This document shows, one piece after another, positions 1 through 64,000 of a stretch of 64,000 nt of DNA. Below the pieces are notes generated by a model, which saw only the letters and a list, made by a program, of their open reading frames with translations, did not search any database and was not told the origin of the DNA. This DNA comes from Diphasiastrum complanatum (taxonomy: Eukaryota; Streptophyta; Lycopodiopsida; Lycopodiales; Lycopodiaceae). The stretch lies in NCBI GenBank assembly GCA_029204225.1, contig CM055100.1, positions 17,497,650-17,561,649 on the forward strand. The letters are read 5' to 3'. Within the stretch, counting starts at the first letter, position 1, and every line of letters starts with the position of its first letter. The position numbers and the translations under genes were made by a program.

Positions 1-534
1 CCTAAAGTCTTCTAGCAATTTGAAAGCTTATAGACACAATCCTATCACTCATGAACCAATCTAGAATGATGGAAATTAAAATTCTAGTCTCAATCTTGCA
101 AAATCATTCCTTAATCTATGATTTTTGGCAATATCTCTCTCAACTTCAACATGCACTCAAAAAATCAGAGAAACTCATTTAATGCACCTGAATCAAGTTT
201 CAAATTTAATTTTTTGGCTGATCTAATCCAAGAACTAATCATAAGAATAGATTCTCTATAGAAAAATCTTGATTTTGCACTAAAAATCTCTCAATTTGGG
301 TGTGTGAGTCAAATTGTACAAATTTTTGAATTTTCTCAACCAAAACTGGACCTGTATGGCCTCACACGTGTGAAAAGTGTTCTTACAGCCCACAACAAGT
401 TCTAGTCCAAAAATTTTGAGAATACTTATCAAATCCAACTTGCTACACAAAAATTAGCTAGTTTTCAAAAACTTGTTAATTTGGGCTTTAGTTTTGGATC
501 AACCCCATCAATATCAATAAATCATCTTGTACTT
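1..534. other. AT-rich non-coding sequence
   Basis: No reading frame of note and no RNA gene seen. It lies on the internal side of the minus-strand primer-binding site at 535-547, so it may be leader or decayed internal sequence of that copia element, but no gag motif is visible. Confidence 0.4.
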
Positions 535-547
535 GGCTCTGATACCA
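535..547 (-). promoter_or_regulatory. Retrotransposon primer-binding site (initiator-Met tRNA type)
   Basis: The minus strand reads TGGTATCAGAGCC, the standard plant LTR-retrotransposon primer site complementary to the 3' end of initiator-Met tRNA. It directly follows, on the minus strand, an LTR-like sequence ending in ...CACA, so it marks the start of the internal region of a minus-strand element that runs toward position 1. Confidence 0.7.
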
Positions 548-1262
548 TGTGGAAATCTGCAAAATAGGACCAAGAATGAATCTTAATCTGATCCACAAGA
601 GGGATTGGATGTTAGATACAATTGATCTATCAATCTACACAAGATTTAAATCAATCTAGATCAATTCTAGGCATGAAAATCTAACAAGAACAATCATTAA
701 TGAAGGTAAATGTACTTGCTGATTTCACGCGTGTGAAGACTTGTTAGAGTACGGATTCCAACCTGAAAACAAAGTACACTATGATAGAAACTCAAAACAT
801 TCAAAAGAAATGAAGACAAATGGAGAGATTGACACAAAATTGCCTCCAAAATCAAGATTGATGTTTTATGTTGATTATGGCCAAATATGTCTCTATATAT
901 ACACTTCTTGGAGTTCGAGGTACTGATCATGTATCAAATCTCACACGTGTGAGGATGCTTTGTCATATGGTAAATCATCATGCAAAATTAACACTTGGAT
1001 CAAACTTTCTATTTTGAGCACTTTTGGTCCAATTTCCTACTATATGGAGTTCCATCTATTTGGAAATCTTCTAGAAGTCAAAACTCGCCTACTTCAGCCT
1101 ATTCCAACGTGTGAGCTGTCCTCTACACATGGCATGTGACACCTAACCTAAGGATGTGGCTCATGCAATCAATAGATTGATGTCATGTGTCATATGTCTA
1201 GAAAACTAGTTTTTGGCCTTTTTAGCCACTAGAACTTGAATTAAATCAATCATATGTACAAC
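548..1262 (-). repeat. Probable 5' LTR of a minus-strand copia element
   Basis: In plus reading this begins TGTGGAAATCTGC immediately beside the primer site. Its first ~60 bases resemble the LTR-like sequence starting at 9106 (shared TAGGACCA, then AATG-ATC, then GATCCACAAGAG, then GATTGGATG). The far end is uncertain; a CA dinucleotide near 1262 is my guess. It contains short CACACGTGTGA-like palindromes. No ORF of note. Confidence 0.4.
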
Positions 1263-1620
1263 CTATATGATTATGATACATGACAGGTACACTAATTTCA
1301 CCTGTGGGAACAGGCTCCACACATGTGTAATCATCCTATATACATTATTTTGGACTTGACCAAGCATAATTTTTGCATTTTTCACACAAAAGGGATTTTG
1401 CCATCCAATACCACACTCGGCCACATGGCATAGAAAATTAGCACACAACAATGCTTGATCCCAAAAGGATTTATTAAGATTTTCACCTAATCTAATGGCT
1501 TTGGCACCTTCACACAAAGTTATATTCTTCCTCTCGGTCACTCCATTTTGTTGTGGTGTCCTTGGGCTTGTGTACTCAATCACAAAATGCTTTGAACTTG
1601 GTAGAAATGTACTTGCCACC
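1263..1620 (-). pseudogene. Ty1/copia integrase fragment
   Basis: The minus-strand reading frame contains the C-terminal half of a copia integrase core, including the catalytic-Glu block YTSPRTPQQNGVTERKN and the following FWDQALLCANFL stretch. No reverse transcriptase follows it. It stops abruptly at 1620, where plus-strand gag sequence of another copia element begins. It may once have been joined to the minus-strand protease piece at 5650-6118, with the plus-strand element inserted between, but the two pieces do not meet cleanly (pre-integrase and the first integrase half are missing). Confidence 0.75.
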
Positions 1621-4600
1621 ATTGAAGTGTCATTATTACAAAAGGTATGAGCACTTCATCAAGGATTGTAAGAAGAAGCTTGCGAAAGAGGAGAGTAAAG
1701 GAATTGATACTAGTGCTTCACTTGCTACTTTGGAGCAAGAGCTTGAAGCTAGTGGTGATCTCTTCCACCAAGACTATGCTTTTGTGTCTAATATTGCTTC
1801 TACTAGTACTACTACATCTATGAGAAATTCAGATTCTGTTTTGTAAGTTGCTGATTTTCAGCCCATTGAATGGGTGATTGATAGTGGTGCTACTCGTCAT
1901 ATGACTACTCGCAAAGAAGCATTTACTAAATTAGTAAAAGTGCAAAATGGAAGTAAGGTACAATGTGCGGATGATGCATCTTATTTTATTCATGAAATTG
2001 GAATTGTAGCCATCATTTTGCCTAATGGTGAAGAAAAGTACATTAAGAATGTGCTTTATGTTCCGAGAATCAAGAAGAATCTTCTTTCGGTTTCAACTAT
2101 GTTGAAGCAAGGACTAGTTGTTGAGTTCAAAGAAGATAAGTGTCTTGTCAAGGATCCTAAAAGATCACTCTTGATTATTGTTTCCGGAACGATGCATGCT
2201 GGCTTATTCATTATGGATACCTATGAGCGACGAATTCCCTCCACATGTCTTGTTGCTTCTACATCACAATCATTGGAGTTGGCTGAATTGTGGCACACAA
2301 GGTTTGGGCATCTCAACTTTGCAAGTTTGAAGAAGCTGAAGACATTTAATATGGTAGAAGACATTTCGACTATTGAGCAGCTGGAAGGGCATGTATGCGA
2401 GGGGTGCATACTTGGAAAGTTTCAAAGAAAACCTTTTCCAATTGATGGAACTATAAGAGTTCTTGATAAATTTGATTTGGTTCATAGTGATGTTTGTGGT
2501 CCAATGAGGACCGAATCCATTGGAAAGTGCATCTATTTTGTGACTTTTATAAATGACTTTTCCCGTTTTACATGAATCTATCCTATGAAGGATAAATCAA
2601 AAGTTTTTCAACGTTTCAAAGATTTTTTAGCAATGGTGGAAAATCAGTTTGGGCATGCTTTGAAGAGCCTACGCACCGATCGAGGAGGGGAATACATTAA
2701 GAATACGTTTGGTGCATTTCTTCAAGAAAAGAGAATTCTACATCAAATGACAACTCCCTATACGCCTGAACAACATGGTGTTGCCGAGCGAAAGAATCGC
2801 ACACTCATGGAGATGGCCCGTTGCATGCTCAAAGCAAAGGGGCTGCCTCACAAGTTTTGGGCTGAAGTGGTTATAACGGCAGCATACATAAGCAATCATT
2901 GTCCTACTAAAGCATTGAAAGTATTAACTTCTTATGAAGTTTGGTATGGAAAGAAGCCTACAATCTCTCACTTTTGCATTTTTGGTTGTACGGCTTATGC
3001 TTTTGTTCCGGATAAACTTCGTACAAAGCTTGAAGATAAAGGAGTTAAATGCATTTTTGTTGGCTATAGTAGTGAAAGCAAAGGCTATAGGTTGTTCAAT
3101 TTGAGCACTAATAAGATTATTGTTAGTCGTGATGTGCATTTTGACGAAAAGAATTCATTGGATGTGGTCCCAACTCATATTTTGAAGAAGGACAGCCCAC
3201 ATAGTGTGAATGTTGAAGTTTTTTCAAATTTGGTACCATCTTCTATTGTTGGAGATAAGGGGCAGCAATCAACCAGTTTCGACCTGCCCAACACCTCATC
3301 AAGTTTAGAGCCTAATGTTCATCAAGAGCTGCCCGTTGTTGTTCAAAATCAACCTACAGGAACTGTTGGACAACAAGGACCAGTTTTGGAAGATCTTGGA
3401 CAGCCAAGTGCGGTGTCGAAAGATCTTGAACAGCAAATTGTAAGAAGAGACGTGGTTGTTGGACAGCCCAAAATAGTCTCACGATGGCTGTTGTCGACTT
3501 TGCGGGACAGCAAAGTAAGTTCATTTTATGATGGAAAGACACGTGCCTCTACAAAATTAGTGGACTATGCTGATTTTTCAGATTTTGCTCTTACATCTCA
3601 TGGAGATGTTGCAGAAGAACCTGTTTTCTATGAGCAGGCCAAGGGAGTAAAATGTTGGGAGGATGCGATGCAAGATGAGTATGACTCACTTATGAAGAAC
3701 CAGATTTGGGTTCTTGTTGATCTTCCTCATGGGAAGAAGGCAATTGGTTCTAAATGGGTATACAAAATCAAGTATAAGGCAGATGGTACCATTGAACGGT
3801 ACAAGGCAAGGCTCGTTGCCAAAGGTTATGCTCAACAAAAGGGGATTGATTATGAAGAGACTTTTTCTCCTACTGCTCGGATGACTACCGTGACGGTAGT
3901 AACCTCTTTGGCTGCCCACTTTGGTTGGCGTTTGCGGCAACTTGACATAAAGACAACATTCCTCAATGGTGATCTCAATGAGGAAGTGTACCTTCAACAA
4001 CCTGCTGGTTTTTTGGTTGAAGGCCAAGAAAATAAAGTTTGTCTTCTCAAGAAGGCACTTTATGGACTGAAGCAAGCTCCCGAGGATGTGGTATCAAAAG
4101 ATACATGCCTACTTTTGTGATCGAGGGTTTACTAATAGTCCTAGCGAATCTACTCTTTATGTCAAGCATACTTCAGATTATATCATCATTATTTTGCTTT
4201 ATGTTGATGATATTATTATTGCGGGAAGTAATGAGCATCAGATTGATGCTGTAATACTTGATCTTGGTATGGTTTTTGAAACTTCAGATTTAGGCCTATT
4301 GCACTTTTATCTTGGTCTTGAATTTGTACAAGAAGGTGCTGGAATTTTCATCTCTCAAGAACGCTACATTGGACAGATTTTGAAGCGGTTCAAGATGGAA
4401 GATTGCAAGCCGGTTGCTACACCTATGGAGACAGGTCTGAAATTAAGTAATCAAGGTGATGGTGAATCATTTGACACTACCTTGTATTGTCAAGCTATTG
4501 GCTGTCTAATTTACCTATGTAATTCAAGACCGGACATTTGTTATAGTGTCTCACTCATGAGTCAATTCATGCATGCCCCGATGACATCACATTGGAAAGC

Positions 4601-5159
4601 GTTGAAGAGGATCTTTCGATATCTTCAAGGAACAAGAAGTCATGGACTGGTTTTTCCTGCTTGTGATGATGCATGTTTGGTTGGTTTTAGTGACTTGGAT
4701 TGGGGTGGAGATCAAGACACTAGACGCTCCACAAGTGGACATTGCTTTTTTTATGGTAATTCTGCAATTTCGTGGTCAAGTAAAAAGCAGTCCACTGTTG
4801 CTACTTCTTCTAGTGAGGCTGAATATAGAGCGATATTTTCAGCCACAGCAGAGTGTTTATGGCTGAGAAGACTACTTGTTGACATGAAGTTTGGCGAGCC
4901 CTTAGCCACTCTTATCTTGAGTGATAGTCAAAGTGCTATTGTCATTGCACGGAATCCTGTATTTCATGCAAGGACGAAGCACATCGAGATCCATTATCAC
5001 TTTGTTCGGGAAAGACTTCATGATGGTGACATTTTACTTAAATATTGTCCTACGGAGGATAATATTGCGGACCTCTTCACTAAGGCGTTGCCTAGAGTCA
5101 GATTTGAAGCTTTATGCAAAGCTTTAAATTTGATATCACGTGTTGGTTTTGTTACATAG
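1621..5159 (+). pseudogene. Copia gag-pol polyprotein, broken
   Basis: A gag zinc knuckle lies at about 1627-1670; its second Cys is replaced by Tyr. An in-frame TAA at 1844-1846 precedes the protease motif IDSGATRHMT (from about 1877). Pre-integrase LWHTRFGHLNF and CEGCILGK follow at about 2288-2420. Integrase Asp block DLVHSDVCGP is near 2475, with an in-frame TGA at 2573-2575; LRTDRGGEYI and the PYTPEQHGVAERKN Glu block are downstream. Reverse transcriptase starts near 3640 (ARLVAKGYAQQ, LDIKTTFLNGDL) and is broken by a frameshift at about 4085-4095. The remainder (4086-5159) has the YVDD catalytic box near 4200, RNase H and ADLFTKALPR at the C-terminus. Confidence 0.9.
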
Positions 5160-5196
5160 TGAAGATTTCAGTTTTTGCATTGTCATTTAAGGAGGG

Positions 5197-5629
5197 TGTT
5201 AATGACTATGCTGAAGTTAATCTATAGGTTACTTTGACCCAAAAGGTCGAGATTTGTATAACCATGGGTATTTAGTTATTTAGGCCATCTTAAATTTGTC
5301 TTAAGTTCAGTTGGACCCAATTTTGGTCATGTACTGACTCGTGGGTCCTTAGGGGTCTAATTTTGTTTAGGGGCCCTATCTTGACTTTTGGGGGTGCCCT
5401 ACATTTAGTAAGTGGTTAACCTTAGGGTTTGGTGGCATTTGGTCACATCCAGGTAGAGTACTTAGATGCTCATTGTGTATTCCATTTTATACAGTTTCGC
5501 TCTCCATTGCTCTTGTTGTTGTTTTCTCTCTCTCTCTCTTAGAGTTGGGCGCCCAGCCTCTTCTCTCTTGTTTCTTGTGGAGATTGATTGATAACTAGAT
5601 CTTGGTGACTTGTCTCTTGCTTTCCTACA
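5197..5629 (+). repeat. 3' LTR of the 1.6-5.6 kb copia element, with polypurine tract
   Basis: A purine tract (AAGGAGGG, about 5189-5196) directly precedes TGTTAATGACTATG, the typical polypurine-tract/LTR junction, 37 bases after the RNase H stop codon. The 3' boundary (CCTACA near 5629) is estimated because the 5' LTR is absent for comparison. A short CT run lies near 5525-5540. Confidence 0.6.
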
Positions 5630-5649
5630 ACCTTTTCCCTTTTGCAATT

Positions 5650-6118
5650 AATTCATCTTACCTCTTGATTAAACAAGCATCACCACTTATCAAGTAATTG
5701 ATTCACACTAAGAAGGTTCTTAGTAATGGAAGTAATGAACAAAACATCTCTCAAATTCACATTCCTATTAGTAGAAAGGGAAATAGGAACTGTGCCAATC
5801 CCTTTGATTGCACACTCACCATCATTGGCCGCGTAGATCACCTTCACCTTCAAATGCCATAAAAAATGAGTAATACTCCTCGTGATATGTCATATGTGAT
5901 GTAGCTCCACTATCAATCCACCAAGGATCAATGTCCAACAAACAAGATGACATAACAAAATCCTCATTTGACAGTTGTTCATAAACACCATCTTCATCAA
6001 TAGTTAGGTTGGTTTGCTTCTCACCTTGATCTCTCTTCTTCTTGAAGCAATCACTAGACCATGAGCAATTTTTGTCTCTAAATTCCAGTAATTGGTTTAA
6101 AAAATCGGCCATCTGCAA
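5650..6118 (-). pseudogene. Ty1/copia gag-protease fragment
   Basis: The minus strand encodes a gag tail and the protease motif WWIDSGATSHMT (about 5900-5920), continuing in changed frames to an ILKNLL-type protease end near 5660. The plus-strand debris at 24457-24925 is clearly the same family: both contain an AIKGIGT-PIS stretch and a long common nucleotide run. Truncated at 5650 next to the plus-strand copia LTR. Confidence 0.75.
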
Positions 6119-6279
6119 GTGATTTGACCTAATATGACTTTAGGATCACAAAGATCCAATCTCTATAGTTGAAAATGCTTGATTTGAGTTAGTAACACCT
6201 CCAAATCCTCATAGAATTTATGGTGCCCTCAAATCCACCACTAGATTTGGTAAAAACACAAACGTTGGCCTGAAACCTA

Positions 6280-6290
6280 CTTTGATACCA
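6280..6290 (-). promoter_or_regulatory. Primer-binding site of a minus-strand copia element
   Basis: The minus strand reads TGGTATCAAAG, a one-base variant of the initiator-Met primer site, next to a TGTGAAAATATC LTR end and about 170 bases upstream (minus strand) of the gag-protease fragment at 5650-6118. Confidence 0.6.
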
Positions 6291-6823
6291 TGTGAAAATA
6301 TCAGATCCAAAAGATATTTATATCATAAAAAATCTTTAGCCAAGTTTGATCACACATCTAGTTTCATCAACAACATATAAATCACTACTTTATGCATGCT
6401 AGAATTTAGAAATGCATCAAGGTATGATCATAACCACTCATGAGAAATTCACAAGAGATGGACATAGAATCAATAAAGATGAATTCTCCACGTCATAAGA
6501 GAATACAATGATCTGTTAACCATGTAGGTACAACTATTTATAACAGCCACAATGTCATTTGGCCACTTTCCCTAAGTATGCCTTAAAATGGCAACTTCTA
6601 GGTACTTAACCAAAAACCTAGAAATACTAGTCTAAATGCAATGTACCAAAATTAGCCAATTAGAATGGGTCCAAACTCAACATCATCCACTTATCTACTT
6701 GCCAAAAATAGTGCAAACACTATTTAGGCCCTTATTGACAAATATGAAACTATCTCTAAGTTGAGATTTCAAGTTGGCCTCAAAATTGCCAAATAAAATG
6801 TCAAAACTAGTTGACAATTTTCA
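6291..6823 (-). repeat. 5' LTR of a minus-strand copia element
   Basis: Plus reading begins TGTGAAAATATCAGATCC beside the primer site and ends near GACAATTTTCA. On the minus strand its start (ATGAAAATTGTCAACTAG) resembles the LTR-like sequence that begins at 8234 (TGTGAAAATTTGTCAACTAG), supporting the boundary. About 530 bp. No coding sequence. Confidence 0.5.
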
Positions 6824-8223
6824 TAGGTGATCCAATCTTGCATTATCTTCACATAATCAAAGCATACTCATAAATGTCTTGGACCTTTGATCAACTTGTT
6901 TTTGCGTGTATACATATAGTAGATGTAGTGCCTATTGTTGACATTTCGAAGATAATACAAATCACTTTAATAATCTATAATTCACATACAATTTACATTA
7001 TCAAAAATAGTTGTATTGACTTTTTCCTTTGCAATGGAATGCATTGATATTTCAATATAAATGGAAATGTATCAACATTCCTTTTTTTTGAACAAGTGAC
7101 TTGAAATAGAATTTGCATAAAGATCCTTTTGTTGCTTCATACATGAGATTCTCTTCTTGGAATGTGATTCTTGTTTTTTGTATCTTAATGCATAAATTGT
7201 AGGCTTAAAGAAATAACACGGATGGAGAAGTAGCTTTATAGAGTGGATAAAATTTCAATCATGATCAAAAGCTCAAATGATCACTAACACATCTACGAAA
7301 ACTATGACTAACTAGCTATATATTCCTCTAGTCTCATCTTACAAAAGGTACATTATGATAGATTTTAATTAGTTTTTAAGTGAATTTATGTTGATAAAAA
7401 AACCCTCAGCTTTGTAGCATTTGATCCCAAGGATATCAAATTATCGATACATAATTTTGCGGGTCACCTTTTCAAAACTGCATCATTATTTCCTAGCTAC
7501 TAGTCTCTTATTTCCACAACATTTTTTTGTCAACCTGCACTATTATCATTATAAGTACAATGATACATCATATAGTTTTGTTAATAATAGATGAAAAACA
7601 ACCTACTATAGTACATGTTCAAATGAATGCTCACTTTGAAAAATGTGAAATGTTTATTTGAAATACTACTTATTAGTAATTATTTTGCCATCATGTGGTT
7701 GCTACCTTCTTGCCATAACACAATGTTAAAACCTCCAAAATCCAAACAAGATAATCACTAATAAGATAGAGCGAGGCAATTGAGCATATAAATTGTCAAT
7801 ACACTCAACCCAAGCAAAAGGGAATACAACACCAATCGATCTACTCTCAGAATTCTAGCTATGGAAGTTTATACTACCACAACCACTCACAAGGAGTAAG
7901 CCTAACCATGAGTAAAACAAAGACTCAAGCTAGCAAAAGGTAACAACAATACTCTAGCACACTAAAGTTGATTGGAATGGGAAGCGTGTTGGTCCTTATA
8001 CAGGCCAATTTCACATCTTCCTCCCTATGGCATTGCTATCTCCATTTCATATACCTAACCATGGCATCTCCAAAAGAATTAGACCTAGTGTCCAAGGTGC
8101 GTCCAATATGGACACTATTATCAATATCAATCAGGAAAGTTATTATAAAACCATAAAAAAAGGTCTATTCTTAGAATGGGGATCATTCTTAAGTTGGAGC
8201 AAAGTTGTGTGGTAAAACAAGTT
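6824..8223. other. AT-rich sequence without recognisable genes
   Basis: Only short reading frames with no recognisable motif. Possibly old retrotransposon non-coding sequence, given the LTR pieces on both sides. Confidence 0.4.
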
Positions 8224-8760
8224 GAAGAGGGAGTGTGAAAATTTGTCAACTAGTTAAGTTGTCTAATTTGGCAAATTGCAATGAAGTGCTAGTCTAGATC
8301 TCTTCTTGTATCTAACCAATTCATGTGCACCTAGAGGTTAATCTTCATCTTAAATCAAGAACTCATAAAGGTCTTGGAGCACCATTAGTGACTCCATCCT
8401 AACCTTCCAAAGCATAATTTGTAGAATTCAATCTCTGACTAGCTTCTAGAAGGTATGCTCCAATAGATCCCATCTTACTAGTGGTTTCTACAAATAAGAA
8501 ATTGATTTGATTGACTCTAGAAACTCACAAAGGTCTCTCTTGTAGTGTTTCACTCAAATTAGATTTCTAATCCAACAAATGGAATTATAATCTCAGTTCT
8601 AGCACTCCCTCACAAAGATGAAATGAAGATTAGATGATGTGAAATCTACTTACAATCAAATCTTGCCAATCCTGGCTATTTTTGGACAAAAAAATGACTC
8701 AATCTCCCTCACTCTTCTTGATGTACTTTCAAGACCTGTAAATCACTTAAAAAGGTCTTG
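8224..8760 (+). repeat. Polypurine tract and LTR-like fragment
   Basis: A purine run (GAAGAGGGAG, 8224-8233) directly precedes TGTGAAAATTTGTCAACTAG at 8234, which matches the start of the LTR at 6291-6823 read on its own strand. This is the expected junction of a plus-strand 3' LTR. The right end is a guess; no pol is recognisable just upstream. Confidence 0.4.
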
Positions 8761-9092
8761 ATTTCAGCCTAGATTAATCAGATCTCATGAATCAAATTCA
8801 AATCTAATTAATGGCACTCAAACTTGGTGGCTTTTCTTAAGATTAGCACCAAAAATCTCATCAAGAACTAACAAATTGAGTTTTTATGGATAAAATGAAT
8901 ATCATGTAATAAATGAAGGTTCAGAGGTGCCCACAGATGTGGAAAGTACAGATTTGGATCCCTACCAAGTTTGAAATCATAATCCCTCACCAAAAGGTAG
9001 ATTCTAACTTGCCCTCTCAATACTAGGTGTTAGCACCAAATACTTGCTAAAAATGGATTTGCATTAGATCAATGACTTATGCTCTTGTACTT

Positions 9093-9105
9093 GGCTTTGA
9101 TACCA
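9093..9105 (-). promoter_or_regulatory. Primer-binding site of a third minus-strand LTR element
   Basis: The minus strand reads TGGTATCAAAGCC, the initiator-Met site with one change, followed on the plus strand by TGTGAAAGTACTATAC. The layout is the same as at 535-548 and 6280-6291. Confidence 0.55.
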
Positions 9106-9770
9106 TGTGAAAGTACTATACTTTAGGACCATAAATGGATCTACAAAAGATCCACAAGAGTGATTGGATGCTTTCTTAACAATCTATCAAAAAACTAGAC
9201 ACAAAAAAGTTGATCTAGATTGGCAATTTGACCAAACAACAAGGATTAACAATCAAAAGCATTGATGAACATTGAAATCCGATCCCACACTTGTGAGCCA
9301 CAGCCTTATGTATGGCCTGTAGACTGAGAAACAGTTATAAATCAATTTGTTTTCATTTGGATCACAAAAATTCAATGTACATAGTGAACTAGCTCGAGAT
9401 TGCCAATGAGCTCCAAAAATAATCTATCTTCTCACTATGGGAGCTTGGAATACATAGCAAATGTGACTTCCTTTGTGAAGTTAGGTGGATTTCCAATATG
9501 TAATAAAGAATTTCACTTGGCTCTCTTTCCCAGATTTGCAACCCTATCCTAATTCCTAGAGTCATGCCTAGTGGGTGACTAGTTGGTCAAATTTTCACTT
9601 TAAACTTAGGTATAGGTCCTATAATCTAGGAATCACCATCAAAATGACATGAACAGCCCTATAGACTTGACCAACCTAATCTAGAATGGGTTTCCCACGT
9701 GGCATCGTGGCCTCACATGTGTGGGACCCACTTGTGTACACAATTTACACTATTCTACATGGTTTTTTAT
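9106..9770 (-). repeat. LTR-like sequence related to the one at 548
   Basis: It begins TGTGAAAGTACTATAC and shares TAGGACCA, AATG-ATC, GATCCACAAGAG and GATTGGATG with the LTR at 548-1262 in the same order. The right boundary is uncertain. No coding content. Confidence 0.4.
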
Positions 9771-9836
9771 CAAGCTAAATTTGCCAATTTTTTGGCAATT
9801 TCTCACACAAGATGATCTAAATAGGTCAAGAGGCTA

Positions 9837-9846
9837 CTATAAATAG
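9837..9846 (+). promoter_or_regulatory. TATA-box-like sequence
   Basis: TATAAATAGG matches a plant TATA box well and is followed by a T/C-rich stretch, as in the R region of a plus-strand LTR. No gene can be assigned downstream, so its use is unproven. Confidence 0.25.
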
Positions 9847-9849
9847 GCA

Positions 9850-15131
<5,282 letters not shown>

Positions 15132-15143
15132 TGGTATCAGAAC
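15132..15143 (+). promoter_or_regulatory. Primer-binding site of the second plus-strand copia element
   Basis: TGGTATCAGAAC is close to the initiator-Met primer site, lies 52 bases upstream of the gag start codon, and is correctly oriented. The 5' LTR should end just before it; a start near 14970 (TGTTGGGC) is possible, but I see no clear match to the 3' LTR. Confidence 0.65.
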
Positions 15144-15195
15144 TTTGTTCAAATAAATCGAGAGATTAAGTTTGTCCTATTTGTATATTATTATC

Positions 15196-18100
15196 ATGTC
15201 TCATATAGGTAGCTCTTCATCTTCATCACTCAGTGAAGCTAGAGTCATTGACAAGTTCAATGGTTCTAACTTCTACATTTGGAAGTTGAAACTTCGAATG
15301 ATATTGATAGATAGAGATCTTTGGGATGTAGTAGAAGGTGTAGACCTGAAACCAGAAGATGGTGATCAAGCAAAGGCCTAGAAGATCAAAGATCAGAAGG
15401 CCTTAGCATGTATCACACTCAATCTGGCCGACTCCCAAATATCTCATTTTACCACGTGCAAAACCTCTAAGGAAGCACTAGACTTGTTATCAACTCTCTA
15501 TGAGACTCACGATGTAACCATGAGATTACATCTTAGAGGAAGTTCTTTACTCTTAGCATGTCTAATTCTACTGCCATCACTTCTCACATCAATAACTTCA
15601 AGTCCCTATTAGATCAGTTATCAGTTGCAGGATGTTCTATTCAAGATGATGATGCCATCATGACCTTGCTTTCTTCTCTTCCAAAGTCCTATGAGTACTT
15701 TGTGGTGATGATCTCCACACAACCGGACCTCACCCTTCAAAAGGTGACTGGTCATCTTCTTCAAGAAGAAATGCGGAGAAAGACTAGCAGCTTATCCATC
15801 AAAGACAAATCCATGGCTCTATACACCAAGAAGAAAGATCATTCCAAGGCCAAGAATCAGGTGCAACAGCGACAACAGAAGCCTCACACTCAAGGTGAGC
15901 ATGGTGGATCGCACAAAAAGCTTTTTTGTAGATATTGCAAAAGAGCTAATCATGAATCAAGGAGTGTCGCATCAGGATCTACAACGAGACAAAGAAGCAA
16001 TAACAACAATAGCAGCCAGACTCCTCCAACGCGGTCCTATTCAAGGAGCAAGATACACACTTGTTAATGGCTTACAGCAGTAGCGAAGACTGTGATAGTT
16101 GGTACTTGGACAGCGGCGCTACCCAACACATGACCTCTTGCAAGAAATGGTTTACATAGTACATAGCTTACAGTAGAGACCAATTTATCTACCTCAGAGA
16201 TTTTAGCACCATACGCGTGGAAGGCAAACAAGCAGTGAAGATCAAATTCAACAACAATATGTCCATTTGTGTTCCTAACATCCTTCATGTTTCTCAATTG
16301 TCAAAGAACCTGTTATCAATCTCTAAGATAACTGATGATGGCTACACTGTTACTTTCTCATCTGAGCAGTATACAATACTCGAGGAAGATAGTACTCTGA
16401 CTACATGCACCATAGTCGGAATTCTTTATGTACTCTCTAATTCAGCTACATTAGCTAGTATCTCTAATGAAAATATAAACAACAGTGATGTTCTGTGGCA
16501 TAGTCGATTTGGACACATGAATACAAGACCACTTTCTTATATGCTTTGTAATAATTTAGTTGATGGTTTGAGTTTCTCGTCTTCATTAGATAGGATATTT
16601 TTCTTTTGTGAATCATGCATCTATGGGAAGCACTCTAGAAGCGAGTTTCCAAAATCACATTCCACAAAGCATATATTAGATCTTGTACATAGCGATCTTT
16701 GCGGTCCAAACCAAATCCATCCTTAGGAGATTTATCTATTTTATCACTTTCATAGATGATTACTCCAGATGGTCTACAGTCATGTTTATTAAGCACAAAT
16801 ATGAAGTCTTTGAATCTTCAAGAGATTCAAGGCCATGGTTGAGACACCAACATCTAGAAAAGTGAAGGCACTCCAAACTGATGGTGGCGGCGAATACATC
16901 TCTAATGAGATGTCCGACTACCTAGCTGAACATGGCATCAAAGGAAAGTACACTACTTCCTATTCACCTCAATAGAACGGGATTGCAGAAAGAAAGAATC
17001 AAACTCTTCTCAACTCAGCCAGATCCATGCTACATCAAGCACACCTACCTACGAAGTTCTGGACAGAAGCTACTACCACAATTGTTACGTGCAGAACATA
17101 TCAAGCATCAAAGCTGTCAACAACAAAACTCCTTATGAAGTTTGGCATGGGCACAAGCCCAGTGTCAGCCATTTAAAAATATTTGGTTGTATATATTTTG
17201 TTCACATTCCTAAACAGCTTAGAAAAAAATTGGATCATAGGACAAATAAATGTATTTTCATTGGCTATCATGATGAATATAAAGCTTATAAAGTTTATGA
17301 TCCATCTAGCAATGTAGTATTTGTCTCTAGGGATGTAATATCTCAAGAACATGCATATTATGATTTCAAACAACCATTGATAGATGATGCTATGTTATTT
17401 CATCCTATTCTACGTAGCATTCAACCTTCCAACGTTGATGATTCTTCTGCAAAATCTGTAGCTACAGCTACAGAAGCCGAGCAACCGACATTACCTATCA
17501 TCAGACCAGACCAAGATAGCTTGAACAGATCTGAAGAAATTCAAGAAGAAGCATCATCGCCCACGGACTCGGGGAAAGCGAGTACAACTCACTTTTGATG
17601 AATTAGACCTGAAAACTGGTCGACTTCCTCACTCACAAGAGAGTTATCGACAAGAAGTGGATCTTCAAGAAGAAGATCAACTCTGATGGTTCCATTGCCA
17701 AATGGAAAGCACGGTTGGTGGCTAAAGGATTCACTCAAGTTCAAGGAGTGGATTATCAAGAAATTTTTAGTCTTGTCATCAAGATGTAGTCAATCAGGAC
17801 TCCGATTGCATTAGCAGCCACAGAAGACCTCGAAATGCACCAAATTAATGTCAAGACAACATTTCTCAATGACAATGTCGAAGAGGAGTTGTACGCCTTC
17901 CAACCGGAAGGATTCAAAGTCAAAGGCCAAGAGCACAAAGTGTGCAAGCTACACAAAGCAATCTACGGTTTAAAGTAGGCCGCAAGAGCATGGTCCGATA
18001 GAATCAACACTTATCTCCTTCAATTGGGATTTGCAAACAATTCAGTTGATTGTAATGTTTATTCAAAGCATATAGGCACCAATTCAGTTCACATAGCTCT

Positions 18101-19056
18101 TTACGTAGATGATGCATTTATTTTGTCTAACGACACTTCTCTTCTGCACACTCCTAAGAGTGATCTATCAAAGGAATTTGACATGACTGATTTAGGAGCT
18201 ATCCATTCTTTGCTAGGAATTCACATTACTAGAAATAGACTTCAGAAAAAAAATCTATCTTATCCAACAGACATATCTAAAAGGCATGCTAGAAAAGTTT
18301 CATATGTCTGATTGCAAACCAATTGATACTCCAATGGATCCAAGTATTGTATTGACTAAACCTACTAGTGTTGATTTTGATAGTGAAGTACTCAACATAG
18401 CGAAGTACCCTTATCATTCACTAATAGGATCTTTGATGTATAGAATGTTGTGCACTAGACTAGATTTAGCATACACTGTTAGCACGATAAGTCGATTCAT
18501 GTCTAATCCTAGGATCTCTCATTGGAAAGCGTTAAAGAGAGTGATGAGATATATTCATGGAAGTTTAGATCATGTTTTATGTTATGATGGAAATGCTATC
18601 GACCCACTCATCTTACGAGGCTACTCTGACTCAGATTGGAGAGGAACAGTCTCTACCAAAAAATCTACCTACGGGTTCTGTTTCTATCTGGCAGGGGGAC
18701 CAAATACGTGGAACTCAAGGAAGCAGAAATCAGTCGCGCTTTCTTCAACAAAAGCAGAGTACATCGCAACATGCCAAGCTTCAAAAGAAGCTATATGGAT
18801 CATGTTGTTACTTCACGACTTACATCACACTCGGTTTAATGCTACCACCATTTTGTGTGACAACTTGAGCTGTATTTCACTGTCACTGAATCTCAGATTT
18901 TATGGCAAATCCAAGCACATAGAAATTCAGTATCATTTCATTTGGGATAAAGGTTTCTCAGGGCAAGTGATCCTTCAATATTGCTCCACAATAGAAAAGA
19001 CATCTTCACCAAAGCGCTTCCCAGGATCAAGCACTAGAAGTTTTGCAGTATGCTGA
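15196..19056 (+). pseudogene. Copia gag-pol polyprotein, many breaks
   Basis: The gag start ATG is at 15196; the N-terminus has a Ser-rich stretch, then FNGSNFYIWKLKLRMIL. It is broken by TAG at 15379-15381 and a shift near 15540; gag resumes at 15558-16067 with a defective CRYCKRANH zinc knuckle. The protease motif WYLDSGATQHMT is at about 16100-16135, with TAG stops close behind. Pre-integrase (VLWHSRFGHMN) lies in 16217-16726, integrase pieces in 16683-17170 and the integrase C-terminus in 17089-17598. Reverse transcriptase pieces start near 17650 (ARLVAKGFTQVQG, shifted), YVDD is near 18105, and RNase H (STKAEYIATCQASKEAIW) is in 18286-19056. Confidence 0.88.
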
Positions 19057-19101
19057 ACCTGACAAGGATAGCAAGGCACCAATCGTGACCTTAAGGAGGA
19101 T

Positions 19102-19560
19102 TGTTGAGAATTAAGCCAACAGTTGTCTCCTTGGTGAATGACTAATTTCTATTTCATGATTCTTCCTGCATGTCTATTGATCTTTGATCTAGGGTAAGGT
19201 AAAACCTATTTTTGGGATCAAAGTCTGCTCATTTGATACCTGCGGGAATCACAAACTTAGATAGCCAATTCATTTGAAGAACGTTCATATCGGGGTTCCG
19301 GCTGATCTCCAACAAAGGGTAACCAATCCCATTATAATTTCAAGTTCAGATGTTAAGTTTAATAACCTGAAGTCATTGAAGACTTGGCCATCTTCAAGGA
19401 GTTCCATAAGCTTGCATTTAGAACAAGTCTGCAGATTTATACTACTTTTTGAACAGTCTGTATAAATACACTGAGTGTCGCACAGTTCGCATTTTTCGCA
19501 AGTTCTCAAAAAATGCAACACTTACCTTCGGCTATCTTTGTTCCATTTTTCTCGAAGAAG
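19102..19560 (+). repeat. 3' LTR start (right end uncertain)
   Basis: TGTTGAGAATTAAGCC follows the polypurine tract and the RNase H end. The right boundary cannot be set without a matching 5' LTR. The following 19.5-20.4 kb has open frames (for example 19513-19911) without recognisable motifs. Confidence 0.4.
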
Positions 19561-20449
19561 TCCACTTGTGCACAATTCAAAAGTTCAACTGTTTTTAACA
19601 CCTTCGGCTTTTTTGCAAAATGCAAAGAGAGAGAGAAAATTTTTGAAGCTCATCTACTTTTCAAAGTTGAACTGTTTTATGGCACTTTTGACTTTTTCGC
19701 AAATCCCGAAGAAAGAGAAAAAGCAAAGGTCGTCTATTTTGAACGAGGAATGTTCCCAGCGACTGAAGTGGAAGGTCAGGCATGGAGGTGGCGGAGTAGC
19801 GTGTATTATGCGATGGTTTTGATCATGGCGGTGGTGATGGTAGGAGTAAAGGTCATGTTTTCATCCCTCTTGTACTCATGCCATTGCCACCCTCTCTATC
19901 ATTTTATTTAGATCTTGTAGTTTTTGTTTTTCACTATTTATGCTTCATGTCTTGTAATTTTCATCTATTTTCTTGCTACAACTTTTGTACAAAACTCTCT
20001 GTTTATAGTAGGAGGACATAGATCTGATGTGACTCTCCAAAAACTGAATCCTCAGCATTGAAAATGTATTTTCATAATTTTTCAGTCTTTCACAATATCC
20101 AATAAACCATTATGCCCATTGCAGATCCAAATAACTAGTTAAGTTATTGAAGAGAAGATAAGATGTTTTAGGGTACTAGGATCTTTAGGATACAAAGATC
20201 CATCTATCCACAGATCCAAATTCTTCTTTCCTTCAATCCTATAACGTAGATGGTCCTCAATAGATATTGATAATCCTTTGACTCCTCTTTCTGTAAAGGT
20301 GCCAAGTCAATAGGAATGTCCAAATGAATATGATATAAAGTTGTCATTATAAATTGTACAAAACCAGTGGAAAGCTTCAAAGTACTCATAATATAAATAC
20401 TATAAAATATTTGAATGCAAATATATTCTTACTTGATACGAGATAACCC

Positions 20450-20755
20450 ATATCTGATGAAAGCTTCTGTAATGGTGACTCATTCCATATTCAAATATGG
20501 ATATGGTGCTAATATTTTAATTTCCACCACAAGATGGCACTCATATTTTGATTTCATGAGGGAATACACATTCAAATCATATTTATAAATTTTTTGCTAA
20601 AAAAAGTGCAAGATAGCCAATTTTGGATGAGACTTCTGTAATGATGATCCCCTCCTTATTCAAATATGGTGATGGCCCTCATATTTTGATTTTCACATCA
20701 AGACGGCACTCATATTTTGATTATACATTCAAAATCATATCTATTAAACTGTGGA
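20450..20755. repeat. Diverged tandem duplication, about 175 bp unit
   Basis: Two head-to-tail copies share CTTCTGTAATG, then ATTCAAATATGG, then CATATTTTGATTT, AAGA-GGCACTCATATTTTGATT and ATTCAAA-TCATAT, in the same order. The copies start near 20450 and 20625. Non-coding; function unknown. Confidence 0.7.
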
Positions 20756-21608
20756 TAAAGAATATGCAACCATAACAATAGTTGATTTGCTTAACCATAA
20801 CTGTAGACAAAACATTGGGAGTGGTGTGGACGAATAAACAATAGTGTTCTATTTATTAATACTTTTTTTTCTCATCCTATGTGGCATTTCTTATAGGGTC
20901 TTTTCTAGTTTGAAACCCCTCTAATGCGTAGTCCTAGTTTAGGAGGAGAGCATGATAGTCCATCTATAGAATGCAACCATTTCTCTATCGAGCATTCTTT
21001 CCTTCTTCCAACAATGACAAACAAAAATCTACAAAGCAAGTCTCTGTTATAGCAAATTTGGAAGCATATATGGTGAGTAGTCATTGAAAAAGGATATTTT
21101 AGACATTAGAATTGAATATGAACAAATGCAGGTAATATTGCATTCTATTCAACTGAGAATTTGCAGTTACTGAAAGATGTGGAAATATTAACAAAGAAGG
21201 CTTAAAAAAAAAAAAAAGTGACAATCTTGCAAGGATATTCAAAATCTCTCGAGAGAAGCTTACAGAAATAGAAGGATTCGTGCATTCAAGTAGATATTTT
21301 GTAATTTATCTCAGATGCTTAGTTAAATATGCTTATGCAGATTTGTTTTCTAATCTGTTTTCTTTCAATGCAGATCTGCGTTGGTTGCAAATCAAGATAT
21401 TTGCTGGTAGATTATCTACCAAGATCACAATCAGCCAAAAGTCTACTTCTTGGTGTTGGTTAATCCAAGAACTAGAGTAATAGACTTGTAATTATGATTT
21501 CAACCATGGCATCTTGTTGTGTAAGACCATGAGTTGAGGGAAGACTATTTAGTTATATTAAAGTTTGTTAGATGTGACTCAGTAGTGGGGAGTTCAACAA
21601 CATTTGGT

Positions 21609-21996
21609 TATAGAAAGTGACAACCCGGAAGCTCGAGGGGGGGTAAGAAAAGAAGATATAGAAGAAGAGATGTCGATGGTGTAGAGGAGCGAATAGTTGT
21701 GTACTGGTGATCAGTGTAGTGATTTACAGAATTGACGAGGGAGCACAATTTGTGCATGGAGTTTCGTAAGAAGTTATTTTCATTGGAATGAGAATCCTTG
21801 GGTATAGAAACTGACAGCCCGAAAGCTCGAGGGGGTTAAGAAAAGAGGAGATAGAAGAAGAGATGTCGATGGTGTAGAGGAGCGGACAGTTGTGTACTAG
21901 TGATCAATGTAGTGATTTACAGAATTGACGAGGGAGCACATTTTGTGCATGGAGTTTTGTAAGAAGTTATTGTCATTGGAATGAGAATCCTTGGAG
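21609..21996. repeat. Tandem duplication, 194 bp period
   Basis: Two direct copies are nearly identical over their whole length: GCTCGAGGGGG recurs at 21631 and 21825, and GATGTCGATGGTGTAGAGG, ATTTACAGAATTGACGAGGG and CATTGGAATGAGAATCCTTGG recur in the same order. No open frame spans them. The high similarity suggests a recent duplication or a small satellite. Confidence 0.85.
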
Positions 21997-22795
21997 TACT
22001 TCTTATCATTTCTATGTATAATGTTGTTGCTCAAGCCGTGTGTTGAGTTCTTGAAGTATTCTGATGTTGAATGATGTGAATTGTGAATGTGAGTAAGAGT
22101 TTTATATCGAGTAAGTAAGAGATTGTAGATCTGCAATTTGTGAGTAGTAATCTTGTAAGAAGCACAATAAGTGAGTAGTATCGAAGTGATAGGCCAAGTG
22201 ATAATGTTGAATGCTTGAAAATTAGATTGTTAAAACCTTCTTGCCATGTTCCATTCTTTGTGGAAATGTTGATAGAAAACGATCTGTTGTGAGTAACAAG
22301 TGTTTTCGGTTGATTTGAATAAAAGTGATAGGATGTTTAATTGGTAGGTTCTAGTTCTAAGCAAGTGATGATGACAAGTGTGAGAAATGTGTGTTAGAAG
22401 TGAGTCATGAAATGAGGAGTTTAGCAAACATTGGCATCATTGACGACTCACTTAGATTAGTGCAAGATACGACAAGATTACAATCACAATCTCGGATGCA
22501 TACACTTTTTTCTTGTTTATTTTTCAATATTTTCTTGATTAACATATTCAATTTGTTCTAGTTTACTTCATGTTTTATTAACTTGTTTCATCTGACCATT
22601 TTTATTGACACGCACCATAACATTGTTTCGACCAGAGCAGCAATTTTTATAGTTAACCGGATACTTTTTCTCATCTACCTATTGTTGATCCAAGAAATCA
22701 AGCTAATCATTACAATGGGAGATATGATCATTTACATATTAGATTGTCTCCTAGATGAGGACCACCTGCATATAAACGTAGAACTCCAAAATCAA

Positions 22796-24420
22796 ATTTA
22801 CCAAAATTTGATGGAAGAATGGATCCTCATAGATTGATTCAGATCTTTGAGAGTGCCTGTGAAGTATACGGAGATTCTTCACATGAAAGCATGGCCCAAC
22901 TCTTCTCTATGACCTTGCTAGGTGTTGCTTGAGATTGGTTCTTTAACATTGACCGAGATGAACATGATGATTGGGAAGTTTTAAAAGAGGCTTTCATTAA
23001 ACAATTCAAACCAGATTATCAAATACTCCTTTTGTGCGGTTAAGCCATATCAAAATGAGAGAAAAAGAAAAAGTAAGGGACTACATTGAGAGATTTAAAT
23101 GTCTTCACAAACAATGTCATGAAGGATCAACCGAAAAGATGTTAATAGCTTGGTTTATAGTCGGTCTTCCAAAATGAATTTGAGTGAGCTTAAACCTGTT
23201 GATGACTATCATCAACTAAAACAAGCCATGTTAGAAGCTATAAGAGAAGAAGACGAAGAATCGGATGATGAGGTCATCATTTCATTAATCGCAAAGATGA
23301 TTTAAGAGAAAGAAGAAGAGAACATCATGTTGAAGGAATTGTTAAACAAGGAATTACCGAAAGATAACGTACTATTGGTATGCGGGATGAGTTTGAAAAA
23401 ATAAATAAAGTCCATAAGAGTCAGTTAGATGAAAGCGAAAAGACCTTAAAAGATCTTCAAGCCTAAAATTCATAACTGAGAAGAGAGGGCGTGTGGTGTT
23501 CTATTTGTAGGAAAAATCACACTAGGAATGAATGTCCAAATAGGGGTCCTTTTTAAACACAATATCAGTCTAGATGTGTGTTCTACAATAGATTTGATCA
23601 TGAATCTTCAAATGCGTATTCAACCTAGTTATTCAAGCCAGACAACAACAGAGACCACCAATTCATGTGTATCAACCACGAGTACCACAAGTGCCAGTAC
23701 AGGTATCTGGTCCAGCACAAAATCACAAAAAATTAGCAGTCCTACAAAGAGTGCCCTGTAATAATAACCAACTGTTGCCTAGGAATAAGAGTCCTAAAAA
23801 TATCAACTACATTGATGAGGAGGCACCTTATTCCTACAATTCTCCGTGTAACTAGAGGAAACTCCTATCTCTAATTCTTAATCACCTATCCAGTGTTGTT
23901 ATGACATGACACTAGTAGCGAAGCTTATCGGTTGTTGGGTATGTGGGCAACAGGGCCACAGGTTTTTTCCTTGTGAATTAAAAAAGGTCTATCAAGCGTG
24001 TTGTGAAAATTGCGGGGGACATTTCATAAGTGGGAAATTGATTTTATAGGACCAATCAGCCCAGCTGCCTGAGGAACCCAATCAAGATACATCTTAGTGG
24101 TCACTGACTATGATATAAATTGGGTAGACGAGAGTGACGAGACAAGCTACCGCAAAAGTTACAGCCAAATTTTTGTATGAAAACATTATTACCCACTTCA
24201 GATGTCCAATAGAGTTAGTAAGTCATAGAGGCACTCACTTCCTCAATGAGGTTGTACATAATCTCCCAGCTCATTACTTTGTGAAACATTGAAAAAATAT
24301 CCCATACTATTCTCCTTGTCCCTTTATCTATTGATATCTGGATATTCTTGCACATCTTACTAAGAAAGAGGTATAAACTTGCAAGTTTGATGTTTTAAAT
24401 AAAAACCCAGCTCTTGAGAC
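22796..24420 (+). pseudogene. Ty3/gypsy gag and integrase debris
   Basis: Around 22840-23020 the translation reads as a gypsy capsid domain, including DWEVLKEAFIKQFKPDYQ, with an in-frame stop before it. Acidic gag tail sequence follows to about 23460 and a Cys-containing knuckle-like stretch near 23500. Around 23960-24300 are pieces of an integrase core, including RGTHFLNEVVHNLPAHYF. Protease and reverse transcriptase are not recognisable, so this is a heavily deleted, ancient copy. Confidence 0.7.
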
Positions 24421-24456
24421 TTATGTTGCTTTCAACGCTATTATACATGAGTATAT

Positions 24457-25200
24457 TTGAGCTATCTTTTCATTATGCTTGCTAATTATGGAGATCTAGA
24501 TCCATGGTGGATTGATAGTGGTGCAAGCTCACACATGACTTTTCACAAAGAGTACTTCACTTATTTGTTGGCATATGGAGATGACAAGAGGGTGATCTAC
24601 ATGGCCAATGAAGGTGAGCGTGCAATCAAAGGGATTGGCACAATTCCTATTTCTCTCTCCAAATAGGAATGTTCATTTGGAAGATGTTTTGTTTTTTCCA
24701 TCTATTACCAAGAACCTGCTTAATGTGAGTCAATTGCTAAGTAAAGGCCTCAAAGTGGAGTTTGATGGAGATGCTTGTATGATCAAAAGGAAGGATATCC
24801 TAGTTGCAAAAGATAAAAGACAAGGGAAGTTGTCCAAACTAAATGCTTGTGTTATTGCCAACCAAGTTGGATGTGTTGCAAGAGAGCAAATATCTATTCA
24901 AGAGGTTTGGCATAAGAGGATGTGACACCTCAATTTTAGGTCATTGGAGGTAATGGCAAGAAAGAAGGTTGTGGTTGATCTTCCAAGTTCCTTAAGTAGC
25001 ATCAATCATGTTTGTGAGTCTTGTGCTTTGTCAAAGTCACATAGACTACCTTATACTAGATCTACAAAGCATTTTCAGGTTGTACATTCGAATATTCATG
25101 AAATTACTACAATTAGCAATAGTGGAGCTAAGACATTAGGGGAAATATGGGCTGAAAATGGGCCCTTTAAGAAATTTTACCTTATAGAGAGGTTACGTAG
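24457..25200 (+). pseudogene. Ty1/copia protease and pre-integrase fragment
   Basis: The protease motif WWIDSGASSHMTFHKEYF lies near 24505-24560, then a frame change near 24640, then ITKNLLNVSQLLSKGLKVEF. A stop at 24922-24924 precedes the pre-integrase histidine/cysteine region (CESCALSKSHRLPY). Integrase proper is reduced to a few codons. Same family as the minus-strand piece at 5650-6118. Confidence 0.8.
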
Positions 25201-25558
25201 AGAGAGAATGCAAACCGGTAACTTCTGGTCGTCGTTTTCCGAGTTTCTGGCCTTGCCCGACGTTTAACTAGTATGGTTAACTTCAAGCAATAGTTAGTTA
25301 AGCATGAGATGTAATAACTTCTCTTCATGCTTGTTCCAAAATTCGGGACTAGAGCTTTAAGACTGAAAATCTCGGTGTGCTCAATGCAAAAACCGAAGCA
25401 GGAGTGGCATAGCTTTTGAAATCACTGTATGCTTATAGTGAAATATGAGGCAGGACGATTTTCAATGTGACATAAACATTACAAAAGTAAGGTATGCTAG
25501 ATCGAATCATATTGATTTACTGTAGTTTGATGCATTTACATGATTGTAGCTTTTAACA

Positions 25559-26128
25559 ATGGCAATGTTCCATTTGCATGTTGCTCTTCCAATGGAATGC
25601 ACTCCAATTATCAAGAAAAATGCAAAAGTTGTAGAGAATACGGCTGCAATAGTTAGAGAATTGAGAATGAATAATCAAATGATTATAGATTTGTGGGTGG
25701 ATGAATCAATTTATCCTAATGATCCAGCTACCAATTTGTGTCCAGATTTTAAGTTCGTAACTCATCTTCTCAAATTTATATGTGAAGGAAATAGCGAATT
25801 ACTTGGATATTGTCATAGGTTGCGTGATATTGGAATGCATAGCATATCTTGTCTTAATCAACAATTACAGTTTGCTAATCAACAATTGCAACATGCAAAT
25901 CAGCAATTGCTTCATTATGTGCAACACACTAGTGCTGAAAACAATGCACTCAAGAATGTTATGTCAGAGTTGAATGCTACAGTCACTACTCTTCGGGGAT
26001 CAAACCAAGAAATATTAGAATCCATGGAAAAGTTGTGATCCGAGAGTTTAAAATTTGCTGTTGATATAAAAGCTATCAATAAAGCAATGATGAAGAGGAA
26101 AAGAAAGAGAGAAGAATATTGATGACTT
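25559..26128 (+). pseudogene. Unrecognised coiled-coil ORF, one in-frame stop
   Basis: A 159-codon open frame starts at ATG 25559. It has a Gln/Asn-rich heptad-like repeat (NQQLQFANQQLQHANQQLL) around residues 100-122 and further predicted coiled coil behind it. After the TGA at 26036-26038 the same frame stays open for about 28 more codons and ends in a basic cluster (KRKRKRE), which looks like a nuclear localisation signal. I do not recognise the family. It lies 150 bases upstream of another decayed gene in the same direction and may be its first exon or ORF. Confidence 0.45.
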
Positions 26129-26281
26129 ATCTACACATAGCGGCAACCAAAAAAAAAAATATTCGAGCATTCAAGTATGTTGTCATATAAACTATTTATT
26201 TGATTTGTATATGTCATTTAAGCTTGATTTGCACTTGGTAACATGGATTATTTATTTATTAAACATAATTTGAGTTTCGTA

Positions 26282-27870
26282 TGTTTGTTGCAGATCATGT
26301 TTGGTGGCAAAGAACTATTTAACAGATTGTTCATGCATTAGATCATCTTTAAGTCATGTTTTACCAAGAAAGTCAGCAAAGGAAATGCTGAAAAATGCTC
26401 GGTTTGAAAAAATGAAAAATGAAATTGTAGAAACTATTTTGATTAAGGTCCAATCATATTTGGACACAAATACAAGGTGCATGTAATGTTTCTGGAATTA
26501 GCAGAAATGCTTATTCTACTTTTTTTAGAATAGTTAAAGAAGCTTTTTCCCAAGTGAAGGTGAAGAAAATTTATCTTCCGTGTCCATATCGGGTAAAAAT
26601 AGCAAGAAATTATTATAATGACGGAATGGTCAAAGTAGTTGGTCAACCACTCCATATAACTAAATTATACAAATCAGAATATGGTGAGCTTAATTACAAT
26701 GATTGCAACAATATTTTCCTTGATATTGAAAATGTTCTAAAATACATTATTTGATTCTATAAACTAGAAGAACATCAAATAAATGGAAAGATCATTATTG
26801 TAATAAAATTGGATGAATCTGAAATCATCAAGGGTCAAAAGTTGGAACGAGTGAGTGTCACTTTGATGAACAAAATTTCAGATACAAATGATCAAACGTT
26901 TAGTGTTCAATCGGAAAATCACATATGGTGGTTGGCGGCATTCCAGGTATTCATTTCAATTTTCATTTAGAATATCGTTCTTAACAATTCATACCTTGTC
27001 AATTTTTATTGAAATGTCATGCATTACTTGCTTCTCTATAGGTCTTGAAAGAGGACCATAAAATACTTTCATGTATATTTTCAAGAACAAATTATGGCGA
27101 GATTATAAAGAGACATTTGGAGGGTGAGAAATTTACAGTAAAAAACCATGGAAGTTTTCAAATTCAATGGCACCTTGCAGGGGATTTGAAAACATTAAAA
27201 TGTATGTATAATGTCTCTCGCAACATCAAAGCATCCATGTCTTTATTGCATGACGGATTGCTACAATATGAATTTGGGACGATCAACAAACATTGGCCCA
27301 ACACGAGAAGCTGAAGATCCAAATATGAAAAGTGTTCTGCCAATTTCATTAGAAAATGTTCACATGTGCACATTGCATGCTGAGGTTCGTATTATTGAAA
27401 AACTTATTTGCCTGCATATTCTACTAGCATGGAATCATAAACCAGAGTCTGTGGCTAAAGCAGCAATTAGGAGGTTGGAAATAGTTTTGTCAAATGCAGG
27501 ACTACATAAAGGGAATGTCACGATTGAAAAAAGTAACAGACTCTTCGGGAAAAAAGGAAACGTTCCTAATAAGCCATCAATTGGAGGTGCTAAAGCAAGA
27601 AGATTCTTATCTAATCACACATGCAAAGAATCAAGTGTCAGATACGAAATTTGGAGAGAAATTGTTCAAGCCACACAAACACTGGAAGGAAGTAATTGAG
27701 TGGAAAAGGGACAAGTGTGGACCAACTTAGACAAACTCATAGGTGTTATCAGGAAAGAAAACCTATCATCAGAAGATATGAGGACTTTGCAAAATCATTG
27801 CTCCACATTTGTAAAATTTGTACATGATTGTTGAGAAAAAGACAACATTACTCATTACATGGTGTTAATC
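26282..27870 (+). pseudogene. Unrecognised intron-containing gene, decayed
   Basis: Open stretches on the plus strand join into one plausible gene. The frame from 26554 runs to 26947 with a single TGA at 26753-26755. An apparent intron follows (GTATTCAT at 26948 to TATAG at about 27041), then 27042-27310. A frame change near 27200 leads to 27211-27699, which contains SKHPCLYCMTDC and ENVHMCTLHAEVRIIEKL. Another frame near 27715-27830 reads LGVIRKENLSSEDMRTLQ-like sequence. A Gly-Asp-Leu-Lys block before a Cys-x2-Cys box, followed by a Cys-Thr-Leu-His block, is a layout I associate with uncharacterised, transposon-like proteins in many eukaryotes, but I cannot name the family. Frameshifts and stops make it non-functional here. 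Confidence 0.45.
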
Positions 27871-28172
27871 TATATCATTATCTGGTACTTTTCTCATTCA
27901 GGCTTATATTTTTTTTTACTGATGATGTAGCTAATCAAAACTATTGTTCGACCGTGCACTGTATATGAAGGCGCGCGTCGATTCGATATCTCAAGAAAGA
28001 AAGAAAACAAGATGACTAGTGAGTTCTAAATGAAAGACCACAAAATCGAAATATAGAGAAAGGTGCCCATATTTATAGCCCATTCCTATTGATCACAGCC
28101 ATACATTTGTCAAATAATGAATTGAGGAACATAGCCTATATTTATCCACCAATCATAGTGAGACAAATTTGT

Positions 28173-28285
28173 ACCTACGTTGGAATACATTAAATAGTCT
28201 ATCACTAGATTCTACAAATCATCATTAGCCCTGATCCTAGAATCTGTTCCTACGCCGGAATACATTAAATAGTCTATCACTAGCC
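28173..28285. repeat. Short tandem duplication, about 77 bp period
   Basis: CCTACG--GGAATACATTAAATAGTCTATCACTAG occurs at about 28173 and again at about 28250 with two mismatches. Non-coding, inside the motif array. Confidence 0.75.
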
Positions 28286-29313
28286 TCACTGAATCATCAT
28301 GAAACATATAATAAACAAATATTAAATGGACAACATTGAAAAACGTGTACGAGGAGAATCATTTTAGACTCTCGCCCTATTTAAGGACCGTAAAGATGAG
28401 ATTTTTCCTTTTAAAATAATGTTCATTCTAAACATTTTCATAAAGTGTTCATAATGCATTCCAATATATATTCAGTGCGTCTCAGATATCGGATCCTCGC
28501 GTGCCTGTGGAGAAGACAATGATTTTTCACTTGGACTGTGCGCGTCGAATCGCTATTGTAGGGAAAAAAAATTGAAATTTTTTTGAAATTATTAGAGAGT
28601 AGTTTGCATGATCAAAGCTTGATTCGATAGACTCTTCATACTATCCACAGCTAAGAAGAAATTATCGAGTCAAGCTTTGATCATTCATATTATCTTCCTA
28701 TCGGTTCAGCGCGCGAGAATATCCTCTCTGGTTTTCACATTCAGTATATGCGCGATTCGCTATTAGGTGAAATAATGGCCTTTGGAATTTTTCAAAATTA
28801 TTATGATTGGATATAAAAAAAAAAGTCAGATATTTATAGCTTAACCTTGTCAATTTCAGCAATAAATTGTAGATGTGACCATACTTTTGTAGAATTAATT
28901 ATAGATGTGACCATACATTTGTTTTAGTTAATTGTGGTGGTTATTATCGACTAATCATTTCAAAGAAAGATTGGTATTTAATCTGATTTGATTGACAAGT
29001 CTCTGAATATCTCGAAGTAATCCGAGCCTCGGACATCCAAACCACCACGTTTGTAATCATTTCGGATTTTCACTATATAAACAAACAGACGACGCTGAAA
29101 TTTTTTTGCTTAAATTTCTTGTCGTTCTCTATATCCATATGATATCGATTCAGCGTGCTCGAAGCAAACTTCCTTCCATCAGCTTTTACTCACACACGTG
29201 CATCAGCTACCAGCTATCGGTTAGGTTTATTTCAGGTATCGGTTGGACGCGCTCGACCTGACCTTTGAACCTGAGTTATTCTCCATCGCGCGCTGATCCG
29301 CTATTGGATACTA

Positions 29314-30084
29314 ATGGAGTGGACTAAGCAGACAACACGAGTCCACCCTGGTGGATTCCCAATCACAAGAGGGGGTCAGGGAAATGCACCACCACCGCCT
29401 CGTCCAGCACCACCTTCTCCTAGGCCAAGGGGCAAAAGACGAGACCCACCCTGGCTCAAGGATATTCAAAAGCTACAGAAGACAAATAATCTTCTGATTT
29501 CGAAAGCTCACATACAGAGATCCATTAGACAAGTTATAAAAAGTCTATCTGTAGATGCAAGATGGATTGTAACGGCAGTAGAGGCGCTGCACACTACATA
29601 TGAGGACTTCCAAGTGAAAAAAATTTTAGATACTGTTGTTGCAGCTATCCATGCCAAGAGGGTGACCATCATGCCCAAGGATTTCAGCATTGTGTTCAGG
29701 CTACGGGACACATATGACAAATTTGTAGAGTACTTTAGACATGATGCTTGCTCTCCTCCAAAACAAGATTCAAAGAGGAGAAAACGAAAGCAATCTCAAC
29801 CATCCCGGCTTGTTATTCGTATACAGAGCGGGAGTGTTTCAAAGAAGAGGAGGTCTCATGACCCTCCTAATAAAGCGAGGGATTTTTCAAAGCCATCTCC
29901 TCTAAATGATATTCTATTTGCTAGGCAATCTCCCCCCAAGTCTCCTCCTAAGTCTCCTTCTTCTCCTCCCAAAACTCCATTATTAACTTCTCCTGCTAGA
30001 TCTTCCTCTCCTACTCCTCCTCCTTCAAAATCTTTGTCTCCTCCTACCCCCATAGATATTAGTTCCCCACCTCCTAGGAAATGA
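29314..30084 (+). CDS. Divergent histone H3-like protein with proline-rich tail
   Basis: 256 codons from ATG 29314, uninterrupted. Residues 50-123 align without a gap to canonical H3 from the end of the alpha-N helix through alpha-1, loop 1, alpha-2 and loop 2; I count 34 identities in 74, ending in the invariant AIHAKRVTIMPKD. The N-terminus (MEWTKQTTRVHPGG) keeps the H3 register around T3-K4-Q5-T6, R8 and G12-G13 but lacks K9, S10 and K14. Residues 23-48 are Pro/Arg-rich instead of the K18-K36 region. After the fold come a basic cluster (about 154-162, likely nuclear signal) and S/T-P-rich repeats to the end. A host H3 would be 136 residues and nearly invariant, so this is a captured or variant H3. 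It sits 75 bases upstream of a Ulp1-like gene, inside the motif array. A one-base shift near its stop would extend the frame toward that gene, so a fused product is possible. Confidence 0.85.
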   Translation: MEWTKQTTRVHPGGFPITRGGQGNAPPPPRPAPPSPRPRGKRRDPPWLKDIQKLQKTNNLLISKAHIQRSIRQVIKSLSVDARWIVTAVEALHTTYEDFQVKKILDTVVAAIHAKRVTIMPKDFSIVFRLRDTYDKFVEYFRHDACSPPKQDSKRRKRKQSQPSRLVIRIQSGSVSKKRRSHDPPNKARDFSKPSPLNDILFARQSPPKSPPKSPSSPPKTPLLTSPARSSSPTPPPSKSLSPPTPIDISSPPPRK

Positions 30085-30159
30085 TTTAGATGATTTTGTA
30101 AATGTAAAGGTATAATCAATTTTGAATGACAATTCTTTTGTGGTTTATTTGTATTACTT

Positions 30160-30780
30160 ATGTCACCCCTTGCACTTGCCTTTGTAAATACTCCTCAATA
30201 TGTACATTATGACCAATTGTTGAACACATATCTTAAAGCTTTAGGTCCAAGATACAGTTTTAAGATGCCAAAGACCAATGCTGGTCTTTCCCTTTCTAAA
30301 TTAGATACAGGTGAATTAGAAAGTAGGGATAAATTGTTAGGTGACAATGTAGGAGGTGGGGTAATTCAGTATTGGATGGAGTTTTTCCAGACCCCATTGT
30401 TTACAGATGTAGCATTGTTTCCCTTTCAATTCATGGTTGCATGTGATTTCCCTGATTTCAAAAGTCTGCACGATGATATGCTCCAATACGTCAGACTGGG
30501 GACTCCAATTCTCGTGCTCCCATACATAACAAAGTAAGTGTATTTTTTTCAGATTTTATTAAGTTCAATTTTTCATATGAATTTTGATTTCACATTGATT
30601 CTCATTAATTTATTGTTTTCTGATTGCAGTGATCATTGGAGCTTATACGTGTTGTCCTTATACGTCAATGATGAGGGTGTGTGTAATCCAGTTTGTTTAA
30701 AGATGAACTCTATCACACACACAAAATTGCCAGGAGCCATATCCAGAAAATGCAGGAACTCTTTCCAGTACCAAATGTAA
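30160..30780 (+). CDS. Ulp1/C48-type protease-like protein, C-terminally incomplete
   Basis: Exon 30160-30533 joins exon 30630-30780 across a 96-base GT-AG intron (GTAAGTG ... GATTGCAG); splicing creates TNDHWSLYVLSLY in frame. The HW pair, preceded by a hydrophobic ILVLPYI strand, matches the catalytic His region of Ulp1/SENP cysteine proteases, and GDNVGGGVIQYWMEFF resembles their N-terminal part. The position where the catalytic Asp is expected reads MNSI, so Asn may replace it. The Gln and Cys of the active site are absent: the frame ends at 30780, and a shifted frame runs to a stop at about 30853, inside a copy of the array motif. Family knowledge: C48 domains are often carried by plant Mutator- and CACTA-type transposons. 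Probably inactive as a protease here. Confidence 0.6.
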
Positions 30781-30989
30781 TAGCATATACGAAGCTGAAA
30801 TATGTTGATGCAGAGATAAAAAATTTTCAATATCGGTTCGACGTGCCCTTGTAGCTATTGTTTGGTTTCTTTTCAAATCGTGCGCGTTGATCCGATATTC
30901 AAACAATATTTTTTGGATATCGGTTTGACGCGCGTTTGATTCCATTGTTGATTTTATTATAACATCCTGCGCGTTGATCCGATATCTCA

Positions 30990-33839
30990 TAATGTTAAAA
31001 TTTTGATACTGCAGTCTTCCCAGCAAGTTGATTTTGTAAGTTGTGGTTGGTATACGGTATGCAACGCCACTTCCCCTTGGCAAGGAAAAGAGTAAGAATT
31101 TAGTGCACGTAGGCCACTCACACCAAGGAGGACCAGTCAAAGGACAATGGGTCGTTGGAGGAGAATCAACCTCATAAATGTCATTAAAAAATAGCTACAA
31201 AGGGCTTCTAGAAATTTATGTAGAACTTTTTGCATGGTGGAGGATATATAAACGAGAGGGAAAAGGAGAAAATCGTTGATATAGTTGAGCTATGGTTGCG
31301 TATTGTTGTTATCATGTTGATGAGTATGAGAGCATTGTAATCCTTCACATTGAGCAAATCATGAGTGAAGTCATCCACCTAAGAAAAAGAACCGATCTGT
31401 GGAAAGAAATTTGATTGAGAGAATGAACTTAAATTACCATGATACCATGTCACACCTAGCCAACCTTGGATCAAGAATAGAGAGTTAAAAGAGAATTCCA
31501 TGAGCAAGTATGATGCTTGATATTTCCAGCCCCACCCAATTGACATCTAGACCAGGTTGGGATCCTCTCCTTGCAGTTGTACTCCTAGGAGCCTAGAACA
31601 CTCTTGACTAGGGGATATGTGATAGTCAAGATGGTCCCCACGATTGGAAGGACGGTCCCCTGATTGCTCGCTTAAGGGCAATGTGGGCCCACTAGGGCTT
31701 TTTGGCTAAATTAATCCCCTGTTATAAATGCCCCTAACAAAAATAAACCCAGACCGTATGTCTTAGAGTATGTAGGTATACATATAAAAAATATGTATAC
31801 TATAAAACACTATCGTAGACCATAGAATATAGAGACTCCAAAATCTGTAGTATTTTGTACATATGATTTGTATACAACCATAGGTTTAGGCATAGAGCAA
31901 TAGACATTCTATTTGTAATATATACATGAAATATTTGAACCATAGGTTGAATAGCAGCCTACTCTAAAGATAACTCATCTTTGTTTGAACTTCGTTCGTT
32001 ACGTCAGCGTATCAAAGATTGATTCTTCAAATATACATACCGAACAGCTCAAAAAATACTTGGTATAACCACATTCTCCCACATCTAAACCTTTCAAAAC
32101 ATTGTGATAACTTTGTCCTTGCTTTTCAAAAGCAAGCACTAACTTCAAACAACCTATATTGTTAACAAAACAACAAACATTCAAGTTTGGTTCAACCTGA
32201 GAAAACTTATCTCAGCATTTTCAGCTCTTTCCAAAAAAAAAATGAAAGGAAAAAAATAACCTAATGAACACTGCTTCAATCATAGAAAACATAATAGGTT
32301 CCTTCCTAGTCAAGGCCATTGTCCTTGACCATTGTATCTTTTCATTTCTTGTTTTTAACTTCTCTTGTTTAGAGTTTGAAAGTTGAATGTTTTCCACATT
32401 GTCATCTTGCAAGGGTTGTTTCCAGCTTTTATTCTCAGCTTCCAACAACTTGGGTTGAGGTCAGCTGATTTGTAAGAACATCATTGTATGTATTACTGAA
32501 CTTTGAAACAAGAAAAGCTTCTTCAATTAAATACAGGCCCATCCTTGCTCTCAAAGAACTCTAAGATTAATAATAAACTCTCTGAGATGCACAAATGAAG
32601 AGGGCACTTGAAGCATATAACAGGTTTGTTGTGGACAAATTGTCCAAAAAGAGCTCTGAGATGGCTAGAAAAGTGGAGAAATAAAAGTATCTGTGAGAGC
32701 TCTGATAACTTTATACATGTTGTAGTAGTTCAAAATAGATCTTAAGACTTCCAATTTCCTCAAACCTTCATTCTGATACCTAGTATTGCCAATAGGCTCT
32801 TGCCAAGAGAAAATGAACAGTTGGTCAATATTATAAGGTAAGGTAGCAACCAAATGCTTAAAACTTAGAAAATGAGAAATGTTTGAAACTTTTGGAAAAA
32901 TGCTCTGAACATTTAAAACATGTATTCCGATTCTGTAAGGGCCCGAATAGAACAATTTTAAGGGTGGTGTGGAAATTATTGCGCGCTAGTAACAGACAGC
33001 ACTAAAACCTTTAGTTTCAAACTATACCAAAATGTCCACCATTGCATATCGCTACACACTTGAGGTTCAACTGATTAAGAATATGACCCCTTGTTCCTGA
33101 AAATCACAAAGTACAATACGTAAAACACAAAAAGAACCAAATGCTTACAACTTTCAACAAAATGTTGACAAAAAAGTTGATTGAATACATGATCGCTTTT
33201 TCAGAAAAATCACAAACAGGAGTTCAAACTTCTAAAAAACCCACGAATGTCTTCATCAGCTGGAATTCCTGAAACCATCTAATAAGGAACCTCAAAAGAA
33301 TTCAAAGCTCCCAAATTTGAATTGGCCCATTTCTAAACACATTGAATCTCTTCCAAACACGAGGAGATACTACTAGGTATAAGGAATCCACCTTGCTTGG
33401 CATCTACAAAATTGTCGAGGCAGTGGCTGCATGGCCAAAAAGTTCACCCACTGGAATATTTTTGAATTTCAAGAATAAAGAATTATTGTAATATGTCCTG
33501 TTAAAGGCTACACCATTGAACATCGTGCTTCATACCACCTTATCCCTCACTACACTGCTTACAAGAGAGACAATGGTGCATCAATGTTGCTTGTGCAACT
33601 AACAGGTCAACACTGTACTTTTTAACTCAAAAGTAATAAGAATTTTTCAGCTTCTAGGAAAAAATAATGAATAGGTATAAGCGGAAAAGTACAATCAATA
33701 TATCGATCAATTGCTAACTGGCAACAGTCATCTACATCCTACTTTAATCTAGAAACAACACCACTCTGAGAAACAATGACAATCAGGTTCCTTGATTGTG
33801 CCCTGATAAGCCTGCATTGCTCTGTACATCCAGCAGGCC
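30990..33839. other. AT-rich sequence downstream of the host gene
   Basis: No recognisable coding sequence. Open frames of 60-147 codons on the minus strand (30697-31140, 32221-32448, 32665-32955) show no motif I know. The first ~100-250 bases before 33840 on the minus strand would be the 3' UTR of the host gene. Confidence 0.4.
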
Positions 33840-36131
33840 TCAAAAAAACCCAAATCCCTTCTGAGGAGCTGCAGCAAACAAGCTATACTCTCCTGCTCCT
33901 TTAGTTTTAGTATTGTCAATAGGGTGCTCAACAGAGAACTTACAGTTGCTCAAATCCACTATATTTCTATCTGCAGGTTCATCGACAACAGTAGTGACCA
34001 AAGTCTTTGGCTCCCACTTTGTTGTACATGCTGGACCTCCAAAGTGGAATAGAGAAAATCCTGAACCATCTAAAGACAACACACTTTCAAGAGAATCTGC
34101 AGTCCTTGAAGCAGGCAATTCTTGGCTTTCTGAAGGAACGGAAGAAAATTGCTCACAAGCAAGACTCCTCCCATTTAGAGGTTGATGAATAGAACGGTAA
34201 TAAGCTGGCACTGTCTCTATAGGATTGCATTGTCTTCCTGGTTTAGGATGAACAGGAGGATCTTTTAAAGGCAATGTATTCAGCCCACATGAAACTGAAG
34301 TACTACCGGAATTGAAAGGGTGGATAAAGTTTTGTGAAGAAACTGCAGCAGGGTATACTAAGGGAGGCACGGGATACATCTGAAATTCTATCCCTGTAGG
34401 TCCTGGGATAAAGTGCCTATTTCCTTGGAGCACAGGCAAGCCACCATTCCTCCTATGCGGAGTCCAAGGTCCCTGCAAGAGGTAATAAGCACAGCCTTCC
34501 TGAGGAGGTACCGAAGGCGTTAAAGAAGAAACAACACTTGACATTGGCAGCAGGCGGTGCATCTCTCCTTGTGGTGCCAATAGCTCTACAAGTGAACAGC
34601 TGCTTTTAGAGCTTAGAACTGTACCAGCTTGGATGGAAACAGGAACATGGGCATGATTATTTATGTCTTGTCCACTACTGGGATGGAGCACCGTTTCAGG
34701 AATTTCAACTGCTGCTGAAAGGCTCATTGTAGTTGATTTTTGGACAAATGTGCCCTGCAGTTGTGAAATGCTTTGCATTATATGGTCAGTATGCATGTCA
34801 ACTTCCAAATTATCACTAGGGCATTCTCTTGTCACTGTACATCCATTTTGAGAAAGCCTTGAACTGCCCAGAGCCACATTAGAGACTTCTGTTGGAGGAA
34901 AACCAGCATCACAGAGCACATCAAATTGCAAACTCTTATTCGCTAGAGGTTGCTTTCTGAAGTCTGCAGCTTTGCTAGAAGTTGAAAATTGAGTTTTAGG
35001 AATATAGCCTGTTTCGGTATTGGAATTTAAGCTATCTTCTAGAGATCCTACTATGTTTGCACGATGCCTTGAGATTTTCTGATCTACTGCATTTTGAGCT
35101 GACATCCACTTGACCGAAGTTGAGCAATCTGTAAAAGCCTCTGTTCCAGTAACAACAGCATGAATACTACAATGTGATTTTTTTCCAGTGCAGCCATCTG
35201 CACAAACTGTTGAAACTCTTGGTCTACTGCTTGATCCTCCATTTGGCACTGACTGACAATCTTTCTGTACAATTTCAGCAGTATCTAAGCCTGCTCTTTT
35301 TTCATCTTTCGAAATTTCTAAATGACTGTTTGGAAAAGTTAGCAAGGTTTTGGCTCCATCATCTACAGATGATTTTTTTCCTGGAACTTTTGTTTCCATG
35401 ATCCCACTGCTTTGGCGTCCACCTTTCAACTGAAAACAAGACTGTGGGCTTCTACAAGTGCAGTGCTGGAGGTTCATTCTGTTTTTCAGATAGTTGGCTG
35501 ATTGGTTCCAACCCTGCGATTGTTTAGATGTGCCTGTACCATTATGCTTTGATCCCTCACTCCTCATTTGCACGTGAGATTTATGTACCTTTTGTTCAGG
35601 TGCTGGTGCAACTCTCAAATGCACTCGATGGCTGGTTTCAAAAGGTACAGCAACCCTTCTTGAATACCTACTTGCAGCATCGCTGTTTTGAAGTTGTTTC
35701 TGTAGTCTTCTTTTTGTGGATTTTGATTGCTCCATTGTGAAAGCTCCATTGCCATCCCTGACACTTAATGTGACTTCATTGTCCATTTCAAAAGAGGTCC
35801 TACAAATAGCTTCCCTGGCACCATCATCACTTTCAAACCCATCAGCCGATGGTTGCACCTCAGTCATATCCATGGAAGAAGATCTCACGGATAAAATATC
35901 ATCGTTTCCATGATTCGTCTTCAAATTGTTTGAGAAAGATTTATCTTCTTCACCCCCAGACAAATCATCAGACATGAAGTTCCCTGTACTTTTTTCCCCA
36001 TCTTTGTAACAATCTTTTCTTTTTAACTTCTCCTTTCTTCTGAGCTTTTTCTCTCTCTCTTTCAGTTTCTTACGTTCCCTCCTTTCCTCTTCCTTGCACT
36101 TTTCAGCTTCTTCTTCTTCAAGCAACTTATT
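33840..36131 (-). CDS. Host gene exon g (last)
   Basis: 763 codons plus stop. Begins [11 protein letters not shown] and enters a strongly charged coiled coil ([15 protein letters not shown]). Most of the exon is Ser/Gln/Thr-rich low complexity. The conserved C-terminal blocks [11 protein letters not shown] and YSLFAA precede a GFGFF ending. The stop TGA is at 33842-33840. Confidence 0.88.
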   Translation of the reverse strand, partial: NKLLEEEEAEKCKEEERRERKKLKEREKKLRRKEKLKRKDCYKDGEKSTGNFMSDDLSGGEEDKSFSNNLKTNHGNDDILSVRSSSMDMTEVQPSADGFESDDGAREAICRTSFEMDNEVTLSVRDGNGAFTMEQSKSTKRRLQKQLQNSDAASRYSRRVAVPFETSHRVHLRVAPAPEQKVHKSHVQMRSEGSKHNGTGTSKQSQGWNQSANYLKNRMNLQHCTCRSPQSCFQLKGGRQSSGIMETKVPGKKSSVDDGAKTLLTFPNSHLEISKDEKRAGLDTAEIVQKDCQSVPNGGSSSRPRVSTVCADGCTGKKSHCSIHAVVTGTEAFTDCSTSVKWMSAQNAVDQKISRHRANIVGSLEDSLNSNTETGYIPKTQFSTSSKAADFRKQPLANKSLQFDVLCDAGFPPTEVSNVALGSSRLSQNGCTVTRECPSDNLEVDMHTDHIMQSISQLQGTFVQKSTTMSLSAAVEIPETVLHPSSGQDINNHAHVPVSIQAGTVLSSKSSCSLVELLAPQGEMHRLLPMSSVVSSLTPSVPPQEGCAYYLLQGPWTPHRRNGGLPVLQGNRHFIPGPTGIEFQMYPVPPLVYPAAVSSQNFIHPFNSGSTSVSCGLNTLPLKDPPVHPKPGRQCNPIETVPAYYRSIHQPLNGRSLACEQFSSVPSESQELPASRTADSLESVLSLDGSGFSLFHFGGPACTTKWEPKTLVTTVVDEPADRNIVDLSNCKFSVEHPIDNTKTKGAGEYSLFAAAPQKGFGFF

Positions 36132-36688
36132 CTGAACAATTGATTACCCAAGTGTTGAAGTTAGGACATTCAAATGAATTTTTTTGCATAAAGCTCTTTG
36201 ATTCGTTGATGCAAGCAGGTGTTAAGATATAGAGATGTTAGAATTCTACTAGCACAATTTTAACATCTCTATGCTTTGATGCAATCATTCTAATATGCAA
36301 ATCTTGCAAAAAGCTTCTGAGAATGTTACTTGCCTGCTTCTCTAGAGTAGTTATCTCTTTGCATGCAATTCGAACACGCTCTTCAAGCAAGCTCAAAGCA
36401 AGACAAATAAATATGCTATGAGCATTTTGTCGTGCAGCTCCTTCTCTGAAAGCCATTTCTACCTGAAGATAAAAAACAATGAAGTTAGTAATTAAAAGAG
36501 CCACTAAAAGATCTCTCAAGTTCTGTGCACTTATGGTGGCCACAAAGTATCACATGTTCAAAACTTAAAGCCATGTTATTCTTACGTATGTGAAGTATGT
36601 TGAGTTTCTTCTTTCCAAAACAGAAGGGCCGCAATAGTTGGCAATGGGCATCAGAGTTTCTAGAGACTAGAACAAACATGCTGTGTGT

Positions 36689-36782
<94 letters not shown>

Positions 36783-37919
36783 CATTTATGTCTTTGAAAT
36801 ACCAAAAGGTATATAAGATGAAAGCACAACTCAAGTGTGTAATAACTGCTAGGGAGCATATATACGTCTTCAGAACAACTTAAAGAAAAGTAAACTGAAC
36901 TGCGTAAATATGAACTCCTTGCAGGGAGTCAAACACAGAACAGTAACAATAGATTAAACTGTAACAATTGAGAGTAGTTGTTGTTGCCTTGGAATGTATC
37001 TGAAAAAGGATGTAATGGAGATGTGCTCCTAATGCTGATGGAGACGTAGAAGACAATGACACGACTGCTGTCTACGACTGTGCGTGTGAGTGGAACATGT
37101 GAAGCTCAAGTGATTGTTGGTCGCAACACTCGACACAGCTAGGATACCTGCCTCATCTTCTGACAATGTCTCAACACTTGTAGGAATGTGACTATTGAGG
37201 CATCAGCCGCAGCAGCAAAAAAATGTTGCAATTCCAAATGTGTGCACATGTTTTATCTGTATGGGAATGCATCATGTTCGTAGTCTAGGATTTCTAGATG
37301 AAACCCATGGAGCTTCACGTATAGAGTATGAGCCATCATCGCCTTTGATCTCTAGGAGGTATTTAAGTGACCATATCTACATCATCCTCTGAGACGATGT
37401 GTTGCTGCCAATGGTTGATCATCTAAGGTAAAATATCTCTCTGACCATCAAGGCCACATATCTGGGATCCTTCCAAGAAACCAAAGATCAACAAGTAAGA
37501 GGCTCCACTTTGAATAAACAATAATATACTCTCTTGATCTCATGGATTGTAGGACATCAGAAATGAAGTGCTCCTCAATCTCAACCTCCTGCAAAGTACA
37601 TAATTGGAAAAATAAATAAATAAATAAGTCTTCAAAAGGGGAGGGGGGTTAAGACCTTGTGGAAAGGAAACAAAGACAAAAATGGTTTTACGAATATTTG
37701 ATTTCATGTCTGCACTATTCTCTAAATCTAAGCCAAAATTTCTGGACCAGTGTTTGCAGAAAAAGGATGCGATATGTGACTAACTAAGCCCCATTGTGAG
37801 TATGCCACTTCCAATGGTACCTGGTCTTAAGGCAAAACATCTCTTGTATATAGGATATCAAACTGATATGCTCCAGGGTCTCAACCTTCCTCGGCACGCA
37901 CAACTGACAAATTATGTGT

Positions 37920-37955
<36 letters not shown>

Positions 37956-38922
37956 TATTAATGTCTTTTCCATGCCAAAAGGCATATAAGACTAGAAAAT
38001 GTACATGTCAAGTATGTGGTAATAGTGGGAGCGTATGAAATGTCTCCAAAACAGTAACAAAACAACATATCTAAATACTCTGAAGTGAAATAAATGCGAT
38101 GAAATATGTACGAGCATACATATAACTAAATGTCAAGAGTGAGGTGTAGCACTATCATCCTGTCATGTCCTGCTGATGAAATAAAAGGATGTGATACGAG
38201 CTGCGCATTGGGGACCTCTGGTAGCCGCTGACATCGTCTAGGAGGATGAAATGTGTCTCCTCATGATAGGTCGGATAGCTCGAGCTGCAACATGGGTACT
38301 AGTGGAGCGTTGTCTCTAATCTCTATGAACGGGCATAACATCGTCGTCGTCGTCATCACCAGGCTTTGGGTCCCATTGGGTCTTCTCCTAGAGAAGAAAG
38401 AGGTAATCCGAGGCTGAGAAATAAAATGACTTTGCTGAGCTATTTGACATAGGTCTCGTCGCAGTAAGAACATCTCTCCCCATATCATAAGTGCAACAAC
38501 GCAGTGATTGATGGGATTCAATTACATGTCGGTGCTTATCAAGGAGTTAAAATCATAGCTACCAGGGAATGAGAACAAAATGGGAACATAACCCCTAGGT
38601 TCGGGAACATTCTCAAGAACTTGGGAACGTGGGAACACCATGTCATTAAAATTCTAAATATAAGTATGAAAAAATTCAAAACCAATACAAGAATTTTATT
38701 TTTTTTTACAACTAAAAACTTAAAAGTTATAGCTCTTAGCAATTTAGCATATGTAATTTGTAAAAAGTGTTAGCAAAATGTTCAATGTAACAAACAACTT
38801 GCCAAAATTTTGTATCTTTTTCCATTCGCTTCTCTACCAGTGTCAAGATTACAAATAGATTCAAAAGTCTGACCTTGAAGGCTCATGTGACGGCAGCCTG
38901 GCTGTTGACAACACTCGAGCAC

Positions 38923-38955
<33 letters not shown>

Positions 38956-41900
38956 CATAGTACCCTCTGGTACCGCTGGTATGGTACCGCCGGTACCATA
39001 TCAGTGGTACCGCCGGTACGGTACCGCCCTGGGATCCGCGGTACCAGGGCGGTACCATTTTTAATATTTTTTTTTTATTTTTTAATATATTTTTAGTAAT
39101 TTTTTTTTGCATATTAACTACCAAAAAAGGACAAAAAAGTAAAAAGAGGGGGTTCTGGGTGTAAAAAAAGAGGGTACAGTACATGATGCAGGGGACCGTT
39201 GCAATGGCACATGGGCACTGCGAGTGAGCAGACCGAGGGGCCAATGGGAGACCAACACAGGGGGGTAGCATCACATGGGGGCAAGTACAGAGGCACATGG
39301 GCATTGTGGGTGAGCAGACCATGGGCCCAATGGGAGACCAACACAGGGGGGAGCATCACATGGGGGCGGGTACGGAGGCACATGGAGGGATGATGGGGAT
39401 CCACATGGCCGATCAGGCTGTGGGGATAAATAGGCACTCACAATGCCATTGTGGTCGGCATTTTCAGAGGCTGTGAGAGGGCTAGTGATAGACAGTGAGA
39501 GAGCAAGCGAGAGCCGGTGACAGGCTGTGAGAGGCTGTTTGAGAGCCAGGGTGCTGTGAGAGGGTGTTCAAGGATCAGGGTGCTGTGAGGAGAAGGTCGA
39601 TCGAGATGGCTGAGCGAATACCACCGAAGCCCGAGGGCGAAGCCAGGAGAAAGCTTGAGGAAGATATCCGAAGGCACAACGAGAGGCATCGGAAGCAAGA
39701 GGCAGATATCCGAGAGATGCTGCGACAGACTCGACAGAGAAATCCGGAACCGGAGCCACCCGCCCCCGCTGTGGATCCTGTCCCCGCTGTCGAGCTGGAT
39801 CTGGATGAGCAGATCGGAATGAATTTCACACGACGGCAGCTCATCATGGTCAGGGAAAGGGCGGCCAGACGTCGGGCTAACCAGGAGGCAGCTCGGGCTA
39901 ACCGGGAGGCAGAGCAAGAGCGACAAAACAATGCACCAGACGAGGGCGAGGAGTCGGTGGAGGATCAGTGAGGGATGTTTAGAATAGATGAGGTCCACCC
40001 GTATGTGGCGGACTGTTGCTATGTAGTTTTCGGCAGTTTATGGTGCAGCAAATAACTAGATGGCTGCTTAAAAAAATGACAGTATATGTGATGTTATCCT
40101 GATACAACGGTTGAATATATACATAGTTGTTTTTTGTGCAACGCGAGCCTGGTCATGTAAGATGCAATGTTTGTAATTTTTTTAAATGCAGATGTATTAC
40201 ATGTGTTTATTCAATGTCGTTTGGGGTGTAGGGGTGATTGCTGTGCTCATGATGTAGGTGCATCTATGTGAAGCTAGCATTCACTTCAAACGAAATTAAA
40301 TGAAAATAGGATTCACACACGCACATAGAATTCTTCAACATAAAATAAAGCATCACATGTACAGAGCGACATACGCACAATGTGCAGCAAATAATGTAGG
40401 CCAAACATTGTATATAATGTGAAAAATCATCTGAGTACAATGGTAGACCGACTGCTAGAGACAAACTACTGAAACTAAAACAATAGAGCCACAATCAATG
40501 CTCTGGCTCTGACTCAGACGAATGCTCTGGAGACAACTCAGGGCCCCGAGCTGACTCTCGCAGCCGATATCTCTGCCTGTCTGGAACTGGCATGGGCTGT
40601 GTATCCGAGGGGGAAGACTCGTCATCCTCATCCTCCCAATCAGCCTCCGCATCAGCCCCCAAGCAGGCCAAACCAACAACACCTGCTCCAACTGGCTGTG
40701 ATACTGCACCTCTACCTGTACCTGGAGCCCTGCGTGGTCGTCCTCTCCTCCCTGGCAGTTTCTGTGCCTTGCCTTTCTTGTTCGGTGCACCCTTGGGCTT
40801 GCCTGGTCTCTTGCGGACAAGAGGAGCTGTCAATGCCTCGTCACCCCCATGCAAATCACCTGGCTGGCTAGGCTGGGCCCAAGCTGAGGCCGGCTGGGAT
40901 AGGGAAGCAAAAGAGGGAACTCCCTGTGCAACTGAGCGAGGAGGATGAGCTCGTGGAGTGTGTGCCCGTGGGGCTGCTGCAGGTGGAGGAACTGGCTGTG
41001 CAGGAGGCGAGTACAGTGGCGATATGTACTGAAAGGGGCGCTGTGGTGGCCGGTACTGGTACATCCTGGGTGCTGCCAAAGGAGGAGGATGTGACGTGGG
41101 TGCTGCCACTGGAGGAGACACTGTGGATGTGGGCGCTGCAAGAGAAAACCTGGGCACAGATGGTGGCCTGCCATGGAGACCCGGTGCTGCAGAAGTGGAC
41201 GGCGATGGAGGGGATGCAGGCCTAAATGGCATCGGTGGCACTGGAGGAGCTGTGCGACGCACATACACCCTCTGAAGAGCTGGAGGAACTGTAGGCACCT
41301 CATGCGGCTGCTCTGGCTGGGACTCTGTGTGTGGCATGCTGGCAAGAGATGATGGGGGCGCCCTGACACTCGGCATCTGCAAGGCCTCTGAATCCAATGT
41401 GGCAACCAAGTCGGCCAGCTGGGCATCCGAATACAAATGCTCTGGGCTCTGGGACTCATCCTGTGCACCAGCCTCTAAATCATCCTGTGCACCGACCTCT
41501 GAATCATCCTGTGCACCAACCCCTGAATCAACCCAAGCCTCATCCTGTGCCTCATCATGTGCACCCTGTAGACCCTGCATGGCCTCCCAATCTGTGCAAT
41601 GAAAGTCATCAGGTGCCTCCTCTGGTGTGCTGTCGTAGTAACGGCCATGACTCTGTGCTGCACGCATCCAAACATCTGCGGGACCAACATCTAAACCACT
41701 CTGCCCTCTATCAAGAGCCTCCTCCATCATGTCGACATAGGTAGGTATGCCACTGCCCCCCCCTGTGTGCCCTGCCTGTCTGCCGGTATAACCTGTGCCA
41801 TGTGTCCCACCTCTGCCACGTGATGCACCTGTGACCCCTGCCCGTGGCGTGTGCCCTGCACCTGTATAATCTGCCTCATCCCTCTCTGGTCTGGCAAACA

Positions 41901-44900
41901 CAACCCGAATGGGCTCATCCTCATCATGCTCATCCTCTGACACTGGCTCATCTGCCTCATACAATGGGGGCTCTCTGTGCTCAAGCCCAAGCTCTCTCTC
42001 TCTCATCTCGGCAAGCTCCCTCTCTCTCTCTGCCATCAACTGTGTGCCCAGGTCATCTGCAGGCATGGGATGGTTGCTGTCCGTAGGCAAGTCAACCTGG
42101 CGCTCCAAATCAGATATCTTCGTCTGCAAGGTTTAAAATTTGCATGTCAGAGAGACAACTTTTTCAAGAAATGAAATCAACATACCAGGAGTCAACCAAC
42201 ATGCTATGAAAGATTAGCTTATCACCTGCAATGCGCTCGTAATGGTCGGAAGCCTCCTGGCGAGACGTGCGTTGGTGCTACAGAACACCAACCGCTCCAA
42301 CTGACTCATTGACAACCGGTTTCTTCTCCTCGTGTGAATCAGTGCCCATGTGCTCCAATTACGCTCACACACAGAGGCAGCACAGTCCTGTGGTGCGTGC
42401 ATTGAAATACTTCAGCACATTGTGGCAAAGGTGAAACTTCAACGAAACACAAAAAATGGAGGATAAAATGAGATGCATACCTGAGAAAGGACACGCAGTG
42501 CAAGACGCTGTATAGATGGGTATGTGCTACCGAACATGGTCCACCAGGTAATGGGTAGCTGCCTCCTCTCTGGATCCTGGGCAGCCGGGTGGCCGAATGT
42601 GCCCATGCCGAAACGAAATGCAGCGAGCTCCTCCATGAGCCTGATAGGATCCAAACCTATGTGTGGACCCACCCTGTGAATGTACTGAAGCCAATCGGCC
42701 TCGAGCTCCCTGTCTGCGATCTGTGTCGGAGAGAGGAAGAGGGGATGCAGCATGTGTGCAACGCTGTGGATACTCCTGTGGAAGTAGTTCCATCGCGTCT
42801 CCCATATGAACTTCAGCTCTGTCATCCTGCAGGTGAGGGGCATGTGGTTTAGGGCATTACGAAAAAGCTTAACATTGACAGAAAAACAAACTAGCAAGTA
42901 CTGAAAAGATAAAGGTCAATTGCAACACTGTACCGCTTACCTCTCTGGCTGCAAGATGGGCAGCTGCAGGAACTGTCCAATCCGGTCCATGAGCTCATAC
43001 ACCAGTCCAAGTGTCGACCCCTCGCTGTCAGCCATGCGGAGCACAATGTAGAGTGGTCGAAGCAGTCCTGACAATGTCTGTGCATCCCTCCAGAACTGGT
43101 CTCCCCTCACCGTGGAAGAAAAGTGCTCCCCATCCTCAGTGTGCGGAAATGTACTGGCACCCCAAAGATCACTGGCAACCATCTGTAGAAGCTGGGCCCT
43201 GCACCTGATCAAACGGTCGATGACCACCAAGTCGAATGCAAAGCGCGTGGGGGCTGGCTTACGGAGGTCCAGATGGCTAAACACCCGAAACATGGCAAGA
43301 ACACGCCTCTTTCTGGTGACAAAAGTCACCAGGAAGAGGGCCTCCCGGACGATGGCTCTAACCCAGGGAAGTGCTCCAATGTCCCCCATCAAAAGGTCTA
43401 TGCCGTGGGCTGCACAGGGGGTATGAACAATATGAGGGAACTCGGCCTCTAGCAGTACACCCATCTGAATGCAGTTCGTGGCATTGTCCGTCACCACCGT
43501 GACGACATGCTGTGGGCCTATGGCTAGGATGGAAGACCTGATGACATCAAACATGAACTCTGCAGATATGACTCTCCCCCCCCTGCTGCAATCCACTGCC
43601 CTCAAAAACTGTGTGCCCATGCAGCTGGAGACCAGTATGTTGAGGATCGGCCTCCTCCTGACATCAGTCCAGCCATCGGACATGATGCTGCAACCGTAAG
43701 TGGCCCAGTGCCGACGCAGAGGCTCCATCTCTCTAGACAAGGACTCGACCCTATCCCTCAGCATGTGTGTGCGGACAACCTCTGAACTAGGGACTCTCCA
43801 GCTAGGGCTGACAGACTGTGCAAGGCGGAAGGCCCTTCTGAAGGGCTCAGAGTCGGTGATGGCAAAGGGCAGGTTCAGCTCGTAAACCAGACTGGCCACG
43901 GCCTGTGTGGCCTCTCTGTCCATGTGCGGCTGATGCGCGCCGCGAATGGTCTGCTGCACGAGGGCTCTCCCTGGTGGACGACGGGTGGTGGACCTCCAGC
44001 ACGGTGCACCAACCGTGACGGGAATGGACGATGACGTGACAGGCTGGGCGCTGGTGGATGCATCGGCTGTAGACGTGGAATGGGGAGAGTGGGATGCACT
44101 GGCAGGGATGGGTGCAGCAGCATAGGTGGGGTGCACTGGTGGAGGGGCAACATCTGGCATGGGGTACGAAAACTGCTGGCTGAGGAGGTCATCCGGATGG
44201 GAAGGGAAGGAAGAAGGGATCTCTTCCACATCCTCGAAGGCCCGCCCAGTACCATCCTGGGCCTGCTCGGGTGGCGGAGAGTCCATGAGAAAGTCGTAGA
44301 CTGGTGGAGTGCGAGCAACAGTGGGTGGTGGTGGAACCGCAGTGGCAACTGTCGGACGCGATGGGACGGGATCCACCGGAATCTGAGCAGATGGGGGTGC
44401 ATGAGGCAGAGCTGTCTGAGGGGCAAAGGGACCAGAGGAGGATGCACTCCCTCTCCTCGTGCGTGCCAGCCAAGCAGGCAGCAACTCTGGGTTAGTCACA
44501 TAAGGAGCGGTGCAAAATCGGAGAACGCCCTCCGAAATGGTGTTCTCCCCTGCCACGAGCCGCGGCCCGTAGGTGTCCAGTAGTCGCTGCCTGTCGGGGA
44601 CGGTCATGCTGCCACAAGGGGCAGCATTCAAGGTGGCACCATTTTTGGCGCGTGCACCGAGCAGATGGCCTTTAAGGCGAGTGAGGGATGCAGCAAACTC
44701 GACGAGACAGTATCGGCAGCGCACGATCTTCTGACCGGTCTTGTTGGCCTTGTCGGCAACCCGCCTGACAATGTCTACCTCGTCCCACAGACCGGAAAGG
44801 TCGGATTGCACCATTGCAGATGAAATGAGGGATGGATTGCTGGAAAAAAAACAGCAGGGTTCACTGTTGGAGAGACGCTGAAAATGGGCGAGTGCAGGGC

Positions 44901-45883
44901 AAAGGAAATCAGATGCAAGGCAGGGCGTTGCGTGGGCGATGGGCGACGCAAGGAATCAAAGGCAGGCAAGAAAAACCAGCAGCGATGGCAGGGCGGAGAG
45001 GGCTCAAAAAAATTTCAGAGGAAATGCGAGGGGGGCGGGTAGGTTTAGGTAAAAAAAAATTAAAAAAAATATTAAATAATAAATATATTATTATATTGTG
45101 GTACCGCGGTACCATCATGGTACCGCGGTACCAGTATGGTCCCGCGGTACCGGGATCCGCGGTACCCAGTACCGCGGGACCTATGATATATATATATATA
45201 TTATATATATATCATAGATCCAGCGCTACCAGGATCCGCGGATCCCAGTACCGCGGTACCATAATATATAGTTTTTTTTTAATTTTTTTTAATTTTGAAA
45301 AAAAAAAATAATAATAATAATAATTTAGTGGGCAATATGGGTATCAGCTTGAAGCTCTTGACGAGAGTAGTGCATTTATGTAGGTTGCCGGTTTTGACGA
45401 GAGTCGTGCATTTATGCAGGTTGCTCCAACTTCTAATGAATGTCTCTCAATGTGGTAGTTATATAGTAGCAACCACCATCTGAAAGAGCGAACAACCAAA
45501 GGACCAAGGGGATGCAAAACACCAAAAAAGTTTGCTTTCGCTCAAAGGATTTGGCCTTCCGACTCCCTGAGCGAAAACACACTTTTTTGGTGTTTTACAT
45601 CCCCTTGGTCCTTTGGTTGTTTGCTCTCTCAGATGGTGGTTGCTACTATATAACTACCACATTGAGAGGCATTCGAGCACCCTGCATAAATGCACTACTC
45701 TCATCAGAACCGGCAACCTGCATAAATGCACTGCTTTTGTCAAGAGCTTCAAGATGATACCCATATTGCCCACTAAATTATTATTATATTAAATTTTTTA
45801 GAAAATTTTTTAAAAAGAATTATATATTTTGGTCCCGCGGTACCAGTTTGGTCCCGCAGTACCCACCAATACCGCGGGATCTA

Positions 45884-45918
<35 letters not shown>

Positions 45919-48900
45919 TAGATATATATCATAGTACCTCGTGGTACTGCCGGTACGGTACCGCCCTGGAATCCGCGGTACCAAGGCGGTACCATTTTTA
46001 ATATTTTTTTTATTTTTTAATATATTTTTTAATAAAAAAATTTTGCATATTAACTACCAAAAAAGGACAAAAAAAAGTAAAAAAAGGGGGTTTTGGGTGT
46101 AAAAAAAGAGGGTACAGTACATGATGCAGGGGACTGTTGCAGTGGCACATGGGCACTGCGAGTGAGCAGACCGAGGGGCCAATGGGAGACCAACACAGGG
46201 GGGTAGCATCACATGGGGGCAAGTACAGAGGCACATGGGCATTGTGGGTGAGCAGACCTGGTGTAATAGATCCTAACACCACAGTAGGGCAAACACTAAC
46301 TGATCCACCCAACCTTGCCTACTCCCTGATATAGAGTAAGCCCCTCCTAGCCCAGTGTGAGGACTGGTAGCATGCTACTGCCAAGTGTCGGCCACGTGGC
46401 ACTGACGTGGCCGACTGCACGTCGGGACCCAACTGGGGGCCCTATCCGGCTGACAGGGTCCCTAGGCTGTGTTAGGCCCGCCATGGCTATGGACCGTGCT
46501 GGGGCACACTACTCACACTGTCTTGCCCTGTTGGTCATGTATGCTGGACACGACCCTGACTGTGGTATCTGACCTATCTGTGTTCTCTAGGGTTCGGCAC
46601 TGGTTACGAGCTCGTAACACTCCCTCCCCCTTAAGAACCGTCTTGGTCCTCTAAGACAAAGTCTGGAAAAATCTTGCGAAGGACGCTGCCTCTTTCCCAA
46701 GTGGCATTCTCAACAGGCTGATCATTCCACTTAACCAGATATTCTCGGTATAGAGTATGACGAGTCTGCGTCTCTCTACTATCAAGAATTTCCTCTGGTT
46801 CATGTGGAGGTTGTTGAGGATCCAATGGGAGAACTAGAACACTGTCCCCTACCAGATTATCTGATCTGGTTAAGGCTTTTCGTAACTGACTTACATGAAA
46901 AACTGGAAAAACCTTACTGCTGTGTGGGAGTTCTAGTTCATAGGTGACCTCGCCTAGTCTCCTACTGATGGTAAAGGGACCACAATACCTTGGAGACAAC
47001 TTAGCACACACTCCTGATTTGAGGGTTTTAGAGTCAACTGGGACTCTCAAGTAGACTCTCTCACCAGTGGAGAACTGCACATCCCGTCTGTGTGGATCTG
47101 CATAATGCCTGGCTCGATCCTGGGATTGTCTAATGCTACGCTTAGCATGTTCTATCATCTGGTTTAGGTCTTCTAAAAAGTTTCTGGCTGCTTCAACTTT
47201 TTCTTGTTTAAACCCTACAGCTGTGGGTGAGCGTGGCTGAAAACCGTACATCAGCATAAATGGGCTGTATCCCGTAGCTGAATGTTTGGTACTGTTGTAA
47301 GCAAACTCTAATATTGAGAGATACTCCTCCCAATTAGTCTGCCTCTTGCTGACGTATGCACGAAGCATATCCTCCAGCACTTGATTTACCCTTTCTGTTT
47401 GACCGTCCGTCTGTGGATGGTCGGTGGTACTCATATTAAGTTTAGTATGGAGATGATGGAATACTGCCTTCCAAAAATTTCCAGTAAACTTACTGTCCCG
47501 GTCGCTGACTATGCCGGAAGGTAGACCGTACAATTTAAATAGCCCGTCTACAAACAACCTCGCTAACTCTGGAGCTCTAACGGTTGTTTTGGTCGGAATA
47601 AAATGAGCCATTTTGGTCAGACGGTCAACTGTGACCCATATAGCGTCATTACCCTTTTGGGTTTTAGGCAGGCCTACTATAAAATCCATGGAGATACTCT
47701 CCCATTTACCAGCTGGTATTTCTAAGGGATGCAACAACCCTCCTGCCTTTAAACGCTCTGCTTTATTTACTTGACATTTCTGGCAACTGGTTACATACTG
47801 GTGGACGTCCTTTTTCATACTGGGCCAGAAAAATTGCCTACGAAGAAGCTCATAGGTCTTCTGTATGCCTGGGTGTCCCGCGCTAGGATTGTCATGACAT
47901 TCATATAGGACCTGCTGCCTATAATCCTCTGAATTGGGGACACATACTCTATCTCTATAGAGCAAGTACTCATCCTGAATGGAATACTGTTTCCATTTGA
48001 ATCCTTGAGTCAACTGACCCTCAACCACTGGGGTTTGCTTGGGTGATACAGGCTCAGAATCCTCAACGTCATCTGATGACGTATACTCGGACTCATCATC
48101 ATCCTCAACGGAAGCTGCCGTATTCTTGGATGAACTGGCACCAGCCCCGGGAACTGGTTCTGGAGTCTGTAACTGTCTGTTCTGGACTGAGTTCCAGATA
48201 ATAGAGAAGAATGCATCATGCTGGCATTTCCCTCTCAAGGACTCGAGTAACTCATTACGAATCTGAGTAAAACTCAGCTCGTTTATCATAAGCATTCTGC
48301 TAAGGGCATCTGCTACTGTATTGAATTTTCCACGCCTATATCTGATAGACATGTCAAACTCTTGCATCAACTCTGCCCAACGAGCTTTCCGACCTCTAAG
48401 CTCAGGTTGATTGCAAAGGTATCTGAGACTCTCATGGTCTGTCAGGACCTCAAAGTTGGCACCATACAAATAATGCCTCCAAGTCTTAAGGGCATGGACT
48501 ATAGAAAAGAGTTCCTTTTCATAGGCACTATACCTAGTCTGTGCTGGCTCGAGTTTTTTACTCTCGAACGCAACTGGTCGTCCACCCTGAGTTAGCACAG
48601 CACCTACTGCAAAGTCGCTAGCATCTGTTTCGACCACAAATGGCTGATTGGGGTCGACGACCTTTAAAACTGGTGCTGTAGCTAAGGCTGTTTTGAGAGC
48701 ATCAAAGCTCTCCTGTTGTGCAGACTCCCAAATGAACTCCTTTCCCTTCCCCTTAAGAAGATTTGTCATAGGGACTGCTATCTGAGCATATTCCTTGACA
48801 AATCGTCTGTAATATCCCGCCAGACCAAGAAAGATTTGAAGTTCCAAAATATTCTGAGGTCTCAGCCAACTGAGTATGGCTTTAACCTTATTTGGGTCCA

Positions 48901-51900
48901 TCTTAATCCCATCTGAAGAGATAATGTGACCCAAATATGCTACTTCTTCAACGAAGAATTCACACTTGGATTGTTTAGCATAAAGCTTATGCTTTCTGAG
49001 CAGTCGAAACACCTTTCTGAGGTGTTTTAGATGCTCCTTCCTGGTTTTGCTGTAAACGAGGATGTCATCTAAAAATACGACTACAAATTTACCCAAGTAT
49101 GGTCTGAGGACACTGTTCATCAAGGTCATAAAGGTAGCTGGAGCATTTGTGAGCCCAAATGGCATCACCTTAAACTCATAATGACCGTGACGAGTCCTAA
49201 AGGCTGTTTTTGAGACATCTTCCGATTTTATACGGACTTGATGATATCCCGATCTAAGGTCTATTTTACTGAAAAACTTAGCCCCGTCGAGTTGATCAAA
49301 CAACTCGTCTGCTCGAGGCATAGGGTATTTATTCTTAATTGTGACTTTATTGAGGGCTCTGTAATCTACGCAAAGACGCAAGTTTGAAGGCTGCTCCTAC
49401 AGCGATCCTCCTCCTCTATTCCTCTCTGAGAATCTGAGAAACACTTCCTATCTTTTGATAGCTTTCTCTACTGCTGTCCTGAACTCCCTAGGATGGAGAT
49501 GGCTCTGATACCAGTGTAATAGATCCTAACACCACAGTAGGGCAAACACTAACTGATCCACCCAACCTTGCCTACTCCCTGATATAGAGTAAGCCCCTCC
49601 TAGCCCAGTGTGAGGACTGGTAGCATGCTACTGCCAAGTGTCGGCCACGTGGCACTGACGTGGCCGACTGCACGTCGGGACCCAACTGGGGGCCCTATCC
49701 TGCTGACAGGGTCCCTAGGCTGTGTTAGGCCCGCCATGGCTATGGACCGTGCTGGGGCACACTACTCACACTGTCTTGCCCTGTTGGTCATGTACGCTGG
49801 ACACGACCCTGACTGTGGTATCTGACCTATCTGTGTTCTCTAGGGTTCGGCACTGGTTACGAGCTCGTAACACCTGGGCCCAATGGGAGACCAACACACG
49901 AGGGAGCATCACATGGGGGCAGGTACAGAGGCACATGGAGGGATGATGGGGATCCACATGGCCGATCAGGCTGTGAGGATAAATAGGCACTCACAATGCC
50001 ATTGTGGTTGGCATTTTCAGAGGCTGTGAGAGAGCTAGTGATAGACAGCGAGAGAGCAAGCGAGAGCCAGTGACAGGCTGTGACAGGCTGTTTGAGAGCC
50101 AGGGTGCTGTGAGAGGGTGTTCAAGGACCAGGGTGCTGTGAGGAGAAGGTCGATCGAGATGGCAGAGCGCATACCACCGAAGCCCGAGGGCGAAGCCAGG
50201 AGGAAGCTCGAGGAAGATATCCGCAGGCACAACGAGAGGCATCGGAAGCAAGAGGCAGATATCCGAGAGATGCTGCGACAAACTCGACAGAGAAATCCGG
50301 AACCGGAGCCACCCGCCCCCGCTGTGGGTCCTGTCCCCGCTGTCGAGCTGGATCTGGATGAGCAGATCGGAATGAATTTCACACGACGGCAGCTCATCAT
50401 GGTCAGGGAAAGGGCGGCCAGACGTCGGGCTAACCAGGAGGCAGCTCGGGCTAACCGGGAGGCACAGCAAGAGCGACAAAACAATGCACCAGACGAGGGC
50501 GAGGAGTCGGTGGAGGATCAGTGAGAGATGTTTAGAATAGATGAGGTCCAGCCGTATGTGGCGGACTGTTGCTATGTAGTTTTCGGCAGTTTATGGTGCA
50601 GCAAATAACTAGATGGCTGCTTAAAAAAATGACAGTATATGTGATGTTATCCTGATACAACGGTTGAATATATACATAGTTGTTTTTTGTGCAACGCGAG
50701 CCTGGTCATGTAAGATGCAATGTCTGTAATTTTTTTAAATGCAGATGTATTACATGTGTTTATGAAATGTTGTTTGGGGTGTAGGGATGATTGTTGTGCT
50801 CATGATGTAGGTGCATATATGTGAAGCTAGCATTCACTTCAAACGAAATTAAATGAAAACAGGATTCAGACATGCACATAGAATTCTTCGACATAAAATA
50901 AAGCATCACATGTACAGAGCGACATACGCACAATGTGCAGCAAATAATGTAGACCAAACACTGTATATAATGTGAAAAATCATCTGAGTACAATGGTAGA
51001 CCGTCTGCTAGAGACAAACTACTGAAACTAAAACAACAGAGCCACAATCAATGCTCTGGCTCTGACTCAGACGAATGCTCTGGAGACAACTCATGGCCCC
51101 GAGCTGACTCTCGCAGCCGATATCTCTGCCTGTCTGGAACTAGCATGGGCTATGTATCCGAGGGGGAAGACTCGTCATCCTCATCCTCCCAATCAACCTC
51201 CGCATCAGCCCCCAAGCAGGCCAAACCAACAACACCTGCTCCAACTGGCTGTGATACTGCACCTCTACCTGTACCTGGAGCCCTGCGTGGTCGTCCTCTC
51301 CTCCCTGGCAGTTTCTGTGCCTTGCCTTTCTTGTTCGGTGCACCCTTGGGCCTTCCTGGTCTCTTGCGGACAAGAGGAGCTGTCAATGCCTCGTCACCCC
51401 CATGCAAATCACCTGGCTGGCTAGGCTAGGCCCAAGCTGAGACCGGCTGGGATAGGGAAGCAAAAGAGGGAACTCCCTGTGCAACTGAGCGAGGAGGATG
51501 AGCTCGTGGAGTGTGTGCCCGTGGGGCTGCTGCAGATGGAGGAACTGGCTGTGCAGGAGGCGAGTACAGTGGCGATAGGTACTGAAAGGGGCGCTGTGGT
51601 GGCCGGTACTGGTACATCCTGGGTGCTGCCAAAGGAGGAGGATGTGACGTGGGTGCTGCAACTGGAGGAGCCACTGTGGATGTGGGCGCTGCAAGAGAAA
51701 ACCTGGGCACAGATGGTGGCCTGCCATGGAGACCTGGTGCTGCAGAAGTGGACGACGATGGAGGGGCTGCAAGCCTAAATGGCATCAGTGGCACTGGAGG
51801 AGCTGTGCGACGCACATACACCCTCTGAGGAGCTAGAGGAACTGTAGGCACCTCGTGTGGCTGCTCTGGCTGGGACTCTGTGTATGGCATGCTGGCAAGA

Positions 51901-54900
51901 GATGATGGGGGCGTCCTGACACTCGGCATCTGCTAGGCCTCTGAATCCAATGTGGCAACCAAGTCGGCCAGCTGGGCATCCGAATACAAATGCTCTGGGC
52001 TCTGGGACTCATCCTGTGCACCAGCCTCTAAATCATCCTGTGCACCGACCTCTGAATCATCCTGTGCACCAACCCCTGAATCAACCCAAGCCTCATCCCG
52101 TGCCTCATCATGTGCACCCTGTAGACCCTGCATGGCCTCCCAATCTGTGCAATGAAAGTCATCAGGTGCCTCCTTTGGTGTGCTGTCATAGTAACGGCCA
52201 TGACTCTGTGCTGCACGCATCCAGACATCTGCGGGACCGGCATCTAGACCACTCTGCCCTCTATCAAGAGCCTCCTCCATCATGTCGACATAGGTAGGTA
52301 TGCCACTGGCCCCCCCTGTGTGCCCTGCCTGTCTGCCGGTATAACTTGTGCCATGTGTCCCACCTCTGCCACGTGATGCACCTATGACCCCTGCCCGTGG
52401 CGTGTGCCCTGCACCTGTATAATCTGCCTCATCCCTCTCTGGTCTGGCAAACACAACCCGAATGGGCTCATCCTCATCATGCTCATCCTCTGACACTGGC
52501 TCGTCTGCCTCATACAATGGGGGCTCTCTGTGCTCAAGCCCAAGCTCTCTCTCTCTCATCTCGGCAAGCTCCCTCTCTCTCTCTGCCATCAACTGTGTGC
52601 CCAGGTCATCTGCAGGCATGGGATGGGTGCTGTCCGTAGGCAAGTCAACCTGGCGCTCCAAATCGGATATCTTCGTCTGCAAGGTTTAAAATTTGCATGT
52701 CAGAGAGACAACTTTATCAAGAAATGAAACCGACATACCAGGAGTCAACCAACATGCTATGAAAGATTAGCTTATCACCTGCAATGCGCTCGTAATGGTC
52801 GGAAGCCTCCTGGCGAGACGTGCGTTGGTGCTACAGAACACCAACCGCTCCAACTGACTCACTGACAACCGGTTTCTTCTCCTCGTGTGAATCAGTGCCC
52901 ATGTGCTCCAATTACGCTCACACACGGAGGCAGCACAGTCCGGTGGTGCGTGCATTGAAATACTTCAGCACATTGTGGCAAAGGTGAAACTTCAACGAAA
53001 CACAAAAATGGAGGATAAAATGAGATGCATACCTAAGAAAGAACATGCAGTGCAAGACGCTGTATAGATGGGTATGTGCTACCGAACATGGTCCACCAGG
53101 TAATGGGTAGCTGCCTCCTCTCTGGATCCTGGGCAGCGGGGTGGCCGAATGTGCCCATGCCGAAACGAAATGCAACGAGCTCCTCCATGAGCCTAATAGG
53201 ATCCAAACCTATATGTGGACCCACCCTGTGAATGTACTGAAGCCAATCGGCCTCGAGCTCCCTGTCTGCGATCTGTGTCGGAGAGAGGAAGAGGGGATGC
53301 AGCATGTGTGCAACGCTGTGGATACTCCTGTGGAAGTAGTTCCACCGCGTCTCCCATATGAACTTCAGCTCTGTCATCCTACAGGTGAGGGGCATGTGGT
53401 TTAGGGCATTACGAAAAAGCTTAACATTGACAGAAAAACAAACTAGCAAGTACTGAAAAGATAAAGGTCAATTGCAACACTGTACCGCTTACCTCTCTGG
53501 CTGCAAGATGGGCAGCTGCAGGAACTGTCCAATCCGGTCCATGAGCTCATACACCAATCCAAGTGTCGACCCCTCGCTGTCAGCCATGCGGAGCACAATG
53601 TAGAGTGGTCGAAGCAATCCTGACAATGTCTGTGCATCCCTCCAGAACTGGTCTCCCCTCACCGTGGAAGAAAAGTGCTCCCCATCCTCAGTGTGCAGAA
53701 ATGTACTGGAACCCCAAAGATCACTGGCAACCATCTGTAGAAGCTGGGCCCAGCACCTGATCAAACGGTCGATGACCACCAAGTCGAATGCAAAGCGCGT
53801 GGGGGCTGGCTTACGGAGGTCCAGATGGCTGAACACCCAGAACATGGCAAGAACACGCCTCTTTCTGGTGACAAAAGTCACCAGGAAGAGGGCCTCCCGG
53901 ACGATGGCTCTAACCCAGGGAAGTGCTCCAATGTCCCCCATCAGAAGGTCTATGCCGTGGGCTGCACAGGGGGTATGAACAATATGAGGGAACTCGGCCA
54001 GTTCGTGGCATTGTCCGTCACCACCGTGACGACATGCTGTGGGCCTATGGCTAGGATGGAAGACCTGATGACATCAAACATGAACTCTGCAGATATGACT
54101 CTCCCCCCCTTGCTGCAATCCACTGCCCTCAAAAACTGTGTGCCCATGCAGCTGGAGACCAGTATGTTGAGGATCGGCCTCCTCCAGATCAGTCCAGCCA
54201 TCGGACATGATGCTGCAACCGTAAGTGGCCCAGTGCCGACGCAAAGGCTCCATCTCTCTAGACAAGGACTCAACCCTATCCCTCAGCATGTGTGTGCGAA
54301 CAACCTCTGAACTAGGGACTCTCCAGCTAGGGCTGACAGACTGTGCAAGGCGGAAGGCCCTTCTGAAGGGCTCAGAGTCGGTGATGGCAAAGGGCAGGTT
54401 CAGCTCGTAAATCAGACTGGCCACGGCCTGTGTGGCCTCTTTGTCCATGTGCGGCTGATGCGCGCCGCGAATGGTCTGCTACACGAGGGCTCTCCCTGGT
54501 GGGCGACGGGTGGTGGACCTCCAGCATGGTGCACCAACCGTGACGGGAATGGACGATGACGCGACAGGCTGGGCACTGGTGGATGCATCGGCTGTAGATG
54601 TGGAATGGGGAGAGTGGGATGCACTGGCAGGGATGGGTGCAGCAGCATAGGTGGGGTGCACTGGTGGAGGGGCAACATCTGGCATGGGGTAAGAAGGCCG
54701 GCCCAGTACCATCCTGGGCCTGCTCGGGTGGCGGAGAGTCCATGAGAAAGTCGTAGACTGGTGGAGTGCGAGCAACAGTGGGTGGTGGTGGAACCGCAGT
54801 GGCAACTGGCGGACGCGATGGGACGGGATCCACCGGAATCTGAGCAGATGGGGGTGCGTGAGGCAGAACTGTCTGAGGGGGATGAGGGGCAAAGGGACCG

Positions 54901-57900
54901 GAGGAGGATGCACTCCCTCTCCTCGTGCGTGCCAGCCAAGCAGGCAGCAACTTTGGGTCAGCCACATAAGGAGCAGTGCAAAATCGGAGAATGCCCTCCG
55001 AAATGGTGTTCTCCCCTGCCACGAGCCGCGGCCCGTAGGTGTCCAGTAGTCGCTGCCTGTCTGTCGGGGACGGTCATGCTGCCACAAGGGGCAGCATTCA
55101 AGGTGGTACCATTTTTGGCGCGTGCACCGAGCAGATGGCCTTTAAGGCGAGTGAGGGATGCAGCAAACTCGACGAGACAGTATCGGCAGCGCACGATCTT
55201 TTGACCGGTCTTGTTGGCCTTGTCGGCAACCCGCCTGACAATGTCTACCTCGTCCCACAAACCGGAAAGGTTGGATTGCACCATTGCGATGGAGAAAACT
55301 AAGGACAAAATGCAGATGAAGCGAAAGCTGCAAGGATGGAACGCTGGAAAAAAAACAGTAGGGTACACTGTGTGAGAGACGCTGAAAATGGGCGAAGACA
55401 GGGCGAAGCAAGTCAGATGCAAGGCAGGGCAATGCGTGGGCGAAGGGCGACGCAAGGAATCGAAGGCAGGCAGGCGGAAACAGTAGCGATAGCAGGGCGG
55501 AGGAGGGCGCAAAAACATTTCTGATGAAATGCGAGGGGGGCGGGTAGTTTAGGTTAAAAAAAATATTAAATGATAGATAATATATTATATTATGGTACCG
55601 CGGTACCAACATGGTACCGCGGTACCAGTACGGTCCCGCGGTACCGGGATCCGCGGTACCCATTACCGCCGGACCTATGATATATATATATAATATATAT
55701 ATATCATAGAATCTGAGAACCATGAACGGTTCACCACGGTTCTCAGAATCGTACAGTGAACCGTACGGTTCACAAAGATTGGTTCCCATAACCGTAATAA
55801 TTAATTACTTTTTTTTTTTTTACTTCCATGAGTGCCAAAAACATTGAAATGAGGGGCAAAAACAGTGAGTGCCATGATTACCAAAAATAGTGAGTGCCAA
55901 AAAACAATTAGTGTGCATTGATGATTGTGTCATAATTCATTGCATGTAGTATCTACCTTGACATTACTACAGTCTACTATCATCTATGTCCATTATCATA
56001 GAATCTAGATAGTAACTATTAATTTGTGGCCATTTGAGAGGACTGTGCTATCATCTCCTGTTTGGAATGAGGCACGGGCCATTGTCGCAAGGTTGCAGCC
56101 TCTTTACAGTGTCCTACGCCTTATAGATAGAAAGGGTTGCACTTTGGGCCTTCTCTATGAGTTCATGGACAAGCTGGGAGAGCAAATTCGCACCTACACT
56201 ACCTTCAGTACTTGGAGGTTTAAAACTTGAACTTTCAAAGTGACCAGTGCTCATATTCATTGATGAGATCTATTATCTATTATCTCTTATCATGATTGAT
56301 GAGTATCATGTGACATGTATGAGGATGTATGATTCTCAAACTTTACAGGGTAGAAGAAATAAGGAAAAGGTGGCAAGCCAGGTGGGAGGGTTCCATCAGC
56401 CTCTGCTGCTATGGCTTGCATTCTTCACCCTCTATGGAGGAATGAAGATCAGTTCCATGATGGAGAGCTTCGACAGGGATGGTAGACGTACATTGAACGT
56501 CTAGCCTAATCTTGTCATACAAGATTCACTCAGGGATGATCTTGATGTCTTCTAGTATGCATTTCTATTACATTTGTTAGTTTTTCAAGTCCTTAGCCTT
56601 TCTTGAATTTTAATCTATGAGTGGCCACATTGTCACACTCAGCACTGCATAAGACCCACTCATGTGTGACCTTCAATGTGCATTGTGTCACGTGTACAAG
56701 CACAAGACTCTTGAGTTTGGGTGTCCAGGAGCGTGGCTCAAAGCAAGACAATTGCGCTCTGCTTCATGGTGGGACAAGTATGGGAGAGATGTTCCTAGAT
56801 TGCAAAAGCTCGCCATACACCCTCTCTCATAGGATTGCACAACAATTGAATGTGAGAGGAATTGGAGTGTGTTCTCTCTAATTCATACGAAGAGGAGGAA
56901 CAGGCTCATTGTTGCACGGTTAGACAGGTTGTTGTATGTGCACGCCAATTTGGGGCTTCTAAAGAAGCTACAGGAGGGAGCCCGTACAGGCAATTGTAAT
57001 TTGCAAGCTGCAAATGTGTTTGAGCATTGAATTTGAAGTTTGAACTGCCAACTTTGAACTATATTTTTATAAATTAATAGTAGATAGTAAATGCTTTACT
57101 AAATAGAAAAGTCAAACTCTAATTTGAAGTTTTAGTGACATTCTACATACTTGAATGACGAGTAAAAATGATCAATCTTTCAAGTCCTATATGGAAGTTG
57201 GTAGCTACTAGATAATGTCACTGATGATATCAGATAGATCATAGCTAAGACAACATGCCAGATGGATCAAGAATCCTAAACCACACGCGACAAGTATGGT
57301 TAGGTAACAAGACTCAAGAGTTGGTACTTCGAAGTTCCGCGTCAAGACTTGAATTTCACTATCAATTAATCACAAATTATAATCTACATGTAACCCATTA
57401 ACACTAAGAAAGCACTTGGTTTTGACATAATCGAAGGGTAGAAATTGGGGGGGAGGGGGAACCCTAAAACCGATTTGACAGTTCGAACCTAGCGAAGCCA
57501 ATTCTTTCCCGATTCAACAGCTGATTCATACACAGCTCGAAAAGGCGATTCGAAAGGTACCATGAAACTTTGGTCAATAAGATGGAGATCATAGGCAAAT
57601 CACACAAAATATCATCAATAACTGTTTTGGCATTGATATAGTTCAAGTCTGGCTGAAAGTAAACAAGATCATGACAAAGTGGCAACCAAATTCGATTGGA
57701 AAAGGGTTTCAAATTCAGATGTAACCCAAACATTTTAAACCCATTCCAAAACTCTCTTTTTTAACCCATTTCCTAGCAAGATACCACATTGAAATCTGAT
57801 ATCTGGAATACTCGTTCTCAAAAACAAATCATGCCAGCTTGCCAAATCTCAAGCTTTCTTCCCAAAAATTTCTAACGAAAGTTTCTCTGAATTTTAATCC

Positions 57901-60900
57901 AAGCTAGGTTTACAAATTTTCCTTGAAGATAGTAATTCATAACTATACATTAAAATATGTTGTACAAACACGGAATTTATTATTGTCCACGTATTCTTGG
58001 ACATTTGTTTGCACATTACCCTATACATTTGTGTATTGAAGCCCCTAAGAAGAGGCAAAAGGTTTCATTTGTCTAAAGAAAACGTTTGAAAGATGTTTCA
58101 AATGTTTCATGATGTGAAGTTTCAAAAATCTTGTTGCAACCTCCGGATCATGGGCATCACCAAACTTCAGAAAATAGATAGCTACAAACTAACATGAGGC
58201 TTAACTGTGTGACAACCTTGTAAGAATGAAATATCCCTACTTAAAGTGCATCTAGTTAGCAGGAACAATACATAAATGGATAAATTGTGCCAAAATTTGA
58301 ACGCATTTTTCATTGGTTGATGTGATGTGCCCTTCAATATCAATCACGGAAATGAACTACAAAATGAAGTTTGCATTTATGCAGACATGAAATGCTTTCA
58401 AGATTCACCTGCTCTTTAAAGATGACCGTTGCAGCATCCAACAAAAAATCACGAGCAAGTTCTGGACTCTTTGCATGCTTCTGTGGTCGAGATCCTTCTC
58501 CACCTGTTTCACTTCCATCTTTGTTTACAGAATCATCATCCTTTGATAATAAGGAAGTACAAAGATCGTGACATGAGAAACGTCAGTAGATCATCTTGAA
58601 GGTCTTTACAATCTATAGCAAGCCAACTGAATCTATATTGCAGTGACAGGTAATGGAAAAGCGAGAACTTAGAAGGGCTTTTTAACTAGAGCACATCTTT
58701 GCTTACCTCTTCCTCTTCAGTCTCCTCTGCTTGCTCAAAAAATTGCTGAATACTCTCCCCTTTTGAGATGGAAACATAACCATCACCAACAAATAGCCGC
58801 CTATGGACACAAAGTCGACCTTTAAGTGCGTGCGCTTTTGCACAAAGCTCATTACATCGTCCATCCAATCTCCAAGCTCTGACAGTGACAAAACAATCTG
58901 CAATATTTCCTAAATCAAGACCACCCTTCACGGCACTTTCAGAAAGTCCTGAGTCTTCAAAACCAAAAATATCTGACATGCCCTCTGCAGAGCCCATAGC
59001 CCACTCAAAATGCCGATATAAGTTCACCTCTCCAGGGAAACAGTCTTTCCAATCAACTTGCACGGAACTGTCCGATACCTGCTTACAGGCCAATATCGAA
59101 TGGGAGACTGAATTCAAAAGTATTTGACTGCACAAATCGAAAAAATTGGCAATCTATGGACCAAGTTTAAAAATATAGATTTGAATTCATTTTACGTGCT
59201 TCAATATTGTACTTCAGATACACATAATATACTTAAACATCTACTCATGTATATACATTAGACGGAAAATTTTAAAGAAAACTAAAAAAAATAAGTTCCG
59301 TACGGACCATTGGAACAACCTCATTCTGAACATTAGGAAACTACTTTGAGACAATAAGAGACACTAAGTCAGCAAAAATAGCTGATACAAGGAATCATAG
59401 AAAGATAGCTAGGCAACAATTAACTAGTGCTTTGCAATCATCCATTGAAGCTAGTTAGCAGGGAGCTGGCACTAAGTGACTGCTTTAAATCCACCATAAG
59501 AATAATTTGATTAGTTCCCAGTGTATATTATGTGATAGATGAACTTCAAAATGTGGAAAGTCTGGAATTGATGCTACAAATTAAAAACAACAGGCCAAAC
59601 TACACAGCAAATAGTAGTTTGAGACCATTCCTTAACGATCTTGAGCAGCTCGACTACTTTCAACATTGATGCAGGCCTAACGTCCAGGTTCAAGGGTATT
59701 ATATGAGTAAAAAAGGGGATAATTCTGAGAGTTTCATGGAGAGACGGGATCTTTTCTGAGTATTTTCCTTGACAGCTGAGTAGAAGTGTATCCAAATAGC
59801 TAGAAATTCTACAAAAGCAAAACAGTATTTCCTGCATGATATAAAACAGTCTTCCAAAAAGAGTTTTAACTTTTCAATCTTCAAGGAAATCAACATAGAA
59901 ACGACTTAGTGGCTGAATAGACTCACTTCATATCGAAATACAGTGTCAGGAGCACAAAACCAACGTGTGCACTTAGGCTCTTTATGATTTCTTTTGAGCT
60001 CTTTCATCTCTCTAAACTCACGCAGAACATTGCGGCGACATTCGCGACAAAACCTTTTGCTATCAAACCTACACAGAACAGAATCACAAACAAAAGAAAC
60101 ATAGCTATATTATGAGTTGAGAAGGGAACTAAACTACACAAAGCACATGTGACTTCAAAGTTCTGGTGAAATCCGAAAGAGGCAGAACATGGATGTTACA
60201 GCTTCATGTATGTAATTTAAGTATGTCAAACCTTATTCTAAGTTCCTCAATAAAATCTTCCTCTTTCATTCTTAAAAGGTGATATCTTGTCTCTTCCCCT
60301 AGAGCAGACCAAAAATCCACCAGCGTTTCACATGAAAATCTTGCATTGTGTAGAGCACAAGTTTCTTTCATTCCATGTGCCTTTCCATTGCCACCACTGA
60401 GGCTTATCCAACCTCTTCCACATCCACCACAAGCTTCTGGGTAAAGTAGCTCCCGCTCACGTTCCCTTCCACGAGCATTTTCAAAGACCTGAGCATTTTC
60501 ATAAACGTTATCCCATATTAAATTGCCATTTTGAATGGTAATCCTCATGGGAGAAGCACACAAGGATAACATAACATTAGAAATCCAAATATATGCTTAA
60601 TTAGGACACAAAATCGGAGAAGAAACTAAAAGTTGGAATCGTAAAAGATTGCAACAATTGAACCCAAAAATTCTAACAAGGATGCTTTAACAAATGCTTA
60701 ATTCGGCTGAAGCATTTGGCTGCAGCATAGCAGAAAAAACGGAAAGCTAAAATTGTGACAGATTGCAACAATTGAACAACACCCTGGTGGTTTAGATTGT
60801 CGTCTGTACTTTTTGCAGTGCCTCAAGAGGCATTCCATCCAGGAAGCAGTCCATAACTGTCAGCAGGCTATCTCGTGTTACGGCAAGCCCACCCCAGGGG

Positions 60901-61178
60901 TGCACGCATGGGTCATTTGTATCATCAATAGTAACTGAACTGGCTCCAATTTCGTTCCCTGTGGGGAGCTTCTTATAACCCAACTGACTAACATCACATC
61001 CGCGAACTTGACTCCCAGCCTGAAGGAATTTTCCATAGATGACAATCTGCGAAAACCTCTCCACCAGCAGGCCATGACAGCGCGAACAGTACAAGTTCTT
61101 TCTGACTTTTTCAAAAAGAGTATGTTTGTCAATTTGCAACAACTCACGACGTGCAGCCGATGAAAGTTGACTCCAGAA
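33840..61178 (-). CDS. Conserved plant CxxC/coiled-coil protein (NST1-like family), seven exons in window
   Basis: Exons on the minus strand: 61178-60810, 60488-60232, 60068-59927, 59078-58707, 58540-58409, 36462-36334, 36131-33840; total 3,693 bases, phase-consistent, 1,230 codons plus stop. The start codon lies in an exon beyond 61178 (acceptor GTTGCAG at 61185-61179), not seen in the window. From memory, this is a single-domain plant family often labelled stress response NST1-like, of unknown biochemical role. Visible are CxxC pairs (YCSRC, CGGC, FCREC, KCTRWFC) suggesting zinc binding, a conserved FHFEWA-like block, [12 protein letters not shown], then an Arg/Lys/Glu coiled coil, a long low-complexity region and a conserved C-terminus (FSLFHFGGP ... 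GFGFF). The 21.9 kb fifth intron is full of transposons, yet the frame is intact, so the gene is probably functional. One intron is GC-AG. Confidence 0.88.
36132..36333 (-). other. GC-AG intron of the host gene
   Basis: 202 bases between exons f and g. The donor is CAG|GCAAGT, the usual context for a GC donor; the acceptor is GTTCAG. Both flanking exons stay in phase 0, and using any nearby GT would break the conserved coiled-coil reading. Confidence 0.75.
36334..36462 (-). CDS. Host gene exon f
   Basis: 43 codons. Begins [18 protein letters not shown], then [17 protein letters not shown]; ends TLEKQ. Acceptor CTTCAG; donor CAG|GCAAGT, a GC-type splice donor. Confidence 0.87.
36682..36779. 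repeat. (GT)n-(GA)n compound microsatellite
   Basis: About 31 GT units (one GTAT interruption) run directly into about 17 GA units. Confidence 0.97.
36744..37075. repeat. GA-led dispersed repeat, copy 1
   Basis: After the GA run comes GCTTCATTTATGTCTTTG, CCAAAAGGTATATAAGAT and, further on, AAAAAGGATGTAATGGAG. The same series of blocks occurs in copy 2 (37923-38210). The right end is uncertain. Confidence 0.5.
37923..38210. repeat. GA-led dispersed repeat, copy 2
   Basis: (GA)15 is followed by GCTTTATTAATGTCTTTTC, GCCAAAAGGCATATAAGAC and, further on, AAAAGGATGTGATACGAG, matching copy 1 in order. This may be a short retroposon family that carries its own GA stretch; no ends or target duplications were fixed. 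Confidence 0.5.
38211..38927. other. Intron sequence without a recognisable feature
   Basis: Mixed-composition intron sequence between the GA-led repeat and element A. A stretch with several GGGAAC words at 38565-38640 and a short TCG run near 38340 are the only visible structures. Confidence 0.4.
38928..38955. repeat. (TA)n at the left end of element A
   Basis: A pure TA run directly abuts the CATAG end. It is one of four TA runs at the ends of elements A, C and B and is presumably the preferred target. Confidence 0.9.
38956..39056. repeat. Left terminal palindrome array of element A
   Basis: CATAG, then repeated GGTACCGCYGGTA-type palindromes; contains GGATCCGCGGTACC. Counterpart of 45094-45185 in inverted orientation, although the match is patchy. 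Confidence 0.8.
39606..39971 (+). CDS. Element A second ORF, 121 aa charged coiled-coil protein
   Basis: ATG at 39606 with purines before it, stop at 39969-39971. Residues 10-45 are dominated by Arg, Glu, Lys and Gln with heptad-like spacing; a Pro-rich PEPEPPAPA linker follows, then a second charged helix rich in RRR and [12 protein letters not shown]. No known domain. It is convergent with the transposase gene. Copy B has the same ORF, full length, with six synonymous and two amino-acid-changing differences, suggesting selection on the protein. Possibly an accessory transposition protein; function unknown. Confidence 0.6.
   Translation: MAERIPPKPEGEARRKLEEDIRRHNERHRKQEADIREMLRQTRQRNPEPEPPAPAVDPVPAVELDLDEQIGMNFTRRQLIMVRERAARRRANQEAARANREAEQERQNNAPDEGEESVEDQ
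39972..40494. other. Non-coding spacer between the convergent element A genes
   Basis: AT-rich relative to the coding parts. Likely 3' UTRs of both genes; no ORF of interest. The same spacer is kept in element B (50525-51047). Confidence 0.5.
40495..44814 (-). CDS. hAT-like transposase, four exons, about 1,336 aa
   Basis: Exons 44814-42941, 42826-42481, 42387-42226 and 42123-40495; donors GAG|GTAAGC, CAG|GTATGC and CAG|GTGATA; acceptors CTGCAG, CCACAG and TTGCAG; phases agree throughout. The N-terminal BED-type zinc finger has CRYC, a GHLLG His and a later Cys. A Pro-rich linker follows, then a DUF659-type catalytic region with [21 protein letters not shown] and the [14 protein letters not shown] block. 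The hAT dimerisation domain has [20 protein letters not shown], then [19 protein letters not shown]. Exon 4 adds a roughly 540-residue Pro/Ser/acidic extension with an AT-hook-like [11 protein letters not shown] segment, unusual for hAT transposases of typically 600-900 residues. All frames are open. Confidence 0.85.
45094..45185. repeat. Right terminal palindrome array of element A
   Basis: Repeated GGTACCGCGGTACC palindromes ending ACCGCGGGACCTATG. The reverse complement begins CATAGGTCCCGCGGTACTGG, comparable with the other element ends in the cluster. Confidence 0.8.
45186..45212. repeat. (TA)n between elements A and C
   Basis: 27 bases of nearly pure TA between CTATG (end of A) and CATAG (start of C). 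Confidence 0.9.
45213..45885. mobile_element. Foldback element C with 220 bp hairpin arms
   Basis: 673 bp, CATAGATCC...GGGATCTATG ends with the same GGTACC/CCGCGG words as elements A and B but no transposase. Inside, an inverted repeat has arms 45309-45543 and 45569-45790 (about 90 percent alike by eye; the left arm has a short extra block) around a 25-base loop. Each arm holds two copies of a ~36-base GAGAGTNGTGCATTTATG unit. Likely a non-autonomous derivative mobilised by A-type transposase; its transcript would form a long hairpin. Confidence 0.75.
45886..45929. repeat. (TA)n between elements C and B
   Basis: 44 bases of TA with a GATAGATA interruption, bounded by CTATG and CATAG. Confidence 0.9.
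46257..46261. repeat. Target-site duplication of the gypsy element, left copy
   Basis: CCTGG, repeated exactly at 49873-49877. Element A has the uninterrupted equivalent of this site (AGACCATGGGCCCAAT near 39328), confirming the insertion point. Confidence 0.95.
46262..46619 (-). repeat. 3' LTR of the gypsy element (358 bp)
   Basis: TGTAATAG...CGTAACA. It is the same length as the other LTR and differs at only two positions by eye (CCGGCTG/CCTGCTG and GTATGC/GTACGC), so the insertion is recent. Confidence 0.95.
46620..46632 (-). promoter_or_regulatory. Polypurine tract of the gypsy element
   Basis: The minus strand reads AAGGGGGAGGGAG and directly abuts the TGTTACG start of the 3' LTR. It overlaps the last codons/stop of the pol ORF by two bases. 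Confidence 0.9.
46631..49381 (-). CDS. Gypsy pol: reverse transcriptase, RNase H, integrase, chromodomain (5' truncated)
   Basis: An open frame of 916 codons, but with no ATG at its start; it begins inside RT at [12 protein letters not shown] motifs: [24 protein letters not shown] and [12 protein letters not shown] (catalytic Asp pair). RNase [14 protein letters not shown], then TDHESLRYL. Integrase: His-His-Cys-Cys finger (GHPGIQKTY ... CQKCQ), then Asp, Asp and Glu in [21 protein letters not shown] and [15 protein letters not shown]. The C-terminal [17 protein letters not shown] is chromodomain-like. There are no internal stops, so the copy is young, but without gag and protease it could not have moved on its own unless the deletion followed insertion. 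Confidence 0.92.
49501..49513 (-). promoter_or_regulatory. Primer-binding site of the gypsy element
   Basis: The minus strand reads TGGTATCAGAGCC, an exact plant initiator-Met primer site, one base inside the 5' LTR. Confidence 0.95.
49515..49872 (-). repeat. 5' LTR of the gypsy element (358 bp)
   Basis: Starts TGTAATAG and ends CGTAACA in plus reading, pairing with 46262-46619. Confidence 0.95.
49873..49877. repeat. Target-site duplication of the gypsy element, right copy
   Basis: CCTGG, identical to 46257-46261. Confidence 0.95.
50159..50524 (+). CDS. Element B copy of the 121 aa second ORF
   Basis: Full length and uninterrupted, although the transposase of the same element is broken. 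Against element A: six synonymous differences, and two replacements (Asp to Gly in the Pro-rich linker, Glu to Gln near the C-terminus). Confidence 0.6.
   Translation: MAERIPPKPEGEARRKLEEDIRRHNERHRKQEADIREMLRQTRQRNPEPEPPAPAVGPVPAVELDLDEQIGMNFTRRQLIMVRERAARRRANQEAARANREAQQERQNNAPDEGEESVEDQ
51048..55284 (-). pseudogene. Element B transposase, broken
   Basis: Homologous to the element A transposase from ATG (55284) to stop (51048). Visible damage relative to A: a 4-base insertion near 55060, a deletion near 54690 in the linker, a 2-base deletion near 54187, a 25-base deletion at about 53999, and in-frame TAG stops near 51934 and 51427. The zinc finger, catalytic block and dimerisation domain are otherwise well preserved. 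Confidence 0.85.
55680..55704. repeat. (TA)n at the right end of element B
   Basis: 25 bases of TA between CTATG and another CATAG at 55705-55709, as at the A-C and C-B junctions. Confidence 0.85.
55705..57000 (+). pseudogene. Older hAT-like fragment, opposite orientation
   Basis: The sequence after the TA run starts CATAGAATC, possibly the end of a further element. The plus strand at 56024-56230 encodes [20 protein letters not shown], then [13 protein letters not shown], matching the region before the splice site in element A. Around 56400-56480 shifted frames give [19 protein letters not shown], and 56750-56990 give [17 protein letters not shown] and dimerisation-domain pieces. The DUF659 region and finger are missing. 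Frameshifts throughout; much more diverged from A than B is. Confidence 0.65.
57001..58400. other. Intron sequence without a recognisable feature
   Basis: Plain AT-rich sequence; a G-run (GGGGGGGAGGGGG) near 57447. No motif-bearing frame. Confidence 0.45.
58409..58540 (-). CDS. Host gene exon e
   Basis: 44 codons. Begins [11 protein letters not shown] and contains [20 protein letters not shown]; ends VIFKEQ. Acceptor CAAAG; donor CAG|GTGAAT. It is followed by the 21,946-base transposon-filled intron. Confidence 0.87.
58707..59078 (-). CDS. Host gene exon d
   Basis: 124 codons. Begins [17 protein letters not shown] and contains [21 protein letters not shown] and [18 protein letters not shown]; ends in an acidic TEEEE run. 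Acceptor AAGCAG; donor GAG|GTAAGC. Confidence 0.88.
59079..59926. other. 848-base host gene intron without a recognisable feature
   Basis: Between exons c and d. Only short motif-free frames. Confidence 0.6.
59927..60068 (-). CDS. Host gene exon c
   Basis: 142 bases, too short and too stop-flanked to stand out as an ORF. Translation [18 protein letters not shown], then a Lys/Glu-rich stretch and [15 protein letters not shown]. Acceptor GTGTAG; donor GAA|GTGAGT. Confidence 0.85.
60232..60488 (-). CDS. Host gene exon b
   Basis: 257 bases. Begins [18 protein letters not shown] and contains [10 protein letters not shown] and [20 protein letters not shown]. Acceptor CTCAG; donor AAG|GTTTGA. The last two bases complete an Arg codon with exon c. 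Confidence 0.88.
60810..61178 (-). CDS. Host gene exon a (first in window)
   Basis: 123 codons, phase 0 to 0. Begins [15 protein letters not shown] and contains the YCSRC pair and HPWGGL; ends LEALQK. Acceptor GTTGCAG; donor AAA|GTACAG at 60809-60808. Confidence 0.88.
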
Positions 61179-61689
61179 CTGCAACAAATAGAAGTTCAAT
61201 AAGGAAGATTGAGTTAGACCTGAACCATATAATGCACCAATACCTCAATTGGAAAGAAGAGTATATCAATTACTTTTTATGCATCCTCTCAGCTTCACTC
61301 TACTAGAGATAACACTGAGCTACAATAAGATTAGCCCGAAAACATCCTCTAACAGCCTAGAGCAGCAAGCTCAATTCAAGTCCACAGCGGTGTACTACGA
61401 CTTACGTCTATCATCTCTTGAAGGAAATCTGACACTAAAGGTTCAAACTTAATGTTGAGAAGAACAAGGCACCTAATTAATCATTCCAACTAGCAGATTT
61501 CCATGCACATGCTCATCTGAGATTTAAGATCATTCACTTGTCTAGACAAGTACACATATTGAACACTGTAGAAGCACTACCAAGATCATATTGTCCACCT
61601 TTCAAAGCAGAAACAGCCCGAGGGCCATAATGCACTAGCCTTGAAGTTGCACCTTCATGTAAACTTAATTTTAACCGGCTCACGTGGAA

Positions 61690-62115
61690 TACTGGGAGTG
61701 TAGTAGATTTTTCTTAATGATCTAGTTCAAGCTAAAGAAATGATTTTCTGTACAATCCTGAACAGTCCACAAAATTTGGTAGACAGTTTATAATGCTTCC
61801 TGATATGTAATGTCCTAGAATCTTTTGGAATTCTAAGATATACCCAATCGTCAACTTTATCTATGGGAGATCTCTTAAGATCGGCATAGTGCGTAGCTTT
61901 ATCCTGAGCACTACGGATACTATCCTTAGCCATTTACGGCATTTCTTGCATATCATGCAGGAAATCCGCAACCTTCTGGATCTTAACAAATTTCATCTCC
62001 ACATTAACAGGATATCTAGGTTGAAAACCGTACATAAGCTTAAAAGGACTGTAACCTGTAGCAGAATGTTTTCTACGATTGTATGCAAACTGTCAGAGGA
62101 ATGTGATCTTCCCAA
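61690..62115 (-). pseudogene. Ty3/gypsy integrase C-terminal fragment
   Basis: The minus strand encodes [17 protein letters not shown] (about 62040-62075), then a stop, then DKATHYADLKRSP and VYLRIPKDSRTL (61727-61933), ending FCGLFRIVQK. This is the same region as residues in the gypsy pol at 46.6-49.4 kb ([24 protein letters not shown]) but clearly diverged. It lies in the host gene intron upstream of exon a. Confidence 0.8.
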
Positions 62116-64000
62116 TAAGATTGCCTGTGAGAAACATATGTCCCCCCATAGTGTGATTGCAACTTTCCAAAAATTCCATTGGGTGACGTTAGTGGATTTT
62201 CCACAAACACTACAAAATGTTGTGCATTCAAAAAAGTCAAAAAGGTCACAAAAAGATATACAAAAAGGGTCATTTTTTATTCCTTGTTTACAACATTTTT
62301 ACTTTTTACTTTTTGACTATTTGTTTTTCATTTCTTATATTTTTATCAATGCTTGAATACCCGGTTCGAACCGGCAGATCCGATGGTAAGAACCACGTTT
62401 TGAATCGGATGGGCCAGGTTCAACCATTGAACTGTTCGAACCGGTTTTATGGTTTCAAGGAAAATTGTCACCACTCTTCTTGGGGTTGCCTTTCCACCTA
62501 GAGCACTTGTTTTGTACAAGTCTTCATTGAATACAAGTTTTCAAGGTTTGCTTTGGGCCTTCCGAGGCTCTTCTCCACACACCATAGAGTATTTCTCTAG
62601 CAAAAGCTTTACCATACAAATTAAGATTCCAAGTCTAGAGGCCTTCCTCTACCAACTTTTAAGTTTAGAGGCCTGCCTCCGTCCTACTATTAAATTTTAG
62701 GACATATAGAACTAGCCCAATTTTGGGCTTTCAGACACATCACACCATAAATAGACCCTCAAACACTAGTATAATTCACATGGATACGCAAAATTTAGAG
62801 AAGGCTCCTTCCACAAAAAATCTGATTTTTGTGAAGATAAAAATGAATCAAAATCCCCACTTATTGTTGTGAGCTGGTTAGGACTTCCTCTCAAGTAGCT
62901 CAAGGTAGGCTATTCACACCCTATCTAGCTAGACCCACAAGTTTCTTCATATACTCGATGATAAATAAACACACGTGCCAAATGTCATCGTGACCTATAG
63001 GGTCTCCACCAAGTAGACTAGTAGCTTGAATTTCAACTCTAACAACTAGCATGAATATTAGACTTTAGTAACTAGTACGTTGGGTCCTTAATCAATGACA
63101 ATATTCACCGAACTTGGTCCGTGACACATTTGGCATTCTGGAAAGAATACAATAAACACCAACAGAATAATCCAACACACTCATGTGGCCAAGAGCCAAT
63201 GTCCAAATTATAAGTGATAATTTTCTATTAACGTTTAGTAATAAGTGATATATCAAGATGCTAAATTGTTTTCTGCTGGTTCTTCCAACCATGTCAATTT
63301 AGGCCAACGACCAGAAACCTAATCATGCTTAACATCAGTATTCTACACTCTACAAACCAATAATAAGCAAAGAAATGATAAGAACTTGTTTTGCAGAAGT
63401 AATTGGCAACTAAAAGAAAAACAAAGCCCTTAGTTCAACAGTGGGCATCATCACAAGGAACTCTAACTTGAGAAGTTGCAAAAAGCTCTACCAATCATAA
63501 TCATTGAAAAAATGGCACAACCTCCAACTAACGATCTGTAGCAAAGAGCTGGACAAAAGGCACATTGGTAGATTTTCAGAGACTATTGCAAAGAGAGTGC
63601 ATGGCACCACAAGCAGTTGACCTAATTTTTTTATGATTTGATAACACTTACTGTTTCAAACAAGCTAATGGACGAGTCTTCACTGAGCACTCTTTCGGAG
63701 AAAACAAATCACAAACAGTAAAAAAGAAAACAGACATTGGTTTTGTTGGTCAACATGATCGTGGCTGGGGAGCTTCAGTATTCGTGAGTATATTTCTCTA
63801 TCATGACAGTCAACTCCATAAAAGCGTGGCAGCTTCAAAGATCCACAAAAGCTAAAGACAAAGTAGCTTTTGGGTTTTTGGGAAACCCACGAGTTGACTA
63901 GTAAGGTACGACCAATAAATCTTAAGGTCTTGATTGCAGATGTACGAAATTGCAATCTTAGTCGCGCAAAATAGCATGGATGGGTCTGCCAAAAGAGTGT
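62116..64000. other. Probable intron sequence upstream of exon a
   Basis: No host exon found; the gene's first exon must lie beyond 64000 or be too short to see. Around 62360-62450 are several GGTTCGAACC-like palindromes, a common plant repeat signature. Other frames carry no motif. Confidence 0.4.

Follow-up and report, generated by a model that had tools for sequence, protein, structure and literature searches.

The window analysed here is a 64,000-nucleotide (64-kb) stretch of the Diphasiastrum complanatum contig CM055100.1. On its forward strand, at 29314–30084, lies an intact and intronless open reading frame (ORF) of 256 codons, which was characterised by profile search, comparison with PDB sequences and fold modelling. 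The Pfam Histone family (PF00125) matched the ORF at an E value of 2.8e-16 and PDB H3 sequences at 4.1e-17 (among the best 60 of 173 matches), and on these two matches a chance ORF at this position was rejected. Structure modelling of the translation predicted a histone fold. The intact H3-like frame claimed by the initial annotation was thus confirmed, and the H3 profile search that it had proposed, as well as a structure prediction of the translation by itself, came out in its favour. In detail, the protein consists of an N tail with a TKQT.R..GG motif, a Pro-rich linker, an H3 core at residues about 46–134, an extended alpha3, and a C tail that is NLS-like and SPPK-rich. The core is 58% diverged from canonical H3 (37/89 residues identical), and AIHAKRVTIMPKD, a 13-residue run identical to canonical H3, is retained in it. 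Together with the C-terminal extension of ~120 residues, this agrees with the earlier description of a strongly diverged H3 with a long tail. Only one copy of the ORF was found within the 64-kb window. Just beyond its stop, at 30085–30108, a different frame encodes GNDLDDFVNVK, perhaps the original C-terminus, and then meets a possible splice donor.

The N terminus, M-E-W-T-K-Q-T-T-R-V-H-P-G-G, aligns with A-R-T-K-Q-T-A-R-K-S-T-G-G, so that K4, R8 and the GG pair are retained and a V occupies the position of K9. Lysines within residues 1–60 were found at 5, 41, 49, 53 and 56 only, with none between residues 6 and 40; the canonical K9, K14, K18, K23 and K27 of the H3 N tail are all absent. Equivalents of K56, K64, K115 and K122 are present, as judged by eye from the alignment. 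Since an initiator M before E is expected to be retained and acetylated, readers that require a free A1 should not bind this protein. Based on the divergence and the missing lysines, an identity as canonical H3 was rejected, and the protein is an H3 variant.

The C tail, residues about 140–256, is basic at first and S-P-P-K-rich thereafter. Sequence comparison matched residues 144–201 of it (29743–29916, + strand) to the D. complanatum protein P0087 (O6H91_16G009700), where the stretch QSQPSRLVIRIQSG...NDILFA aligned gaplessly with 28/44 identical residues. The match scored 137, and the highest of 2000 shuffles scored 60. Neither a Pfam domain nor an H3 core was found in P0087 by Pfam scan and sequence comparison; the C extension is shared with a lycophyte protein that has no histone domain.

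Upstream on the same strand, at 25553–27873, lies a broken transposase-like gene of a fern-related family with a predicted RAG1/Transib fold. Its frames stop at 26038, 26754 and 27699, with frame changes between them. In structure comparison, the predicted fold of the family matched the RAG1/Transib transposases (Foldseek and VIA results being the best 50 matches). No Pfam family was matched at its cut-off and no MULE Pfam family either, and an hmmsearch of transposase A1 against PDB sequences returned four unrelated matches (best E 1.9). The conserved Asp residues of the family are D182 and D282 in P0105, and a CxxC lies 20 residues past the second one, similar to RAG1, where this spacing is 19 residues. 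P0141 and P0145 have a C-terminal exon that includes a possible Glu; no such exon was found in the 64-kb window. The putative RAG1/Transib assignment of the relic is therefore one of structure only. While its predicted fold resembles that of the RAG1-RAG2-like and Transib elements of animals (PMC4411706, PMC7204232), the family differs from them in giving no sequence-profile match, in having relatives in seedless plants and in that no RAG2-like gene was seen, and neither CACWRTG ends nor a 5-bp target-site duplication (TSD) was found around the H3 locus. No CACWRTG left end was found at 20–30 kb, and the transposase copy is truncated. Further fragments of the family, at 20100–20303 (− strand) and 21208–21401 (+ strand), match N-terminal parts of P0111, P0113 and P0125. 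A direct repeat pair of 193 bp, 92% identical, was also observed at 21604–21994, and a Copia fragment (24451–25096) ends directly upstream of the transposase-like gene, with no continuation found downstream.

Seven modules of ~69 bp, each of inverted 18-mers whose paired arms face one another, were found at 27.9–31.0 kb only in the 64-kb window, with no strand assigned. Both arms are present in modules 2 (28486–28556, 71 bp), 5 (29236–29304, 69 bp), 6 (30830–30898, 69 bp) and 7 (30917–30985, 69 bp). Only the right arm was recognised in module 1 (27921–27989; arm at 27972), the left arm by scan and the right arm by eye in module 3 (28698–28765), and the right arm is weak (9.8 bits) in module 4 (29142–29210, 69 bp). 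Module 5 lies nine bases ahead of the H3-like ATG, and modules 6 and 7 sit between exons 2 and 3 of the Ulp1-like gene described below. With ≤3 mismatches allowed, two 16-base module queries matched the 64-kb window 8 and 9 times, against expected numbers of 0.05 and 0.10; 0/100 shuffles reached these counts, and all matches fell in 27973–30984. A module weight matrix gave 12 matches above 8 bits, all in 27972–30985, a result that is circular as the matrix was trained on the same sites. The CpG observed/expected ratio was 1.86 in the modules, which is again circular since the motif contains CGs, and was 0.84 in the rest of 27990–29313, compared with 0.34 in the H3-like ORF and a median of 0.43 in 500-bp windows. 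The region upstream of the ORF has thus kept its CpGs, which fits a lack of methylation but does not prove it. Between modules 2 and 3, at 28600–28692, lies an inverted repeat of 41 bp whose loop measures 11 bases.

Downstream of the H3-like ORF, three putative exons were delineated by eye on the + strand: exon 1 (30160–30533, from the Met of MSPLALAF...), exon 2 (30630–30822, with DHWSLYV) and exon 3 (31015–31068, with a Cys motif of Q, five residues and CG). A 96-bp GT-AG intron (30534–30629) follows exon 1, and the frame of exon 2 shifts near a CA repeat at about 30700–30735. The exons contain LLGDNVGGGVIQYWMEFF, NDHWSLYV and SQQVDFVSCGWYT, which look similar to the WL.D, HW and Q-x5-C-G motifs typical of Ulp1/C48 proteases. 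No supporting match was obtained in Pfam, NCBIfam or PDB, and a settled Ulp1 identity was rejected for lack of profile support; a Ulp1-like protease is a motif-level guess. Of the adjacent Ulp1-like gene in the initial annotation, the Ulp1-like motifs were seen by eye, in exons 75 bases downstream, and profile and PDB searches added nothing to it. The H3-like and Ulp1-like ORFs share one reading frame. Inspection by eye showed no plausibly spaced GT-AG pair that would splice them together, so they were treated as two genes, 75 bases apart.

From adjacency alone, we infer that the transposase, the H3-like gene, the modules and the protease form one unit. A search for terminal inverted repeats (TIRs) with TSDs found four candidate pairs with 3-bp TSDs in the window, while three shuffled controls gave 2, 2 and 4. 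RSS-like ends in the window came with five TSD-like pairs (4/5 TSD letters), none of which flanked the H3 locus on both sides. The window contains ORFs of Copia, Gypsy and hAT-like type, and no hAT transposase was found in the same element as the H3-like ORF. These ORFs, the lycophyte match of the tail and the fern relatives of the transposase would fit a seedless vascular plant as host. Scanning the window for Rfam families and for tRNAs gave no match in either case, and an NCBIfam scan gave nothing relevant. At about 39.5–45.2 kb and 50.1–55.7 kb lie two stretches that resemble each other and share their tandem repeats and ORFs, one BED-finger-like (perhaps hAT) and one large and acidic/proline-rich; a Gypsy-type pol ORF (46631–49321, − strand) lies between the two.

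The transposase relic, being broken and lacking its C-terminal exon, may be a separate, unrelated neighbour of the H3-like gene. In that case, the gene would belong to a mobile element other than the RAG1-fold one, and an older transposase relic would have been cut off by a separate element of H3, Ulp1-like gene and modules. In line with this, the transposase ends at about 27873–27927 with a module sitting where the C-terminal exon is expected, the modules span 27.9–31.0 kb and not the transposase gene, and further fragments of this transposase family lie at 20.1 and 21.2 kb, so that it is simply common here. However, the transposase and the first module are only ~100 bases apart on the same strand, and no boundary or TSD was found between the transposase and the modules, so we regard this arrangement as improbable. 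The claim that the H3 had been captured by a transposon was partly supported: an intact H3 adjoins a transposase relic inside a locus-specific motif array, and its tail recurs without the H3 core, but no element ends, TIRs, TSD or second copy were found in the window.

The H3-like ORF may alternatively be a functionless captured H3, a transduplicate or retrocopy that has stayed intact by chance. Its lack of introns is what a retrocopy would show, although plant H3 genes can also be intronless, and the adjoining transposase and Ulp1-like exons are broken. A precedent exists in Dothideomycete fungi, where hAT transposons captured and amplified histone H3, with 26 copies in Pyrenophora tritici-repentis and hundreds in Pseudocercospora fijiensis (PMC6710886). 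The two cases share an intronless H3 coding sequence beside DNA transposase sequence, while the P. fijiensis copies are host-derived, RIP-inactivated and mostly truncated (PMC6710886). In contrast, the H3-like ORF is intact with 58% core divergence, without K9 and K27 and with a conserved C tail, and the neighbouring transposase is not hAT. Neutral decay was simulated from one canonical H3 core down to 37/89 identity with substitutions only and no indels, which makes it a rough test: 5.0% of 4000 runs ended without any stop, the mean number of stops being 2.9, and 0/4000 kept an identical 13-residue run such as AIHAKRVTIMPKD. The simulation argues against a decaying H3 copy, not for any given function. 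Since such divergence without stop or indel, with the run unchanged, is unlike neutral decay in this rough substitution-only simulation, and since the tail is conserved (28/44 in the stretch shared with P0087), a functionless capture is considered unlikely.

Further, we evaluated the class of the variant. The HMM scores of the H3-like ORF were 75.3 bits for H3, 73.3 for CENH3 and 69.9 for plant CENH3, the CENH3 sets including some sequences entered by hand, and on each of the three HMMs it scored lowest of 11 rows. Similar to plant CENH3s, it has a W at F84, D-F at 98–99, K-D-F at 122–124 and a proline-rich N tail; unlike them, it has no loop-1 insertion, its loop 1 aligning gaplessly with that of H3, and it carries AIHAKRVTIMPKD with P121 and a 120-residue C extension. 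At positions where a Syzygium CENH3 (P0026) departs from H3, it has 8 CENH3 and 7 H3 residues by hand count. In a tree built without the too short row P0051, it joined by a very long branch near the plant CENH3s at an open fork, a placement that carries a long-branch warning. With the scores tied and the tree a long-branch case, a settled CENH3 identity was rejected.

A homologue search among 5.8 billion proteins covered relatives of 0.55–1.75x the length of the ORF that share 5-residue words, a range that leaves out the usual 136-residue H3s. At 1e-3, 101 of 5850 candidates passed, 100 of which carry a Pfam histone domain (H3, CENH3 or H3-containing proteins), the remaining one being P0087; no close full-length relative with H3 plus tail was found among them. 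In the H3 proteins P0063, P0067 and P0077, encoded on contigs of 14–24 kb, a long additional domain (TLTLPTGPTHMTLTESF...) precedes the H3 core by 200 residues or more. With the H3-like tail plus the Ulp1-like exons as query, 0 of 485 candidates reached E ≤ 0.01, and P0087 was absent too. IMG/VR scans gave 1 pattern match with the transposase alignment and 20 with P0001; none was confirmed, and so no sign of viral origin was seen there.

These data also bear on whether the ORF could be a host histone variant gene, either CENH3-derived or a lineage-specific H3, which lies by chance in a transposon-rich region and acts as a normal variant, for example centromeric or germline. An intact and constrained ORF would be expected of such a gene, and the CENH3-like residues (W at the F84 position, D-F at 98–99, F at 124, L at 130), the 8 to 7 count against P0026 and the tree attachment beside plant CENH3s would agree with it. 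However, the HMM scores do not separate CENH3 from H3, a loop-1 insertion is absent, the tree position is a flagged long-branch case, the C extension is common to P0087, which has no histone domain, and no orthologue appeared among the proteins searched, within the length and word limits given above. A host variant is therefore a doubtful, if serious, alternative.

The reading that we tentatively prefer, as a real possibility short of probable, is that a DNA-transposon-borne H3 variant forms silencing-resistant nucleosomes on its element. The H3 paralogue would be an accessory gene of a DNA transposon of seedless-plant type, beside a transposase of RAG1/Transib fold and a probable Ulp1-like protease. 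Through its intact histone fold, the protein would pair with host H4 and take the place of H3 in the nucleosomes at or close to the element, to which either its own basic SPPK-rich tail or some protein that binds the 69-bp modules may draw it. Nucleosomes with K4 but without K9, K14, K18, K23 and K27 would take no H3K9 or H3K27 methylation, so that the element's promoter region would escape silencing, and the Ulp1-like protease may strip SUMO from silencing factors. Single-element membership, nucleosome assembly, targeting and anti-silencing are steps that we infer. The fullest form of this reading, in which a plant DNA transposon places its own silencing-proof histone, lacking methylatable K9 and K27 and keeping K4, on a module-bearing control region and so blocks heterochromatin, alongside a protease that removes SUMO and a transposase of RAG1 fold so far undescribed in plants, seems quite unlikely.

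The proposed anti-silencing would resemble that of VANDAL transposons in logic, and nucleosome replacement would be the simplest unifying idea. The VANC proteins of Arabidopsis attach to tandem repeats in noncoding parts of VANDAL transposons and clear away silent marks (PMC10398659); Ulp1 domains, whose role is unknown, occur in related VANDALs (PMC13317346). VANDAL/KIU elements and the present locus would share accessory genes, a Ulp1-like domain (here a candidate, from motifs recognised by eye) and short noncoding repeats (PMC13317346, PMC10398659), while those elements have a MULE transposase and VANC proteins but no histone gene, and the neighbour family here gave no MULE Pfam match and has a predicted RAG1-like fold. 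The word 'histone' occurs 0 times in the main text of a 2026 plant gene-capture review (PMC13317346). The initial annotation had known of no described system of this kind, which is too strong in its broad form, as H3 capture by fungal hAT elements (PMC6710886) and Ulp1 capture by plant MULEs (PMC13317346) have been published. In the literature searched, whose coverage was partial with few subscription journals, nothing was found on a plant-transposon-encoded H3 variant or on plant RAG1/Transib-fold transposases. H3 capture by transposons is thus already known in fungi, and the combination seen here was not found in that literature.

Transposon silencing in plants relies chiefly on H3K9 methylation and DNA methylation. 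If the preferred reading is true, an element that supplies a K9-less H3 would be a direct answer to this silencing at the nucleosome level, and it could be asked whether silencing depends on K9 in the nucleosomes of one locus. Apart from this, ferns and probably lycophytes having a transposase family of RAG1/Transib fold would widen the known range of the fold that underlies V(D)J recombination.
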